In this document: one piece after another, positions 1 to 57,098 of the stretch
How the letters are laid out: each line of letters starts with the position of its first letter
Numbering within the stretch: the first letter of the stretch is position 1
DNA from: Cyclobacteriaceae bacterium
Lineage (GTDB): Bacteria; Bacteroidota; Bacteroidia; Cytophagales; Cyclobacteriaceae
Assembly (NCBI GenBank): GCA_020436125.1
Contig: JAGQYK010000011.1
Location: 1-57,098 of the forward strand
Direction: 5' to 3'
Length of the DNA: 57,098 bases
The notes under the pieces: model-generated
Seen by the model: only the letters and a program-made list of their open reading frames with translations
Databases searched by the model: none
What the model was told of the DNA's origin: nothing
Position numbers and translations under genes: made by a program

Positions 1-1
1 T

Positions 2-3000
2 TTTGACTTTGTGGACAAACTCACTGTCAATAGAGAAACCGGACTTATCATTTTCCCCTACCTACATCCATTTGACTCAGCGTTGCGGGAGTTGTTTGCG
101 AAAGAAACAAACCCAACCACGAGAGATTTTCTCAATCAAAAGTATGTATACAAAGAATTGTATAATGACACCAAAGCAGCAGCAGAATTGCTGGCAACAA
201 AAAATAAATTCTACATCGTAGGTTCATTTAAAGCAGGATCAGGAAAGGACATCATCATTCAAGGATTTAATATTGCTCAGGGATCAGTAAAGGTTTACGC
301 AGGTGGAACACCACTGCAGGAAGGTACTGATTACACCGTAGATTATACTTTTGGTAAAGTGACCATACTCAATGAAGGTATACTCAGCTCTGGGAAAAAC
401 ATTACCATTAACTATGAGCAACAAGATCCCTTTGCTTTTCAAACACGCTCACTTTTAGGCACGCGGTTCGACTATAAGCTTAATGATGATGTTAATATAG
501 GATCGACTTTTTTATACTATAACGAGCGGCCGCTTATTTCCAGAAATCTAATTGGAACGGAACCCGCCAGAAACTTACAATATGGTGTTGATCTTAATTT
601 AAGAAAAGACTCCAGAGTGCTTACTAAAATGGTAGACGCACTACCATTTCTGCAAACAAAGGAAACATCGACAGTTAATCTCAATGCTGAGTTTGCACAA
701 TTGCTACCAGGAACCTCCAACATCGTAAACGGTGATGGTACATCTTTTATTGATGACTTTGAGAACAGTGCAACACCTTATAGTCTGCTTAATCCTACAG
801 GATGGAAACTTTCCACAGTTCCAAAAACACCTGACAATCGCTTTGACCCATCAGGAGGTGCTTTGGATGATATTACTGCTGGTTATAAACGCGCAAAACT
901 CGCATGGTACCAAATCGATAATCAATTTTACACAGGAGGAAACGGCCGATTCAAACCTTCTAACATTACTGATGACGATCTTCAAAATCACTATGTAAGA
1001 GCTGTATCACCACAAGAAATATTTCCGAATTTTGATCCGTTTATCGGAAATTTCAATGAACAAATTTTTGATTTGGCTTTTTACCCTTCTGAACGTGGCC
1101 CCTACAATTATAATCCAGATCTAAATCCTGATGGAACACTGAAAAACCCTACAACCAACTGGGGAGGGATTACTACCGCAATTAGAACAGAAGTAGATTT
1201 TGATAAAGCCAATATAGAGTATCTCGAATTTTGGATGTTGGATCCTTTTATTAATACTGAAAACGGTAGAATTAATGATGGCCGTGGAAATAACGAACCC
1301 AATACAACTGGAGGCCAATTGATATTTCATCTAGGAAGTATTTCTGAAGACCTGATGCGTGATGGGAAACATGCCTTTGAAAACGGGCTTCCGGCAGATG
1401 GAAATTTAGTAGGAGGTGGAGCCCTTGAAAATAATTGGGGGTATGTTACTACGCAACAATACTTAAACAATGCGTTTGACAATTCTGCTGAAGCAAGAGC
1501 CAATCAAGACGTAGGTTTAGATGGCTTAGGGAATGAAAAAGAAGCCGATACTTTCAGTGCGTTTGTCAATGCGGTTAACCCAGCCGCACGTCAGGTTGTA
1601 TTAGAAGACCCCTCTGCAGACGATTTTCAGCATTTTTTTGGCGATGAACTTGATGCCAGAGATGCCAAAATCCTGGAGCGCTACAAAAACTACAATGGAT
1701 TAGAAAATAACTCTCCTATATCCGGAGCGAATGATCAATTCTCCAAATCAGGAACCACCATTCCGGACAATGAAGATTTGAATCAAGACAATACACTGAG
1801 CGATTTAGATGAATACTACACTTACAATATCGACCTTAGGCCCAGCACGGTACAAGTAGGAAGAAAATATATCGTAGATCAAATTACATCAAAGGATAAC
1901 CCGGAAGCCACCTGGTATCTTTTCCGCATTCCCGTACGTCAATTTGATGATAAAGTGGGTGACATCAATGGGTTTAAATCTATCCGTTATGCGAGAATGT
2001 ATATGACAGGATTTTCTCAACCTGTAGTATTGAGGCTTGCTAAGTTCAGAGCTGTTGGAAACAAATGGAGGCGCTACGAAGGAAACCTTGAGGAATCAAA
2101 TTTTGGAGAAACGCTTGAACCTAACCTTGATAATTTTTCTGTATCTGTAGTAAACGTAGAGGAAAATGGCAGTGGAAACTCTGAAAAGCCAGCCTATATC
2201 GAACCTTTGAAGCGCGATAGAGATGTTACCTCTACCCAGCAGAGGCGTTTAAATGAACAGTCCGTTCAACTATGCGCTACTGATCTCCAAGATGGCGATG
2301 CCCGTGCCATCTATAAAAACGTAACGATGGACTTCTTCAACTACGGTCGCATTAAAATGTTCCTCTCGGCCCATGGAGCAAATCTGGAGGACGATCAACT
2401 TCACGGTTTTATAAGATTAGGAACTGACTTTGATGAAAACTATTACGAGGTAGAAATTCCGCTTAAAATAACCACCCCTGGAGCATCATCCATTGAATCG
2501 ATATGGCCTGAAGCGAATCAAATTGATCTTGACCTTAACGAACTCTATGCCCTTAAAGCACAACGTGACCGTGAAAGCTTCCCCTTGGCAGAAGCGTTTC
2601 CCAGGTCAGGTCCTAAACAAGCTGGCAAACATCTTATTAGAATATTAGGACGACCAGACTTAAGTCAAGTACAAATTCTAATGATAGGTGTTCGCAACCC
2701 ACGAAGTACAGATGCACAGGCTAAAGATGTTTGTTTGTGGGCCAATGAATTAAGACTAACGGATTTTGATCGCACTGCAGGGTGGGCGGCCAATGTGGTG
2801 CTAAGCACCAAGCTTGCCGATCTGGGAACAATCACTGGTTCTGTTAAGCACATTTCTTTTGGATATGGAGGTGTGCAATCGAAAATTTCTGAACGTGCCC
2901 GTGGAGAGACAACCACTTTTGATGTTTCTGCCAATATCAATGTGGATAAACTCTTGCCACAAAAAACAGGGTTAAAAATTCCAATGTTCATCAGCTACGA

Positions 3001-5377
3001 GAACACAACAATGAATCCGAATTTTGACCCTGCCAATCCTGACCTTCGGTTAGATGCAGCCCTTCGATCGTTCAACACAGAAGCAGAAAGACAAGAATAT
3101 AAAAACCTGATACGAGATGAGTCCATCAGGCGAAGTTTGAATTTTACTAATGTTAGAAAGGTAAAAGTGAAACAAGATGCCCGGCAGCATTTATATGACA
3201 TAGAAAATTTTGCGTTTACCTACGCTTTCACAGAGGCCACCAGAACTAATTTTAATCTGATTGCAGACACCAAAAAGAATATTAAAGGTGCAGTTGCCTG
3301 GCAGTTCAGTCCGAAATTTCAAGGGTTTGAACCTTTCAAAGAAACAGAAGCGCTCTCTTCCAAGTATTTAAGACTCATTAAAGATTTTAATTTTAATCCA
3401 GTGCCTACTAACATTTCGATCAGAGGAGAACTGGACAGATCATTCAGTAAAATCGTCTATAGAAATGCTGTTCAGGATCAGGGAGGAGCATTGCCCAACT
3501 ATCAAAAGTTTTTTGTTTTTAATCGTTTTTACAATGTGCGGTGGAACCTGACTAAAGCTTTAAGCTTTGATTATAACTCCAGAGTGAATGCTATTATCGA
3601 TGAGCCCGATGGAGATATTGATACAAAAGAAAAGCAAGACAGTGTATTGATCAATCTCAAAAAGTTTGGCCGAATGAAAAACTTTGAACAAACAATGACA
3701 GCTAACTATACCTTACCTTTGGAAAAGTTTCCTGTTACAGATTGGCTAGGTGCTGAATATCGATACAACGTAGGTTACTCATGGCGAGCGGGTCCGCTGG
3801 AAAAACAAGAATCACTTCAACTGGGCAACACCATACAGAATACACAAGATCAAGGCTTAACCGGAAGGATTGATCTTACTAAGCTTTATAATAAGGTAGG
3901 GTACTTAAACAAAGTGAATACACCCAAAAGACCTACAAGTGCAACACAGCGTCCTCAACCACAACCAGACACGGTGAAGCAGGCCCCAGACCTGGCAGCA
4001 GTAAGAGGTTTTTTGAGATTGCTCATGTCCGTTAGAAACATAAGTGGTACCTATAATATTACACAGGGTACTATTCTGCCAGGTTTTCTCCCAGAGCCCA
4101 ATTTATTTGGAATGGATAAGGGATGGAGTACACCAGGATGGGGTTTTATTCTTGGCCAACAAGATCCTAATCTTAGATTTAAAGCCGCTAAAGAAGGCTG
4201 GATGAGCACCAGCGAAGAACAATCCGCTCTCTATAGTCAGGTGCAAACCAAAGACATGGGCCTGCGAGCAAGCATTGAACCATCAACTGATTTCAAAATT
4301 CAATTGGATGCAAAAAAGACTTCCAGTTCAACTTTTACGGAAACTTTTGTTTACGATCCCACCGTTGCCAATAATGATCTCAACGGATTTGTTTCAAGAA
4401 CACCCAATCGCATTGGCTCTTATAAGGTTTCAATTTTATCCATCAACACAGCCTTTAAAAATAATACCAGCAAGGAGTCAACTGTATTTCAGGAATTTGA
4501 AAGAAATATAGAAGAGATTAAAAGTCGCTTTACATCGCTTACAGGTCAGGGATATGAATCAAAATCTCAGGATGTGCTAATTCCTGCTTTCATTGCTGCC
4601 TACACTGGTAAAAGTACCGATCGTGTCAGTCTATCTCCTTTTCCAAATATCCCAATTCCAGGCTGGCGCGTTGATTACTCCGGGCTAAGTAAACTAGAGC
4701 CTTTAAAAGATTTATTTCAATCCATTACGCTCAATCATGCGTATTCATCAAATTATTCCGTGCTAAATTATAACACCTCATTGGAGTACTCAGATGTAGG
4801 CATCAGTGTACCCGTAGAGGATTACAACAGTGGTGGAAACTTTGGCACTGTAACCAACGAAGCGGGGGAGCTTATTCCTATCTACGTGATCAGTCAAGTG
4901 CTTATCTCTGAAACATTTGCCCCGCTGATTGGGATTAATGTACGTACCAAGAAAAAGCTGAGCATGCGTTTTGAGTATAAAACCAAGCGCGACCTGGCTC
5001 TTAATATTTCCAACGCACAAATCACAGAACTCAATAGTAAAGATTGGTCAGTGGAATTGGGCTACACCAAAAACAATATGAAATTGCCGTGGAAGAGCCA
5101 GGGAAGAGTGCTCACCATTAAAAATGATATCACTTTCCGTCTTAATATGAGTATTACCAATAACCGCACAATTCAACGGAAAATTGAAGAGGTCAACACC
5201 ATTACCAACGGTAACATCAATTTTCAACTAAGGCCAAATGTTAACTACGTTGTCAATCAAAAATTGAACATTCAATTCTACGTGGATAGGAACGTGAATG
5301 AGCCCTTAGTTACCAATTCTTACCGTAGATCGACCACCCGAGTAGGCTTTAAAATCCTATTTAATCTGGCACAATAG
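2..5377 (+). CDS. sprA: SprA/Sov-type T9SS outer-membrane translocon, 5' truncated by window edge
   Basis: The reading frame is open from base 2 to the stop at 5375-5377, about 1791 residues, with no start inside the window, so this is the C-terminal part of a larger protein; SprA family members are usually over 2,000 residues. SprA is the giant outer-membrane beta-barrel through which type IX secretion substrates leave the cell, and it is needed for gliding in some Bacteroidota. Seen here: long stretches rich in aromatic/polar alternation, Asp/Asn-rich loops (for example around residues 240-450), and a C-terminal region containing NAQITELNSKDWSVELGYT, which I recognise as typical of SprA. 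The protein ends in a barrel-like strand (TRVGFKILFNLAQ). gcvH follows 79 nt later. Family assignment is confident; details of the missing N-terminus cannot be given. Confidence 0.9.
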   Translation, partial: FDFVDKLTVNRETGLIIFPYLHPFDSALRELFAKETNPTTRDFLNQKYVYKELYNDTKAAAELLATKNKFYIVGSFKAGSGKDIIIQGFNIAQGSVKVYAGGTPLQEGTDYTVDYTFGKVTILNEGILSSGKNITINYEQQDPFAFQTRSLLGTRFDYKLNDDVNIGSTFLYYNERPLISRNLIGTEPARNLQYGVDLNLRKDSRVLTKMVDALPFLQTKETSTVNLNAEFAQLLPGTSNIVNGDGTSFIDDFENSATPYSLLNPTGWKLSTVPKTPDNRFDPSGGALDDITAGYKRAKLAWYQIDNQFYTGGNGRFKPSNITDDDLQNHYVRAVSPQEIFPNFDPFIGNFNEQIFDLAFYPSERGPYNYNPDLNPDGTLKNPTTNWGGITTAIRTEVDFDKANIEYLEFWMLDPFINTENGRINDGRGNNEPNTTGGQLIFHLGSISEDLMRDGKHAFENGLPADGNLVGGGALENNWGYVTTQQYLNNAFDNSAEARANQDVGLDGLGNEKEADTFSAFVNAVNPAARQVVLEDPSADDFQHFFGDELDARDAKILERYKNYNGLENNSPISGANDQFSKSGTTIPDNEDLNQDNTLSDLDEYYTYNIDLRPSTVQVGRKYIVDQITSKDNPEATWYLFRIPVRQFDDKVGDINGFKSIRYARMYMTGFSQPVVLRLAKFRAVGNKWRRYEGNLEESNFGETLEPNLDNFSVSVVNVEENGSGNSEKPAYIEPLKRDRDVTSTQQRRLNEQSVQLCATDLQDGDARAIYKNVTMDFFNYGRIKMFLSAHGANLEDDQLHGFIRLGTDFDENYYEVEIPLKITTPGASSIESIWPEANQIDLDLNELYALKAQRDRESFPLAEAFPRSGPKQAGKHLIRILGRPDLSQVQILMIGVRNPRSTDAQAKDVCLWANELRLTDFDRTAGWAANVVLSTKLADLGTITGSVKHISFGYGGVQSKISERARGETTTFDVSANINVDKLLPQKTGLKIPMFISYENTTMNPNFDPANPDLRLDAALRSFNTEAERQEYKNLIRDESIRRSLNFTNVRKVKVKQDARQHLYDIENFAFTYAFTEATRTNFNLIADTKKNIKGAVAWQFSPKFQGFEPFKETEALSSKYLRLIKDFNFNPVPTNISIRGELDRSFSKIVYRNAVQDQGGALPNYQKFFVFNRFYNVRWNLTKALSFDYNSRVNAIIDEPDGDIDTKEKQDSVLINLKKFGRMKNFEQTMTANYTLPLEKFPVTDWLGAEYRYNVGYSWRAGPLEKQESLQLGNTIQNTQDQGLTGRIDLTKLYNKVGYLNKVNTPKRPTSATQRPQPQPDTVKQAPDLAAVRGFLRLLMSVRNISGTYNITQGTILPGFLPEPNLFGMDKGWSTPGWGFILGQQDPNLRFKAAKEGWMSTSEEQSALYSQVQTKDMGLRASIEPSTDFKIQLDAKKTSSSTFTETFVYDPTVANNDLNGFVSRTPNRIGSYKVSILSINTAFKNNTSKESTVFQEFERNIEEIKSRFTSLTGQGYESKSQDVLIPAFIAAYTGKSTDRVSLSPFPNIPIPGWRVDYSGLSKLEPLKDLFQSITLNHAYSSNYSVLNYNTSLEYSDVGISVPVEDYNSGGNFGTVTNEAGELIPIYVISQVLISETFAPLIGINVRTKKKLSMRFEYKTKRDLALNISNAQITELNSKDWSVELGYTKNNMKLPWKSQGRVLTIKNDITFRLNMSITNNRTIQRKIEEVNTITNGNINFQLRPNVNYVVNQKLNIQFYVDRNVNEPLVTNSYRRSTTRVGFKILFNLAQ

Positions 5378-5424
5378 CAGCCCCTACCCGCTAACTTAAT
5401 GGTGGACTTTATCAAAAATCCCCT

Positions 5425-5432
5425 TATTTTTG
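5425..5432 (+). promoter_or_regulatory. possible -7 promoter element for gcvH
   Basis: TATTTTTG matches the Bacteroidota -7 consensus TAnnTTTG and lies 25 nt before the gcvH ATG. No convincing TTTG element is seen at the usual -33 distance, so the call is tentative. Confidence 0.35.
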
Positions 5433-5456
5433 GGCATTCTAATTTAAAATCTCATC

Positions 5457-5834
5457 ATGAATATTCCTGCAGACCTTAAGTACACCAAAGACCATGAATG
5501 GATAAAAATTGATGGCAACACGGCCACCATCGGAATCACAGATTTTGCTCAAAGCGAACTGGGAGATATCGTTTATGTGGACATTTCTACTGTTGGACAA
5601 GAAATCGGCCAGCATGAAGTATTTGGTACTATAGAGGCAGTAAAAACTGTTTCTGACTTATTTATGCCCATCGCTGGTAAAGTGCTGGAAGTAAATGCAG
5701 AACTGGATGCCAACCCTGAAAAAGTGAACGAAGATCCCTATGCAGGATGGCTTATTAAAATGGAAGTAAGTGATGCATCACAGGCAGATGGACTCCTATC
5801 CGCTGATGCCTATAAGGAACTTATTGGTCAGTAA
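5457..5834 (+). CDS. gcvH: glycine cleavage system H protein
   Basis: This 125-residue protein has the usual length of GcvH, the lipoyl-carrying shuttle of the glycine cleavage complex, which passes the aminomethyl group between the P, T and L proteins in the cytoplasm. The swinging-arm lysine is K63 in EAVKTVSD. The start region YTKDHEWI and the C-terminal [12 protein letters not shown] are also typical. The ATG at 5457 is preceded by a -7 promoter-like element. lipA, which makes the lipoyl group, follows 35 nt downstream, so the pair forms a small lipoylation unit. The P and T proteins are not in the window; the L protein (lpdA) is at 51711-53102. Confidence 0.96.
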
Positions 5835-5869
5835 TCTGTTATTTTTAACAGGTTCAAATTGCTATCATT

Positions 5870-6757
5870 TTGATCGACTTACCGGTAATATCTGCTGAAG
5901 AAACCCGCAAACGCAAACCCAATTGGCTGCGCGTAAAATTGCCTATTGGACCAGAATATGCGAAGGTCAGAAAACTGGTAGATAACTATAAGCTTCATAC
6001 GATATGTGAAAGTGGTAACTGCCCTAACATGGGAGAATGTTGGGGTGCAGGTACAGCCACATTTATGATTTTAGGAAACATTTGTACCCGAAGCTGCACA
6101 TTTTGTGCTGTGGCAACAGGAAGGCCTACAGAGTACGATTTGGATGAACCTAAGCGAGTAGCTGAAGCCATCAAACTAATGGGTGTAAAACATGCGGTGC
6201 TCACATCTGTTAATCGTGACGAACTCAAAGACCGTGGTGCAGAAGTATGGTATCAAACTGTGGTGGAAACCAAAAAAGCTAGCCCTGAAACTACCATTGA
6301 AACATTAATTCCAGATGTCAAAGGAAACTGGGATGCTTTGTATCGCATGATTGAAGGTGGCCAGGAGGTAGTATCTCATAACATGGAAACTGTGGGCAGG
6401 ATGTATCGCATCGTGCGCCCACAAGCCAAGTACGATCGTAGCCTGGAGCAAATCAAAAGAACTCGCGAAGCAGGGATGAGAACCAAGTCAGGGATCATGC
6501 TAGGAGTAGGTGAAACCAAAGAAGAAGTGTTCAAAGCCATGGACGATCTTGTGGAAAATCAACTCATGATTTTGACTTTAGGTCAATATTTACAGCCTAC
6601 CAAGATGCACCTGGAAGTAGCTGAATATGTACACCCGGACACTTTTGAAATGTACCGCGAAGAAGGTTTAAAAAGAGGACTTAAATATGTCGAATCAGGA
6701 CCTCTTGTAAGATCATCGTATCACGCGGAAAGACACGTAAATGTGCCATTCGATTAA
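5870..6757 (+). CDS. lipA: lipoyl synthase (radical SAM)
   Basis: LipA inserts two sulfur atoms into protein-bound octanoyl groups. Both iron-sulfur cluster motifs are present: CX4CX5C at C46, C51, C57 for the auxiliary cluster and the radical SAM motif CX3CX2C at C72, C76, C79. The conserved C-terminal RSSYHAE is at residues 281-287. The length of 295 is normal. The start is a TTG at 5870: an in-frame stop lies at 5846, no ATG or GTG occurs between it and the TTG, and the encoded MIDLPVIS matches the usual N-terminus of the family. It sits 35 nt downstream of gcvH, an apoprotein substrate of the lipoylation route. Confidence 0.96.
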
Positions 6758-6769
6758 CCTCTGCTATAC

Positions 6770-8272
6770 TTAATCATTCTTGATCCTATCTGTTCTGTTA
6801 GCCAATTCCCAGGCTGTATAGAATACAAGCTTTGTTCTTTTCGTTAAGAGCTCAAAGTTGATCTTATCTACCTCATCACTTGGTAAGTGATAATCTTCAT
6901 GAATACCATCAAAGTAAAAGATGATAGGTATATCATTCTTAGCAAAATTCCAGTGATCGGAGCGTTTATACAGATTAGTGGGGTGATTCACATCATTGTA
7001 CATGTAGTCAAAATCCAGTTGCGTATAGGTCTTATTTACCCTTTCACTAATTTGATGGAGCTCTTGCGACAGTTTATCCGAACCTATTACATAAACATAG
7101 TCTGGTTTACCTTTATGCTCAGGATCCGATCGTCCAATCATATCAATATTGAGGTCAACCACTGTATTGCTTAATGGAAATACCGGATGTTCCGAATAAT
7201 ACTGAGAACCAAACAAGCCCATTTCCTCTCCTGTAACAGTCATAAAGAGCATACTTCTCCGAGGCCCATTCCCTTCCTCCTTTGCTTTCGCAAATACTTT
7301 TGCCATTTGTAATACAGCAACTGTTCCTGATCCATCATCATCCGCTCCGTTGTTAATTAGATCTCCTGTACCTTCCGATAATTTTCCTATATGGTCATAG
7401 TGAGAGGTAACTACAATCAGCTCATCTTTTTTGTCAGAGCCTTCTAGATATCCCAATACATTTTCTGAATTAACCTGCTTGATCTCATTTTGAAAGTTAT
7501 ACTTTATACTACCCTCCCTCACCTTTCTAATTCTATTTGTTTTGTTAGGGTCTGTGGCGTAAGAATGAAGTGTTGCGAAGTCAGTATCCATTATTTTTTC
7601 CACTGTAGAGGGTGACAGAAAAGCAACTGCCTCCATATCTGCTGAGCCTGTGGGCTTAGTTAAAGTCATTCTCCTTGAAACAAAACTTTGCTTGGCTCTG
7701 CTGGCAAAGGCATTAAAAGTAGCCTCATCCTTAAAGTTACAAATCAAAACTGCTTTAGCTCCTTTATTCAATAAATCTGCAGTAGGTATTTCACTTGTAC
7801 GGTTTTCACTTACCACAAGGACTGCTTTTCCGGAAATATCAATCTTATCAAGACTAGACGCCTCTCCATTACCCACAAATACAATCTCAGCATTTCCCTT
7901 TACTCCGCTCAAGCCTAAAAAAACAAAGTCTCTGAAATTTTGAAATGATATTGTTGCCGTATTGATAGCAGACTTTCCAGGAACAATGGTGTACAAAGGA
8001 ACATTTTGATAATATCCGCCATTGCCAACAGGTCCTTTTAATCCTATCTCTTCAAAGTGAGCTCTTATAAACGCTGCCGCCATTTTTTGTCCTCTGGATC
8101 CTGTCTTTCTCCCTTCAAGCGCATCGGAAGCAATAATTGTTAAGTTTTCCTTTAGGTCTGATAACAACACTTGCTCACCATACTGAATAGCCACAGGATC
8201 TTTTTGCGCAAAAACAATTGCATTACTAAAAATGAAAAATAAAATAAAACCTACTCTGCCCTTTTTATACAT
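6770..8272 (-). CDS. exported M28 family metallopeptidase with PA-like insert
   Basis: A 500-residue protein with an N-terminal signal peptide (about residues 1-22, ending FAQ). The C-terminal half is an M28 (aminopeptidase Y/S type) di-zinc peptidase: HxD at H291/D293 in SHYDHIG, bridging Asp in NNGADDDGSG (311-313), the catalytic Glu pair in TGEEMGLFGS (349-350), Asp377 in NIDMIGR, and the last His462 in DYHLPSDEVDKIN. All ligands are present, so it should be active. Residues about 120-230 resemble a PA (protease-associated) insert. It faces lipA convergently, 12 nt apart. It probably trims peptides in the periplasm or outside the cell; the substrate is unknown. Confidence 0.9.
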   Translation of the reverse strand: MYKKGRVGFILFFIFSNAIVFAQKDPVAIQYGEQVLLSDLKENLTIIASDALEGRKTGSRGQKMAAAFIRAHFEEIGLKGPVGNGGYYQNVPLYTIVPGKSAINTATISFQNFRDFVFLGLSGVKGNAEIVFVGNGEASSLDKIDISGKAVLVVSENRTSEIPTADLLNKGAKAVLICNFKDEATFNAFASRAKQSFVSRRMTLTKPTGSADMEAVAFLSPSTVEKIMDTDFATLHSYATDPNKTNRIRKVREGSIKYNFQNEIKQVNSENVLGYLEGSDKKDELIVVTSHYDHIGKLSEGTGDLINNGADDDGSGTVAVLQMAKVFAKAKEEGNGPRRSMLFMTVTGEEMGLFGSQYYSEHPVFPLSNTVVDLNIDMIGRSDPEHKGKPDYVYVIGSDKLSQELHQISERVNKTYTQLDFDYMYNDVNHPTNLYKRSDHWNFAKNDIPIIFYFDGIHEDYHLPSDEVDKINFELLTKRTKLVFYTAWELANRTDRIKND

Positions 8273-8298
8273 ATCAATAAATTAAATCTAAAACCAAA

Positions 8299-9027
8299 CT
8301 AAATACCTAGCACATCACGCTTGGTCCACACTTCATCCAAAGGATCGCCCTTGCTACTTTTTCCGCTGTGCCTCCATTTTCCATTCTCAATCTTAAAATC
8401 AAATTGAAGGCTTGCACCTACCCTAGAATTATCTCTGGAGAAAAACTCAATGTTCTCAGTATATTTTCCGTCTTTGGTGGTGTATGAACCACCTCCTGTT
8501 CCAAAAAATTCTTTGGTCTCTACATTATAAGCAATCCATTGAAATCTTGTTCCAGACAAAATCTTCATTGTTCTGCGAAGGCCAGGTGTTCTCTCAGACA
8601 TTTCACCATCATTGTAACGGCCTGTTATCAACCAAGCTCCTGCTAATTTACCTGGACCTCCATTATCTATTCTTTTCCATTCTGTTTTATCCATGGTGAG
8701 TTTATTACCCTTCACAGAAATAGGATAAATTTTTCTTGTCATTACGGTGGCTTCATCATGTGTATTATACTCCCACATCCATTCCATTCCATCTGGCGTC
8801 AGTTTCCACTCGCCACCCTCGGTGGAAAGGAATTCATCCGACTTATAAAATGTAACAGAAAAATGCTTTTCAGTGATAATCCACAAACCGAGTTTACCAT
8901 CAGAAGTAGTCTCCCAGGCACCTATTAACTGAGAAGCTTTCTGTACAGGTTCATCTGCAGACTTATAACTAAATGCAGTGGCCATCAGGCCAATTACAAA
9001 CAGAGCGTATAATTTCAAATTATTCAT
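8299..9027 (-). CDS. exported protein with two lipocalin-like modules, function unknown
   Basis: A 242-residue protein with a signal peptide at the N-terminus (MNNLKLYALFVIGLMATAFS). It seems to contain two copies of one beta-rich module: residues about 35-130 begin LIGAWETTSDG and residues about 131-239 begin LAGAWLITGRYNDG, and each then has a Trp/Gly-rich strand, a GG..Y/W strand and a closing K.EWKR / DEVWTKR strand. This layout resembles small lipocalin-like domains common in Bacteroidota secreted proteins. A promoter-like element lies 29 nt upstream of the ATG. The M28 peptidase gene is 26 nt downstream on the same strand, so they may be cotranscribed. No ligand or activity can be deduced. 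Confidence 0.6.
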   Translation of the reverse strand: MNNLKLYALFVIGLMATAFSYKSADEPVQKASQLIGAWETTSDGKLGLWIITEKHFSVTFYKSDEFLSTEGGEWKLTPDGMEWMWEYNTHDEATVMTRKIYPISVKGNKLTMDKTEWKRIDNGGPGKLAGAWLITGRYNDGEMSERTPGLRRTMKILSGTRFQWIAYNVETKEFFGTGGGSYTTKDGKYTENIEFFSRDNSRVGASLQFDFKIENGKWRHSGKSSKGDPLDEVWTKRDVLGI

Positions 9028-9055
9028 AGCTTATAATTTTATAACTGAATTCAGT

Positions 9056-9086
9056 CAAATATAATTTTTTCCGGACTGGTTTTAAA
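9056..9086 (-). promoter_or_regulatory. promoter for 8299-9027
   Basis: On the minus strand TATATTTG (9056-9063) fits the -7 element TAnnTTTG, and TTTA (9083-9086) lies 19 nt upstream in place of the -33 TTTG. The -7 element is 29 nt from the start codon. Confidence 0.45.
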
Positions 9087-9091
9087 TAATT

Positions 9092-10123
9092 CTAAACCTG
9101 CGATTCAAGCAGCTCCAATAAATAAAGCTGATTTTTAGCTCTATTAATGTTTTGGCGAGGATAGGAGGTTTGATAATAAGTGTCCCCATTCAAAAAATCG
9201 GTTAGAAAACGAAGCCCAATCATATAAGTCATGATGGATCCAGCAATGGGTATGGCCAACTTTTCCTCATCAGAGAGAATTGTACCCATTTCAGATAGGT
9301 ACCCATCTAAAATAGCCTGATGGATTTCCTCCCTTATTTTGATTTTTGAAAAATCAATTTCTTCCTCCGATACCGGACTCACAAATGTGCGAATCATGTC
9401 TCCTAAATCGTAAATGAAATAGCCAGGCATAAGCGTATCTAAATCAATAACACAGACGATCTTATTGGTATCTCGCTCGAATAGCACATTATTGATCTTA
9501 GTGTCATTATGAATAATCCTCAAAATCAATTGATTAGACCGAATAAGATTTGTGTACTTTTCAACGAGATATTTATATGACTTATACTTATCGATCAATT
9601 CATTTGCGAGTTGTATTCTTTCAGATGATGATGTAGACAACGCCATTTCAAATTGCTCATACCGAAGTGACAAGTCATGAAACCTAGGTATGGTTTCTTG
9701 GAACTTTGAAATATCGCATCCTTGCAGCTGGCGTGACAATTGTCCAAAGGCCTGGGCCGCTGCATAGGCTTGCTTATCGTTAGCCACCTCGTTGATTGAT
9801 ACCGTATTTTCAAAATAGGGAAAGAGTCGCCATGGATATCCCTCCTCATCAAAAAATAAATCCTCTCCGGAAAGTGTCTTTATTGCATGAAGGAATAAAT
9901 AATCAGGAGCGTTCTGCTTGAGAAAAGAGGATGCCTCCTTTAAGTTATCCGATAATACCCTGGGCTGAAGAAAAACATTTTTATTAATCCGCTGCAATAC
10001 GTATCCTGGTAAAACCTTATAGGTATAATTAATATGGCCTGAATTTATTCTTTCAATGGAAAGTTGGGACGCGTTTAAACCATACGCCTTCAATACAGGT
10101 GTAATCGTATGTATTAGGTCCAC
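9092..10123 (-). CDS. NahK-like APH-fold sugar kinase
   Basis: A 343-residue kinase of the aminoglycoside phosphotransferase fold. The Brenner motif HxDxxxxN is seen as H205-D207-N212 in IIHNDTKINN, and the metal-binding IDLDT is at residues 226-230. YVLQRINKNVF (41-51) and the region after IDLDT (PGYFIYDLGDMIRTF) are what I recognise from the Bacteroidota proteins related to N-acetylhexosamine 1-kinase (NahK), often mis-labelled mucin desulfatase. The start overlaps the end of the upstream nucleotidyltransferase by 10 nt. A kinase plus an NTP-sugar transferase suggests salvage of a free sugar by anomeric phosphorylation and activation. The exact sugar is an inference. Confidence 0.75.
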   Translation of the reverse strand: MDLIHTITPVLKAYGLNASQLSIERINSGHINYTYKVLPGYVLQRINKNVFLQPRVLSDNLKEASSFLKQNAPDYLFLHAIKTLSGEDLFFDEEGYPWRLFPYFENTVSINEVANDKQAYAAAQAFGQLSRQLQGCDISKFQETIPRFHDLSLRYEQFEMALSTSSSERIQLANELIDKYKSYKYLVEKYTNLIRSNQLILRIIHNDTKINNVLFERDTNKIVCVIDLDTLMPGYFIYDLGDMIRTFVSPVSEEEIDFSKIKIREEIHQAILDGYLSEMGTILSDEEKLAIPIAGSIMTYMIGLRFLTDFLNGDTYYQTSYPRQNINRAKNQLYLLELLESQV

Positions 10124-11022
10124 AAGTTTTCAGGATATACACCGTCCTTAATAAGCTTGTTGATTTTATTAGAAACAGCTTCTTTATCCTCTTTATATGT
10201 CACCCCAAACCAAGTTGTTCCGCCCGGAATAATATGAACTTTACCCAAACCTAACTTTATCAGCTCAGTCACCATAAGAGCAATGTAAAATTCAGCTTTA
10301 GGATTGTCCTTATTATTTGCTACAAATTCAGCAAACATCTTTTCCGATAGGCCAAATACTTCCGGCAGAAAACCCCATGAGTTCATTGACACTTTTAGGT
10401 TTTCATCTAATTCTCTATCTCCCGATTCCTCTTTCGAAATGATCTTACCTTCTTCTTTTACAATTGTTGTCAGTTCAGAAAGAGAAATAAGCATTCCATC
10501 TTCTGCTTGATTGGCAACACCCCTCGAAACACTCCCATAATCTGAAAGTACATTTTTCAAAGTGTAACCCACCATTGCATGATTTTTATCAGGAGCCTCA
10601 GCTAAAAATTTAGACAATGATTCAAAAGACTCGCGCCCGTAAAAATCATCAGCATTGATTACAGCAAAGGGTTCATTAATCACTTCCTTACCACAAAGCA
10701 TCGCATGAGTTGTCCCCCATGGTTTAGAGCGCTCCACAGGTTGAAACTGGTCAGGCACAAACTTATCCAGTGATTGGATCACAAAATGAACTTCAGCCTT
10801 ACCTTCCAATTTTGGCAAAAACATTTCTTTAACGGAGTCCAGGATTTCTTCCCGTACCACAAAAACAATTTTACTGAACCCCGATCTTATTGCATCAAAG
10901 AGTGAATAATCCATGATCGTTTCACCATTGGGGCCAAATCCATCAATTTGTTTTATTCCACCATATCGACTGCCCATTCCTGCCGCCATCACTAAAAGAC
11001 TGAGTTTTTTTCCTTGATTCAT
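10114..11022 (-). CDS. sugar-phosphate nucleotidyltransferase family protein
   Basis: A 302-residue protein with the nucleotidyltransferase signature near the N-terminus (LVMAAGMGSRYGG, G15/G17/R19) and the metal-binding NADDFYGR (D125, D126). A lysine (K24) follows in GGIKQID, as in enzymes that join a nucleoside triphosphate to a sugar 1-phosphate. It is the first gene of a two-gene minus-strand operon; its last 10 nt overlap the NahK-like kinase. Together they could turn a free hexosamine or hexose into an NDP-sugar. A divergent SSS transporter starts 90 nt away and may bring in the sugar. Substrate and nucleotide specificity are not visible from the sequence. Confidence 0.8.
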   Translation of the reverse strand: MNQGKKLSLLVMAAGMGSRYGGIKQIDGFGPNGETIMDYSLFDAIRSGFSKIVFVVREEILDSVKEMFLPKLEGKAEVHFVIQSLDKFVPDQFQPVERSKPWGTTHAMLCGKEVINEPFAVINADDFYGRESFESLSKFLAEAPDKNHAMVGYTLKNVLSDYGSVSRGVANQAEDGMLISLSELTTIVKEEGKIISKEESGDRELDENLKVSMNSWGFLPEVFGLSEKMFAEFVANNKDNPKAEFYIALMVTELIKLGLGKVHIIPGGTTWFGVTYKEDKEAVSNKINKLIKDGVYPENLWT

Positions 11023-11112
11023 TGTACTGTGGATTATTTACTTTAAAATCGACTGCGAAAATCGAAAAAAGAATCCGATTACGTAAAGAATTTACCCTCT
11101 AATTGAGCACTC

Positions 11113-12882
11113 ATGGTTTTAAGTACAATAGATTGGATCATTGTCATCGCTTTTCTTTCCTTTTCTCTTATCATCGGACTGCTCAACAGTAAAAGAGCAG
11201 GCGCAAGTGCCAACGAATTTTTCTTGTCCAGCAGAAGTATGCCATGGTGGCTGTTAGGAATTTCTATGGTCGCTACTACTTTCTCTGCTGATACCCCCAA
11301 TCTGGTTACTGATATAGTAAGGAAAAATGGAGTATCCGGAAACTGGGTGTGGTGGGCGTTTCTTTTGACTGGAATGCTTACTGTTTTTACTTACGCAAAA
11401 CTATGGAGAAGATCTGGTGTGGTGACTGATCTAGAATTTTATGAGTTGAGATATGGAGGAAAATCAGCCGCCTTTTTAAGAGGATTTCGCGCCCTGTACC
11501 TCGGTGTCTTCTTCAATATCGTCATCATGGCCTCTGTGTCGCTCGCTGCCATAAAAATTGGAGGAGTGATGATGGGCCTCACCCCGATAGAAACATTATC
11601 CATCGCTACCATTGTAACGGTAGCCTATAGTTCATTAGGTGGCTTGCGTAGCGTGTTAATCACAGATTTTTTTCAGTTTATTATCGCCATGATTGGTTCG
11701 GTAGCTGCTACTATTTTTCTCATCAACCATCCCATGGTTGGAGGATTGGGTAATTTATTTAGTCAAACTGAAGTTGCCTCTAGACTTTCCTTCCTTCCCG
11801 ATTTTTCTGATTCATCTACTTTAATCCCATTGCTTATTTTGCCCTTGGCCATTCAATGGTGGAGTGTTTGGTATCCAGGATCAGAACCTGGAGGCGGTGG
11901 ATACATAGCACAAAGAATGCTCTCTGCCAAAGATGAAAAAAATGCCCTCGCAGCTTCATTGGTCTACAACATAGCCCACTATGCCTTACGGCCATGGCCC
12001 TGGATTTTAATTGCTTTGGCGTCCTTACTTGTGTTTCCCGACCTAGCTTCGTTACAAAATGCCTTCCCACATATTCCGGCAGACAAAATTAATGATGACC
12101 TCGCCTACCCTGCCATGCTTACTTTTTTGCCTTCAGGCTTAATGGGCATTCTCATTGCATCATTGGTAGCTGCTTATATGTCTACAATATCTACACATCT
12201 CAATTGGGGGTCATCGTATGTAGTCAATGATTTTTACAGACGATTTGTGAAACCGGAAGCATCAGAAAAAGAACTGGTGCGTGTAGGAAGACTTTCAACC
12301 GTAGTGCTGGCCATTTTTTCAGCCCTGCTTGCATTAATGCTGAGCAACGCGCTGCAAGCATTCAATATTCTATTGCAAATTGGTGCAGGTACCGGATTAA
12401 TATTTATTCTAAGGTGGTTTTGGTGGCGCATTAACACGTATACTGAAATCACTGGAATGACAGTCTCCTTCTTTGTTGCTATTTACTTTGAAGTTCTTCA
12501 TAATCGACTATTCGACCCTATAGAAGACCATTGGAAATTACTTATTGGGGTTCTGATCACTACAGCAAGTTGGCTTTTGGTTACCTTAATGACACAACCC
12601 GAAAGCAATGAAGTGTTAGTCCGGTTTTATGAAAAAGTAAGACCCTCCAGTATTGGGTGGAAGCAGGTAATTAAAAACAACCCCAGCCTTTCCGAAGAAA
12701 AGGGACAACTGCCATTTGAAATATTTTTAATGGTTACAGGAACCTTCACAGTGTATAGCGCACTCTTTTGTATCGGATTCTGGCTTTATAGCAATCTTAT
12801 TCCAGCTGTAGTCGCTGGGGCAATTGCCTTAACAGGTACTGTCATCTTGATAAAAAAATGGGGCAAATTGAAATTCTTTTAA
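11113..12882 (+). CDS. sodium:solute symporter (SSS family)
   Basis: A 589-residue integral membrane protein with about 13-15 hydrophobic segments. The N-terminus (DWIIVIAFLSFSLIIGL then ANEFFLSSRSMPWWLLGISM) and the following ATTFSADTPN are typical of the sodium:solute symporter family, which couples Na+ entry to uptake of sugars, amino acids or similar solutes. It is divergent from the nucleotidyltransferase-kinase pair (90 nt between starts), which suggests a sugar substrate, but this is inference. The 3' end overlaps the convergent nadR stop by 4 nt. The size is at the upper end for the family because of the extra C-terminal helices. Confidence 0.9.
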   Translation: MVLSTIDWIIVIAFLSFSLIIGLLNSKRAGASANEFFLSSRSMPWWLLGISMVATTFSADTPNLVTDIVRKNGVSGNWVWWAFLLTGMLTVFTYAKLWRRSGVVTDLEFYELRYGGKSAAFLRGFRALYLGVFFNIVIMASVSLAAIKIGGVMMGLTPIETLSIATIVTVAYSSLGGLRSVLITDFFQFIIAMIGSVAATIFLINHPMVGGLGNLFSQTEVASRLSFLPDFSDSSTLIPLLILPLAIQWWSVWYPGSEPGGGGYIAQRMLSAKDEKNALAASLVYNIAHYALRPWPWILIALASLLVFPDLASLQNAFPHIPADKINDDLAYPAMLTFLPSGLMGILIASLVAAYMSTISTHLNWGSSYVVNDFYRRFVKPEASEKELVRVGRLSTVVLAIFSALLALMLSNALQAFNILLQIGAGTGLIFILRWFWWRINTYTEITGMTVSFFVAIYFEVLHNRLFDPIEDHWKLLIGVLITTASWLLVTLMTQPESNEVLVRFYEKVRPSSIGWKQVIKNNPSLSEEKGQLPFEIFLMVTGTFTVYSALFCIGFWLYSNLIPAVVAGAIALTGTVILIKKWGKLKFF

Positions 12883-13847
12883 TCCAACAATAATTCATCA
12901 ATTTCATTACGGATAATTTCAAATCGTTCTTCCCAAGAACCTTGAACTAACACATATGGAATATTACGCTTTTCGAGTGCACTCTTGAATTTTTCTTCCA
13001 TTTCATCACGTCTATGACCGAGGTCGCGAAGCCCGTCTGAAATCCACGGCACATCAGGTTTGAATAAAAAATACTTATCATACTTTATCTCGCCTTCAAG
13101 CTGGTGTAATATTTTAGGTACCTCATGAAGGTATTGTTCTGAATAAATCTGTGTGGTGATGGCATCCGTATCACAAAACAATATCTTATTGGCTGATTTA
13201 CTTTTCTCAATAACTCTTGCTGCTTGTGCCTTGCCTATGGCCACAATATCATCCAGAGTAAAGTCATTGGATGTTATCATCTCTCTGGCCACCTCAGGCA
13301 CATAGTCTGTATTATAATAAGTAGCCATCTTTTTAGCCATGGTACTTTTTCCAGTACTTTCCGCACCATAGAAACATACTTTTTTAAGAAAATAGGGTTT
13401 CACTATCTCTGGAATGAAGTTCCAATATTTCATCGGCTGCCTTCTGATTTGGGTTGCAGAAATGGGAACAGTATTTCGCTCAGCATCAAAAGTCAAATGA
13501 CCAGCTCCCATGTTTTTAGCAAAGGGCTCACCATATTCTTCCGAGTTTATTACCAAATCTATCGGGGGATATTTCTTTTGAATGAAATAAGCCCATAGTT
13601 TCGTGCGTGCTTCCAATGGTTTTGATTCATCATCAAAATCATCTACCACTTTTTCTATTACAATGTCAGAACGATTTTCAAAAATTGATTTAAGCCATGC
13701 CAACCGCAGATCGCTATCAATAGGATCAGTTGCCGTATAGCTCATAGACACTATCAATTCATCACAATGCTTTTTTGCAAAATCTATCAATGCCAAATGT
13801 CCGTTATGGACAGGCAAAAACTTTCCGATGACTAAGCCCCGTTTCAT
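12879..13847 (-). CDS. nadR: bifunctional NMN adenylyltransferase / nicotinamide riboside kinase
   Basis: NadR phosphorylates nicotinamide riboside and adenylates NMN to NAD. I choose the ATG at 13847 (322 residues) over the longer frame starting at 13889, because it puts the nucleotidyl-transfer motif GKFLPVHNGH at residues 8-17 and forms an ATGA overlap with the pnuC stop. ISATQIRR (129-136) is the second adenylyltransferase motif. The kinase domain has a Walker A GAESTGKS at 161-168. There is no N-terminal helix-turn-helix, unlike enterobacterial NadR, so it should be an enzyme only. It is the last gene of the SDR-ALDH-pnuC-nadR operon and converges with the symporter gene. Confidence 0.93.
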   Translation of the reverse strand: MKRGLVIGKFLPVHNGHLALIDFAKKHCDELIVSMSYTATDPIDSDLRLAWLKSIFENRSDIVIEKVVDDFDDESKPLEARTKLWAYFIQKKYPPIDLVINSEEYGEPFAKNMGAGHLTFDAERNTVPISATQIRRQPMKYWNFIPEIVKPYFLKKVCFYGAESTGKSTMAKKMATYYNTDYVPEVAREMITSNDFTLDDIVAIGKAQAARVIEKSKSANKILFCDTDAITTQIYSEQYLHEVPKILHQLEGEIKYDKYFLFKPDVPWISDGLRDLGHRRDEMEEKFKSALEKRNIPYVLVQGSWEERFEIIRNEIDELLLD

Positions 13848-14506
13848 GTGGCAGGCGAATAAGATTTGTATTCCTTTATCCACTTCCACAAGCCAAATGC
13901 TGCCAAAAAACAGAACAGAAGGTATTCTATACCCACAAACTTAATTCCTTTAGCGAAATACAATCCCGTGGCCACCACATCCACAACAATCCAAATCATC
14001 CAGCATTCCACTTTCTTCTGAATCATTAAATAAGTAGCCACTATACTCATAACGGTTACAAACGAATCGAGATAAGGAAATGCACTAGGTTGATTAAAAA
14101 CTATTGAAAACCAATCATGAAGATTGCTTGCAAAAGCCCCCATAAGGATTGTTCCCAAAATACCTATTAATGAAAACACGGCTAATTGTTTGATGGGCAT
14201 AAAACTGATCCGAAGTTCATTCTTTTTATCCTCCTCCTCCGGTTTAGGGTGTGCCCACCTCCACCAGCCCATAATGTTGGTTACGAAGAAAAAAACCTGC
14301 AAGAACATATCGGGGTACAACTGTATCTGAAAGAACAGAAAAAAGAACAGCGTTACATTAATAAGACCGATCGGCCAACTCCAAATATTGGCGCGAGCCG
14401 CCAACCATACTGCTATGCCACCTGCAACGGTGCCAAAAAATTCAAGGTAACTCATTGAGTAACCCCAGATTTCAAAAAAAATAGACTCGATGTCGAAAAA
14501 GTGCAT
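13844..14506 (-). CDS. pnuC: PnuC-type nicotinamide riboside transporter
   Basis: A 220-residue protein with about seven hydrophobic segments and the PnuC hallmarks WLAARANIWSWPIGL near residues 34-48 and the Trp-rich MGWWRWAHP. PnuC moves nicotinamide riboside by facilitated diffusion, trapped by phosphorylation by NadR. Its stop TGA overlaps the nadR ATG in ATGA, so translation is probably coupled. The gene begins 7 nt after the aldehyde dehydrogenase stop. Some PnuC relatives carry thiamine (PnuT) or riboflavin, but the neighbouring nadR and the lack of a TPP riboswitch favour nicotinamide riboside. An internal ATG at 14455 is an alternative start. Confidence 0.93.
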   Translation of the reverse strand: MHFFDIESIFFEIWGYSMSYLEFFGTVAGGIAVWLAARANIWSWPIGLINVTLFFFLFFQIQLYPDMFLQVFFFVTNIMGWWRWAHPKPEEEDKKNELRISFMPIKQLAVFSLIGILGTILMGAFASNLHDWFSIVFNQPSAFPYLDSFVTVMSIVATYLMIQKKVECWMIWIVVDVVATGLYFAKGIKFVGIEYLLFCFLAAFGLWKWIKEYKSYSPAT

Positions 14507-14513
14507 GCCCTGA

Positions 14514-15956
14514 CTAGAGCTTTATGCAGATATTTTTCTGCTCAGTAAAGAAGCGCAATGCTTCCCATCCACCTTCTCTTCCAACACCTGATTGTTTCAT
14601 CCCTCCGAATGGCGTACGTAAATCGCGAAGGAGCCAACAATTCACCCAAACGATTCCGCTCTTTAACTGGTGTGCAACGCGATGAGCTCTCTTCAAATTT
14701 TCAGTCCAGATGGTAGCTGACAAACCGTATGCCGTACTGTTCGCAAATTCAATCACCTCTCCCTCTTTATCAAATGGCATAATCGTAACTACCGGCCCAA
14801 ATATTTCCTCTTGGTTAGTTCTGCATTGTTGATCTAACCCAAGGATGACAGTTGGCGCCACAAAATAACCGTCCTCACATCGCCCTTTTACAATTACTCT
14901 TTCACCGCCCGTCATTACCTTTCCACCTTCTTCCTTTGCTAGTTCAATATAAGAAAGGACTTTATTCATATGCCCTTCAGATACCAACGCTCCTACTCTA
15001 GTATTATCATCTGCAGGATCACCAACAACCAGCTTTTTCACCTTAGTGATAAATGCCTCAACAAAACGATCATAAATTGATCGCTCTACGAGTATCCTTG
15101 ATCCACACAAACAAATCTCCCCTTGATTGGAAAATGAAGAGATAACAGAAGTACTCACTGCCTCATCAAAGTCGCAATCAGAAAAAATGATATTGGGATT
15201 TTTTCCTCCTAACTCAAGAGAAAGTTTTTTAAACATTGGAGCTGCAGTAGCGGCAATTGTTTTACCCGTTGTTGTTCCTCCTGTGAAAGAAATAGCAACC
15301 ACTTCCGGATGCTCAATGATGGCCTGCCCCGCTTTACTACCCAGTCCATGAACAATATTTAAAACGCCTGCTGGCAATCCAGCTTCTTTACAAATCTTAG
15401 AAAACAGATAGGCCGTCATAGGGGTAAGTTCGGATGGCTTAGCCACTACTGTGCAACCAGCAGCCAGGGCGGGAGCAATTTTCCACGTAAAAAGATACAA
15501 CGGCAAATTCCATGGAGAAATGCAGCCAACAACGCCAAGGGGTGAGCGTGTTGTATAGTTGATGGCTTGCTGGTCTGTTTGATGAGCCTGCGACTCAAAA
15601 TGTAAAATGGCTGTTGCAAAGAATCTCATGTTAGCTGACGCTCTGGGAATGTCAACCGCCTTTGCTAACTTCACCGGCTTCCCGTTGTCGTCACTTTCTG
15701 CTTTTGCGAGCGATTCAAATTCACGGTCTACCCCCTCAGCAATTTTTAACAATATATTTGAACGCTCACCCAATGGCATCGTTGACCATGCAGGAAATGC
15801 ATTTTTAGCGGCCAACACCGCATTCTCAATATCCTTTGAATCTGAATCAGGAATTTGGCTATACACCTTTCCTATGGCAGGATTATAATTATCAAGCCAT
15901 TGTCCAGACGCAGGTGGTACTAATTCGCCATTGATATAATTGAGAATCTTCTCCAT
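14514..15956 (-). CDS. aldehyde dehydrogenase, probably 2-aminomuconic 6-semialdehyde dehydrogenase
   Basis: A 480-residue NAD-dependent aldehyde dehydrogenase with the catalytic Cys282 in NQGEICLCGSR and the general-base Glu248 in LELGGKNP. The stretch around the nucleophile closely resembles vertebrate ALDH8A1 and bacterial 2-aminomuconate/2-hydroxymuconate semialdehyde dehydrogenases, which remove the aldehyde formed after decarboxylation of the 3-hydroxyanthranilate ring-opening product. The divergent 3-hydroxyanthranilate dioxygenase, kynureninase and kynurenine monooxygenase genes support this. It begins 4 nt after the SDR stop and is followed 7 nt later by pnuC, so all are one operon. 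The decarboxylase (ACMSD) expected between dioxygenase and this enzyme is not in the window. Confidence 0.85.
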   Translation of the reverse strand: MEKILNYINGELVPPASGQWLDNYNPAIGKVYSQIPDSDSKDIENAVLAAKNAFPAWSTMPLGERSNILLKIAEGVDREFESLAKAESDDNGKPVKLAKAVDIPRASANMRFFATAILHFESQAHQTDQQAINYTTRSPLGVVGCISPWNLPLYLFTWKIAPALAAGCTVVAKPSELTPMTAYLFSKICKEAGLPAGVLNIVHGLGSKAGQAIIEHPEVVAISFTGGTTTGKTIAATAAPMFKKLSLELGGKNPNIIFSDCDFDEAVSTSVISSFSNQGEICLCGSRILVERSIYDRFVEAFITKVKKLVVGDPADDNTRVGALVSEGHMNKVLSYIELAKEEGGKVMTGGERVIVKGRCEDGYFVAPTVILGLDQQCRTNQEEIFGPVVTIMPFDKEGEVIEFANSTAYGLSATIWTENLKRAHRVAHQLKSGIVWVNCWLLRDLRTPFGGMKQSGVGREGGWEALRFFTEQKNICIKL

Positions 15957-15960
15957 AGTT

Positions 15961-16746
15961 CTACAAATTGCCTGTTCGCCCTCCGTCTACAGGTACATTA
16001 ATTCCATTGATATAGGCTGCCGCTGGCGTAGCTAAGAAAGCAATAGCAGCGCCTACCTCATACGGTTCTCCTATTCGTCCAGCTGGAATTTCATCTACCA
16101 TTTCTTTTGTTACTTCATCGACAGACTTCCCTGAAGCCTTCGACTTCCCTTTGATAATAGATTCCAATCGTCCAGTCATAGTTGCGCCTGGCAGAACATT
16201 GTTGACAGTGATTCCAAACTGAGCCAATTCAAACGAAAGTGTTTTTGCCCAATTGGCCACCGCACCTCTAATGGTATTAGATACCCCCAAGCCTTTTATA
16301 GGCGCCTTCACCGAAGTAGAAATAACATTTATAATGCGGCCATATTTCGCCTTCTTCATAGAAGGAACGAATGCTTGCACCAAATATTGATTGCATATCA
16401 AATGAGCTTGGAATGCATTTAGGAATTCAAAAGTTCTTGCATCAATGGCTGGTCCAGCAGGAGGTCCCCCAGTATTATTTACTAAAACATGCACAGGATT
16501 ATTTTGCGAATAAATATCGGCAGTCAGTTTCACATCTTCCGGCATGTTAAAATCTACTACGAGGTAGTCATGTTTTTGATTTGCTGATTTGGGCAATTCG
16601 TCAAGGACAGCTTTTAATTTCCCCTCATCACGGGCTACAAGGGTAATGTTTGCACCTAATTTGGCCAATTCTTCTGCAGCTGCTTTTCCAATGCCTTGAG
16701 TTGCCCCACATACCACTGCTCTTTTCCCGCTTAAATTCAAATCCAT
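15961..16746 (-). CDS. SDR-family protein without the YxxxK motif, kynurenine locus
   Basis: A 261-residue Rossmann protein with a clear NAD(P) glycine motif (GATQGIGKA, 14-22) and PVDGGRTG near the C-terminus. The NNAG motif is changed to NNTGGP (90-95). Where the catalytic Tyr-x3-Lys should be, about 13 residues after Ser143, it has S156 N T I R160, so both catalytic residues are replaced. It may act as a non-classical SDR or as a non-redox enzyme. It is the first gene of the operon with the muconic-semialdehyde dehydrogenase (4 nt gap), pnuC and nadR, and is divergent from 3-hydroxyanthranilate dioxygenase. The role in tryptophan/kynurenine breakdown is inferred from position only. Confidence 0.8.
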   Translation of the reverse strand: MDLNLSGKRAVVCGATQGIGKAAAEELAKLGANITLVARDEGKLKAVLDELPKSANQKHDYLVVDFNMPEDVKLTADIYSQNNPVHVLVNNTGGPPAGPAIDARTFEFLNAFQAHLICNQYLVQAFVPSMKKAKYGRIINVISTSVKAPIKGLGVSNTIRGAVANWAKTLSFELAQFGITVNNVLPGATMTGRLESIIKGKSKASGKSVDEVTKEMVDEIPAGRIGEPYEVGAAIAFLATPAAAYINGINVPVDGGRTGNL

Positions 16747-16823
16747 CCTGTTGATTGTCTTGTTTTTGTAAATATAAGACTCAAAAAGTTGTTAGTTTTA
16801 CTATGCAATAATTAATTGAAGCC

Positions 16824-17351
16824 ATGGCGATTCGCAGACCTTTTAATCTTAAAAAATGGATCAATGACAACAGGGATCTCCTTAAACCACCTGTAGGAAA
16901 TAAAAACCTATACGCAGATGCTGGGGACTACATTGTAATGATCGTAGGTGGCCCAAATGCCAGAAAAGACTACCACTATAACGAAACGGAGGAATTGTTT
17001 TATCAACTGGAAGGGGACATCATGGTGACCATTCAAGAAGATGGCAAAGCTGTAGAAGTACCTATAAAAGAAGGAGAAATGTTCCTTTTACCCGCGAGAG
17101 TTCCTCATCAGCCCGTTAGGCCAGCCAATTCTGTTGGGCTAGTAATCGAATGTAAGAGAGCAGCAAATGAAAATGATGGCTTGATGTGGTTTTGCGAAAA
17201 TTGTAACAACCAACTAAAGGAATTCAAATTTCACTTGACCAATATTGAAAAAGATTTTTTGCCACGCTTTAAAGAGTTCTACGGTTCAGAAGAATCAAGA
17301 ACCTGCTCTAAGTGTGGAACCATAATGGAGACTGACCCCAGATTTGTATAG
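16824..17351 (+). CDS. 3-hydroxyanthranilate 3,4-dioxygenase
   Basis: A 175-residue cupin enzyme that opens the ring of 3-hydroxyanthranilate to 2-amino-3-carboxymuconic semialdehyde. The iron ligands H51, E57 and H95 are all present, as are the substrate-binding R47 and R99. The C-terminal rubredoxin-like site has C124/C127 (CENC) and C161/C164 (CSKC), the form found in bacterial enzymes and missing in vertebrate ones. Known genes of this kind are called nbaC or haaO. It starts the plus-strand arm of the kynurenine locus; kynureninase follows after 76 nt that contain a 10-bp inverted repeat. Confidence 0.96.
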   Translation: MAIRRPFNLKKWINDNRDLLKPPVGNKNLYADAGDYIVMIVGGPNARKDYHYNETEELFYQLEGDIMVTIQEDGKAVEVPIKEGEMFLLPARVPHQPVRPANSVGLVIECKRAANENDGLMWFCENCNNQLKEFKFHLTNIEKDFLPRFKEFYGSEESRTCSKCGTIMETDPRFV

Positions 17352-17371
17352 CACCAAAGTAATCTAACATC

Positions 17372-17411
17372 ACAATTGCAACCCTATTCAAAGGTCAACT
17401 ATTGCAATTGT
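17372..17411 (+). repeat. 10-bp inverted repeat between dioxygenase and kynureninase genes
   Basis: ACAATTGCAA (17372-17381) and TTGCAATTGT (17402-17411) are perfect inverted copies separated by 20 nt, ending 17 nt before the kynU ATG. The right arm runs into GTTTTAATT. It may be a weak terminator or attenuator hairpin, or an operator with two half sites. Confidence 0.55.
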
Positions 17412-17427
17412 TTTAATTGTGTAAAGA

Positions 17428-18693
17428 ATGATTTTCGAGAATTCTATTGCCTTTGCAAAAAAAATGGATCGCAACGATCCCCTATCGTCATACAGAAAAA
17501 AATTCCTCATTCCTAAACACAATGGCAAACCCTCAGTTTACTTTGTTGGAAATTCATTGGGTCTACAACCCAAGGACACCAAAAAATTAGTAAACGAAGA
17601 GCTTGAGGATTGGGGTAACCTGGCTGTAGAAGGTCACTTTGAGGGTAGACGACCATGGATGCATTATCATAAGTTCAGCAAAAAAGCTTTAGCAAAAATT
17701 GTAGGTGCTAAACCCGTAGAAGTTGTGGCCATGAATCAACTTACGGTGAACCTCCATTTGATGATGGTTTCATTTTATCGCCCCTCAAAAACAAGGTTTA
17801 AAATAATAATAGAAGCTGGTGCCTTCTCTTCTGATCAATATGCTGTAGAATCACAACTCAAATTCCATCAACTAAACCCTGACGCAGCACTTATTGAGGT
17901 AAAGCCCAGGCTTGGAGAGCATACACTACAAACAGAGGATATTCTTCAATCAATCAAAGACCATGGTGATCAGCTTGCTTTGGTCTTGCTTTCAGGTGTT
18001 CAATATTACACGGGACAATTCTTCGATGTTAAAAAAATTACTGAAGTCGGGCATAAAGTTGGAGCTGTTGTTGGTTTTGATCTGGCCCATGCAGCTGGCA
18101 ACGTTCCATTACAACTGCATAAGCACAATGTGGACTTTGCTGTTTGGTGTAGCTATAAATATCTTAATTCAGGACCTGGGGGGATTGCAGGAGTATTCAT
18201 ACACGAAAAACATAAGAACAATAGCAACCTACCCCGATTCGCTGGATGGTGGGGACATCAAGAAAATGTAAGATTTCAAATGAAGAAGGGTTTCATACCT
18301 ATGGAAGGGGCTGATGGCTGGCAACTATCGAATGTACCCGTGCTTGCTGGCGCAGCCCACTTGGCTTCTTTAAAACTTTTTGAAGAAGTAGGAATGACAA
18401 TGCTCAGAAAAAAAAGTGTTTCACTCACCAGTTACCTGTATTTTCTTCTCAATGAAATAGATAGCTCAGGAACTAAGTTCGAAATCATCACACCTCCTGA
18501 CGCGAATGACAGAGGTTGTCAACTATCCATTCTCATGAAGAAAAATGGAAAAAGAGTATTCAATACCTTGGTGAAAAAAGGAATTTTTACAGACTGGAGA
18601 GAGCCTGATGTAATTAGAGCGGCCCCCGTACCCATGTACAATTCATATGAAGATGTGTACAAATTTGCTAACACACTTTCTTCGTTAATCTGA
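17428..18693 (+). CDS. kynU: kynureninase
   Basis: A 421-residue PLP enzyme of fold type I that splits kynurenine or 3-hydroxykynurenine into alanine and (3-hydroxy)anthranilate. The PLP lysine is K244 in WCSYKYLNSGPGG; D218 in GFDLAHAAGN contacts the pyridine nitrogen. Other family marks are YFVGNSLGLQPK (38-49) and the C-terminal DWREPDVIRAAPVPMYNSY, which is characteristic of kynureninase. Length is normal. kmo follows after 46 nt. Together they convert kynurenine to 3-hydroxyanthranilate, the substrate of the dioxygenase encoded just upstream. Confidence 0.97.
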   Translation: MIFENSIAFAKKMDRNDPLSSYRKKFLIPKHNGKPSVYFVGNSLGLQPKDTKKLVNEELEDWGNLAVEGHFEGRRPWMHYHKFSKKALAKIVGAKPVEVVAMNQLTVNLHLMMVSFYRPSKTRFKIIIEAGAFSSDQYAVESQLKFHQLNPDAALIEVKPRLGEHTLQTEDILQSIKDHGDQLALVLLSGVQYYTGQFFDVKKITEVGHKVGAVVGFDLAHAAGNVPLQLHKHNVDFAVWCSYKYLNSGPGGIAGVFIHEKHKNNSNLPRFAGWWGHQENVRFQMKKGFIPMEGADGWQLSNVPVLAGAAHLASLKLFEEVGMTMLRKKSVSLTSYLYFLLNEIDSSGTKFEIITPPDANDRGCQLSILMKKNGKRVFNTLVKKGIFTDWREPDVIRAAPVPMYNSYEDVYKFANTLSSLI

Positions 18694-18739
18694 TCAATGT
18701 CATACTTTAACTGCTGAAGATTTTATATTATTGACTTAA

Positions 18740-20092
18740 ATGCAAACGGAGAATAAACATATCGCCATTGTAGGTGCCGGACTTGTAGGATCGCTCCTCT
18801 CTATCTATTTAGTAAAGCGAGGATACAAAGTGACCGTATTTGAAAGGAGGGCCAACATGCGTGAGCATATATTGGACGGTGGCCGTTCTATCAATTTAGC
18901 ATTAAGTAACAGAGGCATTCGTGCCTTGGAGTACATTGGACTGGCAGAGCCAATGAAAAAAATGGCTATCCCCATGCATGGCAGGATGATGCATAACGTG
19001 AAAGGCGAACTCACCTTTCAATCTTATGGTAAAAATGGTCAATTTATAAATTCAGTTTCAAGAAGTGGGCTGAACATGATGTTAATGGACGAAGCTGAAA
19101 AACAAGGCGTTCATTTTTTCTATGAATATAGATGTGAGGATGTTGATTTTGACAAGACCGAAATCAAGTTTCAGACTTATGGATCGCACATGACCCGAAA
19201 GTTTGATATGATCATCGGAGCTGATGGTGCATTTTCTGCAGTGAGGGAGGCGATGGAAAGGAAGGAACTAACGCAGAGCACCATTGACTCACTAGAACAC
19301 GGATACAAAGAATTGCGTATACCCTCTTCAGACTCAGGGGCGTTTCTGCTTCAGAAGAATGCTTTACACATTTGGCCCAGAGAGAGTTTTATGCTGATTG
19401 CATTACCGAATCCTGACGCTTCTTTTACGTGTACGCTCTTTCTTCCATTTGAAGGAAAGGAGTCTTTCAAAAACCTGAATAGCCCAGAAAGCATTACTAA
19501 ATTCTTCCAGACCTATTTTCCGGATACTGTCCCATTGATGGACACACTGCAGGAGGACTTTAGGGACAATGCTACCTCTTCACTTGTAACGGTTCGATGC
19601 TACCCGTGGGTTAAAAATAATACACTGCTTATTGGCGATGCTGCCCATGGCATTGTTCCCTTTTATGGCCAAGGGATGAATGCTGGCTTTGAAGATTGTT
19701 TTGTATTCAATGAGTTGCTGGATAAACATCAGGATGACTGGACAGCCGTACTTTCAGAATTTCAAGAGGTGCGCAAACCCGACAATGATGCTATTGCCCA
19801 ATTAGCGCTGGATAATTTTGTAGAAATGCGTGATTTGGTGGCAGATGAAGATTTTCTTCTCAGAAAAAAAATTGAAGCCAAACTACATGAACACTTCCCT
19901 GACCAGTGGATTCCTCTATATTCCATGGTCACTTTTGAAGAAACCATGAGGTATTCGGACGCACAAGCCAACGGAATACTTCAACATAAGGTCATGACTG
20001 AAGTAATGAAAGACCCTAACATAAAAAACAATTGGGAAGAACTGGATTTCAAATCAATCGTTGACAGATTATCGGAATTGCGGTCTAATTGA
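18740..20092 (+). CDS. kmo: kynurenine 3-monooxygenase
   Basis: A 450-residue FAD-dependent aromatic hydroxylase. The N-terminal dinucleotide motif is IVGAGLVGS (9-17) followed by the acidic strand end at VFERR; the second FAD motif GDAAHGIVPFYGQGMNAGFED lies in the last third and is typical of KMO. RSINLALSNRG (residues about 50-60) is a KMO-specific segment. It uses NADPH and O2 to turn kynurenine into 3-hydroxykynurenine. It is the last of the dioxygenase-kynU-kmo series; its stop overlaps the convergent lytic transglycosylase stop by 8 nt. The first steps of the pathway (tryptophan dioxygenase, kynurenine formamidase) are not in this window. Confidence 0.96.
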   Translation: MQTENKHIAIVGAGLVGSLLSIYLVKRGYKVTVFERRANMREHILDGGRSINLALSNRGIRALEYIGLAEPMKKMAIPMHGRMMHNVKGELTFQSYGKNGQFINSVSRSGLNMMLMDEAEKQGVHFFYEYRCEDVDFDKTEIKFQTYGSHMTRKFDMIIGADGAFSAVREAMERKELTQSTIDSLEHGYKELRIPSSDSGAFLLQKNALHIWPRESFMLIALPNPDASFTCTLFLPFEGKESFKNLNSPESITKFFQTYFPDTVPLMDTLQEDFRDNATSSLVTVRCYPWVKNNTLLIGDAAHGIVPFYGQGMNAGFEDCFVFNELLDKHQDDWTAVLSEFQEVRKPDNDAIAQLALDNFVEMRDLVADEDFLLRKKIEAKLHEHFPDQWIPLYSMVTFEETMRYSDAQANGILQHKVMTEVMKDPNIKNNWEELDFKSIVDRLSELRSN

Positions 20093-21518
20093 TATACAAT
20101 TTGTATTCTTCAAATCGATTAAGTACCTCTTTCACATACTTCACTGGCTCTTCACACCTGCAGTAGCCTGACTTTACCACTGGATCTCGATAATACTTAG
20201 GATCAGATTTTTTCAATAAAAAAGATTCTACTTCACCCTCCCAAAGAATTGGATTTCCTCCGTATTTCTTCGCTAAATTTCTACCATCTATAACATGCGA
20301 AAACCCAACATTATAAGATGCCAACATAAATTTTATTCGTTCTTCCTTATCTTTTATCGTAATCCCCCACTGCCGATCTAAGAATTTTAAAAAATTGACT
20401 CCAGCATTAATATTTTGTACAGGATCAAGAAGATCATTTGCTCCGTAGTGTTTTCCCGTTGAAGGCATCAATTGCATTAAGCCCTTCGCTCCCGCCCATG
20501 ATTCGGCTGTTGGTGAAAAAGTAGACTCCTGATAAATAACAGAAGCCAACAATCGCCAATCCCAATCTAGCTCTTTTGCTTTCTTCTTGATCAGATCATC
20601 ATATACCGAAATCTTATTTCCACCTAAAGAAGAGTAATCGCTCTTTCTTCTGATTGCTGAAGTCCGAGGGCTATTAAAATATCTATTATAAATCACATTA
20701 AATGTTCCATCCTTTTTTACATCCACCAGCCAGTTATCAATGGCCGTTAAAAGGTCAGGAGAATTTTTTCTTACCGCCCATGCAATCCGCTGAGGAAGGC
20801 TAACCATTGTAAGAATATCAATATTTGGATAATACGCAGCATTCACCATAGCAATCATCTGATCCGTTACTGTGTAATCAATCTCGCCCTCCGCTACCTT
20901 TCTTATTAAAGATTCGGTTTCGGCCGTGGCACTATCTTCTTCAATAATTATTTCTCCCCCTAATTCCTGCGAAAGGTTTATCAACCGGTCTTTAAAAGCA
21001 GAGCCATACTTTACATACACCTTTTTACCAATAAGATCCGCTGGGTTGCGTATCATCTTTTTCTCCGCCAGATGTGGATTATCCGCCCAGTTATCAGGTT
21101 TTCTTTGTACTAATACTTGGCTTGTATTAAAATGAGTCTTTGTGAATTGGAGGATTTTTTTTCTTTCTGTCGTTACCGTAAATGGAAAAGCTATTACATC
21201 TCCATATCCTTTATTCAACCGTTCAATGGCCACGTCAATACTGGTAACTACTTTAATCCGTAACTCAACTTCAAGATGTTTTGCCAGCCGCTGTAACAAC
21301 TCATATTCGTAGCCCATCGCCCCTCCTTTGTAATAGAAGTAGCTAATCGAATTATTGTCGACAAGGGCGTTTAAATAACCTCTCTCTTTAATTTCCTGAA
21401 GATCCAGATGAACCTCAGGCCCCAACACTTTTTCTTCCTTAATAGCAGGTTGATCGCAAGAAATAACTAGGAGAAAGAGGATACAGAAGTATTTTCTAAA
21501 AGAAAAGGCTGAAGCCAT
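20085..21518 (-). CDS. MltF-like lytic transglycosylase lipoprotein
   Basis: I start it at the ATG at 21518 (477 residues), since this gives a lipoprotein signal with the lipobox LVIS-C21; the longer frame from 21596 only adds 26 residues before the signal. Residues about 38-285 are a periplasmic solute-binding (SBP_bac_3) domain. Residues about 305-450 are an SLT domain with catalytic Glu331 in YQESTFSPTAES and the following GAKGLMQLMP. This is the MltF arrangement: a membrane-anchored enzyme that cleaves peptidoglycan to 1,6-anhydromuropeptides, with the binding domain as a likely regulator. It is anchored to a membrane on the periplasmic side. Confidence 0.9.
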   Translation of the reverse strand: MASAFSFRKYFCILFLLVISCDQPAIKEEKVLGPEVHLDLQEIKERGYLNALVDNNSISYFYYKGGAMGYEYELLQRLAKHLEVELRIKVVTSIDVAIERLNKGYGDVIAFPFTVTTERKKILQFTKTHFNTSQVLVQRKPDNWADNPHLAEKKMIRNPADLIGKKVYVKYGSAFKDRLINLSQELGGEIIIEEDSATAETESLIRKVAEGEIDYTVTDQMIAMVNAAYYPNIDILTMVSLPQRIAWAVRKNSPDLLTAIDNWLVDVKKDGTFNVIYNRYFNSPRTSAIRRKSDYSSLGGNKISVYDDLIKKKAKELDWDWRLLASVIYQESTFSPTAESWAGAKGLMQLMPSTGKHYGANDLLDPVQNINAGVNFLKFLDRQWGITIKDKEERIKFMLASYNVGFSHVIDGRNLAKKYGGNPILWEGEVESFLLKKSDPKYYRDPVVKSGYCRCEEPVKYVKEVLNRFEEYKLYIN

Positions 21519-21548
21519 GTATTGAAAATACACATATTGATTGAAAAT

Positions 21549-21576
21549 AGAAAGGGGCTCAGTGGAGCCCCTTTCT
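21549..21576 (-). terminator. Rho-independent terminator of the decayed TonB receptor gene
   Basis: A perfect 12-bp stem, AGAAAGGGGCTC (21549-21560) with GAGCCCCTTTCT (21565-21576), and an AGTG loop. On the minus strand the stem is followed by ATTTTC. It lies 24 nt past the stop of the receptor remnant and before the lytic transglycosylase start, so it appears to be the original terminator of the lost gene. Confidence 0.75.
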
Positions 21577-21599
21577 TGTGCAAAGAAAACAACCAATAA

Positions 21600-21981
21600 T
21601 TATAAAGTATATCGAACCCCCACTTGTGCCTGCCACCTTGAACTCACAAGCCCGGAATCATCAATATTTTTGCTAGTAGAAGGGTTATTGAATCGAAAGT
21701 TTGGAATGTTATCCGCCCCAAGAGAGACATAATCAATTAACCTAAAATTGTTATTCGTCTGGTAATAGATTCTACCCCAATCCTTGTTCAACATATTCGT
21801 GAAATTGAACACATCGAAGCTCACTTGCAGGATATGTCCTTTAGCACCAACATTAATATAGAAGTCTTGAAGTAATCTTAAATCAAAAGTATGTGTAAAA
21901 GGAAGACGTGACCCATTGCGCTCAAAGACCAGAAACGGTCCCCAGCATTAGAATAACCACAGAAAGTAAAACTCCTTTCAT
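21600..21981 (-). pseudogene. TonB-dependent receptor remnant with large internal deletion
   Basis: Two ends of one gene are joined. The start is ATG at 21981, followed by a signal-peptide-like MKGVLLSVVILMLGTVSG, which hits a TGA at 21922-21924. In another frame, from about 21930, the sequence reads PFLVFERNGSRLPFTHTFDL, then a barrel-like region with DFYINVGAKG and VSFDVFNFTNMLNKDWGRIY, ending RWQAQVGVRYTL at the stop 21600-21602. That end is typical of large outer-membrane TonB receptors with a carboxypeptidase-regulatory-like domain. About 2.5-3 kb of coding sequence is missing, judging from the family's length. The hairpin terminator beyond the stop is intact. The 84-residue frame at 21878-22132 is a chance product of the junction. 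Confidence 0.8.
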
Positions 21982-22174
21982 ACCGATTAATTTGTTTAAT
22001 TATCGGATGTAAAATTATCTGCGCCCCTAATGAGTAAGCCTCATTCAATTTTATCAATTTTAGAATTATCAAATGGATAATTAAAGATTTAGTAATAAGT
22101 TGTAATGGAAATACTTTAATAATGGATTTCACTAAAGTTTTGACTGCATTAATTAATATTCAAAAAAGCTATCT

Positions 22175-24730
22175 ATGAGGTTTTTATTATTTATCATTCT
22201 GCCGCTTGTCACATTTGCATCTTTCGCTCAGGTCGATTTGGGCTACTATCTGCCAGAAGGCACAACTTATAACCCCGCCATTCCCACCCCAAAGTCTATT
22301 GTAGGCCACGAGGTTGGAGAGTGGCACATTACACATGATAAGCTGGTCAATTATATGCAAGCCCTTGCCAATGCATCCGACAGAGTTTCTCTTGAGGTGA
22401 CAGGACATACCTATGAAGCCCGTCCACTTCTTCTTTTGACAATTACATCTCCAAAAAATCAACAAAACATAGAAACCATCCGGCAGCAACACGTTCAGTT
22501 AAGCGACCCGGCAAAGTCAACAGGACTTGATGTTACTAAAATGCCTGTAGTATTTTACCTGGGTTGCAGTATACACGGTAACGAGCCAAGCGGAGCCAAT
22601 GCAGGACTAGTTATGGCCTACCACCTAGCTGCAGCCCAAGGTCCAGAAATAGAAAAATACCTTGAAAACACTGTTGTGCTATTCGACCCCAGCTTCAACC
22701 CCGATGGATTGCAAAGGTTCTCTACATGGGCCAATTCTCATAAGAGCAAACTCATTTCTCCGGATGGGTACGATATGGAACACAATGAAGCCTGGCCTGG
22801 TGGAAGAACAAATCATTACTGGTTTGACTTAAATCGCGACTGGCTGCCTGGTCAGCTTCCCGAATCTCAAGCGCGTATTAAGCAGTTTCATAAGTGGAAA
22901 CCTAATATACTTACTGATCATCATGAGCAAGGTACAGACGCCACTTTCTTTTTTATGCCTGGTGAGCCTACACGCGTTCACCCCAGGACACCAAAAAAGA
23001 ATCAAGAGCTAACCAAAAAATTGGGTGAGTTCCACGCAAAAGCTTTGGATAAAATTGGCTCTTTGTATTTTACCCAGGAAGGGTACGATGATTTTTACTA
23101 CGGAAAAGGTTCTACTTTCCCAGATGTGCAGGGCTGCATAGGAATTTTATTTGAGCAAGCCAGTTCGCGAGGTCACGCTCAGGAAAGTGACAATGGGTTA
23201 CTTCGATTTCCATTTACCATTCGCAATCATTTTACCACCATGCTCAGCTCACTGGAAGGTGTTAATACCATGCGGGAAGAGTTGCTCGACTACCAACGAG
23301 GATTTTATAAAGACGCAATAAGCGAAGCTTCAAAAGATCCGGTAAAGGCAATTGTCTTCGGGTCGAACAAAGACAAGGCACGCGCCTTTCATCTTGCAGA
23401 GATGGCGGCAAGACAAGAAATCAACATCTACCCCATAGCATCCACTCAAACTTTAAACGGACGCAGCTATGAAGCAGGGTCGAGTTATGTAATTCCACTC
23501 AATCAGCCACAATATCGATTGATCAAATCGATGTTTGAAAAGCAGACTACTTTTGAGGATAGTTTGTTTTACGATATCTCAAGCTGGACACTACCACTTG
23601 CATTCAACTTGGAATACGATGAACTGAAGTCGGTTCCAGCCCTTGGTGAAAAACTATCCTCTCCCAAATTACCTATTGGTGAAGTGATCAACGACAAAGC
23701 CACCTTTGCTTATGCCTTCGAACCATTCGGGTACTATTCTCCACGCGCCATATACAAATTGACAAGTCATGGCATCAGAATAAAAGTAGCCCATGAAGTT
23801 TTTAATCATCCCTCAGGTAAACAATTCGCTCGGGGTTCTATCATGATTCCACTAGAGAATCAAAATCTTGCCCCCGATCAGATTGCTGTATACATGCGTG
23901 AGATTGCTGCTCAAGATGGTATTGATGTATATGGCTTCAATACAGGATTGGATTATAAAGGAGTAAGCCTTGGTAGTCGAACTTTTGATGTAGTGGACAA
24001 ACCATCCATTGCTGTACTCATGGATATTGGTATTTCACCTACTGATGCAGGTGAGCTTTGGCACTTACTTGATCAGCGCTATCACATTCCTGTCACTATG
24101 ATGCCTATCCCTGTCTTTAATTATGCGCGCATTGATAGATACACCACTATTATAGTCCCTCCAGGGAGATACAACGGAATCAGCGAAAGCGCGAAGGAAA
24201 AGTTAAAAACATGGGTGCAAAATGGAGGAACCTTGATTGGTATGGAGGATGCCGTAAGCTGGTTTAATACTGCCGGACTTGGAAAGTTTGAAATGAAAAA
24301 GAATCCTGATAAAAAAGATCCGGTAACACCACGCCCCTACCAATATATAGACGAAGACAGAGGCGCTCAAGTGACGAGTGGAGTGATCTTCGAGGCCAAC
24401 GTAGATTTGACCAATCCGCTGTTGTATGGATACTATAATACAAAAATGCCTATGTTCAAATCCAACAACTACTATATGGAAAAAGCTAATAATGCTTACG
24501 CCAATCCCATTACCTATGGGAACAATCCACTAATGAGTGGGTACATTTCTGACGACAATTATGAAAAAATGAAAAATGCAAGTGCCATTGGAGTTGCTTC
24601 CTTAGGTCGTGGTAAGGTCATTGGTTTTACAGAAAATCTTGCATTCCGCGCTTTCTGGTATGGCCCGAATAAATTACTGATGAATGCTATCTTTTACGGG
24701 CCTATGCTTAGTGGAGCGATGAGCAGGTAA
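22175..24730 (+). CDS. exported M14 zinc carboxypeptidase family protein
   Basis: An 851-residue protein with a signal peptide (residues 1-18, ending SFA). The M14 carboxypeptidase domain spans roughly residues 45-370: zinc ligands H134 and E137 in SIHGNEPSG, a third His at 249 or 250 in TDHHEQGTD, and Glu327 in ILFEQASSRGH as a likely general base. FDLNRDW (217-223) is typical of the family. The second half, to residue 851, has no motif I can name beyond a Rossmann-like, glutamine-amidotransferase-like segment around residues 610-690. It probably acts on peptides outside the inner membrane. A strong terminator follows, so it is likely monocistronic. Confidence 0.85.
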   Translation: MRFLLFIILPLVTFASFAQVDLGYYLPEGTTYNPAIPTPKSIVGHEVGEWHITHDKLVNYMQALANASDRVSLEVTGHTYEARPLLLLTITSPKNQQNIETIRQQHVQLSDPAKSTGLDVTKMPVVFYLGCSIHGNEPSGANAGLVMAYHLAAAQGPEIEKYLENTVVLFDPSFNPDGLQRFSTWANSHKSKLISPDGYDMEHNEAWPGGRTNHYWFDLNRDWLPGQLPESQARIKQFHKWKPNILTDHHEQGTDATFFFMPGEPTRVHPRTPKKNQELTKKLGEFHAKALDKIGSLYFTQEGYDDFYYGKGSTFPDVQGCIGILFEQASSRGHAQESDNGLLRFPFTIRNHFTTMLSSLEGVNTMREELLDYQRGFYKDAISEASKDPVKAIVFGSNKDKARAFHLAEMAARQEINIYPIASTQTLNGRSYEAGSSYVIPLNQPQYRLIKSMFEKQTTFEDSLFYDISSWTLPLAFNLEYDELKSVPALGEKLSSPKLPIGEVINDKATFAYAFEPFGYYSPRAIYKLTSHGIRIKVAHEVFNHPSGKQFARGSIMIPLENQNLAPDQIAVYMREIAAQDGIDVYGFNTGLDYKGVSLGSRTFDVVDKPSIAVLMDIGISPTDAGELWHLLDQRYHIPVTMMPIPVFNYARIDRYTTIIVPPGRYNGISESAKEKLKTWVQNGGTLIGMEDAVSWFNTAGLGKFEMKKNPDKKDPVTPRPYQYIDEDRGAQVTSGVIFEANVDLTNPLLYGYYNTKMPMFKSNNYYMEKANNAYANPITYGNNPLMSGYISDDNYEKMKNASAIGVASLGRGKVIGFTENLAFRAFWYGPNKLLMNAIFYGPMLSGAMSR

Positions 24731-24763
24731 AACTCGGATTGACCGTAACACTTAGTACTTTTA

Positions 24764-24795
24764 CCCCTTGTCGCGCGTTGCGGCAAGGGGTTTTT
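24764..24795 (+). terminator. Rho-independent terminator after the M14 peptidase gene
   Basis: CCCCTTGTCGC (24764-24774) pairs with GCGGCAAGGGG (24780-24790) with one G-T wobble, loop GCGTT, followed by TTTTT. Confidence 0.9.
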
Positions 24796-24808
24796 AATTT
24801 TGATTAGC

Positions 24809-26617
24809 ATGAAGTTTCTATTTATTCTGTGCATTTGTTTTCAGGCCACATTGATGGTCTCGCGTGCACAGAATAAAGATTCCACCTCCAATGGTGTGCT
24901 GAACAAAATCAAAAGCGCTGAATTAAAAGAGAAGGCAATCAACTCAATTGTTAGAAAGCCGGAGGCGGATACAGTTTTCAACTTCAAAAGTGAAACTGCT
25001 TTTCTTCCTTATGAAGGGAAAATTATCAGGCGCATCAATGTACAGCCTGTTCACTTCTATAAAACCGTTCTGGATACCACCAAAGTAGTAAGAACCAAAA
25101 TCATTCAAATTGGCGAATCATTTCACACTGACACCAAGGAAAAAACAATTAGAAACAATCTCTTTATAAAAGAAGGGCAGCCACTTAATCCATATCGGTT
25201 GGCAGACAATGAAAGATATCTACGTGATCTCAATTTTATCAAAGACTCACGGATTTATGTAGTGCAATGGGATGAGGACTCTGACTCTGTTGATTTATTG
25301 GTAATGACACGTGATGTGTTTAGCCTTGGCGCCTCACTGGATCCCAGCAGTACTACAGCTGCCAACTGGTTGCTCCAGGAGGGTAATTTTCTAGGTACTG
25401 GTTTAAGGTTTGCCTATACTGGACTATACGACTCAGATAGAAGGCCCGAGTTTGGATCAGAGTACTCTATCCGCCAAAACTCAATACGAGGCAGCTTCAT
25501 TGACGGAACAGTGGGTTATACAAACATCAACAATGCAAGAAGTATTGGTAATGAAAATGAGACCGCAGCGTACTTGCGGTTAGACCGTCCCCTCTTCATG
25601 CCCTATGCCAGGTGGGCCGGAAGCGTGGAGTGGAGTAGAAATTGGTCCAATAATGTTTTTGTAAAACCAGACTCTCTATTTGCCAGGTATGTTTACAGCA
25701 TTCAGGATTATTGGGGAGGCATTACCTTTGGTGAATCTAGCAAAGGGAAGAGAGAAAACAGAAATAGAAAATTTCTGTCGGCTAGAGTGTTAGATCAACA
25801 TTTTATATCCAGTCCCAGCATCGAACTAACTGCGCAAGAAAATCTTCTCTATTCAAACAGAGTATTGGCCTTGGCTCAATTCACTTTGTTTCGCCAAGAT
25901 TTTTATAAGACCAAGTACATATTCGGCTTCGGAAGAACTGAGGATGTTCCTTATGGATATTCCGTTTCTCTAACTGCTGGTTGGGAAAAGCAAATTGGAT
26001 TGAGACGCCCATACATTGGTGGCGAAATACAAAAGTCCTTTACCCGTAATGGAAATATTATTTCAGTCGATAGTCAGCTTGGTGGGTATATCAGAAATAA
26101 AAATACCGAAGACATGACTCTAAAACTGACCGCCTCTTACTTCAGCAAGCTTTACGATTTCTCTAACTATAAAGTCAGACACTCTTTTGAGGTTGGGCTA
26201 AGTCAATTCTATAGAAGAACCATAAAGAATCCCCTGGACATTAATAATGAAAATGGAATTCAAGGGTTTCGTGCCGACAGTTTAGCTGGTGACTCCCGTT
26301 TACGAACCCGGCTTCAAGCGCTCGTTTTCACTAACTGGAAACTGCTTGGCTTTAACTTTGCGATAGTTCCCCAATTCGATTTTGCCTTTCTCGCACAACG
26401 TGACGAGTCAATACTAAGTGGTGAATTTTTTCAGGGCTATTCTTTAGGGTTGCGAACTAGAAATGAAAACTTAATATTCAACACTGTTGAAATAAGAGGA
26501 TATTTCTTTCCGTCTACTGTAGAAAACCTAGACCACTTCCGAATAAATATTTCAGCCAACTTGCGCATCAAGTACCCAACAACCCTGGTTCGGGCTCCAG
26601 ACACCATTTTCAATTAG
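24809..26617 (+). CDS. outer-membrane beta-barrel protein with a POTRA-like N-terminal region
   Basis: I use the ATG at 24809 (602 residues) rather than a TTG 9 nt upstream, which lies right behind the T-tract of the terminator. It has a signal peptide ending at SRAQ (about residue 21). Residues about 95-170 (GESFHTDTKEKTIRNNLFIKEG.., NERYLRDLNFIKDSRIYV) resemble a POTRA domain as in BamA/TamA-type proteins: short helices followed by a strand with a small-x-aromatic pattern. The rest, to IKYPTTLVRAPD at the end, is strand-rich and probably a barrel. It could be an Omp85-related assembly or lipid-transport factor. The family call is an inference from local pattern. Confidence 0.6.
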   Translation: MKFLFILCICFQATLMVSRAQNKDSTSNGVLNKIKSAELKEKAINSIVRKPEADTVFNFKSETAFLPYEGKIIRRINVQPVHFYKTVLDTTKVVRTKIIQIGESFHTDTKEKTIRNNLFIKEGQPLNPYRLADNERYLRDLNFIKDSRIYVVQWDEDSDSVDLLVMTRDVFSLGASLDPSSTTAANWLLQEGNFLGTGLRFAYTGLYDSDRRPEFGSEYSIRQNSIRGSFIDGTVGYTNINNARSIGNENETAAYLRLDRPLFMPYARWAGSVEWSRNWSNNVFVKPDSLFARYVYSIQDYWGGITFGESSKGKRENRNRKFLSARVLDQHFISSPSIELTAQENLLYSNRVLALAQFTLFRQDFYKTKYIFGFGRTEDVPYGYSVSLTAGWEKQIGLRRPYIGGEIQKSFTRNGNIISVDSQLGGYIRNKNTEDMTLKLTASYFSKLYDFSNYKVRHSFEVGLSQFYRRTIKNPLDINNENGIQGFRADSLAGDSRLRTRLQALVFTNWKLLGFNFAIVPQFDFAFLAQRDESILSGEFFQGYSLGLRTRNENLIFNTVEIRGYFFPSTVENLDHFRINISANLRIKYPTTLVRAPDTIFN

Positions 26618-26644
26618 CAACACGCTGATTTTCAAAGATTTTCT

Positions 26645-26652
26645 TATTTTTG
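26645..26652 (+). promoter_or_regulatory. possible -7 element for 26671-27174
   Basis: TATTTTTG fits TAnnTTTG and ends 18 nt before the GTG start. No clear -33 element. Confidence 0.35.
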
Positions 26653-26670
26653 TGAAACTATCGTTCCAGC

Positions 26671-27174
26671 GTGATCCGCAAATTTTTTCCTCTGGACAAG
26701 AACTACCTCCTCGAAGAAGCCCAGCTTTCATTGCAAGACCACCTGCTCCTTTCTCTAATAGAAAAAGTGAAAGAGGTTTATATGCAAAAGCACAACCCTC
26801 TTCTAATCATGGATGAGCTATCCACAAAAATAGTAGCCTATAAGCCCAGAAATATCAAGCTCCTGTACCCGTTTTACCAAAATATGGCTGCCGTCTACCG
26901 CTACAAGTATGGCGACAATCAATTGGAGTTTCTTTGGGATGGCACAGATCACATCCAGCAGTATAGAGATGAGTGGTCCTCCTCCTTTGAAAAATGGACC
27001 AATGATTTTTGTGAGCATCATCAATTTCTGATGGCTGTAATGGATCTTACAGTATTCCTTCCTCTCAACCGAAAAGCCCACCTTGCCGAAAACAGAATGA
27101 ATTCGTTCATCACACAGTTTTTCGACCTTAAAATTCATAAGAATAGAGGGATCCTGGAGATGAGGGTGGCCTAA
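26671..27174 (+). CDS. conserved-looking hypothetical protein, 167 residues
   Basis: I do not recognise this family. The frame starts with GTG at 26671; no other start precedes it without losing the -7 element just upstream. The protein has no signal peptide or membrane segment and is rich in aromatic and charged residues, with helical stretches (for example NYLLEEAQLSLQDHLLLSLI near residue 10). The N-terminal half contains KHNPLLIMDELSTKIV and the second half EWSSSFEKWTNDFCEHHQF. It probably is cytoplasmic. It lies 53 nt after the outer-membrane protein gene and 78 nt before the glutamate-synthase-like gene, which has its own promoter. Confidence 0.6.
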   Translation: MIRKFFPLDKNYLLEEAQLSLQDHLLLSLIEKVKEVYMQKHNPLLIMDELSTKIVAYKPRNIKLLYPFYQNMAAVYRYKYGDNQLEFLWDGTDHIQQYRDEWSSSFEKWTNDFCEHHQFLMAVMDLTVFLPLNRKAHLAENRMNSFITQFFDLKIHKNRGILEMRVA

Positions 27175-27194
27175 TTACATTCCACGCTAATACC

Positions 27195-27224
27195 TTTCGA
27201 CAAATATCAGAATTGTTATATTTG
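27195..27224 (+). promoter_or_regulatory. promoter of the FMN-binding glutamate synthase family gene
   Basis: TTTC (27195-27198) and TATATTTG (27217-27224) are spaced by 18 nt and fit the Bacteroidota TTTG / TAnnTTTG promoter with one mismatch. The -7 element ends 28 nt before the ATG. Confidence 0.55.
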
Positions 27225-27252
27225 TCTATACCTGTCTAAGCACCCTAAAACT

Positions 27253-28854
27253 ATGAACGTTAGAAGAATTTTCTGGATCAGTTCTGTACTGATATCTGCC
27301 ACTATTATTTTCTGGGCTTATTATTGGATTGACGCATTACTTCTTTTTGTAATTGTCGGCCCGTTAATCGTCATGGGTATTCAGGACATCTTCCAGAAGA
27401 AACAGTCTGTCAAAAGAAATTTTCCCGTGATTGGTAGGCTGCGCTATTTCTTTGAAATGATTCGCCCTGAAATTCAACAGTACTTTATTGAATCCGATAC
27501 AGATGGGGCTCCTATCAACCGAAACGACAGGTCGGTTATTTACCAACGCGCCAAAAAGCAAATTGATACCACACCATTTGGAACTCAACTCAATACTTAT
27601 GCAGAGGGATATGAATGGATAACCCATTCTATTACACCAAAAGATTTTCACACCATGAACCACAGTCCTCGGGTGCTAGTTGGTGACGGCCGATGTAAAC
27701 AACCTTACAATTCCAGCGTTCTCAACATTTCTGCCATGAGCTTCGGCTCATTAAGTGGAAACGCAGTGGAAGCCCTTAACTGGGGAGCTCAGGTTGGTGG
27801 TTTTGCTCACAATACCGGAGAAGGAGGAATTAGCAACCACCATTTAAAACATGGAGGTGATTTGATTTGGCAAGTAGGTACAGGTTATTTCGGGGCACGC
27901 GATAAAGAAGGAAACTTTAGCGCAGATGCATTCGTAAAAAATGCAACCCTCCCCAATGTAAAAATGATTGAATTAAAACTTTCACAAGGTGCCAAACCTG
28001 GTCATGGGGGAATTTTACCCGGCAAAAAAAACACACCCGAGATTGCTGCTATAAGAGGGGTAGAAGCAGGAACCACCGTTTTTTCACCACCTTATCACAG
28101 TGCATTTAGTACACCAGAAGAGTTAATCCTATTTGTAGAAAAACTTCGTAATCTATCAGGAGGAAAACCTGTAGGTTTCAAACTTTGTATTGGTAGAAAA
28201 AGTGAATTCCTTTCCATTTGCAAGGCTATGGTAAAACTGGATAAGTATCCAGATTTTATTACCATCGATGGTGGTGAGGGAGGCACTGGAGCTGCACCTC
28301 CTGAATTTTCAAATTTTGTTGGAATGCCTTTGTTGGATGCCCTGGCTTTTGCAGATAATTCACTCCGTGGATTTGGAATCCGTAATCAAATGCAAATAAT
28401 TGTTGCCGGAAAAATTCTTAGTGGATTCCATATGGTAAGAGCAATGGCCCTTGGTGCTAACTTATGCTATAGCGCTCGTGCCATGATGATGGCGGTAGGC
28501 TGCATTCAAGCCCTTCGTTGTAATGCCAACGACTGTCCTACTGGCGTTGCCACTCAAAATCAGGCGCTTGCAAAAGGATTGGATGTTGAAAGTAAATATC
28601 AACGTGTTGCCAATTTTCATAAAAACACAGTGGAAAGTTTTGTTGAATTGATGGGCGCATCAGGATTAGATGACCCTACTAAAATTAATCGCACCCATAT
28701 CTACCGTAGAGTATTTATGAATTTGGTTAAGACCTATGCGGAAATTTATCCGATTATTCCAGATGGTTGTTTATTAGATGGAGGGGATGTTCCTTTTGAT
28801 TTTGACGAATACTTGAAACGGTCTTCATCAGAAGCTTTTGAAGTCCTGGTTTAA
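27253..28854 (+). CDS. FMN-binding glutamate synthase family protein, membrane-anchored
   Basis: A 533-residue protein. Residues about 8-40 are one or two hydrophobic membrane segments; the rest is the FMN-barrel domain of the glutamate synthase large subunit. Seen: NISAMSFGSLSG (about 160-170), GGEGGTGAAPPEF with the preceding TIDG, and the cysteine-containing RCNANDCPTGVATQ, which matches the 3Fe-4S cluster segment in GltB. It lacks the N-terminal glutaminase domain and C-terminal GXGXG domain of full GltB, so it is one of the stand-alone members widespread in bacteria. Its true reaction is not established; a role as a flavin-dependent oxidoreductase is likely. It has its own promoter. Confidence 0.88.
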   Translation: MNVRRIFWISSVLISATIIFWAYYWIDALLLFVIVGPLIVMGIQDIFQKKQSVKRNFPVIGRLRYFFEMIRPEIQQYFIESDTDGAPINRNDRSVIYQRAKKQIDTTPFGTQLNTYAEGYEWITHSITPKDFHTMNHSPRVLVGDGRCKQPYNSSVLNISAMSFGSLSGNAVEALNWGAQVGGFAHNTGEGGISNHHLKHGGDLIWQVGTGYFGARDKEGNFSADAFVKNATLPNVKMIELKLSQGAKPGHGGILPGKKNTPEIAAIRGVEAGTTVFSPPYHSAFSTPEELILFVEKLRNLSGGKPVGFKLCIGRKSEFLSICKAMVKLDKYPDFITIDGGEGGTGAAPPEFSNFVGMPLLDALAFADNSLRGFGIRNQMQIIVAGKILSGFHMVRAMALGANLCYSARAMMMAVGCIQALRCNANDCPTGVATQNQALAKGLDVESKYQRVANFHKNTVESFVELMGASGLDDPTKINRTHIYRRVFMNLVKTYAEIYPIIPDGCLLDGGDVPFDFDEYLKRSSSEAFEVLV

Positions 28855-29014
28855 TCAGACTAATACGAATAGTTTAAGTCTATTTTTTAAGAAAGAAGCG
28901 GCTTATTCACTAGACGGTTTATTCCACTCGTTCCGATTTAAAATGTCTTTATTATTCAGAGTCAGGGAACTTACCTGAAGTCAATCGTATCGCTTAAAAC
29001 AAATGAAGCCATAA

Positions 29015-29158
29015 ATGGTTTGTACTTGTGGAGCTAGCGTGGATTGAAGTGGCTTGTCTTATAAAACATTCTATATAGACAATAAGTTAATTCCTTCCCT
29101 TACTACCCAATGCAAAAACTGTGGTAAAACAGAGTTTAGCATAGTCTTTAATTGTTAA
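29015..29158 (+). pseudogene. interrupted small zinc-ribbon reading frame
   Basis: This lies in the otherwise non-coding 315-nt stretch between 28854 and 29170. From ATG 29015 the frame reads MVCTCGASVD, meets TGA at 29045-29047, and continues open to TAA 29156-29158, ending with QCKNCGKTEFSIVFNC. The CxCG and CxxCG pairs, about 28 residues apart, look like a treble-clef/zinc-ribbon site, which is unlikely by chance. Either the gene is broken by one nonsense change, or the second part is used from TTG 29054. The SDR start lies 11 nt downstream. Selenocysteine at the TGA is possible in principle but unlikely, since it is outside the cysteine motifs. Confidence 0.4.
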
Positions 29159-29169
29159 ATGATTGACAA

Positions 29170-29865
29170 ATGAGAAACTACGTTATTATTGGTGGATCTT
29201 CAGGCATTGGTAAAGAATTAGTCAGCTTACTGGAGGGTTACGGGGCTAATGTATTTGCCACTTACAACAAAAATGAAATCAAGGATCGACAAAATATAAA
29301 ATTTATAAAATTCGATGCGCTAACAGATACCCTTAATCTTGACGATTTACCTGAAGAAATTCATGGCCTTGCTTATTGTCCCGGGAGCATTAATTTAAAA
29401 CCATTCCATCGATTCACGGAAGAGGATTTTATGGAGGACTTCAAGCTCCAGGTTTTGGGCGCAACCAAAGTAATAAAGCATCTATTGTCCAAAATCAAAA
29501 AAAGTAAAGATTCATCCATAGTGCTTTTTTCAACAGTTGCAGTTCAATCTGGGTTTAGCTTTCATTCACAAGTTGCAATGTCTAAAGGCGCCATTGAAGG
29601 GTTAACAAGATCTTTAGCCGCAGAGTTATCACCAACGATAAGAGTAAATGCCATTGCTCCATCATTAACGAACACTTCATTAGCTGGCCAACTTTTAAAT
29701 ACTCCAGAAAAAGTAAATCTTCAATCAGAAAAAAATCCTTTAAAGAAAGTTGGTGACCCTAAAGATATTGCTGAAGCAGCAGCTTACTTATTAACACCAA
29801 AGTCTTCATGGGTGACAGGTCAAGTATTACATGTAGACGGGGGTTTTTCCAAATTAAAGCTATAA
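29170..29865 (+). CDS. SDR-family protein with Tyr replaced in the active site
   Basis: A 231-residue Rossmann protein: nucleotide motif IGGSSGIGK (7-15), AYCPGS (68-73) in place of NNAG, catalytic Ser121 and Lys139, and HVDGGFSK near the end. The Tyr expected four residues before Lys139 is V135 (SQVAMSKGAIEGLTRS). I recall a group of bacterial SDRs with this same substitution, so it looks like a subfamily feature and not damage. Substrate unknown. It is followed by 208 nt with only a short decayed frame and then the TehB-like methyltransferase; the three elements may have arrived together. Confidence 0.8.
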   Translation: MRNYVIIGGSSGIGKELVSLLEGYGANVFATYNKNEIKDRQNIKFIKFDALTDTLNLDDLPEEIHGLAYCPGSINLKPFHRFTEEDFMEDFKLQVLGATKVIKHLLSKIKKSKDSSIVLFSTVAVQSGFSFHSQVAMSKGAIEGLTRSLAAELSPTIRVNAIAPSLTNTSLAGQLLNTPEKVNLQSEKNPLKKVGDPKDIAEAAAYLLTPKSSWVTGQVLHVDGGFSKLKL

Positions 29866-29885
29866 TCAACATTTGCATGAATTGA

Positions 29886-30014
29886 GAAATATCGCTCTTT
29901 GCTAAATTGGGCGGTCAAAAACTTATGTTTTCTAATGATCAAAAAGTAGTAGAAAGATTCTGGCACACAATTACCGCAGTTGGCAATTTAGAATCCAAAC
30001 TTTACCTTCACTAA
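29886..30014 (+). pseudogene. short open remnant between SDR and methyltransferase
   Basis: A 42-codon open stretch follows a TGA at 29883-29885 and ends at TAA 30012-30014. It contains KLGGQKLMFSNDQKVVERFW and TAVGNLESKLYLH, which read like normal protein, but only a 29-codon frame from ATG 29925 has a start. It may be the tail of a lost gene. I do not recognise the family. Confidence 0.2.
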
Positions 30015-30073
30015 ACAAGTTATCCATCGGAAGAGTACCCAATACCCATTTGATTAAAAGTTAAAAACTATAC

Positions 30074-30700
30074 ATGGAGACAATGAAAAAAAAGTGGGAC
30101 GATCGGTATGCTAGAGAAAACTATGCTTACGGAACAACTCCTAACGATTTCTTTAAAGAAATACTAGACAAGTATAATTTAAGCGGCAAAATTCTACTTC
30201 CAGCTGAAGGAGAAGGGCGTAATGCAGTTTACGCAGCAAAAAAAGGTTTAACTCCATTTGCTTTTGATACTAGTACAGAAGGCAGAAATAAGGCGTTAAA
30301 ACTTGCAGCAAAAGAAAATATTGAAATCAACTATGAGGTTGGTGATTTTTTTGAATTGCCGCTGACGAAAGAGAAATTTGATGTTGCCGCCTTAATATTT
30401 GCTCATTTCCCTCCTGCGCTTCTATCTAGTTATCATAAAAAAACTGCTGAGTTATTAAAGCCAGGAGGGTTGATAATTCTTGAAGGGTTTAGTGTTGGAC
30501 ATTTAGAATTAAGAAAGGCAAATCCAAAAGTTGGAGGTCCTGATAATGTCGAAATGTTATTTTCGCTAGATAGCATCAAAAATGATTTCAAAGAATTTGA
30601 GATTATTCAACTCGAAGAAGTAAAAGTAGAATTACATGAAGGTGACTTCCATAACGGAGTAGGTAAAGTCATTCGGTTTGTTGGTAAAAAACCAGAGTAG
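30074..30700 (+). CDS. TehB-like SAM-dependent methyltransferase
   Basis: A 208-residue class I methyltransferase. Motif I is ILLPAEGEGRNAVYAA (about 40-55), in which the usual GxGxG is AEGEGRN, as in the TehB/thiopurine methyltransferase-like group; motif II is PFAFDTS; YEVGDFFELP is motif III. The start MKKKWDDRYARENYAYG (from the second ATG, 30083) is a common opening in this family, so 30083 may be the true start. Members act on small nucleophilic or metalloid substrates, such as tellurite or thiols; the substrate here is unknown. Flanking DNA on both sides is decayed and AT-rich. Confidence 0.82.
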   Translation: METMKKKWDDRYARENYAYGTTPNDFFKEILDKYNLSGKILLPAEGEGRNAVYAAKKGLTPFAFDTSTEGRNKALKLAAKENIEINYEVGDFFELPLTKEKFDVAALIFAHFPPALLSSYHKKTAELLKPGGLIILEGFSVGHLELRKANPKVGGPDNVEMLFSLDSIKNDFKEFEIIQLEEVKVELHEGDFHNGVGKVIRFVGKKPE

Positions 30701-30870
30701 TTATATGCAATCGATTAATAAAAAAGTGACTGCTATAAACCCTTTGGGATTCCTCCCTTACGCTATAGTCTGTAAGTAAAGGGATACTTTGTGAGATCCC
30801 ACTGCCAATAACCTAAATGAATCCAGCCTAAAACACGGAAAACATCTCTCAATCCAATACATTTGCCATT

Positions 30871-31713
30871 GTGATTGAAATCGGAAAATACAATGAGTTA
30901 GAGATTTTACGCCACACCAGTGTAGGCTTGTACCTTGGCGATGGATTAGGTTTGGATGTATTACTCCCTAATAAGTATTGTCCTGACGATATAGAGCAGG
31001 GGGATAAACTTCAGGTATTTGTGTATAAAGACCACGAAGAAAGGAAAGTAGCCACCACCCTTACACCCAAAATCCTCCTTAACGATTTTGCCTTATTAAA
31101 AGTAACAGCTGTTTCTAGTGTTGGAGCATTTTTGGATTGGGGCCTAGAAAAGGATCTGATGGTTCCTTTCAATGAGCAACGGGAAAAAATGGAGGAGGGT
31201 AAATGGTATCTAGTCTATATGAATATAGACAAGAAAACGGATAGACTTTACGCCAGCAATAAGCTAGACAAATTCTTGCAGAACGAATCGCTAAGCGTTA
31301 CGGAGGGGGATGAAGTAAATATAATTGTCATGCAAAAAACCGATCTCGGTTTTTCAGTTATTGTAAATAAGGAACACAAAGGACTTGTTTTTGATAATGA
31401 AATTTTCAAAACCCTTAAAGTTGGAGACAAGCTCAAGGGATTTGTGAAAAACATTCGGGATGATAACAAAATTGACATTTCTCTTCAACCCCTTGGATAC
31501 GATAAATTCAATGATCCTAACTGTGAATTGATTCTGACTAAACTTGACAAAAGCAAGGGTTTTCTGTCCATCACTGACAATAGCTCTCCGGAGGAAATTT
31601 ATTCCTCTTTGGGTATTAGCAAAAAAGCCTTTAAAAAAGCGATCGGTAGTTTATACAAACAAAGGAAAATAACGATTTCCCAGGATGGCATCACACTCAT
31701 CGATCAGGTATAA
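30871..31713 (+). CDS. CvfB-like S1-domain RNA-binding protein
   Basis: A 280-residue protein of the CvfB type: S1-like OB folds in tandem followed by a winged helix. Residues 1-65 and 66-140 are the first two OB modules (NDFALLKVTAVSSVGAFLDWG), residues 145-220 form a classical S1 domain (EGDEVNIIVMQKTDLGFSVIV.. then VKNIRDDNKIDISLQP), and residues about 235-280 are the winged helix (SPEEIYSSLGISKKAFKKAI). CvfB binds RNA and affects virulence-factor expression in staphylococci; the role elsewhere is poorly known. The start is GTG at 30871, supported by the family-typical MIEIGKYN. Confidence 0.88.
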   Translation: MIEIGKYNELEILRHTSVGLYLGDGLGLDVLLPNKYCPDDIEQGDKLQVFVYKDHEERKVATTLTPKILLNDFALLKVTAVSSVGAFLDWGLEKDLMVPFNEQREKMEEGKWYLVYMNIDKKTDRLYASNKLDKFLQNESLSVTEGDEVNIIVMQKTDLGFSVIVNKEHKGLVFDNEIFKTLKVGDKLKGFVKNIRDDNKIDISLQPLGYDKFNDPNCELILTKLDKSKGFLSITDNSSPEEIYSSLGISKKAFKKAIGSLYKQRKITISQDGITLIDQV

Positions 31714-31720
31714 CTCAACA

Positions 31721-32530
31721 TCATGCTGCCTTCTGTAATACAAAGCGATAGTAAAGTCGATCTCCTTTAATCAAGTTAGTGTGCAAACGAGAGCCTACTA
31801 CACCGGCAAACTCTGCAAAAAGTTTTTGCCAACGTTCTGGAACCAATTTTTTAATCCTCTCCTGCTTTACATCATCCTCTGCTTCCATCGCATTAACCAC
31901 ATTCTGGCTTATGTTTTCTTCCTCCAACATTTTCAATCCAGAATTAGCTAATTGTTTTTTTAGCAAATCCATATTTTCAACACTTCGGAAATCTACGAGT
32001 AAGAGGTACCCTCCTGGCTTTAAAACTCGTTTTACTTCGCTTAAAAAATTATCAACAGAACCGTATGCGTGGCAAGACTCCACGTTAAGAACAACATCAA
32101 TTGAATTATCCTCTAATGGAATTGATTCTGCGCTTCCTTGTATAAATTGAAGGTTAGGTAATTTGTGAATCTTATTGGCAAGATCAACTGCACTTTGTGC
32201 TAAATCTAAACCCACGTAAGATGTAGGATTAAGCGCACCTGCTACATGCCTGGCTCCACCTCCTCTTCCACTTCCCACTTCAAGCACATGCTTACCTTCA
32301 ATCTCTTTTTTTGTTGCCAGATAATGATACATCTGCAATGAATAACGTTGTGTTTCTGGAGGCAAAGGCAAATCGAATGGCTCCTCATTATCATTGGGCA
32401 CATATCCATAGTTCATGAATTGCCATTCCTCAGCAGGGATTTTCTTTGCTAGTATTTCATACGTCACTTTCGCATTCAATCTCTTGAACCAGGCAAATCG
32501 TTTGAATAGCTTAATTATTAATTTGATCAT
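31721..32530 (-). CDS. class I SAM-dependent methyltransferase
   Basis: I take the ATG at 32530 (269 residues) rather than a TTG at 32551. Motif I is HVLEVGSGRGGGARHVA (about residue 87-103), the acidic residue after strand 2 is in YVGLDLAQSAV, and motif III-IV is NSIDVVLNVESCHAYGSVD; LKPGGYLLLVDFR follows. The N-terminal segment NYGYVPNDNEEPFDLPLPP resembles the lipid/phenolphthiotriol-type methyltransferases. It may modify a lipid or quinone-like molecule. It converges with cvfB (7 nt between stops) and is divergent from the NSS transporter. Confidence 0.8.
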   Translation of the reverse strand: MIKLIIKLFKRFAWFKRLNAKVTYEILAKKIPAEEWQFMNYGYVPNDNEEPFDLPLPPETQRYSLQMYHYLATKKEIEGKHVLEVGSGRGGGARHVAGALNPTSYVGLDLAQSAVDLANKIHKLPNLQFIQGSAESIPLEDNSIDVVLNVESCHAYGSVDNFLSEVKRVLKPGGYLLLVDFRSVENMDLLKKQLANSGLKMLEEENISQNVVNAMEAEDDVKQERIKKLVPERWQKLFAEFAGVVGSRLHTNLIKGDRLYYRFVLQKAA

Positions 32531-32673
32531 CAGAATAGGTTTATCGCCCAATATAAAGGTATTCGATAAATAATCTCTCCTCGTTATTAGTCAATTATTT
32601 TAATAGTTTTAGGATTGCATTATTAAATAAATACTAACATTTGTATTCATACACTTTAAACTAATTAAAACAT

Positions 32674-34014
32674 ATGGGCGGTTCTTCTCGTGGTGAATTC
32701 TCCTCTTCTTTTGGTTTTATAATGGCGGCCGCTGGCTCTGCTATTGGTTTGGGCAATATTTGGGGCTTCCCAACACAAACGGCTCAAAATGGGGGAGCTG
32801 CGTTTGTACTGTTATACCTTATCCTCGCTTTTGTTGTAGGGTACCCCATTCTACTTGCTGAGTTCACTATCGGAAGACATTCTCAATCCAACCCTGTGGG
32901 AGCCTATCAAAGCATTAAAGGTGGAAAACGTTTTGCACCAGTTGGATTTTTAGGAATAACTACAGTTGGGTTCATTTTAAGTTTCTATTCCATCATAGCT
33001 GGTACTATGATGGCGTACTTTTTAAATCCAATACTAAAATTAGTTGGCCTTCATCAAGCTGCTGCCTGGGTGATTTCGCAGGGAGTATCGAGTAATATTT
33101 TATTTGCTTCTCTATTCTTTTTTATCACTGTGCTAATAGTAGCCGCTGGTGTAAAAAACGGTATCGAAAAATGGTCAACCAGGCTAATGCCTACACTTTT
33201 ATTGATCCTCATTCTGTTAACCATTTATGTTCTCACACTGGATGGAGCCATGGAAGGATTAAAGGTGTATTTACTTCCAGATTTTACTAAAGTATTCCAT
33301 ACTCAATTATTTACAAGTGCTTTGGGACAGGCATTCTTTTCACTTTCCTTAGGTGTTGGAAGTATGCTTGTGTTGGCTTCTTATACAAGTAAAAAAGAAA
33401 ACTTAGTTCGATTAGGAAGGTTAGTTACACTTAGTGATGTGGGTATCGCGTTCTTGGCAGGATTATTAATTATTCCTGCAATGTATGCGGCATCTGCATC
33501 TGGAGCTGAAATTTTTGATGAAGCAGGAAACCTCATCTCCGGGCCTAATTTAATTTTTCAGGTTTTACCTGCCTTGTTTGACACAATGGGACCTATCGGT
33601 ATTGGTCTAGCGATAATTTTCTTCTTCCTTATGGTCATTGCTGCACTTACTTCCACCATTTCTATGCTGGAGGTGCCTGTTTCATATGCAGTAGATAACC
33701 GAGGTATGGATCGCACTAAAGCCAGCATTTTAATTGGTGGTATTTTTTGGATTGTAAGCATGGTGATTGCCCTCAACTTTGATTTATTATTCGATTTTGT
33801 AGTAGCAACAACTACAGAGTTCATTCAACCATTACTCGGTTTATTTATTTGTGTTTTTGTTGGCTGGGTAATGAATAGAAATACTTTGATCGAAGAAATC
33901 AAGCAAGGTAATCCGGATGTAGAGAATTCATTCTTCATGAAAATCTGGCCACTATTTATTCGATACGTCTCCCCAATTTTGATTCTTATCATTTTAGCGC
34001 AGGCATTCTTATAA
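32674..34014 (+). CDS. sodium-dependent transporter of the NSS (SNF) family
   Basis: A 446-residue membrane protein of about 11 helices. TM1 has the family signature AAAGSAIGLGNIWGFP (17-32), including the unwound Na+/substrate site, and GGAAFVLLYLILAFVVGYP follows. This LeuT/MhsT-like fold couples Na+ entry to uptake of amino acids or similar compounds. Bacterial members often have 11 instead of 12 helices, as seen here. The substrate is not deducible. A terminator lies 6 nt after the stop, so it is probably a single-gene unit. Confidence 0.93.
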   Translation: MGGSSRGEFSSSFGFIMAAAGSAIGLGNIWGFPTQTAQNGGAAFVLLYLILAFVVGYPILLAEFTIGRHSQSNPVGAYQSIKGGKRFAPVGFLGITTVGFILSFYSIIAGTMMAYFLNPILKLVGLHQAAAWVISQGVSSNILFASLFFFITVLIVAAGVKNGIEKWSTRLMPTLLLILILLTIYVLTLDGAMEGLKVYLLPDFTKVFHTQLFTSALGQAFFSLSLGVGSMLVLASYTSKKENLVRLGRLVTLSDVGIAFLAGLLIIPAMYAASASGAEIFDEAGNLISGPNLIFQVLPALFDTMGPIGIGLAIIFFFLMVIAALTSTISMLEVPVSYAVDNRGMDRTKASILIGGIFWIVSMVIALNFDLLFDFVVATTTEFIQPLLGLFICVFVGWVMNRNTLIEEIKQGNPDVENSFFMKIWPLFIRYVSPILILIILAQAFL

Positions 34015-34025
34015 TTAATAAAAAC

Positions 34026-34049
34026 CCCCGGCTTTCACCGGGGTTTTTT
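34026..34049 (+). terminator. Rho-independent terminator after NSS transporter gene
   Basis: CCCCGG (34026-34031) and CCGGGG (34038-34043) with loop CTTTCA, flanked by an A-run before and TTTTTT after. Confidence 0.88.
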
Positions 34050-34072
34050 ATTTGATGCCTAAAATCAACCAC

Positions 34073-35203
34073 TTATTTAAAGGCTACGATCAGATTACTT
34101 GTCTCAAGCGGATTGTAAGGACTCAAATTTTGTAAGCGTGAAGCAAATGTATCCCACTCTTCGCCCGGAGAAACACCACCAGAAATAAATCCATCTTTCT
34201 CACTAAAATACCCTGGACCAGAAGTGTTTTGTAAATAATTTGCTAAAAGGTCATCATCAAGATCCGGCCAAACTGTATTGATCTCAGTAGTAAATACATT
34301 CTTAATTGAATAATTATTTAACAGGACATCACGATCTGACTCATCCAAATTGCTTGGCGGCAAACCCACTTCAGCCACACCTATTCCTCCAGGGTCAGAA
34401 CCAGAAGCAACAAACACCCAGTTGAATCCGGTGTTCCCCGCAAATAGTATAGCATTGGGATGATTTGAATTACCATAAACATCTACAACATCTCCCTTTT
34501 TTCCAGCAAACATATGCAGTGTACTCAGTGAGTATGGATCATCCAAAGGGTTGGCCAAGGGGAGTCCAGAAATAAATACTTCCATTTCAGCATCATATCC
34601 TTTGTTGCTCACCTCAGAATAATCTATTCTAATTATGGCATCACCTGCATCTGGATTTTCAGTTCTATTTATATTATAAGGCTTAATGATTGATATCCCC
34701 ATTATCGGTCTTTCCTTATTCCAAAAAACCTGCATCGCATTTCCTCCATCAGCATTCCCTTCAGATTCAGCATCAGTCACGGTCAACTGGTACTCCCACA
34801 GTTTACCTTCATATTCTACATTAGATTCCACCACTAGATTTTTCACTCTATTATCATCATCACTTGTAAACGAAAGACTTATTACTCTATCAATCCTGTG
34901 TTTTCTCAATCCAATAATGATATCCTCTACAATTTCAGCAGCACCATCCCCAATTGCAATAAAGGTTCCAAGATGCTCATAGATATCATTACCTTGTAAT
35001 ACATCATCCTTAGTTCTTCCAGATAATCTTCCGCCTTCCGCGTAAGCAGCATTGCTAATCGATGCTGGTATCTCCACTCTGAAATTTTCTGGCAACAAAT
35101 CCTCCTGCGTAGTCATTTCAAGATTCTCCTCACAAGAAGTGATAAGCAGCATCATAGCTACCGCAATAAACAGCGTGTATGAAATAAATTTTGTGTGTTT
35201 CAT
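34073..35203 (-). CDS. exported lipoprotein, function unknown, end of TonB receptor operon
   Basis: I choose the ATG at 35203 (376 residues), giving a lipoprotein signal peptide with the lipobox ITS-C24 and CEEN after it; the frame upstream adds 23 residues without signal character. I do not recognise the family. The mature protein is acidic and beta-rich, with repeated D/N-G motifs and strings such as SYTLFIAV only in the signal. After the lipidation site comes a linker, then a domain of about 330 residues with HLGTFIAIGDGAAEIVEDI near residue 70 and NTGFNWVFVASGSDPGG near residue 250. It lies 129 nt downstream of the DUF4249 gene on the same strand and so may be the surface-exposed partner of the TonB receptor system. 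Confidence 0.6.
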   Translation of the reverse strand: MKHTKFISYTLFIAVAMMLLITSCEENLEMTTQEDLLPENFRVEIPASISNAAYAEGGRLSGRTKDDVLQGNDIYEHLGTFIAIGDGAAEIVEDIIIGLRKHRIDRVISLSFTSDDDNRVKNLVVESNVEYEGKLWEYQLTVTDAESEGNADGGNAMQVFWNKERPIMGISIIKPYNINRTENPDAGDAIIRIDYSEVSNKGYDAEMEVFISGLPLANPLDDPYSLSTLHMFAGKKGDVVDVYGNSNHPNAILFAGNTGFNWVFVASGSDPGGIGVAEVGLPPSNLDESDRDVLLNNYSIKNVFTTEINTVWPDLDDDLLANYLQNTSGPGYFSEKDGFISGGVSPGEEWDTFASRLQNLSPYNPLETSNLIVAFK

Positions 35204-35280
35204 TTTTTCAATGTTTAGTTTCACAATTCTTTTATAAGGGTTTAAGTCCCTCTCATCATTAAAACACACCAATTGGAACC

Positions 35281-35294
35281 TACCCTTATGGGTA
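35281..35294 (-). repeat. small hairpin in the spacer before the lipoprotein gene
   Basis: TACCC (35281-35285) and GGGTA (35290-35294) with a four-base loop, in the 129-nt gap between the DUF4249 gene and the lipoprotein gene. It may lower readthrough into the last gene of the operon. Confidence 0.3.
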
Positions 35295-35332
35295 TCTGCA
35301 ATTATTTTAAAAAAGGTTGAATTTGAGCCCTA

Positions 35333-36148
35333 TTAAGGCTTTTCGGTAATAATTGTTGTGTCAGAAAGAACAGTAGATACGGCAAAAAAGCCAATTGCGC
35401 CTTTACTGAGGTTGGTTGGAACATTTTCGCGTTGCACGTCAAATGCTCCACCGCGCCACTCTGTTTCAGAGAGCACCGACCTTAAAAAGGTTTTATATCC
35501 TGGGCTTACTGCATATTTTCTTCTAATTACAATTGAATTGACCGGGAACAAAAAGTCTTCTTTGTCAGGCTTGAAAAGTGAGTTAACATCTATGGTCTTT
35601 AAATCATAGTATACCAGCCTTCCCTCACACAATTCACCTGTTAGACATTCCGGGGTACCCAACCATGATACATGATAATCTACATAATTGGGGCTTCCTC
35701 CTGAATCATTGAGTTGGAGGCGATACAATCCATCTCCTGCATTGTTGTACTGAAGTTCTGGCATGGGCTCTACTGGCACCGATCCTGCCACCGCAAAAAA
35801 TTCTTTCTCTTCATATTGAATGTAAAGCAAATACTGTTTCCCAAAAACTGCAGTCATTTCCTCTGTATAATAATTTCCTGATCCCAGGGGAGATTCAAAA
35901 GTGTTGTAAACTTTTTCATTTGCTTCAATGACTGCAACATTGGCTCCTGATACAGGCTCATCACTTCCGTTCAATTCCTGATAAGGATGAGAAAGTTTTA
36001 TTTTGTGATTCATCTTTTCGTTGGTCAGTACCGCCTCCACTACCAACAGATCAGATTTAGTCGTCTTTAATGGCTTATCAATCCGCTCTTCATTACAAGA
36101 AAGAATAAACATTGCGATTAGATAAATGACAAAGCGATTCATTTCCAT
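35333..36148 (-). CDS. DUF4249 family lipoprotein
   Basis: A 271-residue lipoprotein (MNRFVIYLIAMFILSC, lipidated Cys about residue 18). The following segment LLVVEAVLTNEKMNHKIKLSHPY and VSGANVAVIEANEKVYNTF form the Ig-like start of DUF4249 proteins, which are found next to STN-type TonB receptors throughout Bacteroidota and are thought to sit on the receptor like SusD-type lids. Start: either ATG 36148 or ATG 36142; the latter forms an ATGA overlap with the receptor stop. Both mean translation is coupled to the receptor gene. Confidence 0.82.
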   Translation of the reverse strand: MEMNRFVIYLIAMFILSCNEERIDKPLKTTKSDLLVVEAVLTNEKMNHKIKLSHPYQELNGSDEPVSGANVAVIEANEKVYNTFESPLGSGNYYTEEMTAVFGKQYLLYIQYEEKEFFAVAGSVPVEPMPELQYNNAGDGLYRLQLNDSGGSPNYVDYHVSWLGTPECLTGELCEGRLVYYDLKTIDVNSLFKPDKEDFLFPVNSIVIRRKYAVSPGYKTFLRSVLSETEWRGGAFDVQRENVPTNLSKGAIGFFAVSTVLSDTTIITEKP

Positions 36149-38772
36149 TTAAAATTATAAGCGATAGAAGGTGTAAATTGAAATAAGTAAAATTGGGTAC
36201 TGACTGTGTTTTTGTCCAATAAGTTCGATGGCACCTTAAATCCACCATCTGATTGCTCCGTTTTATTATAATTAACAAAGAGCGTATTCTTCTGATTATA
36301 AAAATTATAAATAGAAAACATCAGGTTGTGTTTGAATCGGCTTTCCTCATTCTTATTCAAATTCAAGGTGGCTGTAATATCAAGGCGGTGATAATCGGGA
36401 AGGCGGTCGTTATTTTTTTGGTCGTATAAAGGAATTTCCAAACCATTAAAATTATAAAAACTCACTGGTGAGGAGTAGGGAGCCCCTGTATAATAAGTCC
36501 AATTCATACCAATATTCCACCGCAAATTCAGATCATAGCTCATGGTAATATTCACCTGATGCGGTCGATCATAAAATGCACTAAATACTCTTCCATTGTT
36601 TATTTCCGCAAATTTTCTTTTTGCCCTGGAGTAAGAATAACCAACCCACGAACGCAATCGCCCTTCCTCTTTTTTAACTTGAAATTCCATTCCGTAACTC
36701 CGAGCTTCACCAAATCGCAACTCTCGCTCTAGCAATGGATTAAGTATAGTTTCCGCATGTGCCTCGTAGTCAATTTGATTTTTCATCCTTTTGTAAAAGG
36801 ATTCAAGTTCAAAAGAGAGCCCTGAATTTTCTAAATAATGGTAATACCCCAATACCACCTGATTGGCGATCTGAGGTTTGATATTCACGCTACTTGGTAA
36901 CCACACCTCAAATGAAGAAAACGGGCTTATTGAATTTGTAATCAGATGAATGTTCTGAACATTGCGAGCCGCACTGGCTTTGAATGAACTATTATCATTT
37001 AAATTATAACTGACCGAAATTCGAGGTTCGAGGTTTTGATAATTTTGATACTTATCTCCTTTTTTGAAAAACAAAGTATCCACTGGGTTACGATTATCAT
37101 CAAATACAAATTCAAAAGCTTCTCCCTCATTGACCCATGTGGAGATACGTAGTCCATAATTCAAGCCCCAATGATTACCCAATCTAATTTCGTGATTGCC
37201 ATACAGCACAAACTCATTCGAATTTCTTACGGATATCACAGGAGGTATTGGGCTTCCGTTTATACTTACATTACCCGGATTGAAATTATAGCCACCAAGT
37301 GAAAGTCCAAAGGTAAATTCTTCGTTGGGTTTTTTGAAATAACTAAAATCGCCTTTGAGATTAATATTTGATAGATGTGAATTCCACTTAGTATTGTTAC
37401 TGCGGTTGGTATGCAAAAAATAATCGTAAACACCTGCAGCCAGTGTTGTATTTAAGAATAGGCGCTTAGAAAAAACGTGATTCCACCTTACCGTTGTCGC
37501 TCTGTTTGACCATTCGATACCATTGTCGGAAGTTAAAAATTTATCTCCCCCGCTATAAAATGAAAAATACAGTTTATCGTCTTGACTTAAGTCAAAATTA
37601 AGTTTTCCCGTTAGGTCATGAAATTGAAAACTTTCTATATCGTCATTAAACAACGCAAAAATCCATTTCACACGAGACACTCTGCTGGACAAAAGAAATG
37701 AACTCTTCCCCTTTTTTATTGGGCCTTCGAGACTCAGCTTTGAACTCAACAATGCCACATTTCCAGAAACTTCAAATTGCTGATCATTTCCCTTTCTAGT
37801 TCTCACATCCATTATCGAAGACAATCTCCCCCCCAAAGAAGCTGGCATGCTTCCTTTGTATAACGTAATATCATTCACCGCATCGGGAATGATAGTGGAA
37901 AACAATCCCAGTAAATGACTTGGATTAAAAATGGGAGCATCATCAATTAAAATCATATTTTGGTCACGGTCGCCTCCCCGTACGTAATAAAATGTAGATC
38001 CATCTGAATGCATCTTTACACCCGGCACCATTTCGAGAGACTTCACAGCATCTGGCTCTCCAAAAAATGAAGGCTTTTCTGCTATAGTTGATGGCCTCAC
38101 ATGAGTTTTGCTCACCTGAATTTCATTGACAAGCTGGGGCTTAATGGAGGTAACAATAATTTCCTCTAACAAAGCTGGCGCTATTTGTAAAGAAACGTTT
38201 TGCGACTGAGAGGTCTGTAGGTCAATTTTCCTTACCTGTCGATTAAACCCGATATATGAAAAAGAAACATCATATTCTCCAGATGGTAGGGTGAGCGAAT
38301 AGAATCCAAAAACATTACTAGTAGCTCCTACCTTCAACTCTTCAACCCAAACAGAAGCGCCAATCAGTGCTTCGCCACTACTACTGTCTTTAATAAATCC
38401 ACTAAGGGTAGCTTTCTGTTTTTCAACATTCTTTGCTTTAGGTTTTAGAATTATTTTTCCCTCAATCATTTCATATTCGAAAGAGGTCATCAATGCCAAC
38501 TCTTCCAGAATTTTAACTACTGTTTCCCTCGAAGCTCGGTAGGTTATTTTTTGATCAACAGAAATCCTACGCGGGTTATAGGAAAAGGAAACTCCACTTT
38601 GTTCTGAAATATTGTTCAATACATCCTCAAGAGAAATTGACTGAAAGTCAACACTAATTCTTGCATCTCGATAATTTTCTTGAGCTGTAGCGGAATAAGC
38701 AAATAACAATAGTAAAAGCAGGCCGCTAAAAAAACGGTTGAGTTGACTTACACCCTTACATGGTATTAGCAT
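36139..38772 (-). CDS. STN-domain TonB-dependent receptor
   Basis: An 877-residue outer-membrane receptor. Order of parts: signal peptide (1-30, ending SATAQ), STN (secretin/TonB short N-terminal) domain about 40-112 (SVDFQSISLEDVLNNISEQS), a carboxypeptidase-D regulatory-like domain about 120-205 (GSFIKDSSSGEALIGASV-like), a plug at about 230-335 (GGDRDQNMILIDDAPIFNP), and a 22-strand barrel to the C-terminus (SIAYNFKWK). The STN domain together with the upstream FecR and ECF sigma factor genes shows a transducing receptor: ligand binding is signalled through FecR to release the sigma factor. Ligand unknown. The start overlaps the fecR stop by 7 nt. Confidence 0.92.
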   Translation of the reverse strand: MLIPCKGVSQLNRFFSGLLLLLLFAYSATAQENYRDARISVDFQSISLEDVLNNISEQSGVSFSYNPRRISVDQKITYRASRETVVKILEELALMTSFEYEMIEGKIILKPKAKNVEKQKATLSGFIKDSSSGEALIGASVWVEELKVGATSNVFGFYSLTLPSGEYDVSFSYIGFNRQVRKIDLQTSQSQNVSLQIAPALLEEIIVTSIKPQLVNEIQVSKTHVRPSTIAEKPSFFGEPDAVKSLEMVPGVKMHSDGSTFYYVRGGDRDQNMILIDDAPIFNPSHLLGLFSTIIPDAVNDITLYKGSMPASLGGRLSSIMDVRTRKGNDQQFEVSGNVALLSSKLSLEGPIKKGKSSFLLSSRVSRVKWIFALFNDDIESFQFHDLTGKLNFDLSQDDKLYFSFYSGGDKFLTSDNGIEWSNRATTVRWNHVFSKRLFLNTTLAAGVYDYFLHTNRSNNTKWNSHLSNINLKGDFSYFKKPNEEFTFGLSLGGYNFNPGNVSINGSPIPPVISVRNSNEFVLYGNHEIRLGNHWGLNYGLRISTWVNEGEAFEFVFDDNRNPVDTLFFKKGDKYQNYQNLEPRISVSYNLNDNSSFKASAARNVQNIHLITNSISPFSSFEVWLPSSVNIKPQIANQVVLGYYHYLENSGLSFELESFYKRMKNQIDYEAHAETILNPLLERELRFGEARSYGMEFQVKKEEGRLRSWVGYSYSRAKRKFAEINNGRVFSAFYDRPHQVNITMSYDLNLRWNIGMNWTYYTGAPYSSPVSFYNFNGLEIPLYDQKNNDRLPDYHRLDITATLNLNKNEESRFKHNLMFSIYNFYNQKNTLFVNYNKTEQSDGGFKVPSNLLDKNTVSTQFYLFQFTPSIAYNFKWK

Positions 38773-39779
38773 CCAGCTCCAGTGATTTCTATTTTACTTC
38801 CTTCTCTCTTGTAGGTAAGACTCAATGTAGACTGCAAAACCTTGAGCACAGCTTCTAATGGTTGGTTTTCAAAGGTGACGGTAACCTCACATTCATCAGA
38901 TACCTCAGCTGATATAATAATCTCCACACCATAAGTAGATCGCAGTGTCTCTACAACGGACTTTAAACTCGTATTACTAAAGACCATGTTCTTTGTTTTC
39001 CAAGAAAGAAAATTGGCATCAGTGTTTTCCGTGCTCACCAACTGCTTTTCTTTTCTCCTAAAGGTGCCTCTTTGCCCCGCCCTTAACTCTAAGGATTGAT
39101 TGAGTTCCTTTGGCGCTAATTGGACAACTCCAGTTTCAACAACTACTTCTATCTCATTCTGATTTTCAAGATTTTGAACATTGAAAGAAGTTCCTAACAC
39201 CCGAACATTTGCATTATCTAACTCAATGATAAACGGTCGCTGCGCATCGGGTGTCACCTCAAAGAAAGCCTCTCCTAACAATTTCACTTCTCTATTTTTG
39301 TCCGCAAAAGAATTACTGACTGTGAGGGTAGAATTTCTATTCAGAAAAACAGAGGACCTATCGGGAAGGGTAATCTCTTGGCTATTTTCAGCCGTTTGAT
39401 AAACTTGCTCTCCACCCTGGCTCACAAAGTAATTGATTACAATCCCTGAGGCAATCAGCAAAAGCAATACAGCAGCTATCCTCAACCATGTATTGCTTTT
39501 TGGTTGTGGTTCCATTCGAATGGTTTTTCCCTTTTGTTCTACACCCGAGACAAAATGATTCCACTCCTTTTCAACGTCAATACCTAAGGAGTCGTACTTA
39601 GTTGGTTCATACATCTTCCCACTCACTTCGTAAATGCGCTTGAACTTAAGATAGGTTTGTTCATTTGCACTTGACAAAGTGATCCATCTCCGCAAAGCCT
39701 CTTCCTCAGTGCTAGTTGTTTCGCCACTGAGGTGCTTTGCAATTAATGATACTTCTTCACTATGGTTTTGATCGTTCAA
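38766..39779 (-). CDS. FecR-family anti-sigma factor
   Basis: A 337-residue inner-membrane protein. Residues 1-75 are a cytoplasmic anti-sigma part (HLSGETTSTEEEALRRW), 98-118 a membrane helix (WLRIAAVLLLLIASGIVI), 125-225 the FecR domain (LPDRSSVFLNRNSTL, VKLLGEAFFEV, VLGTSFNVQ), and about 255-330 the DUF4974 C-terminal domain that in these proteins contacts the receptor's STN domain. It is encoded between the sigma factor (45 nt gap) and the TonB receptor (7 nt overlap), and should hold the sigma factor until the receptor is occupied. Confidence 0.93.
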   Translation of the reverse strand: MNDQNHSEEVSLIAKHLSGETTSTEEEALRRWITLSSANEQTYLKFKRIYEVSGKMYEPTKYDSLGIDVEKEWNHFVSGVEQKGKTIRMEPQPKSNTWLRIAAVLLLLIASGIVINYFVSQGGEQVYQTAENSQEITLPDRSSVFLNRNSTLTVSNSFADKNREVKLLGEAFFEVTPDAQRPFIIELDNANVRVLGTSFNVQNLENQNEIEVVVETGVVQLAPKELNQSLELRAGQRGTFRRKEKQLVSTENTDANFLSWKTKNMVFSNTSLKSVVETLRSTYGVEIIISAEVSDECEVTVTFENQPLEAVLKVLQSTLSLTYKREGSKIEITGAGC

Positions 39780-39824
39780 TTTATTGCCTCCTGTAGTTTA
39801 CAACACATACTGACCCTTTTACCC

Positions 39825-40349
39825 TTACTGATTAAAAATAAAAAATAGTATAGAAAGAAAATTAGCCAGTTGTTTTTTCATTACTGACAATGCTTTTGAC
39901 ATCTGTGCCTCTACCGTTTTCACTGAAATATTCATTTTTTCCGCTATTTCCGCATATTTTAAGCCTTCAAATCGACTCATTTCAAAAATCATTCTGCACT
40001 TTTCAGGCAGGGTATTAATGGCCAATTCAATCTCCCGTTCCAATTCCCTTACCTCCATATCGCTATCTCCACCGGCTAAGGACTCCTCGGGCATACCATC
40101 CAATGTTACATGATGCTTGCGATCTCGCAAATAGTTAAGGCTTCGATTCCTCACCGCTGTGTACAAATAGCTTTTATGGTTCGTGTCCTCAGGCAAGGTT
40201 TCAAACTTTTGCCAAATCGCAATAAAGGCTTCATGCACGACATTCTTAGATTCATCCAGATCGCCAATATATTTCATAGCAAAACCGCACAAAGGCTTAA
40301 ACAAGTCCTTGAAAAGGATTTCAAATCTTTTTTTATGGTTGTTGGTCAA
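39825..40349 (-). CDS. ECF RNA polymerase sigma-70 factor
   Basis: A 174-residue extracytoplasmic function sigma factor. Region 2 spans about 10-75 (LCGFAMKYIGDLDESKNVVHEAFIAIW) and region 4 about 115-165 (EKCRMIFEMSRFEGLKYAEIAEKMN, then the recognition helix ISVKTVEAQMSKALSVMKKQ). It is the first gene of the minus-strand operon with fecR, the STN receptor, the DUF4249 lipoprotein and probably the last lipoprotein; it likely transcribes that operon in response to the receptor's ligand. It is divergent from the Tat-exported aminotransferase gene (82 nt between starts). Confidence 0.94.
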   Translation of the reverse strand: MTNNHKKRFEILFKDLFKPLCGFAMKYIGDLDESKNVVHEAFIAIWQKFETLPEDTNHKSYLYTAVRNRSLNYLRDRKHHVTLDGMPEESLAGGDSDMEVRELEREIELAINTLPEKCRMIFEMSRFEGLKYAEIAEKMNISVKTVEAQMSKALSVMKKQLANFLSILFFIFNQ

Positions 40350-40431
40350 GTCCTGCAGTTTCAGTTAACAATATCGGGATATTACCATAAATTGTTGTCA
40401 ATAATCAACTCAGATTCAAAATCCTATTTAT

Positions 40432-41697
40432 ATGAATAGTCGTAGAAAATTTATTAAGTCAGCTCTAACCGGGATTGTTGGAACCTCCGTCCTCCCGCAA
40501 TTAAGCTATGCTGGTACAGCACATAAAGTAATAAGCGAACAACTTACATCCGATGATAATTCTGAGGCTTATTGGAATATGGTAAAAAATCAATTTTCAT
40601 TTACAAATGGACTCCATTACTTCAACAATGGCTCTTTAGGGCCATCACCCACTATGGTACGGTCGGCTACCAATGATTACCGAAAAATATTAGATGAATT
40701 TCCATCTAAGTACATGTGGGGTGGATGGAATGATGAAAAGGAAAAGGTAAGAAAACAAGCTGCTGACTTGTTAAAAACCTCAGAGGAAGAAATTGCCATT
40801 ATCCATAATACTACGGAAGGCATGAATCTCATAGCGAGAAGTTTCGATTTAAAACCAAGAGATGAAATTATTTTAGCAGACCACGAGCATACCAGTGGCA
40901 CTATCCCATGGCAGGTATGGCAGGAAACGAAAGGAATCAAAATAGTAAAACCCATTTTGCCCATTATCCCCAAAAGTGTAGATGAGGTCGTATCCATTTA
41001 TAAAAAAGCAATCACTCCTAAAACAAAAATCATTTCCATGTGTCACATCGTGAACACCAATGGAATGACACTACCTGTAAAAGAGGTTTCCGAACTTGCT
41101 CATAGCAAAGGAATACTTGTAGCTGTTGATGGTGCACAAGCTGCAGGTATGTTGGACATTGATTTGCACGATATGCAATGCGATTTCTATGCTGCCAGTT
41201 CACACAAGTGGTTATTCTCACCAAAAGGAGTAGGAATTTTTTATGCAAAAAAAGAAAGTCAACATCATTTAAAGCCACTAATTGTATGCAACGGGCATAC
41301 CGATAAAACTATCAGAAGACTCGAAAACTATAACACCCGAAACCTCCCAGAGGTTTTGGGTTTAGGTACTGCCTTACAATTTCATCAACTCATTGGAAGC
41401 AAAAAGATAGAAGCCAGAACCATGGAACTGAAAAGTTACTTTAGGGCAAAATTTGAAGGAAATCAAAAATACAAACTAAAGACGCCTGTATCTGATGAAC
41501 TTTCAGGAGCCATCCAGACACTAGAGGTAGTAGGCATGAATGTAAATGATGTGAAGGATTCACTATTTAATAAATATGGAATTGATACAAGACCCATGTC
41601 TACATTTGGACTGAATGGATTAAGGATATCATTAGCTATCTATAATACGAAAGAAGATATAGACTACCTGACCGATGCTATAGAAACCATCTCTTAG
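40432..41697 (+). CDS. Tat-exported class V aminotransferase-like PLP enzyme
   Basis: A 421-residue protein with a twin-arginine signal (SRRKFIKSALTG, residues 3-14). Residues 45-421 are a fold-type I, class V aminotransferase / cysteine-desulfurase-like domain: Asp233 in VAVDGAQAAG and the PLP Lys259 in AASSHKWLFSPKGVG. RLENYNTRNLPEVLGLG (about residue 291) fits isopenicillin-N-epimerase-like members of class V. Export of a folded PLP enzyme to the periplasm is unusual but has been noted in Bacteroidota and other phyla. The reaction cannot be told; desulfuration, epimerisation and elimination are all possible. It is followed 10 nt later by an exported cupin. Confidence 0.85.
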   Translation: MNSRRKFIKSALTGIVGTSVLPQLSYAGTAHKVISEQLTSDDNSEAYWNMVKNQFSFTNGLHYFNNGSLGPSPTMVRSATNDYRKILDEFPSKYMWGGWNDEKEKVRKQAADLLKTSEEEIAIIHNTTEGMNLIARSFDLKPRDEIILADHEHTSGTIPWQVWQETKGIKIVKPILPIIPKSVDEVVSIYKKAITPKTKIISMCHIVNTNGMTLPVKEVSELAHSKGILVAVDGAQAAGMLDIDLHDMQCDFYAASSHKWLFSPKGVGIFYAKKESQHHLKPLIVCNGHTDKTIRRLENYNTRNLPEVLGLGTALQFHQLIGSKKIEARTMELKSYFRAKFEGNQKYKLKTPVSDELSGAIQTLEVVGMNVNDVKDSLFNKYGIDTRPMSTFGLNGLRISLAIYNTKEDIDYLTDAIETIS

Positions 41698-41707
41698 TGG
41701 TAAGTCC

Positions 41708-42364
41708 ATGATGAAACATTACCTCTATTTTCTCGTGTTGTCATCTCTGAATGGATTTGCTCAAATACAGGTCCATGAAGAGCCATTGCATCATCCTGTC
41801 TTTGAAAAATCAAATACACGAATTCTTGATGTAATCGCGCACCCCAATGACACTTCACTTATGCACCAGCATAGTAACAACTATTGTTATGTTACGATTG
41901 ATGGAGGAAAAATATGGGTTCAAAATGAAGGTGAAGAAGGTCGAACACTTGAATTGCCACTTGGTTTTACTGGTGGTTATTTCAACAACCCTAATCACGC
42001 CCTCGTTCATCGTTTTGCCAATCGCTCGGAAGGACTAATCCGGCTTATTGCAGTGGAGAATCTTTCGAAAGGAAATAGTGGAACGCTGCCCTATCAGCCT
42101 TCTGACGAAGAAGAAACACTTATTGACAATTCTCATTTTCTAACTTCAAAAGCCCCTATTGCCGGGGGGAAACAGGAGGATTTTAAATTCTCAACCCAAG
42201 CGGTGATCGTCAACCTTAGCGAGACCCCATTGTATGTAGAGAAAAAAAGGAAGTCCAGTGAACTCAATAAATGGATATGGGTGGAGGCCCAATCCACGGT
42301 TTCAATTCACAACCCAACATCTCAGCCAATCTGGATTGTGCTGGTTCAGGTTAAAAAACCTTAA
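41708..42364 (+). CDS. exported cupin-fold protein
   Basis: A 218-residue protein with a signal peptide (MMKHYLYFLVLSSLNGFAQ, residues 1-19). Residues about 40-115 fit a cupin: MHQHSNNYCYVTIDGG has the HxH..E/Y-type metal half-site (H54, H56), and NPNHALVHRFANRSEG the second. A Glu of the classical cupin motif is not obvious. It is 10 nt downstream of the Tat-exported aminotransferase gene, so the two are probably cotranslated and act in the periplasm on related molecules. Role unknown. Confidence 0.65.
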   Translation: MMKHYLYFLVLSSLNGFAQIQVHEEPLHHPVFEKSNTRILDVIAHPNDTSLMHQHSNNYCYVTIDGGKIWVQNEGEEGRTLELPLGFTGGYFNNPNHALVHRFANRSEGLIRLIAVENLSKGNSGTLPYQPSDEEETLIDNSHFLTSKAPIAGGKQEDFKFSTQAVIVNLSETPLYVEKKRKSSELNKWIWVEAQSTVSIHNPTSQPIWIVLVQVKKP

Positions 42365-42462
42365 AAGTCCATCTCAATTACCACGTGTATAAAAATATTA
42401 TTCGGCTGTGATGCTATATAGTATATTCGACTACCTATTATCCCATACCTATTTGTTTACCT

Positions 42463-44727
42463 ATGAATTCCTTAAGAAGACTTGTTTTGATCATTATGGC
42501 TATGTCGGCCGCTACTACAGCTTTTAGTCAAATAAGTGGAACCAACCCAAATGTTAAAGAACGCCCTCAAGCGCAATCCATCCCACTAAGTAGTGCCCCA
42601 ATTATTGACGGAGAAGTAATTAATGATGAACTATGGCAGCAATACCCTGCCTTTGATGGCCTCAAACAAATACGACCCTACTCAGGAGAGCCGGCATCCG
42701 AAAAAACCGACATAAGAATTGGATATACTGAAACTACACTATACGTATCTGTTGTATGCTATGACTCGGCACCGGAAAAACTGGTAGTCTCTGATGCCAG
42801 AAGAGATGCTTCTTTGGATGGCACAGATAGCTTTTTATTCATTATTGATACCTACCATGATAGGCAAAATGGTTTTGTCTTCGGCACAAATTCACTTGGC
42901 GTGGAGTACGATGGGCAGGTGGATAACGAGGGACAGGGAAATAATAATAACAACAGACAACAAGGAGGTACCATTGGAGGATTTAATCTGAATTGGGATG
43001 CCTCATGGGAAGTGAAATCACAAGTAGGTGATTATGGTTGGAGTGCAGAGTTTGCCATTCCCCTAAGAACTATTCGATTCGCTTCAGGCAATGACAAAGT
43101 ATGGGGACTGAATATTCAGCGTAACATTCGCAAAACCAACGAAGTCGCCTATTGGGCACCATTACCTATTCAATTTGATCTTAAAAGGCTTTCCCTTGCT
43201 GGCGAACTCACTGGACTAAATTTGAAAAGCCCAGGGAACTTAAAGTTTATTCCATACGCTTTACATAACATCTCCAGAGATTTTTCTGCAGACCCCAGTA
43301 AAGCCAAGCACTCACCAGATGTAGGAGCGGACATCAAATACAGTATTACTCCTTCTCTCACACTTGATCTTACCTACAATACGGACTTTGCTCAGGTAGA
43401 AGTAGATCAACAGCAAATCAATTTGGACCGTTTTAATCTTTTCTTTCCGGAAAAGCGTCCTTTCTTTTTAGAGAATGCCGGATTCTTTACTGTTGGTAGC
43501 CCCGGAGAAGTAGATTTATTCTTTAGTCGAAAAATTGGAATCAGTGATGAAGGAGCTATCGTTCCTATACTCGGTGGAGCAAGGGTATCAGGGCGTGTGA
43601 ACAAAACAAACATTGGAGTGCTGAGTATGTTTACCGATGATGTTTCGCTCAATGATTCCGTTAATATTTCAAAGAATAATTTCAATGTAGCTCGCGTCAA
43701 TCAGCAGATTGGGCAGCGATCTACCATAGGCGGTACTTTTGTAAGTCGTGAGGGTGTGGGAGAAGTAGGTAACGACTTTAATCGGGTATTTGCACTGGAT
43801 AGTAAAATTGGCATAGGTAAGAAGGCTCAGGTGTCCGGATTCTTCGCTAGATCTAATTCCCCAGATAGCGTTCAAGATGGAAATTCATTTAAACTTCAAA
43901 GTGGATATCAATGGAACGGCTTAGAAATGAATTTGGCTTACACGCAAGTGGATGAAGGTTTTGACCCACAGGCCGGTTTTCTTTTCAGGAAAGCTTTTAA
44001 AAAGCCTGAGTTCCTAGTATTAAAAACAATTCGTATGAATGGAAAGCTGGGCAATATGCTGGAAATACGTCCCCATGTTTCAGGACGTGGGTTTTGGAAC
44101 TTCGAGGGTTTTAAAGAAACTACGTTCCTACACCTGGACAATCACTGGGTTTGGAAAAGCGGATTTGAAATTCATACGGGTATCAACTTCACAGAGGAAG
44201 GATCCTTGCAAGATTTTAGAATATCAGGTCTTGGAATTGAACATGCCGCTGGAAGTTATGCTAATAAAGAAGCTCAAATTGTTGCTATCACCAACCCAAG
44301 TAAAAAATTCTATATCAGCACTCGTCATGTAATGGGTGGTTATTTTTCCGGATCACGATCAGCTCATAGCGGGACCATTGGATTCCGAATTGGTGATCGA
44401 TTTAATTCTGACGTTACCTTCGCTCATAACGACATTCATCTTTTTGTAAAAGAAACGCTTCCGGTTGAAACGCTGATTAAAAGAAATTTTGCTACTGATG
44501 TATTTGGAGCACGAATGTCGTATTCCTTTACCCCACGTATGACGCTTCAGAGTTTCATCCAATACAATAGTGCTGCTGATATCGTATCCGCCAACATCAG
44601 ATTCAATTTACTGGAACAAGCCAACACAGGATTGTTTGTTGTGTACAATGAAATATGGGATAGCGGCAGTGTATTAACTAGAAGCTTTACCATTAAGTAC
44701 ACTCACATTATCAATGTATTAAAGTAA
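42463..44727 (+). CDS. DUF5916 outer-membrane protein with CBM9-like domain
   Basis: A 754-residue exported protein (signal 1-23, ending AFS). Residues 38-230 are the carbohydrate-binding family-9-like module typical of DUF5916 proteins: IPLSSAPIIDGEVINDELW, IGYTETTLYVSVVCYDS, DSFLFIIDTYHDRQNGFVF. From residue about 240, the strand-rich region (SPGNLKFIPYAL.., DLTYNTDFAQVEVDQQQINL, FFPEKRPFFLENAGFF) is the DUF5916 signature, and it ends in a beta-barrel-like strand. Such proteins sit in the outer membrane with unknown task. The VOC lipoprotein gene follows after 5 nt. Confidence 0.85.
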   Translation: MNSLRRLVLIIMAMSAATTAFSQISGTNPNVKERPQAQSIPLSSAPIIDGEVINDELWQQYPAFDGLKQIRPYSGEPASEKTDIRIGYTETTLYVSVVCYDSAPEKLVVSDARRDASLDGTDSFLFIIDTYHDRQNGFVFGTNSLGVEYDGQVDNEGQGNNNNNRQQGGTIGGFNLNWDASWEVKSQVGDYGWSAEFAIPLRTIRFASGNDKVWGLNIQRNIRKTNEVAYWAPLPIQFDLKRLSLAGELTGLNLKSPGNLKFIPYALHNISRDFSADPSKAKHSPDVGADIKYSITPSLTLDLTYNTDFAQVEVDQQQINLDRFNLFFPEKRPFFLENAGFFTVGSPGEVDLFFSRKIGISDEGAIVPILGGARVSGRVNKTNIGVLSMFTDDVSLNDSVNISKNNFNVARVNQQIGQRSTIGGTFVSREGVGEVGNDFNRVFALDSKIGIGKKAQVSGFFARSNSPDSVQDGNSFKLQSGYQWNGLEMNLAYTQVDEGFDPQAGFLFRKAFKKPEFLVLKTIRMNGKLGNMLEIRPHVSGRGFWNFEGFKETTFLHLDNHWVWKSGFEIHTGINFTEEGSLQDFRISGLGIEHAAGSYANKEAQIVAITNPSKKFYISTRHVMGGYFSGSRSAHSGTIGFRIGDRFNSDVTFAHNDIHLFVKETLPVETLIKRNFATDVFGARMSYSFTPRMTLQSFIQYNSAADIVSANIRFNLLEQANTGLFVVYNEIWDSGSVLTRSFTIKYTHIINVLK

Positions 44728-44732
44728 AAAAT

Positions 44733-46100
44733 ATGTTACTCAGGTCGCTCTCTCTTATTGTTCTCATTGTTATGGCCAGTTGTTCGGACGGTAAAAAGGA
44801 GATAAATGAAAAATCTTACAGGCTTGGTGCCATTGACGCCTTTGGAGAAGCTGTAAATGCCGGAGTGAAGCAGCTCGCTTTAAGTACCACACTATCTCGT
44901 GAGGAGATGGATGCCTTTCTGCCAGAAGCAGAAAAAGTGGCGGAAAAAAATAATGTTTTACTCTACAGAGAAACAGACCTCATCGTAACCGATCTATTCC
45001 CAGGGGATATTGCCACAGGAAAAGAAGTATTACTTATTTATCAAGGAACTACTAAAGACCAATATCTTCAACTTAAAGCAGATAAAGCCGCTCTGGTAGA
45101 GGCTGGACGTTATGTAGGTAAAGAACGAGAAGAAATTGCCAGAAGATTTGGCAGAATGCTGAGTTACTCCCCTCATAAAATAAATCAGTTACTTGCTGAG
45201 AATACCCCTTTCAGAACAATGAATGACTTTGGTATTCAGGCAACCAATTTATTTCTATATTATAAGAACCTGGATAGAGCGACTCAATTTTATACGGAAA
45301 CGCTAGGCTTAGAATTGTTGGCGGATTATACCATGGCCAAGATTCTGAGAATAACCAGTGACTCTTACTTAATTCTGGTAGACGCCTCCAAAGGAATGCA
45401 CACCGCAGATGAACCCAAAACTGTTGCCCTTGCTTTGCTCACTAACCAACTTGGAGAATGGTATAACTACTTAAAAAAGGAAGGAGTAAAAATTAAGTAT
45501 GATTATAAGCCAAAAGAAGGAGGCGCGCATGATGGATTTGTGGCTATAGATCCTGAAGGATATCTACTAGAGTTTGAAACCTTTAAGCAACACCCAGAAA
45601 ATGAACTATTCATTCCTCGACTAAACAATTCACCAACAATAACTGCCCCTGCATCTCAAAAAAATACCGTTCCCAAAGGGTTGGGCTTTAATGCTACCAT
45701 TACTTGGTTGTATTATAAAGATATGCCCCTTATGGAACAATTTTATGAGCAAACTCTGGGGCTTTCACTAATTGCAGATCAAGGTTGGGCTAAAATTTAT
45801 CAATCCTCCAATAGTGGCTACATTGGTTTAGTGGATGAAAGAAGAGGCATGCATAACCATACGGAAAAGAAAGCAGTGAATGTTTCCTTTATACTAAAGG
45901 ATCTTGACGGTTGGTTTAAGTTCGCAAGCGAAAACAAATCTTTTGAACTTCGCTCAAGCGAAATTGGTATTGGCCCTGAAAACAAATACAGAGCTTTCGT
46001 TGGCTTCGACCCCGAGGGATACTATATGGAGTTTGATACTTTCTATGAGCACCCAGATAATGAGAAATTGATGAAGTACTTAACTGAGTCAGGACAATAA
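44733..46100 (+). CDS. lipoprotein with two VOC (glyoxalase-fold) domains
   Basis: A 455-residue lipoprotein with lipobox MAS-C17. Residues about 25-165 form an all-helical part of unknown family (FGEAVNAGVKQLALS, EEIARRFGRMLSYSPHKIN). Residues about 168-295 and 318-445 are two VOC domains: each begins with an LYYKNLDRATQFYTETLGL / WLYYKDMPLMEQFYEQTLGL strand-helix and ends with the acidic DPEGYLLEFETF / DPEGYYMEFDTF, where the Glu is a usual metal ligand. Paired VOC modules form one active site. It lies 5 nt after the DUF5916 gene and has a terminator stem overlapping its last codons. Substrate unknown. Confidence 0.85.
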   Translation: MLLRSLSLIVLIVMASCSDGKKEINEKSYRLGAIDAFGEAVNAGVKQLALSTTLSREEMDAFLPEAEKVAEKNNVLLYRETDLIVTDLFPGDIATGKEVLLIYQGTTKDQYLQLKADKAALVEAGRYVGKEREEIARRFGRMLSYSPHKINQLLAENTPFRTMNDFGIQATNLFLYYKNLDRATQFYTETLGLELLADYTMAKILRITSDSYLILVDASKGMHTADEPKTVALALLTNQLGEWYNYLKKEGVKIKYDYKPKEGGAHDGFVAIDPEGYLLEFETFKQHPENELFIPRLNNSPTITAPASQKNTVPKGLGFNATITWLYYKDMPLMEQFYEQTLGLSLIADQGWAKIYQSSNSGYIGLVDERRGMHNHTEKKAVNVSFILKDLDGWFKFASENKSFELRSSEIGIGPENKYRAFVGFDPEGYYMEFDTFYEHPDNEKLMKYLTESGQ

Positions 46101-46127
46101 TATACCCTGACTCAGATTTTAGTTTTT
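46084..46127 (+). terminator. terminator overlapping the end of the VOC lipoprotein gene
   Basis: CTGAGTCAGG (46084-46093) and CCTGACTCAG (46106-46115) are perfectly complementary, loop of 12 nt, followed by a T-rich run (46117-46127). The left arm and the stop codon lie inside the gene's 3' end. Confidence 0.88.
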
Positions 46128-46776
46128 AGAATTTACCGAACTTCAGAGTAAGGTTAAAGGAACTTCCACTTAAATCATCATCGCTAAGACCTGCCGCATC
46201 ACTGCCATATACTGATCGGTAAGAATAACCCGGACTGAAGCGCATCCATTTAAACACATTCACTTCTAACTGCACTCCTGGCTCCGCAACAAAAAACCAA
46301 TTTTCATCCATGGGCAGATTATAACTTCTATAATTCGATTCTCGGTATCCATAACGATCATACTGAACAGTTAGACCAGCTCCTGTCATTAATTGAAACA
46401 CAAGATGAAAAGTTCTGTTAGACCCTAGTACATATTCAGTTGCTAAACCAAACTGAACATATTCATAGCTAAGGTCCTCACCAGGTAATGCGCTATATTC
46501 AGATGGTACTGGAATATTATTGGTGGTAGCACTTCCGCTTAGGCCTAACAAAAACCTTTGGTTGACATACCATCCTCCATACATCTCTACCATGTTGGCA
46601 TACTCGCCATTAATGGAAGTAAACTTATTGGTGATAGCGCCATAACCCCCAGATGAACGTATTGGATTTCTATTGAATAAAGTTTGAATTTCTCCACCTC
46701 TATCCTCTTGCTGAGTTTGTCCAAAACTGGTAGCTGAAGCAAACCCTACTAATAAAACTAAAATAATGATTCTCAT
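46126..46776 (-). CDS. small outer-membrane beta-barrel protein
   Basis: A 216-residue protein with a signal peptide (MRIIILVLLVGFASATSFG) and a pattern of about eight alternating strands, ending in the C-terminal SSFNLTLKFGKF, whose last residue is aromatic as in outer-membrane proteins. SGGYGAITNKFTSINGEYAN and YVNQRFLLGLSG are strand-turn-strand units typical of Bacteroidota eight-stranded barrels. Specific function unknown. It converges with the VOC lipoprotein gene, 25 nt between stops, and is 138 nt from the acylphosphatase gene. Confidence 0.7.
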   Translation of the reverse strand: MRIIILVLLVGFASATSFGQTQQEDRGGEIQTLFNRNPIRSSGGYGAITNKFTSINGEYANMVEMYGGWYVNQRFLLGLSGSATTNNIPVPSEYSALPGEDLSYEYVQFGLATEYVLGSNRTFHLVFQLMTGAGLTVQYDRYGYRESNYRSYNLPMDENWFFVAEPGVQLEVNVFKWMRFSPGYSYRSVYGSDAAGLSDDDLSGSSFNLTLKFGKF

Positions 46777-46913
46777 ATCCTAAAATTGATTGATTCAGTT
46801 CTAGGACAACACCAAGCACCTTTCCCCCTATTATTAATTTGATTTTTTCTTATGGCACAGTTTTAGGCCAAATCAGACAGTATTATGCCCACAGCTACTT
46901 ATTTCACTTAAAA

Positions 46914-47186
46914 TCATCTGCTTATCTCAAAGCTTTTGTAAGCTTTATTTGGCTGTTCAAGCACATCTATTTCATCCACTTTTGAGTTGATTGGGCCGCG
47001 TTTACACCAATCTATCATCTTACCAAGTGTCTCTTCTTCTCCTTCAATTTCAGCATAAACTGATCCATCCTCCATGTTCTTCACAAAACCTGAAGCCCCC
47101 AATTCCCTTGCTTTGTCTCGCATAGACGCCCTATAAAAAACACCTTGCACGCGTCCTTTAATTATCAATTGATAAGACTTAATCAT
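46914..47186 (-). CDS. acyP: acylphosphatase
   Basis: A 90-residue protein of full acylphosphatase length. The phosphate loop GRVQGVFYRA (11-20) contains catalytic R19, and N37 in GFVKNMEDG is the second catalytic residue. It hydrolyses carboxyl-phosphates such as acetyl phosphate or 1,3-bisphosphoglycerate. The start overlaps the deoC stop by 8 nt, so translation is coupled. A metabolic link with deoxyribose phosphate is not obvious. Confidence 0.95.
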   Translation of the reverse strand: MIKSYQLIIKGRVQGVFYRASMRDKARELGASGFVKNMEDGSVYAEIEGEEETLGKMIDWCKRGPINSKVDEIDVLEQPNKAYKSFEISR

Positions 47187-47835
47187 TAACCTGTTCTTTT
47201 ACTATTAACACTCCAGAAGAGGTCCCTATTCGATCAGCCCCGGCATCAAGTAACTGTTTTGCCTGAGCAAAAGTTTTGATCCCTCCAGAAGCTTTGATCC
47301 CAACCGTTTCTGGCAAATTCTTTCTCATCAAATGCACATCCTCAACGGTGGCACTACCATCAGAAAATCCTGTAGAAGTTTTTACAAAATCTGCTCCGGC
47401 ATCACTACAGATTTTACAAGCCGCCATAATCTCCTCATTGGAGAGGTACGATGTTTCAATAATAACTTTTATTATTTTCTGTTGGTCATGAATGAGCCTA
47501 CTCGCCTTGGCCAACTCAATCTTTGTCCATGGCAAACCGGTTTTAAAGGAACTTATGTTCCAAACCCAGTCAATTTCGTCTGCACCATTGTCCATGGCTC
47601 GTTTTGCTTCATCAAGTTTGGTTTCCGTCATTTGATAGCCAAAAGGAAAACCTACAACAGAAACAAGAGTAATTTCTAGGTTACCTAATTCACGCTTTGC
47701 GCGTTTTACCCAAAACGGAGGAACACAAATTCCAAATAGATTGAAAGTAATAGCCTCTTCCGCCAGTCGATCAATTTCATTAACTGTAATTGTTGGACTA
47801 ACATTAGTGTGTTCAATAACAGAAGCAATATTCAT
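47179..47835 (-). CDS. deoC: deoxyribose-phosphate aldolase
   Basis: A 218-residue class I aldolase that splits 2-deoxyribose 5-phosphate into glyceraldehyde 3-phosphate and acetaldehyde. The Schiff-base Lys is K152 in DFVKTSTGF and the second Lys is K181 in GIKASGGIKTFAQA. Asp83-86-type residues for the proton relay are seen in MDNGADEIDWVW. acyP overlaps its 3' end by 8 nt. Upstream, 15 nt away, is the first of two small secreted basic proteins on the same strand. Confidence 0.95.
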   Translation of the reverse strand: MNIASVIEHTNVSPTITVNEIDRLAEEAITFNLFGICVPPFWVKRAKRELGNLEITLVSVVGFPFGYQMTETKLDEAKRAMDNGADEIDWVWNISSFKTGLPWTKIELAKASRLIHDQQKIIKVIIETSYLSNEEIMAACKICSDAGADFVKTSTGFSDGSATVEDVHLMRKNLPETVGIKASGGIKTFAQAKQLLDAGADRIGTSSGVLIVKEQVND

Positions 47836-47850
47836 ACTGCTTAACTGATT

Positions 47851-48210
47851 TTAATGTTTAATACCACACACTTTACAGAATTTTCGTTTCCCTTGAGGAC
47901 GAATCTTGGGAGGGCGCTTATGCCCAAAATAAGGAGGTTGAGATTTGTCTGCCTTTCTTTCTCCACTAAAATTCTTTTCATCCTTTTCTCTCTGCTTCCA
48001 ATTCTTCTCCATTCTGTCCTTATACTCGTTCCGAGCTTCAAAAGTCACTTCAAATTTCTTTTTCCGTTTTGCTGTCTTAGGCACATAATGTTCCTCGGCA
48101 TAATTAGGATCAATGGAATTGGGTTGTGGATCTTCAGGTTTCTTTTTTTGGGCCACTGCTGCACCCGACAAAAAGAGGAAAACACAGATGAAAGCGATAT
48201 ATCTGTACAT
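47851..48210 (-). CDS. small secreted basic protein, YFGHKR/FCxxCxIxH family, copy A
   Basis: A 119-residue protein with a signal peptide (residues 1-20, ending AVAQ). The mature part is strongly basic and low in hydrophobic residues. It carries YVPKTAKRKKK (about 42-52), an E/K-rich stretch and the C-terminal YFGHKRPPKIRPQG and FCKVCGIKH. The latter two elements are shared with the next gene (48258-48605), of which it is a clear paralog. The CxxCxxxH end could bind a metal; it is not the heme motif CxxCH. I know no characterised family. It lies between deoC and copy B (47 nt away). Confidence 0.7.
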   Translation of the reverse strand: MYRYIAFICVFLFLSGAAVAQKKKPEDPQPNSIDPNYAEEHYVPKTAKRKKKFEVTFEARNEYKDRMEKNWKQREKDEKNFSGERKADKSQPPYFGHKRPPKIRPQGKRKFCKVCGIKH

Positions 48211-48257
48211 TGTACAAAGATAAACATCTATCTACACTTATTTGACAACAGCATTCT

Positions 48258-48605
48258 CTAATGCCTGATTTGACACTCGTGGCAAAAGCGCATCTTGTGA
48301 GCAGCTCTTTTCTTAGGCATTCTTTTGTGGCCAAAATAGGCTGGATTTGAATACTGCGGCTTAGACAGCTTCCTCAAAATTTTTTGCTTATCCTTTGCCG
48401 CCCTCTCTACCCTTTTATAAAATTCATACCGAGCGGTATGTTTAACCTTCTTCTTTTTTGATTTGACCGCTTTGGCACGCTTTGGCGAGTAAAATTTACT
48501 GTGATGTTCAGGCTTTTTGGGAGTTGGATCCAAACTGGTTTGAGCCATTGCCAATGAGCTCATAAATGCCAACAAGACGACAATAAAGGACTTTAGTCTT
48601 TTCAT
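48258..48605 (-). CDS. small secreted basic protein, YFGHKR/FCxxCxIxH family, copy B
   Basis: A 115-residue paralog of the protein at 47851-48210, with a signal peptide (residues 1-21, ending MAQ). It shows YSPKRAKAVKSKKKK, then ARYEFYKRVER and the C-terminal YFGHKRMPKKRAAHK and FCHECQIRH. Nearly all charged residues are Lys/Arg, so its pI should be very high. Aligned with copy A, the motifs are in the same order and spacing, so the pair arose by duplication. Exported basic proteins could bind nucleic acid, polysaccharide or surface polymers; this is conjecture. Confidence 0.7.
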   Translation of the reverse strand: MKRLKSFIVVLLAFMSSLAMAQTSLDPTPKKPEHHSKFYSPKRAKAVKSKKKKVKHTARYEFYKRVERAAKDKQKILRKLSKPQYSNPAYFGHKRMPKKRAAHKMRFCHECQIRH

Positions 48606-48645
48606 ACTAAGCCTTCTAACGCAGCAGATTAAATATTATTTCCCC

Positions 48646-49137
48646 TTAACTAGATTTTGGCTGAAGCATTGATTGGGTTCTTCGATAAATCCACGGGGGC
48701 ACCGGCTCATCTTCAGTCCAAATCCCGACTTTTAAAACCATAGCCTCTAATCTTAAATCTTCCAAGTCCTGTATTGAATTCTGTTCAGCAGTCCAGGCTA
48801 GTCCATTTTTTAAAAGAATATTTCTGGGATCTACCCTATTCTTGTTAACAAAATAGCCTTGTCGTATTCCGTACCTGTTCTTTCCTTGCACCGTTACAGT
48901 CAGCGTTTGCTTTAAAATCAATTTTTCTAATTGTGCTTTGGCTGCTTCTGAGAAAGGCTGACCCATCTCAGGGCAATCAATCCCGTACAGAATTATTTTG
49001 TACAATTCTTTATTTTCAGTTTCGAGCTCAAATGTGTTGCCGTCAATCACTGAAACTACTTTTCCTACAAGTTCATTAGCCCCAAATGTGATTGATGGAC
49101 TTAATAAAATTAACACGGCAACGAAAATTATCCTCAT
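48646..49137 (-). CDS. exported SNase-like protein with altered catalytic residues
   Basis: A 163-residue protein with a signal peptide (residues 1-20) and a staphylococcal-nuclease fold: VVSVIDGNTFELET (28-41), YGIDCPEMGQPFSEAAKAQL (51-70), GKNRYGIRQGYFV (85-97). Compared with active thermonucleases, DGDT is DGNT (Asp to Asn34), the Arg before the LYGID strand (usual vRLxGID) is Ile49, and the Arg after DRYG (usual DRYGR) is Ile91. The two catalytic arginines therefore seem lost, so nuclease action is doubtful. It is 40 nt upstream of the copy B gene on the same strand. Confidence 0.78.
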   Translation of the reverse strand: MRIIFVAVLILLSPSITFGANELVGKVVSVIDGNTFELETENKELYKIILYGIDCPEMGQPFSEAAKAQLEKLILKQTLTVTVQGKNRYGIRQGYFVNKNRVDPRNILLKNGLAWTAEQNSIQDLEDLRLEAMVLKVGIWTEDEPVPPWIYRRTQSMLQPKSS

Positions 49138-49262
49138 GTCAGTCTTTACTATCTATAACTCAAAACTGACTATTGTAATCTACCTCTTATCGGATAAATC
49201 GACCACTTGCTGACTGACGTAAGATTCTAATACAAATTGTTGACTAATCGAAATGACTAAGA

Positions 49263-50930
49263 TTATTTCTTGTTGCAATATTGGTCGATGGAAAATCTGG
49301 CTTTTTGATCACCAAACTCAACTGCTTTTCTCCAATCAAAGCATGCTTTGTCCTTATTCTTTGTTTGGTAATGAAAATTGGCCCTTACTTTATAATAGGT
49401 GGCATTTGTATTATCTAGATCGATTGCTTTATCAAGATCCTTTATGGCTTCCATAGTGTCCCCTTTACGGGCTTTGCAATTAGCTCTTCCATAATAGGCA
49501 GTAGCGTCCGTTGGATTGATTGCAATTGCTTTATTATAGTCCAGAACAGCCGCTCCAAAGTCTCCCACCTCTTCTTTTATTACTGCACTATTGTAGAATA
49601 CGGTGGAATTCTTAGGGTATTTTATTTGTGCCTCTTCCAATTCATCTATTGCTTTTTCAAATTGAGAAAGGCCCACATAAGCGTGCGCTCGCTCCAGAAA
49701 AAGCAATGCTGTGCTTTCATTTTCCTGAACTTGATTTAAGGATTGAAGTGCTAAGTCAAATTTTTTCATGGCTACCAGGCACCTACCCTTCTGCCAATCA
49801 AAAGAATACTTTTCTTCATTTATTGAATAGTGAGTTACCCCCTTTGCAAGCGCGTTGTTTACCTCGTCCAGTGCACCTTGATAGTTTTTTAAAGCATACT
49901 TCGCTTCACTGAGCACTCCCCAATCAGTTGTTTCAATGCTTCCTAGTGCATTGGCTATTGCAAGATCCGTAATAATGCGCGCCCATTCTTTAAGAAATAA
50001 ATTCGCAGCCACTCTTCCTCTGTAGGCCATCGTATTTTCAGGGTTTAGTTTAATTGCGAAATCAAAATCCGGTAATGACTCCTTAATCAAACCTGACTTT
50101 ATTTTGCAATTGCCCCTGTTGATATAAACCTCAGGGCTGGCGTAATTGAATTCAATAGCTTTACTATAAGCTGCAATGGCCTGGTTATAATTTTTATTTT
50201 CTTGAAGTCCCTTACCTAAATAAAAATATACTTCGTTATTCTTACTTGCCAGGGAGTCTGCTTTTTTCAAAAAAGGGATTCCGGCATTGATCTCATCTTG
50301 CTTGGCATACGCTAATCCAATTATTTCATAAACCAGCAGAGATGATTTTTCTGATTTTACAATTTGAGCTAAATCTTTAATCGCCAAATCTGAATCTCCA
50401 GAATAGTATGCAGCAATACCCCTTGTCTCATAAAGTCGAGTTTCCTTTTCACCTGCTTTTTCTGCTTTGGTCAATTGAGAAACGGCTTCCACATATTGAT
50501 GCCCATCAAAATAGAGATAGCCTAAGTATAAATGCGCCTTCCCATCCGAATAGCCTGCGGATATTGCTTTAATCAAAAAATACTTTGATGCATCCCACTC
50601 ATGAAGCTCATACTTACATATCCCAAGTAGGCCATCTACTAACCTATCATCACTCTTTCTTACTTTGTCCAAGTCTTCAGCCGCCCCAGTGAAATCACCC
50701 AATCTGAATTTAGAAATGCCTCTGTACTTATAGAGTCCTTTATCCATAAAGCCAGAAGAAACCAATTGATCAAATTGCTCAAGGGCTTCTGCATTGGCGC
50801 CCTTATTCAATAGCCTTATGGCTGATTCATAGTCGAGCTGACTTGAATTGGTAGTCTGTGCTGATATAATTTGAAAGGATGAAAGAAAAAAAAGAATAAA
50901 GAAGAGGGAACGCAAAATCACTTTCGCCAT
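49263..50930 (-). CDS. exported TPR-repeat protein
   Basis: A 555-residue protein (ATG at 50930; a frame from 50951 adds 7 residues before the signal). Signal peptide ends at about FQIISAQ. The rest is a solenoid of about 12-14 tetratricopeptide repeats, for example ALEQFDQLVSSG, AVSQLTKAEKAGEKETRLYE, AIAAYSKAIEFNYASPEVYINRG-type and AVLDYNKAIAINPTDATAYYG-type units, with the last ending in AIDLDNTNATYYKVRANFHY. These repeats bind proteins. It probably is periplasmic or outer-membrane-associated. It has the usual separate position of Bacteroidota TPR proteins; partner unknown. Confidence 0.88.
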   Translation of the reverse strand: MAKVILRSLFFILFFLSSFQIISAQTTNSSQLDYESAIRLLNKGANAEALEQFDQLVSSGFMDKGLYKYRGISKFRLGDFTGAAEDLDKVRKSDDRLVDGLLGICKYELHEWDASKYFLIKAISAGYSDGKAHLYLGYLYFDGHQYVEAVSQLTKAEKAGEKETRLYETRGIAAYYSGDSDLAIKDLAQIVKSEKSSLLVYEIIGLAYAKQDEINAGIPFLKKADSLASKNNEVYFYLGKGLQENKNYNQAIAAYSKAIEFNYASPEVYINRGNCKIKSGLIKESLPDFDFAIKLNPENTMAYRGRVAANLFLKEWARIITDLAIANALGSIETTDWGVLSEAKYALKNYQGALDEVNNALAKGVTHYSINEEKYSFDWQKGRCLVAMKKFDLALQSLNQVQENESTALLFLERAHAYVGLSQFEKAIDELEEAQIKYPKNSTVFYNSAVIKEEVGDFGAAVLDYNKAIAINPTDATAYYGRANCKARKGDTMEAIKDLDKAIDLDNTNATYYKVRANFHYQTKNKDKACFDWRKAVEFGDQKARFSIDQYCNKK

Positions 50931-50998
50931 AGTAAAAGCAAAACTAGGCAAGTTAAAAACGCTGCCAAAACCTTAAGCTGACGAAAAATGAAGTTGAC

Positions 50999-51133
50999 TT
51001 ATTGGGTAAAAACAGTAATCAGATAATAGATAAGATAGACGATAGCTACAGCTAGCATCAGATAGCCAAAGGCTTTGGCTCTCTTAAAGTAGCCCTTGGT
51101 GGATACACCTTTATTTCGATCTGCTGATGCCAT
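50999..51133 (-). CDS. membrane microprotein, 44 residues
   Basis: A 44-residue frame (ATG at 51133, TAA at 50999-51001), overlapping the stop of the preceding 33-residue frame in TAATG. It is positively charged at the N-terminus (K8, K13, K18, R18-K20 region) and has one membrane helix at about residues 24-43 (YLMLAVAIVYLIYYLITVF). This is a single-span, N-in design. No family is recognised. The TAATG coupling, the consistent K/R-then-hydrophobic layout and the pairing with a second microprotein support a real gene. Confidence 0.55.
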   Translation of the reverse strand: MASADRNKGVSTKGYFKRAKAFGYLMLAVAIVYLIYYLITVFTQ

Positions 51134-51234
51134 TAGGCTACCTCAACAAATAGACGAACCACGAAATAAATTATCACACTAAACCCAAGCATCATCCCAA
51201 GAAGTCGAGCCCTTTGCATGTAAAAGATTCTCAT
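51133..51234 (-). CDS. membrane microprotein, 33 residues
   Basis: A 33-residue frame (ATG 51234, stop TAA 51133-51135). It reads MRIFYMQRARLLGMM, a positively charged start, then a membrane helix (GFSVIIYFVVRLFVEVA). Its stop codon overlaps the start of the 44-residue microprotein by one base (TAATG), so the two are probably translated as a unit. No family is recognised. Short length means chance cannot be excluded, but two adjacent coupled frames of the same design are unlikely to be random. Confidence 0.5.
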   Translation of the reverse strand: MRIFYMQRARLLGMMLGFSVIIYFVVRLFVEVA

Positions 51235-51710
51235 AACTATTTGATTAGTATACAATTAAGACCCTATATACAAAGAATAAGTTGAAAAACATTCATAATT
51301 TGGACAAATCGACCAAATTCAGGGTTTAATGACATGAAACCTTCGAAATTCAAGATTATTTCGCCCAAACGAAGGGTTTCGTCAAAACATTTAAATTGTA
51401 CTGATTAATGCCAATTTGACCGATAAGGTAAATGGCTATACCCGGGGAAGGTTCCCAATACTGACTATTAAGGTCACTCTAGGCACTTCTGGTCTCAAAC
51501 TCAGAAGAATATATTCTGGAGAACACATTCTCTTCATTTTTCACACTTTATGATCCTTGAGATATCCCATTGAGGTACAAAGAATTTGGTCATACAAAGG
51601 GTAGAAGCCGGGGCTACCCTAAGACTTCAGCCATATGACTAACTCTTTCTACACTACAAGAAAGAAATAGAGGTTACTGATTGATGAACTTTGCGGTTAC
51701 CTACCTAAAG
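51235..51710. other. 476-nt intergenic region without coding sequence
   Basis: Between the microproteins and lpdA no reading frame of usable length is seen. A hairpin GGGTAG (51599-51604) with CTACCC (51614-51619), loop AAGCCGGGG, is the strongest structure; the sequence around it is not AT-rich like typical spacers. A small noncoding RNA or the leader of the microproteins (minus strand) could be here, but I cannot support a specific class. Confidence 0.3.
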
Positions 51711-53102
51711 CTATAAGTGAATAACCTCTCCATAGGCAGCGGCTGCTGCCTCCATCACCGCTTCACTCATGGTAGGGTGAGGGTGAATTGTTTTGATGAT
51801 TTCATGACCCGTAGTCTCCAATTTGCGTGCGGCAACCACCTCTGCAATCATTTCAGTGACGTTGGCTCCAATAAAATGGGCACCTAGCCACTCGCCATAT
51901 TTAGCGTCAAAAATCACTTTTACAAATCCATCTGTCGCTCCAGCTGCCTTAGCTTTTCCTGATGCGCTGAACGGAAACTTCCCTACCTTGATTTGGTAGC
52001 CGGCTTTCTTGGCAGCCTCCTCGGTATATCCAACAGATGCAATTTCTGGAGAACAATAAGTACATCCCGGAATGTTATTATAATCAATAGGCTCAGGATT
52101 CATTCCGGCTATTTTCTCTACACAGGTAATTCCCTCCGCTGAAGCCACGTGTGCCAGTGCGGGGCCTTTCACGATATCTCCTATCGCGTATACACCCGAA
52201 ACGTTGGTTTTATAAAAGTCGTCAACAACTACTCGGCCTTTTTCAGTTTTCACTCCTACTTCTTCTAATCCTATCCCTTCCAGGTTAGTAGCTACACCTA
52301 CTGCAGACAATACAATGTCACATTCAATTTTAATTTCACCACCAGGTGTCTTCACTGTTGCTACACAACCTTTACCTTTTGTATCTACTTTAGTTACTTC
52401 AGAGTTGGTATGAATTTTCATTCCAGACTTCTTAAAGGACTTTTCTAGCGCTTTAGAAACTTCTTCATCCTCCACAGGCACGATACGTGGTAAAAACTCT
52501 ACCACTGTTACTTCTGTACCTATTGCATTGTAGAAATAAGCAAACTCGACTCCGATAGCACCTGATCCTACTATCAAAAGGCGCTTAGGCTTCTCTTGCA
52601 ACACCATGGCCTCACGGTATCCTATTATTTTTTTGCCATCAATTTTTAAGCTGGGCAATTCACGAGAGCGACCACCTGTGGCAATGATAGTATGCTTGGC
52701 TTCAAATTCAGTCTTTTTGCCTTTATCGTCAGTCACTTCAACCTTCCCTCCTTTTTTCAATTTGGCAAATCCGGGGATATGATCGATTTTGTTCTTTTTG
52801 AATAAGAATTGAATTCCCTTGCTGTTACTGTCCGCTACACTTCTGCTGCGCTTCACCATGGCTTTCAAATCCGCCTTAGCATCTTTTACAGTAATTCCAT
52901 AATCTTCTGCATGCTGCATATATTCAAACACATTGGCACTTTTCAAAAGCGCTTTTGTAGGAATGCATCCCCAATTAAGGCACACTCCGCCTAATTCAGC
53001 TTTCTCCACCACACCTACTTTCATTCCCAATTGTGAAGCACGAATGGCCGCAACATATCCGCCAGGCCCGCTGCCAATGACGATCAGATCATATTTAGAC
53101 AT
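51711..53102 (-). CDS. lpdA: dihydrolipoyl dehydrogenase
   Basis: A 463-residue flavoprotein from the ATG at 53102; the frame is open further up to 53180, but the family start MSKYDLIVIGSGPGGYVAA fits here. The redox disulfide is C41/C46 in GGVCLNWGCIPTK; the NAD-binding motif is VGSGAIGVEFAY; the C-terminal His-Glu pair is in HPHPTMSEAVMEAAAA. It reoxidises the lipoyl groups of 2-oxoacid dehydrogenases and of GcvH, whose gene is at 5457-5834. A -7-like element TATCTTTG lies on the minus strand at 53126-53133. Confidence 0.96.
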   Translation of the reverse strand: MSKYDLIVIGSGPGGYVAAIRASQLGMKVGVVEKAELGGVCLNWGCIPTKALLKSANVFEYMQHAEDYGITVKDAKADLKAMVKRSRSVADSNSKGIQFLFKKNKIDHIPGFAKLKKGGKVEVTDDKGKKTEFEAKHTIIATGGRSRELPSLKIDGKKIIGYREAMVLQEKPKRLLIVGSGAIGVEFAYFYNAIGTEVTVVEFLPRIVPVEDEEVSKALEKSFKKSGMKIHTNSEVTKVDTKGKGCVATVKTPGGEIKIECDIVLSAVGVATNLEGIGLEEVGVKTEKGRVVVDDFYKTNVSGVYAIGDIVKGPALAHVASAEGITCVEKIAGMNPEPIDYNNIPGCTYCSPEIASVGYTEEAAKKAGYQIKVGKFPFSASGKAKAAGATDGFVKVIFDAKYGEWLGAHFIGANVTEMIAEVVAARKLETTGHEIIKTIHPHPTMSEAVMEAAAAAYGEVIHL

Positions 53103-53125
53103 AAGAAAGATTTTAGAATTCTGCC

Positions 53126-53133
53126 CAAAGATA
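53126..53133 (-). promoter_or_regulatory. possible -7 promoter element for lpdA
   Basis: On the minus strand TATCTTTG matches TAnnTTTG, 23 nt before the lpdA ATG; a T-rich patch lies about 20 nt further upstream. Confidence 0.4.
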
Positions 53134-53224
53134 AAGCGTGCCGTGGCAATAGAAAAACTAAATACATAATAGTCGGTCATTCTTTCAATTCATAGTATTT
53201 AAATCATTTTTTGCCAGAAATCTC

Positions 53225-53232
53225 TATTTTTG
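53225..53232 (+). promoter_or_regulatory. possible -7 promoter element for fabG
   Basis: TATTTTTG matches TAnnTTTG and lies 38 nt before the fabG ATG. A -33 element at the right distance is not obvious. Confidence 0.35.
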
Positions 53233-53270
53233 ATCAAATCAGGTGAACATAGACCGAACCAACACGCATT

Positions 53271-54017
53271 ATGAAACTACTAGAAGGAAAAAACGCTCTC
53301 ATAACAGGGGCATCTAAAGGAATAGGAAGGGCAATTGCCAATAAATATGCAGAACATGGTGCCAATGTGGCTTTCACATACCTTTCGAGTGTAGAGCAAG
53401 GCCAGGCGTTGGAAAGTGAGCTACAAGCTAAAGGCGTAAAAGCTAAAGGCTATAAATCAGACGCTTCGGACTTTCAGCAAGCTGATCAATTAATTAATGA
53501 TGTGGTAGCCGACTTTGGTTCTGTTGACATTCTTGTAAATAATGCAGGAATCACCATGGATAATTTGTTGCTCCGAATGACCGAAGAAATGTGGGATAAA
53601 ATCATGCAGGTAAACCTCAAATCTTGCTTTAATACGGTTAAGGCAGTAGCAAAACCAATGATGAAACAGAGAGGTGGATCAATCATCAATATGACTTCCG
53701 TAGTAGGCATAAAAGGAAATGCCGGTCAGGCGAACTACGCTGCTTCTAAAGCCGGAATCATTGGTTTTACAAAATCCATCGCACTCGAATTGGGCTCACG
53801 TGGTATCCGATCCAATGCAATTGCTCCTGGTTTTATAGAAACAGAAATGACGGGAAAACTAGACGAAAAAACAGTTCAAGGATGGCGCGATGCCATTCCT
53901 CTCAAAAGAGGCGGACATCCTGATGATGTTGCCAATGCATGCGTTTTTCTTGGCTCTGAAATGTCATCATATATTTCAGGTCAGGTGTTGCAGGTAGATG
54001 GTGGTATGCTCACTTAA
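53271..54017 (+). CDS. fabG: 3-oxoacyl-ACP reductase
   Basis: A 248-residue classical SDR. The NADP motif is TGASKGIGR (12-20), NNAG at 90-93, the catalytic tetrad N115, S143, Y156 and K160 (YAASK). The C-terminal QVLQVDGGML is typical of FabG, the NADPH-dependent reductase of fatty-acid elongation. Length and motifs fit FabG very well. It is divergent from lpdA and is followed 2 nt later by a DinB-family gene. In contrast to the other two SDRs in the window its active site is complete. Confidence 0.93.
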   Translation: MKLLEGKNALITGASKGIGRAIANKYAEHGANVAFTYLSSVEQGQALESELQAKGVKAKGYKSDASDFQQADQLINDVVADFGSVDILVNNAGITMDNLLLRMTEEMWDKIMQVNLKSCFNTVKAVAKPMMKQRGGSIINMTSVVGIKGNAGQANYAASKAGIIGFTKSIALELGSRGIRSNAIAPGFIETEMTGKLDEKTVQGWRDAIPLKRGGHPDDVANACVFLGSEMSSYISGQVLQVDGGMLT

Positions 54018-54019
54018 GG

Positions 54020-54463
54020 ATGGATACACTACGGGGAATTACTAAATCTTTAGAAGATACTTATGATGGAGAGGCATGGCACGGTCCCTCCATTAAAAAA
54101 ATTCTTTCTGAGATTCCTCCCGAAAAGTGTGACTCAAGAATCGGGAATGGCCATTCTATTCTAGAACTCGTCCTTCACATGGCTGCCTGGAGAAGTTTCG
54201 TTGTACGCAAATTACTAGGAGATAAAGATTTTGACATCAATGACGAAACCAACTTTCCAAAAGGAAAAAATTGGCATCAAACTCTTGAAGAATTAGAGGA
54301 AAGCCAAGAGCAATTATTAAAAGCAATCGCGTCTTTCGAAAAGCAAAAATTACAAGATTTGGTTCCTCACCGAAAATATTCTTTCCATAAATTACTGCAT
54401 GGAATTGTCCATCATGACCTCTACCACCTTGGACAGATTACCATGATTACCAAGCAGTTCTAA
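54020..54463 (+). CDS. DinB-family protein
   Basis: A 147-residue four-helix-bundle protein. VLHMAAW (about residue 50) and HHDLYHLGQITMI (about residues 131-143) carry the His residues that form the metal site in DinB/YfiT proteins. Many relatives are thiol-S-transferases that use bacillithiol or other low-molecular-weight thiols; no specific substrate can be named. It starts 2 nt after fabG and probably shares its transcript. A weak hairpin (ATAGGG 54480-54485 with CCCTAT 54497-54502) follows the stop. Confidence 0.82.
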   Translation: MDTLRGITKSLEDTYDGEAWHGPSIKKILSEIPPEKCDSRIGNGHSILELVLHMAAWRSFVVRKLLGDKDFDINDETNFPKGKNWHQTLEELEESQEQLLKAIASFEKQKLQDLVPHRKYSFHKLLHGIVHHDLYHLGQITMITKQF

Positions 54464-54537
54464 AAAAACCTAACGACTAATAGGGTAGTGTGTTTTCCCT
54501 ATAACGTACGGTGGGGAGTAAAAAAAATTATTAATAT

Positions 54538-54569
54538 TTTGGAAACTCTACTAAACTAGTATACGTTTG
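54538..54569 (+). promoter_or_regulatory. promoter of the metY-osmC-metX operon
   Basis: TTTG (54538-54541) and TACGTTTG (54562-54569) are separated by 20 nt and match the Bacteroidota -33 TTTG / -7 TAnnTTTG consensus exactly. The predicted start of transcription is a few bases after 54569, about 35 nt before the riboswitch P1 helix and about 400 nt before the metY ATG. Confidence 0.75.
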
Positions 54570-54606
54570 TATCATCAAGTCGAGCAAGCAGTGTCTGCTT
54601 AATCGA

Positions 54607-54710
54607 TTTATAAAGAAGCGCTGAGAGACAGGCTCTATGAAGCGCTAGCAACCTGTTCAGTAGAACAAGGTGCTAATTCCTGATCCCGACAAGTGTTGGG
54701 AGAATATAAA
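54607..54710 (+). promoter_or_regulatory. SAM-I (S-box) riboswitch
   Basis: The outer P1 helix is TTTATA (54607-54612) with TATAAA (54705-54710). Between them are the S-box core blocks in order: CTGAGAGACAGG, CTATGA, GCAACCTG, AAGGTGCTAATTCCTG and GGGAGAA. SAM-I riboswitches bind S-adenosylmethionine and turn off methionine-biosynthesis genes. The gene order downstream, metY, osmC, metX, agrees. It is separated from metY by an unusual cysteine-rich leader frame, described next. Confidence 0.93.
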
Positions 54711-54723
54711 ACGATTAGTAAAA

Positions 54724-54851
54724 ATGAAAAATTCAAATTCGTTAGCACACAAGCAGGAAGCCTTACACGGTTCATTCGCTCGATCCATTCATTCTATTAT
54801 TTGCACACCCCCACTTATGCGTTGCACTACGATGTGTACGTGTACGTGCTG

Positions 54852-54864
<13 letters not shown>
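54724..54864 (+). CDS. cysteine-tract leader peptide upstream of metY
   Basis: A 46-codon frame begins ATG 54724, 14 nt after the riboswitch P1, and ends at TAA 54862-54864. The last 13 residues are CTTMCTCTCCCCC, that is Cys34, 38, 40 and 42-46 with Thr between; one further Cys is at 27. Such a run is far outside normal composition and mirrors the regulatory codon runs of amino-acid attenuators (His, Leu, Trp). The final Cys codons are TGC TGT TGT TGC TGC. The DNA 54852-54861 covering these codons is complementary to 54884-54893. The encoded peptide most likely senses charged tRNA-Cys. I regard the frame as real, with the sensing role inferred. Confidence 0.75.
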
Positions 54865-56299
<1,435 letters not shown>

Positions 56300-56304
56300 A
56301 CAAG

Positions 56305-56754
56305 ATGTCCGTATTAAATTTTAACGTAAACGGTGTAAGTAAAAGCGCCACCAAACTAGAGTCAAAAGCAAGGAGCTTTAACATCACCATTGATGAACCA
56401 GAAGACCTGGGAGGTAAAGATGAAGGCCCCAACCCAGTAGAGTATATTCTTGCAGGGTACGCAGGATGTCTTAACGTAGTACTCAATCTTGTTGCCAAAG
56501 AAAAAGGTATTCAAATCAACAGCCTCAAATTGGATGTAAATGGCGATTTAAATCCTTCCAAGCTATTGGGTGGAAATGAAGATCGTGCAGGGTTCAGAGG
56601 GATTAATGTCAATATAGAAATTGATAGCCCTGCTAGTAAAGAAGAGTTAGAAGTACTCCTCTTTGAAGCAAAAGGTCGTTGTCCGGTAAATGATACAATT
56701 GCCAATCCAACACCTATTCAATATGCCATTAAACAGCAGGTTTTTGTCAATTAG
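56305..56754 (+). CDS. OsmC-family peroxiredoxin-like protein
   Basis: A 149-residue OsmC/Ohr-fold protein. The two redox cysteines are C55 in GYAGCLNVVL and C126 in GRCPVNDTI, the positions used by OsmC to reduce hydroperoxides. It starts 5 nt after metY and ends 2 nt before the metX GTG, so it lies inside the sulfur operon. A redox enzyme within methionine synthesis suggests a role in handling persulfides, sulfide or oxidised thiols made by the pathway; this is an inference. OsmC-like proteins elsewhere act on organic peroxides. Confidence 0.88.
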   Translation: MSVLNFNVNGVSKSATKLESKARSFNITIDEPEDLGGKDEGPNPVEYILAGYAGCLNVVLNLVAKEKGIQINSLKLDVNGDLNPSKLLGGNEDRAGFRGINVNIEIDSPASKEELEVLLFEAKGRCPVNDTIANPTPIQYAIKQQVFVN

Positions 56755-56756
56755 CA

Positions 56757-57098
56757 GTGGAAGCAAAAGAATATCTATATCACCACAGTAAAAGTTTCAA
56801 ACTGGAGTCGGGTAGTGCACTGCCTGGCTTCCAATTGAAATACACTACGCTTGGAAAATTAAATGTAGAGCGATCAAATGTGATATGGGTATGTCATGCG
56901 CTCACTGGAGATTCATCTGTCAATGACTGGTGGAGAGATTTATTTGTTGAAGAAGGTCCTTTTGATCCTAAGGAACATTTTATCATTTGTGCCAATGTAC
57001 TGGGGGGTTGTTATGGATCTACGGGGCCTTTGTCCATAAACCCAGATACAACGGAACCCTTTTATCATGACTTCCCAATAATTACCAATCATGATATA
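56757..57098 (+). CDS. metX: homoserine O-acetyltransferase, 3' truncated by window edge
   Basis: The frame starts at GTG 56757, 2 nt after the osmC stop, and is open to the last base (114 codons). It reads LESGSALPGFQLKYTTLGKL, then VIWVCHALTGDSS, FDPKEHFIICANVLGG and CYGSTGPLSINP, all typical of the N-terminal part of MetX, an alpha/beta hydrolase that acetylates homoserine with acetyl-CoA. The catalytic Ser lies beyond the window. A few sister enzymes are succinyltransferases; the motif pattern and metY partner favour the acetyl form. Confidence 0.93.
   Translation, partial: MEAKEYLYHHSKSFKLESGSALPGFQLKYTTLGKLNVERSNVIWVCHALTGDSSVNDWWRDLFVEEGPFDPKEHFIICANVLGGCYGSTGPLSINPDTTEPFYHDFPIITNHDI

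Follow-up and report, generated by a model that had tools for sequence, protein, structure and literature searches.

A SAM-I riboswitch and a Cys/Met-codon leader ORF in conserved series ahead of metY in Bacteroidota

The riboswitch, the leader ORF and the metY operon in the window

The window analyzed here is a stretch of 57,098 nt from a Cyclobacteriaceae bacterium (contig JAGQYK010000011.1, positions 1 to 57,098), and all features described below lie on its forward strand. A SAM-I (S-box) riboswitch aptamer was found at 54605..54712 (RF00162, full length 1-108, 78.8 bits versus a gathering score of 44.4), and it was the sole Rfam match at gathering scores in the window. The 3' strand of its P1 helix, TATAAAAC, was placed at 54705..54712 by the cmscan alignment, 12-19 nt 5' of the start codon of a leader ORF. 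This ORF of 46 codons plus TAA occupies 54724..54864, with the ATG at 54724 and the TAA at 54862-54864, and its translation is MKNSNSLAHKQEALHGSFARSIHSIICTPPLMRCTTMCTCTCCCCC. The peptide ends with CTTMCTCTCCCCC before the stop and contains 8 Cys in the final 13 residues, 5 of them consecutive, plus one earlier Cys; the corresponding Cys/Met codon tail (C T T M C T C T C C C C C) spans 54823..54861. A preliminary description of this DNA had reported the same frame directly behind a SAM-I riboswitch, and both were recovered as described, but its distance of 14 nt between P1 and the ATG was replaced by 11 nt (54713-54723), since the aptamer as modelled ends at 54712.

The metY gene (O-acetylhomoserine sulfhydrylase; TIGR01326, 667 bits versus a cut-off of 495.1) starts 109 nt after the leader stop and extends over 54974..56299. 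It is followed by an OsmC-like gene at 56305..56754 (NF041052, 98.4 bits versus a cut-off of 95) and by the 5' part of metX at 56757..57098, of which the first 114 codons are present; the best family of the latter was TIGR01392 (E 1.2e-35), with a score under the cut-off because the window end cuts the gene. The gene order metY-osmC-metX given earlier was thereby confirmed. The place of the OsmC-like gene inside the met operon varied, 5' or 3' of metY depending on the genome. It preceded metY, with the S-box and the Cys leader ahead of it, for example at loci L038, L044, L047, L086 and L107; its best family in L047 and L086 was NF041052, below the cut-off with a shortened translation, while its identity in L038, L044 and L107 was judged by resemblance.

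Calls of TTTG/TTG-type motifs are based on the Bacteroidota promoter consensus, and a promoter-like motif of this type, TTTG-N20-TACGTTTG, was found by sequence at 54538..54569, 5' of the S-box. Rfam searches of 54450-55000 at E<=5 gave no match but RF00162, and no second Rfam riboswitch was detected at gathering scores in the leaders of 13 relatives. The same genome has a second S-box on another contig (C174:2903-3026, L002), which is without a Cys leader and precedes a frame resembling metH, as judged by eye.

Conservation of the arrangement ahead of metY

We collected 218 metY loci besides the window, comprising 80 named loci, 29 order-wide loci, 79 order-search regions and 30 class-wide regions. 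The order search gave 196 genomes with a metY match, from which we examined the 29 top-ranking loci other than the window, together with 79 regions, and the class search gave 47 such genomes, with 30 regions examined. Using a covariance model built from 18 S-boxes, we detected an S-box upstream of metY in 75/80, 87/100, 7/8 and 14/30 loci by set, that is, in 183/218 loci, or 184/219 with the window. A leader was defined as Cys-type if an ATG-started ORF near the P1 end had at least 3 Cys in its last 14 residues, a rule that scores as negative some Met/Cys-rich or stop-distant tails (L206, L212, L229 and L274). The results showed that a Cys-tailed ORF followed the S-box in 137/184 metY loci and, after identical peptides were dropped, in 128 of the 173 distinct leaders, counts which are not independent events because near-identical species remain among the 173. 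For two of these 128 leaders no next gene start was found, and analyses of the RNA 3' of the stop refer to the other 126.

Short frames with Cys runs do occur by chance elsewhere in this genome, and the leader ORF might be one of them. The genome has 39 matches to TGYTGYTGYTGY, of which 30 were examined; two of these are this leader, and another, on contig C33 (L149), is a frame ending with CCCC at its stop, but it overlaps an open frame of 194 codons. Dinucleotide-shuffled leaders, however, carried a Cys-tailed ORF in just 0-4 of 173 cases over 20 rounds, so that a chance origin was ruled out and retains a negligible probability in our view. A codon-run ORF is therefore conserved in place, as is characteristic of amino-acid leader peptides. 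No Cys-tailed ORF was found behind the S-boxes of other genes (0/22), and a leader common to all S-boxes was thus rejected.

Conservation at closer range also stands against a chance ORF. The nearest locus, L033, has a metY 92% identical to that of the window; its ORF has diverged, with gaps that preserve the frame (3 in the body and 2+1 in the tail), and the Cys run is retained along with P1, the start and much of the post-stop RNA. Cys tails were also present in four genomes of the same genus (L115, L117, L118 and L119). The preliminary description had held that loss of the frame or of the Cys run in close relatives would speak against a leader peptide and had proposed a search for the arrangement across Cytophagales genomes; the run proved to be retained in these relatives and the arrangement to be widespread. 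When the Cys label was mapped on a tree of MetY from the 80 named loci, it required 5 changes versus 22.1 with shuffled labels, although bootstrap did not settle the tree; as read from it, the Cys-tail label is inherited. On sequence grounds, the S-box followed by a Cys-tailed leader ahead of metY is a real, conserved arrangement.

Start position and tail composition of the leader ORF

The 128 Cys-type leaders ranged from 14 to 60 codons (median 41), and their bodies were not conserved; what is kept is the start position and the composition of the tail. The leader ATG lay at +7 to +11 nt after P1 in 105/128 leaders. Cys made up 40% of the final 14 residues versus 1.2% of the body, and Met 8.8% versus 1.0%; the earlier notion of a Cys-run leader thus held for the Cys tail itself, but the tail is one of Cys plus Met. 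The last Cys was the final residue in 85 of the 128 leaders and the penultimate one in 26. Within the last 14 codons of 127 leaders, TGY occurred 713 times in frame versus 153 and 30 times out of frame, and ATG 156 times versus 10 and 7. Judged by this frame bias, the enrichment of Cys and Met in the tail is the result of codon-level selection, a pattern consistent with translation of the leader.

If the TGY run were instead an RNA motif (a protein site, a pairing strand or a Rho-loading region) rather than a series of codons, its role as a pairing strand in the window and L033 would be accounted for, as would a stop-to-gene region that is C-rich and G-poor (22.5% C and 13.1% G, C>G in 124/126 loci; for comparison, the 100 nt 5' of the aptamer have 16.8% C and 14.5% G, with C>G in 124/182). 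We regard this as improbable: the reading-frame bias of both TGY and ATG is strong, TGT (483) and TGC (273) are both used, Cys stands immediately 5' of the stop codon in most leaders, and pairing of the run is not general in the family. Slightly less probable still is a small Cys-rich peptide with a function of its own, such as metal or thiol binding, in place of a sensor. Its Cys-rich C-terminus and the translation-like codon pattern would suit such a product; the variable length, the unconserved body and the absence of the ORF at all 22 non-metY S-boxes do not, and the peptide of the window matched no NCBIfam or Pfam family at E<=1.

The P1 helix and the leader start

Relative to the leader ATG, the P1 3' strand spans -17 to -10 at the commonest spacing and -19 to -12 in the window, where it presumably falls in the ribosome footprint of the leader ORF. 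By anatomy only, this corresponds to the ppe2 type of control, in which a riboswitch element overlaps the initiation region of a uORF. The start region of 111 leaders was rich in A, which occupied -3 in 54% and -6 in 57% of them. In PMC6847099, initiation in Bacteroidetes is described as lacking a Shine-Dalgarno sequence, with A at -3 as a positive determinant and tuning by mRNA structure. The P1 3' strand itself was TATAAA in 101/128 Cys-type leaders and in 40 of the 45 Cys-less metY S-boxes, and GATAAG or GATGAG in 18 of the 22 non-metY S-boxes.

We searched the 70 nt after P1 for an anti-P1 strand and scored it against shuffled sequence. In Cys-type leaders there was no such helix beyond chance (mean 10.2 versus 10.26 shuffled; 9/128 at p<=0.05), with a good strand in a few, e.g. 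L199 and L208. The other two groups tended to have one: the Cys-less metY S-boxes scored 12.34 versus 10.88 shuffled (9/45 at p<=0.05) and the non-metY S-boxes 13.9 versus 12.2 (4/22 at p<=0.05). The result for the Cys-type leaders is most simply read as masking of the leader start by P1 itself. An ATG at +6 to +12 was also kept in 42/45 Cys-less metY S-boxes (5.1 expected), and in several of them the anti-P1 strand overlaps it, so the spacing signal may be partly one at the RNA level and not translational.

A TTG-N18-22-TANNTTTG motif was present 5' of the S-box in 98/172 metY loci and within the leader in 1/126, and the aptamer, leader and operon therefore most likely form one transcript. 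The position of this motif, the spacing between P1 and the ATG and the restriction of the ORF to metY S-boxes support the earlier proposal that the S-box and the codon-run leader stand in series.

RNA between the leader stop and metY

Two mutually exclusive folds were predicted after the Cys codons of the window. In fold A (54852..54893), the Cys codons UUGUUGCUGC (54852-54861) pair with GCAGUAACAA (54884-54893), perfectly with one G-U, and enclose an AUUCU:AGAAU helix; the segment 54845-54900 gave -15.6 kcal/mol and a z of -3.0. Fold B (54875..54927), predicted with the Cys codons left out, is a rod-like hairpin of GAAUAC:GUAUUC and GCAGU:ACUGU (54863-54945, -14.2 kcal/mol, z -2.84). The main helix of fold A and fold B were both predicted in L033 as in the window. 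A U-rich tract, UUUUCUUUUUUU (54939..54950), was identified by sequence 11 nt past fold B and 23 nt before metY, and at this distance a canonical terminator is not evident in the window; the best hairpin with a T-tract reached only -6.0 there, and L033 has no canonical terminator.

Across the family, the post-stop RNA was more stable than its shuffled counterparts (mean z -1.47; 56/126 loci below -1.5 and 1 above 1.5). Terminator-like hairpins with E<=-8 kcal/mol followed the stop in 32/126 loci versus 10.8 after shuffling; a general intrinsic terminator was rejected, as only a minority of Cys-type leaders have one. Pairing of the Cys codons with downstream RNA reached p<=0.05 in 12/126 loci (about 6 expected), and in the thermodynamic version it amounted to 10.5 pairs versus 12.7 shuffled, with 4/126 at p<=0.05. 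Of 49 loci having a terminator-like hairpin, only 6 had an arm with unusually good pairing to the leader tail. Pairing of the Cys codons was therefore not borne out as a family-wide feature and is kept for the window and L033. The leader had earlier been proposed to sense charged tRNA through its codon run; exclusive folds are predicted in the window and L033, but a classical terminator/antiterminator built on Cys codons is not general in the S-box-type leaders.

The distance from stop to gene had a median of 130 and a minimum of 50 nt among the 126 loci, so that in the family, as in the window, the uORF stop is set apart from the gene start, whereas translational coupling would have the two overlap or abut. 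The step that controls metY expression may differ between clades.

A further structured element, which we call R2, follows the leader stop in 19 Chryseolinea-type loci, mostly 43-67 nt past it (L034:1378-1452, L040:1383-1457, L047:929-1003 and 16 more; alignment A2). It consists of GCAACA, an outer helix (TAGCC:GGCTA, TAACC:GGTTA and others) and a TGCC-nnGTGACr-GGCA hairpin with a GUGAC loop. With a fixed register on the MAFFT alignment, 88.1% of cells paired and the covariation score was 0.251, values reached by none of 500 shuffles; two of five measures did no better than the shuffles, the number of pairs changed on both sides being equalled or exceeded in 40 of 500 and that of pair types in 336. 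RNAalifold predicted only 3 pairs on the alignment, the outer helix was not significant in a free-register test (270/2000 permutations as good), and no Rfam match at E<=5 was found for R2 in L042 (1215-1520). R2 was detected in 3 of the 56 sources searched (L115, L117 and L118) and in 7/98 family genomes, with one match each, and it was not detected in the window's own genome. Being rare and not found in the window, R2 was ruled out as the general mechanism.

metY loci without an S-box

Of 35 metY loci with no detected S-box, 10 carried, no more than 800 nt upstream, an ORF whose last 12 residues include at least 3 Cys. Within 480 nt upstream, ORFs with at least 4 Cys were found in 5 loci versus 0.17 shuffled, and with at least 3 Cys in 10 versus 1.33; several of these leader tails were rich in Met and Cys (CMCMCCMCM and similar). 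Rfam searches of 20 of the 35 loci gave no match at gathering scores. Five loci from other Bacteroidia families (L259, L263, L264, L266 and L280) combined Met/Cys-rich ORFs with strong terminators 32-56 nt before metY. The 5' arm of the terminator paired with the leader in L259 (p 0.00), L266 (p 0.005) and L263 (p 0.025 and 0.015), the last of which carries two leader-terminator units in tandem. Such pairing was mostly not found in the other 32 loci, being absent in L264 and L280, and in L259 and L266 the remaining terminators lacked it. The pairing in L259, L263 and L266 points to a Met/Cys-codon control of metY within the class that is separate from the S-box, and the leaders with terminators suggest a polarity in which shortage of the amino acid turns the operon on.

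This modularity, with Cys/Met-tailed ORFs at metY loci lacking an S-box and S-box metY loci lacking a Cys tail, is what two independent regulators placed one after the other would produce, the S-box acting on metY through a conventional platform, by termination or by masking of the start site, and the Cys leader separately through ribosome position. The enrichment of terminator-like hairpins after the stop fits them as well. Such independence is nonetheless unlikely, though less so than the readings of the ORF as an RNA motif or a functional peptide, given that Cys-type leaders have no anti-P1 helix beyond chance, that the P1-ATG distance is nearly constant and that the AU-rich P1 3' strand lies inside the initiation region.

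A probable two-input leader

We consider it probable, from the anatomy of these leaders, that the S-box switches translation of the leader ORF and that ribosome position on the Cys/Met codons sets metY expression. The output of the S-box would be ribosome start on the leader ORF, at an AUG some 9 nt past P1, with no helix of its own acting on metY. SAM would close P1, the 3' strand of which is part of the initiation region, and leader translation would be off. At low SAM the leader would be translated, and ribosomes would slow or stall at the Cys/Met codons if charged tRNA-Cys or tRNA-Met were short; their position would then determine the folding of the RNA behind and, through it, expression of the metY operon. 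For the window, this predicts that a ribosome positioned on the Cys run covers the 5' strand of fold A, so that fold B could form, and that fold A is restored when the leader is untranslated or quickly finished. The polarity we prefer is that a stalled ribosome turns the operon on; full expression would then require both low SAM and a shortage of sulfur amino acids.

Whether this extends to much of Bacteroidota is, in our judgement, evenly poised. The metY SAM-I riboswitch would there have no platform of its own and would act through initiation of a Cys/Met leader, forming an AND gate whose inputs are the SAM level and the charging of sulfur-amino-acid tRNAs, and in the window the sensed Cys codons would themselves be the fold-switching strand. 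Two-input control of this kind would link sensing by a metabolite aptamer to the reading of tRNA charge by a ribosome, in fixed order within one leader, as laid out in the 128 distinct leaders. It would be a natural gate for the end product (SAM) and the supply of sulfur amino acids and, in a phylum lacking Shine-Dalgarno sequences, a likely form of output for SAM-I riboswitches. The arrangement also offers a means of recognising leader peptides in Bacteroidota.

Relation to known leaders

S-box leaders of Bacillota work via terminator/antiterminator helices; the aptamer family is the same, whereas the Cys-type leaders described here have no anti-P1 helix beyond chance. The Bacteroid-trp motif (RF01692) encodes Trp-codon leaders and had no Rfam match in the window. 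In the excerpt of PMC2864571 it is likewise a cis-regulatory leader of Bacteroidetes, but it concerns a different amino acid and gene and comes with no riboswitch.

Cys-run leader peptides are known in Actinobacteria, as the preliminary description had stated, at the cys operon of Mycobacterium and Propionibacterium and at cbs of Bifidobacterium (PMC1262725, in the section cited). As outlined there, they resemble the present leaders in being short ORFs with a Cys run near the stop, ahead of sulfur genes and without an obvious conserved terminator hairpin, but they precede other genes in another phylum, and that section mentions no preceding riboswitch or Met codons. Attenuation by Cys leaders in mycobacteria was reported by Canestrari et al. 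2020, as cited in passages of PMC9031893 and PMC13236596, and the title of that paper terms the Cys ORFs leaderless, unlike those here. Given the different operon and phylum, we infer that the actinobacterial leaders are a functional analogue at most. The uORFC-8-2 before cysS in Rhodobacterales is also a Cys-codon uORF with predicted ribosome-mediated attenuation; according to the excerpt of PMC8632094, it differs in carrying its Cys codons as a tandem pair inside a stem, in having an intrinsic terminator, in its target cysS, in belonging to Alphaproteobacteria and in lacking a riboswitch.

Riboswitches with uORFs have been described for the B12 riboswitches of ppe2 and metE in M. tuberculosis (PMC11260477). 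In the part of that paper considered here, the first target of the ppe2 riboswitch is, as proposed for metY, a translated uORF that sets expression of the main gene; the aptamer is of the B12 class, the uORF overlaps the gene (AUGA) and works by termination-reinitiation, whereas stop and start are 109 nt apart in the window, and no codon run is reported there for the ppe2 and metE uORFs. The SAM-II riboswitch of Sinorhizobium metA similarly stands before a Met gene and affects translation at a distance, but it is of another class, and the passage of PMC9373788 mentions no codon-run leader peptide. For Bacteroidota, PMC7366714 mentions sORFs resembling attenuation leaders, and PMC9723704 gives hints of leader peptides ahead of amino-acid operons; neither excerpt has the S-box and Cys leader arrangement. 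Among the matches listed in a search of the open-access literature, no S-box with a Cys-codon leader was found, in line with the earlier statement that none is known behind an S-box in Bacteroidota. Cys-run leaders and riboswitch-controlled uORFs are each known; the S-box with a Cys leader combines both.

Distribution and loss of the Cys run

Named loci with a Cys tail include those of Chryseolinea, Chryseosolibacter, Fulvivirga, Marivirga, Pontibacter, Cesiribacter, Thermonema, Bernardetia, Solitalea and Mucilaginibacter, together with Saprospiraceae- and Flavobacteriales-labelled MAGs. The Cys run was missing and the S-box kept in loci of Algoriphagus, Echinicola, Cyclobacterium, Belliella and Aquiflexum; in the same clade as Algoriphagus, the run was present in Arthrospiribacter, Mongoliibacter and Pararhodonellum. 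The Cys run is thus not obligatory, because it was lost with the S-box kept in most Algoriphagus-type Cyclobacteriaceae, and clades with the riboswitch that have lost the run provide natural controls.

Several Algoriphagus-type loci (L058, L060, L066, L183 and others) have lost the Cys run and retained an ATG at +9. The P1 3' strand of such loci can pair just 3' of the ATG, which may mean that the switch was remodelled into a hairpin at the start site. In Chitinophagaceae, none of the three S-box metY loci had a Cys tail, and L096 and L110 had a Cys-tailed ORF upstream and no S-box. Two metY S-boxes of this family, L082 and L101, have a GATAAG-type P1, no Cys leader and a strong anti-P1 helix, GATAAGTCAG:CTGATTTATC, resembling a conventional S-box. 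At five further loci (L232, L233, L237, L248 and L249), all confined to one family of the order, ORFs of 13-18 codons with a CMP or CCMP motif start at +10 behind the S-box, and these are perhaps a reduced form of the Cys/Met leader.
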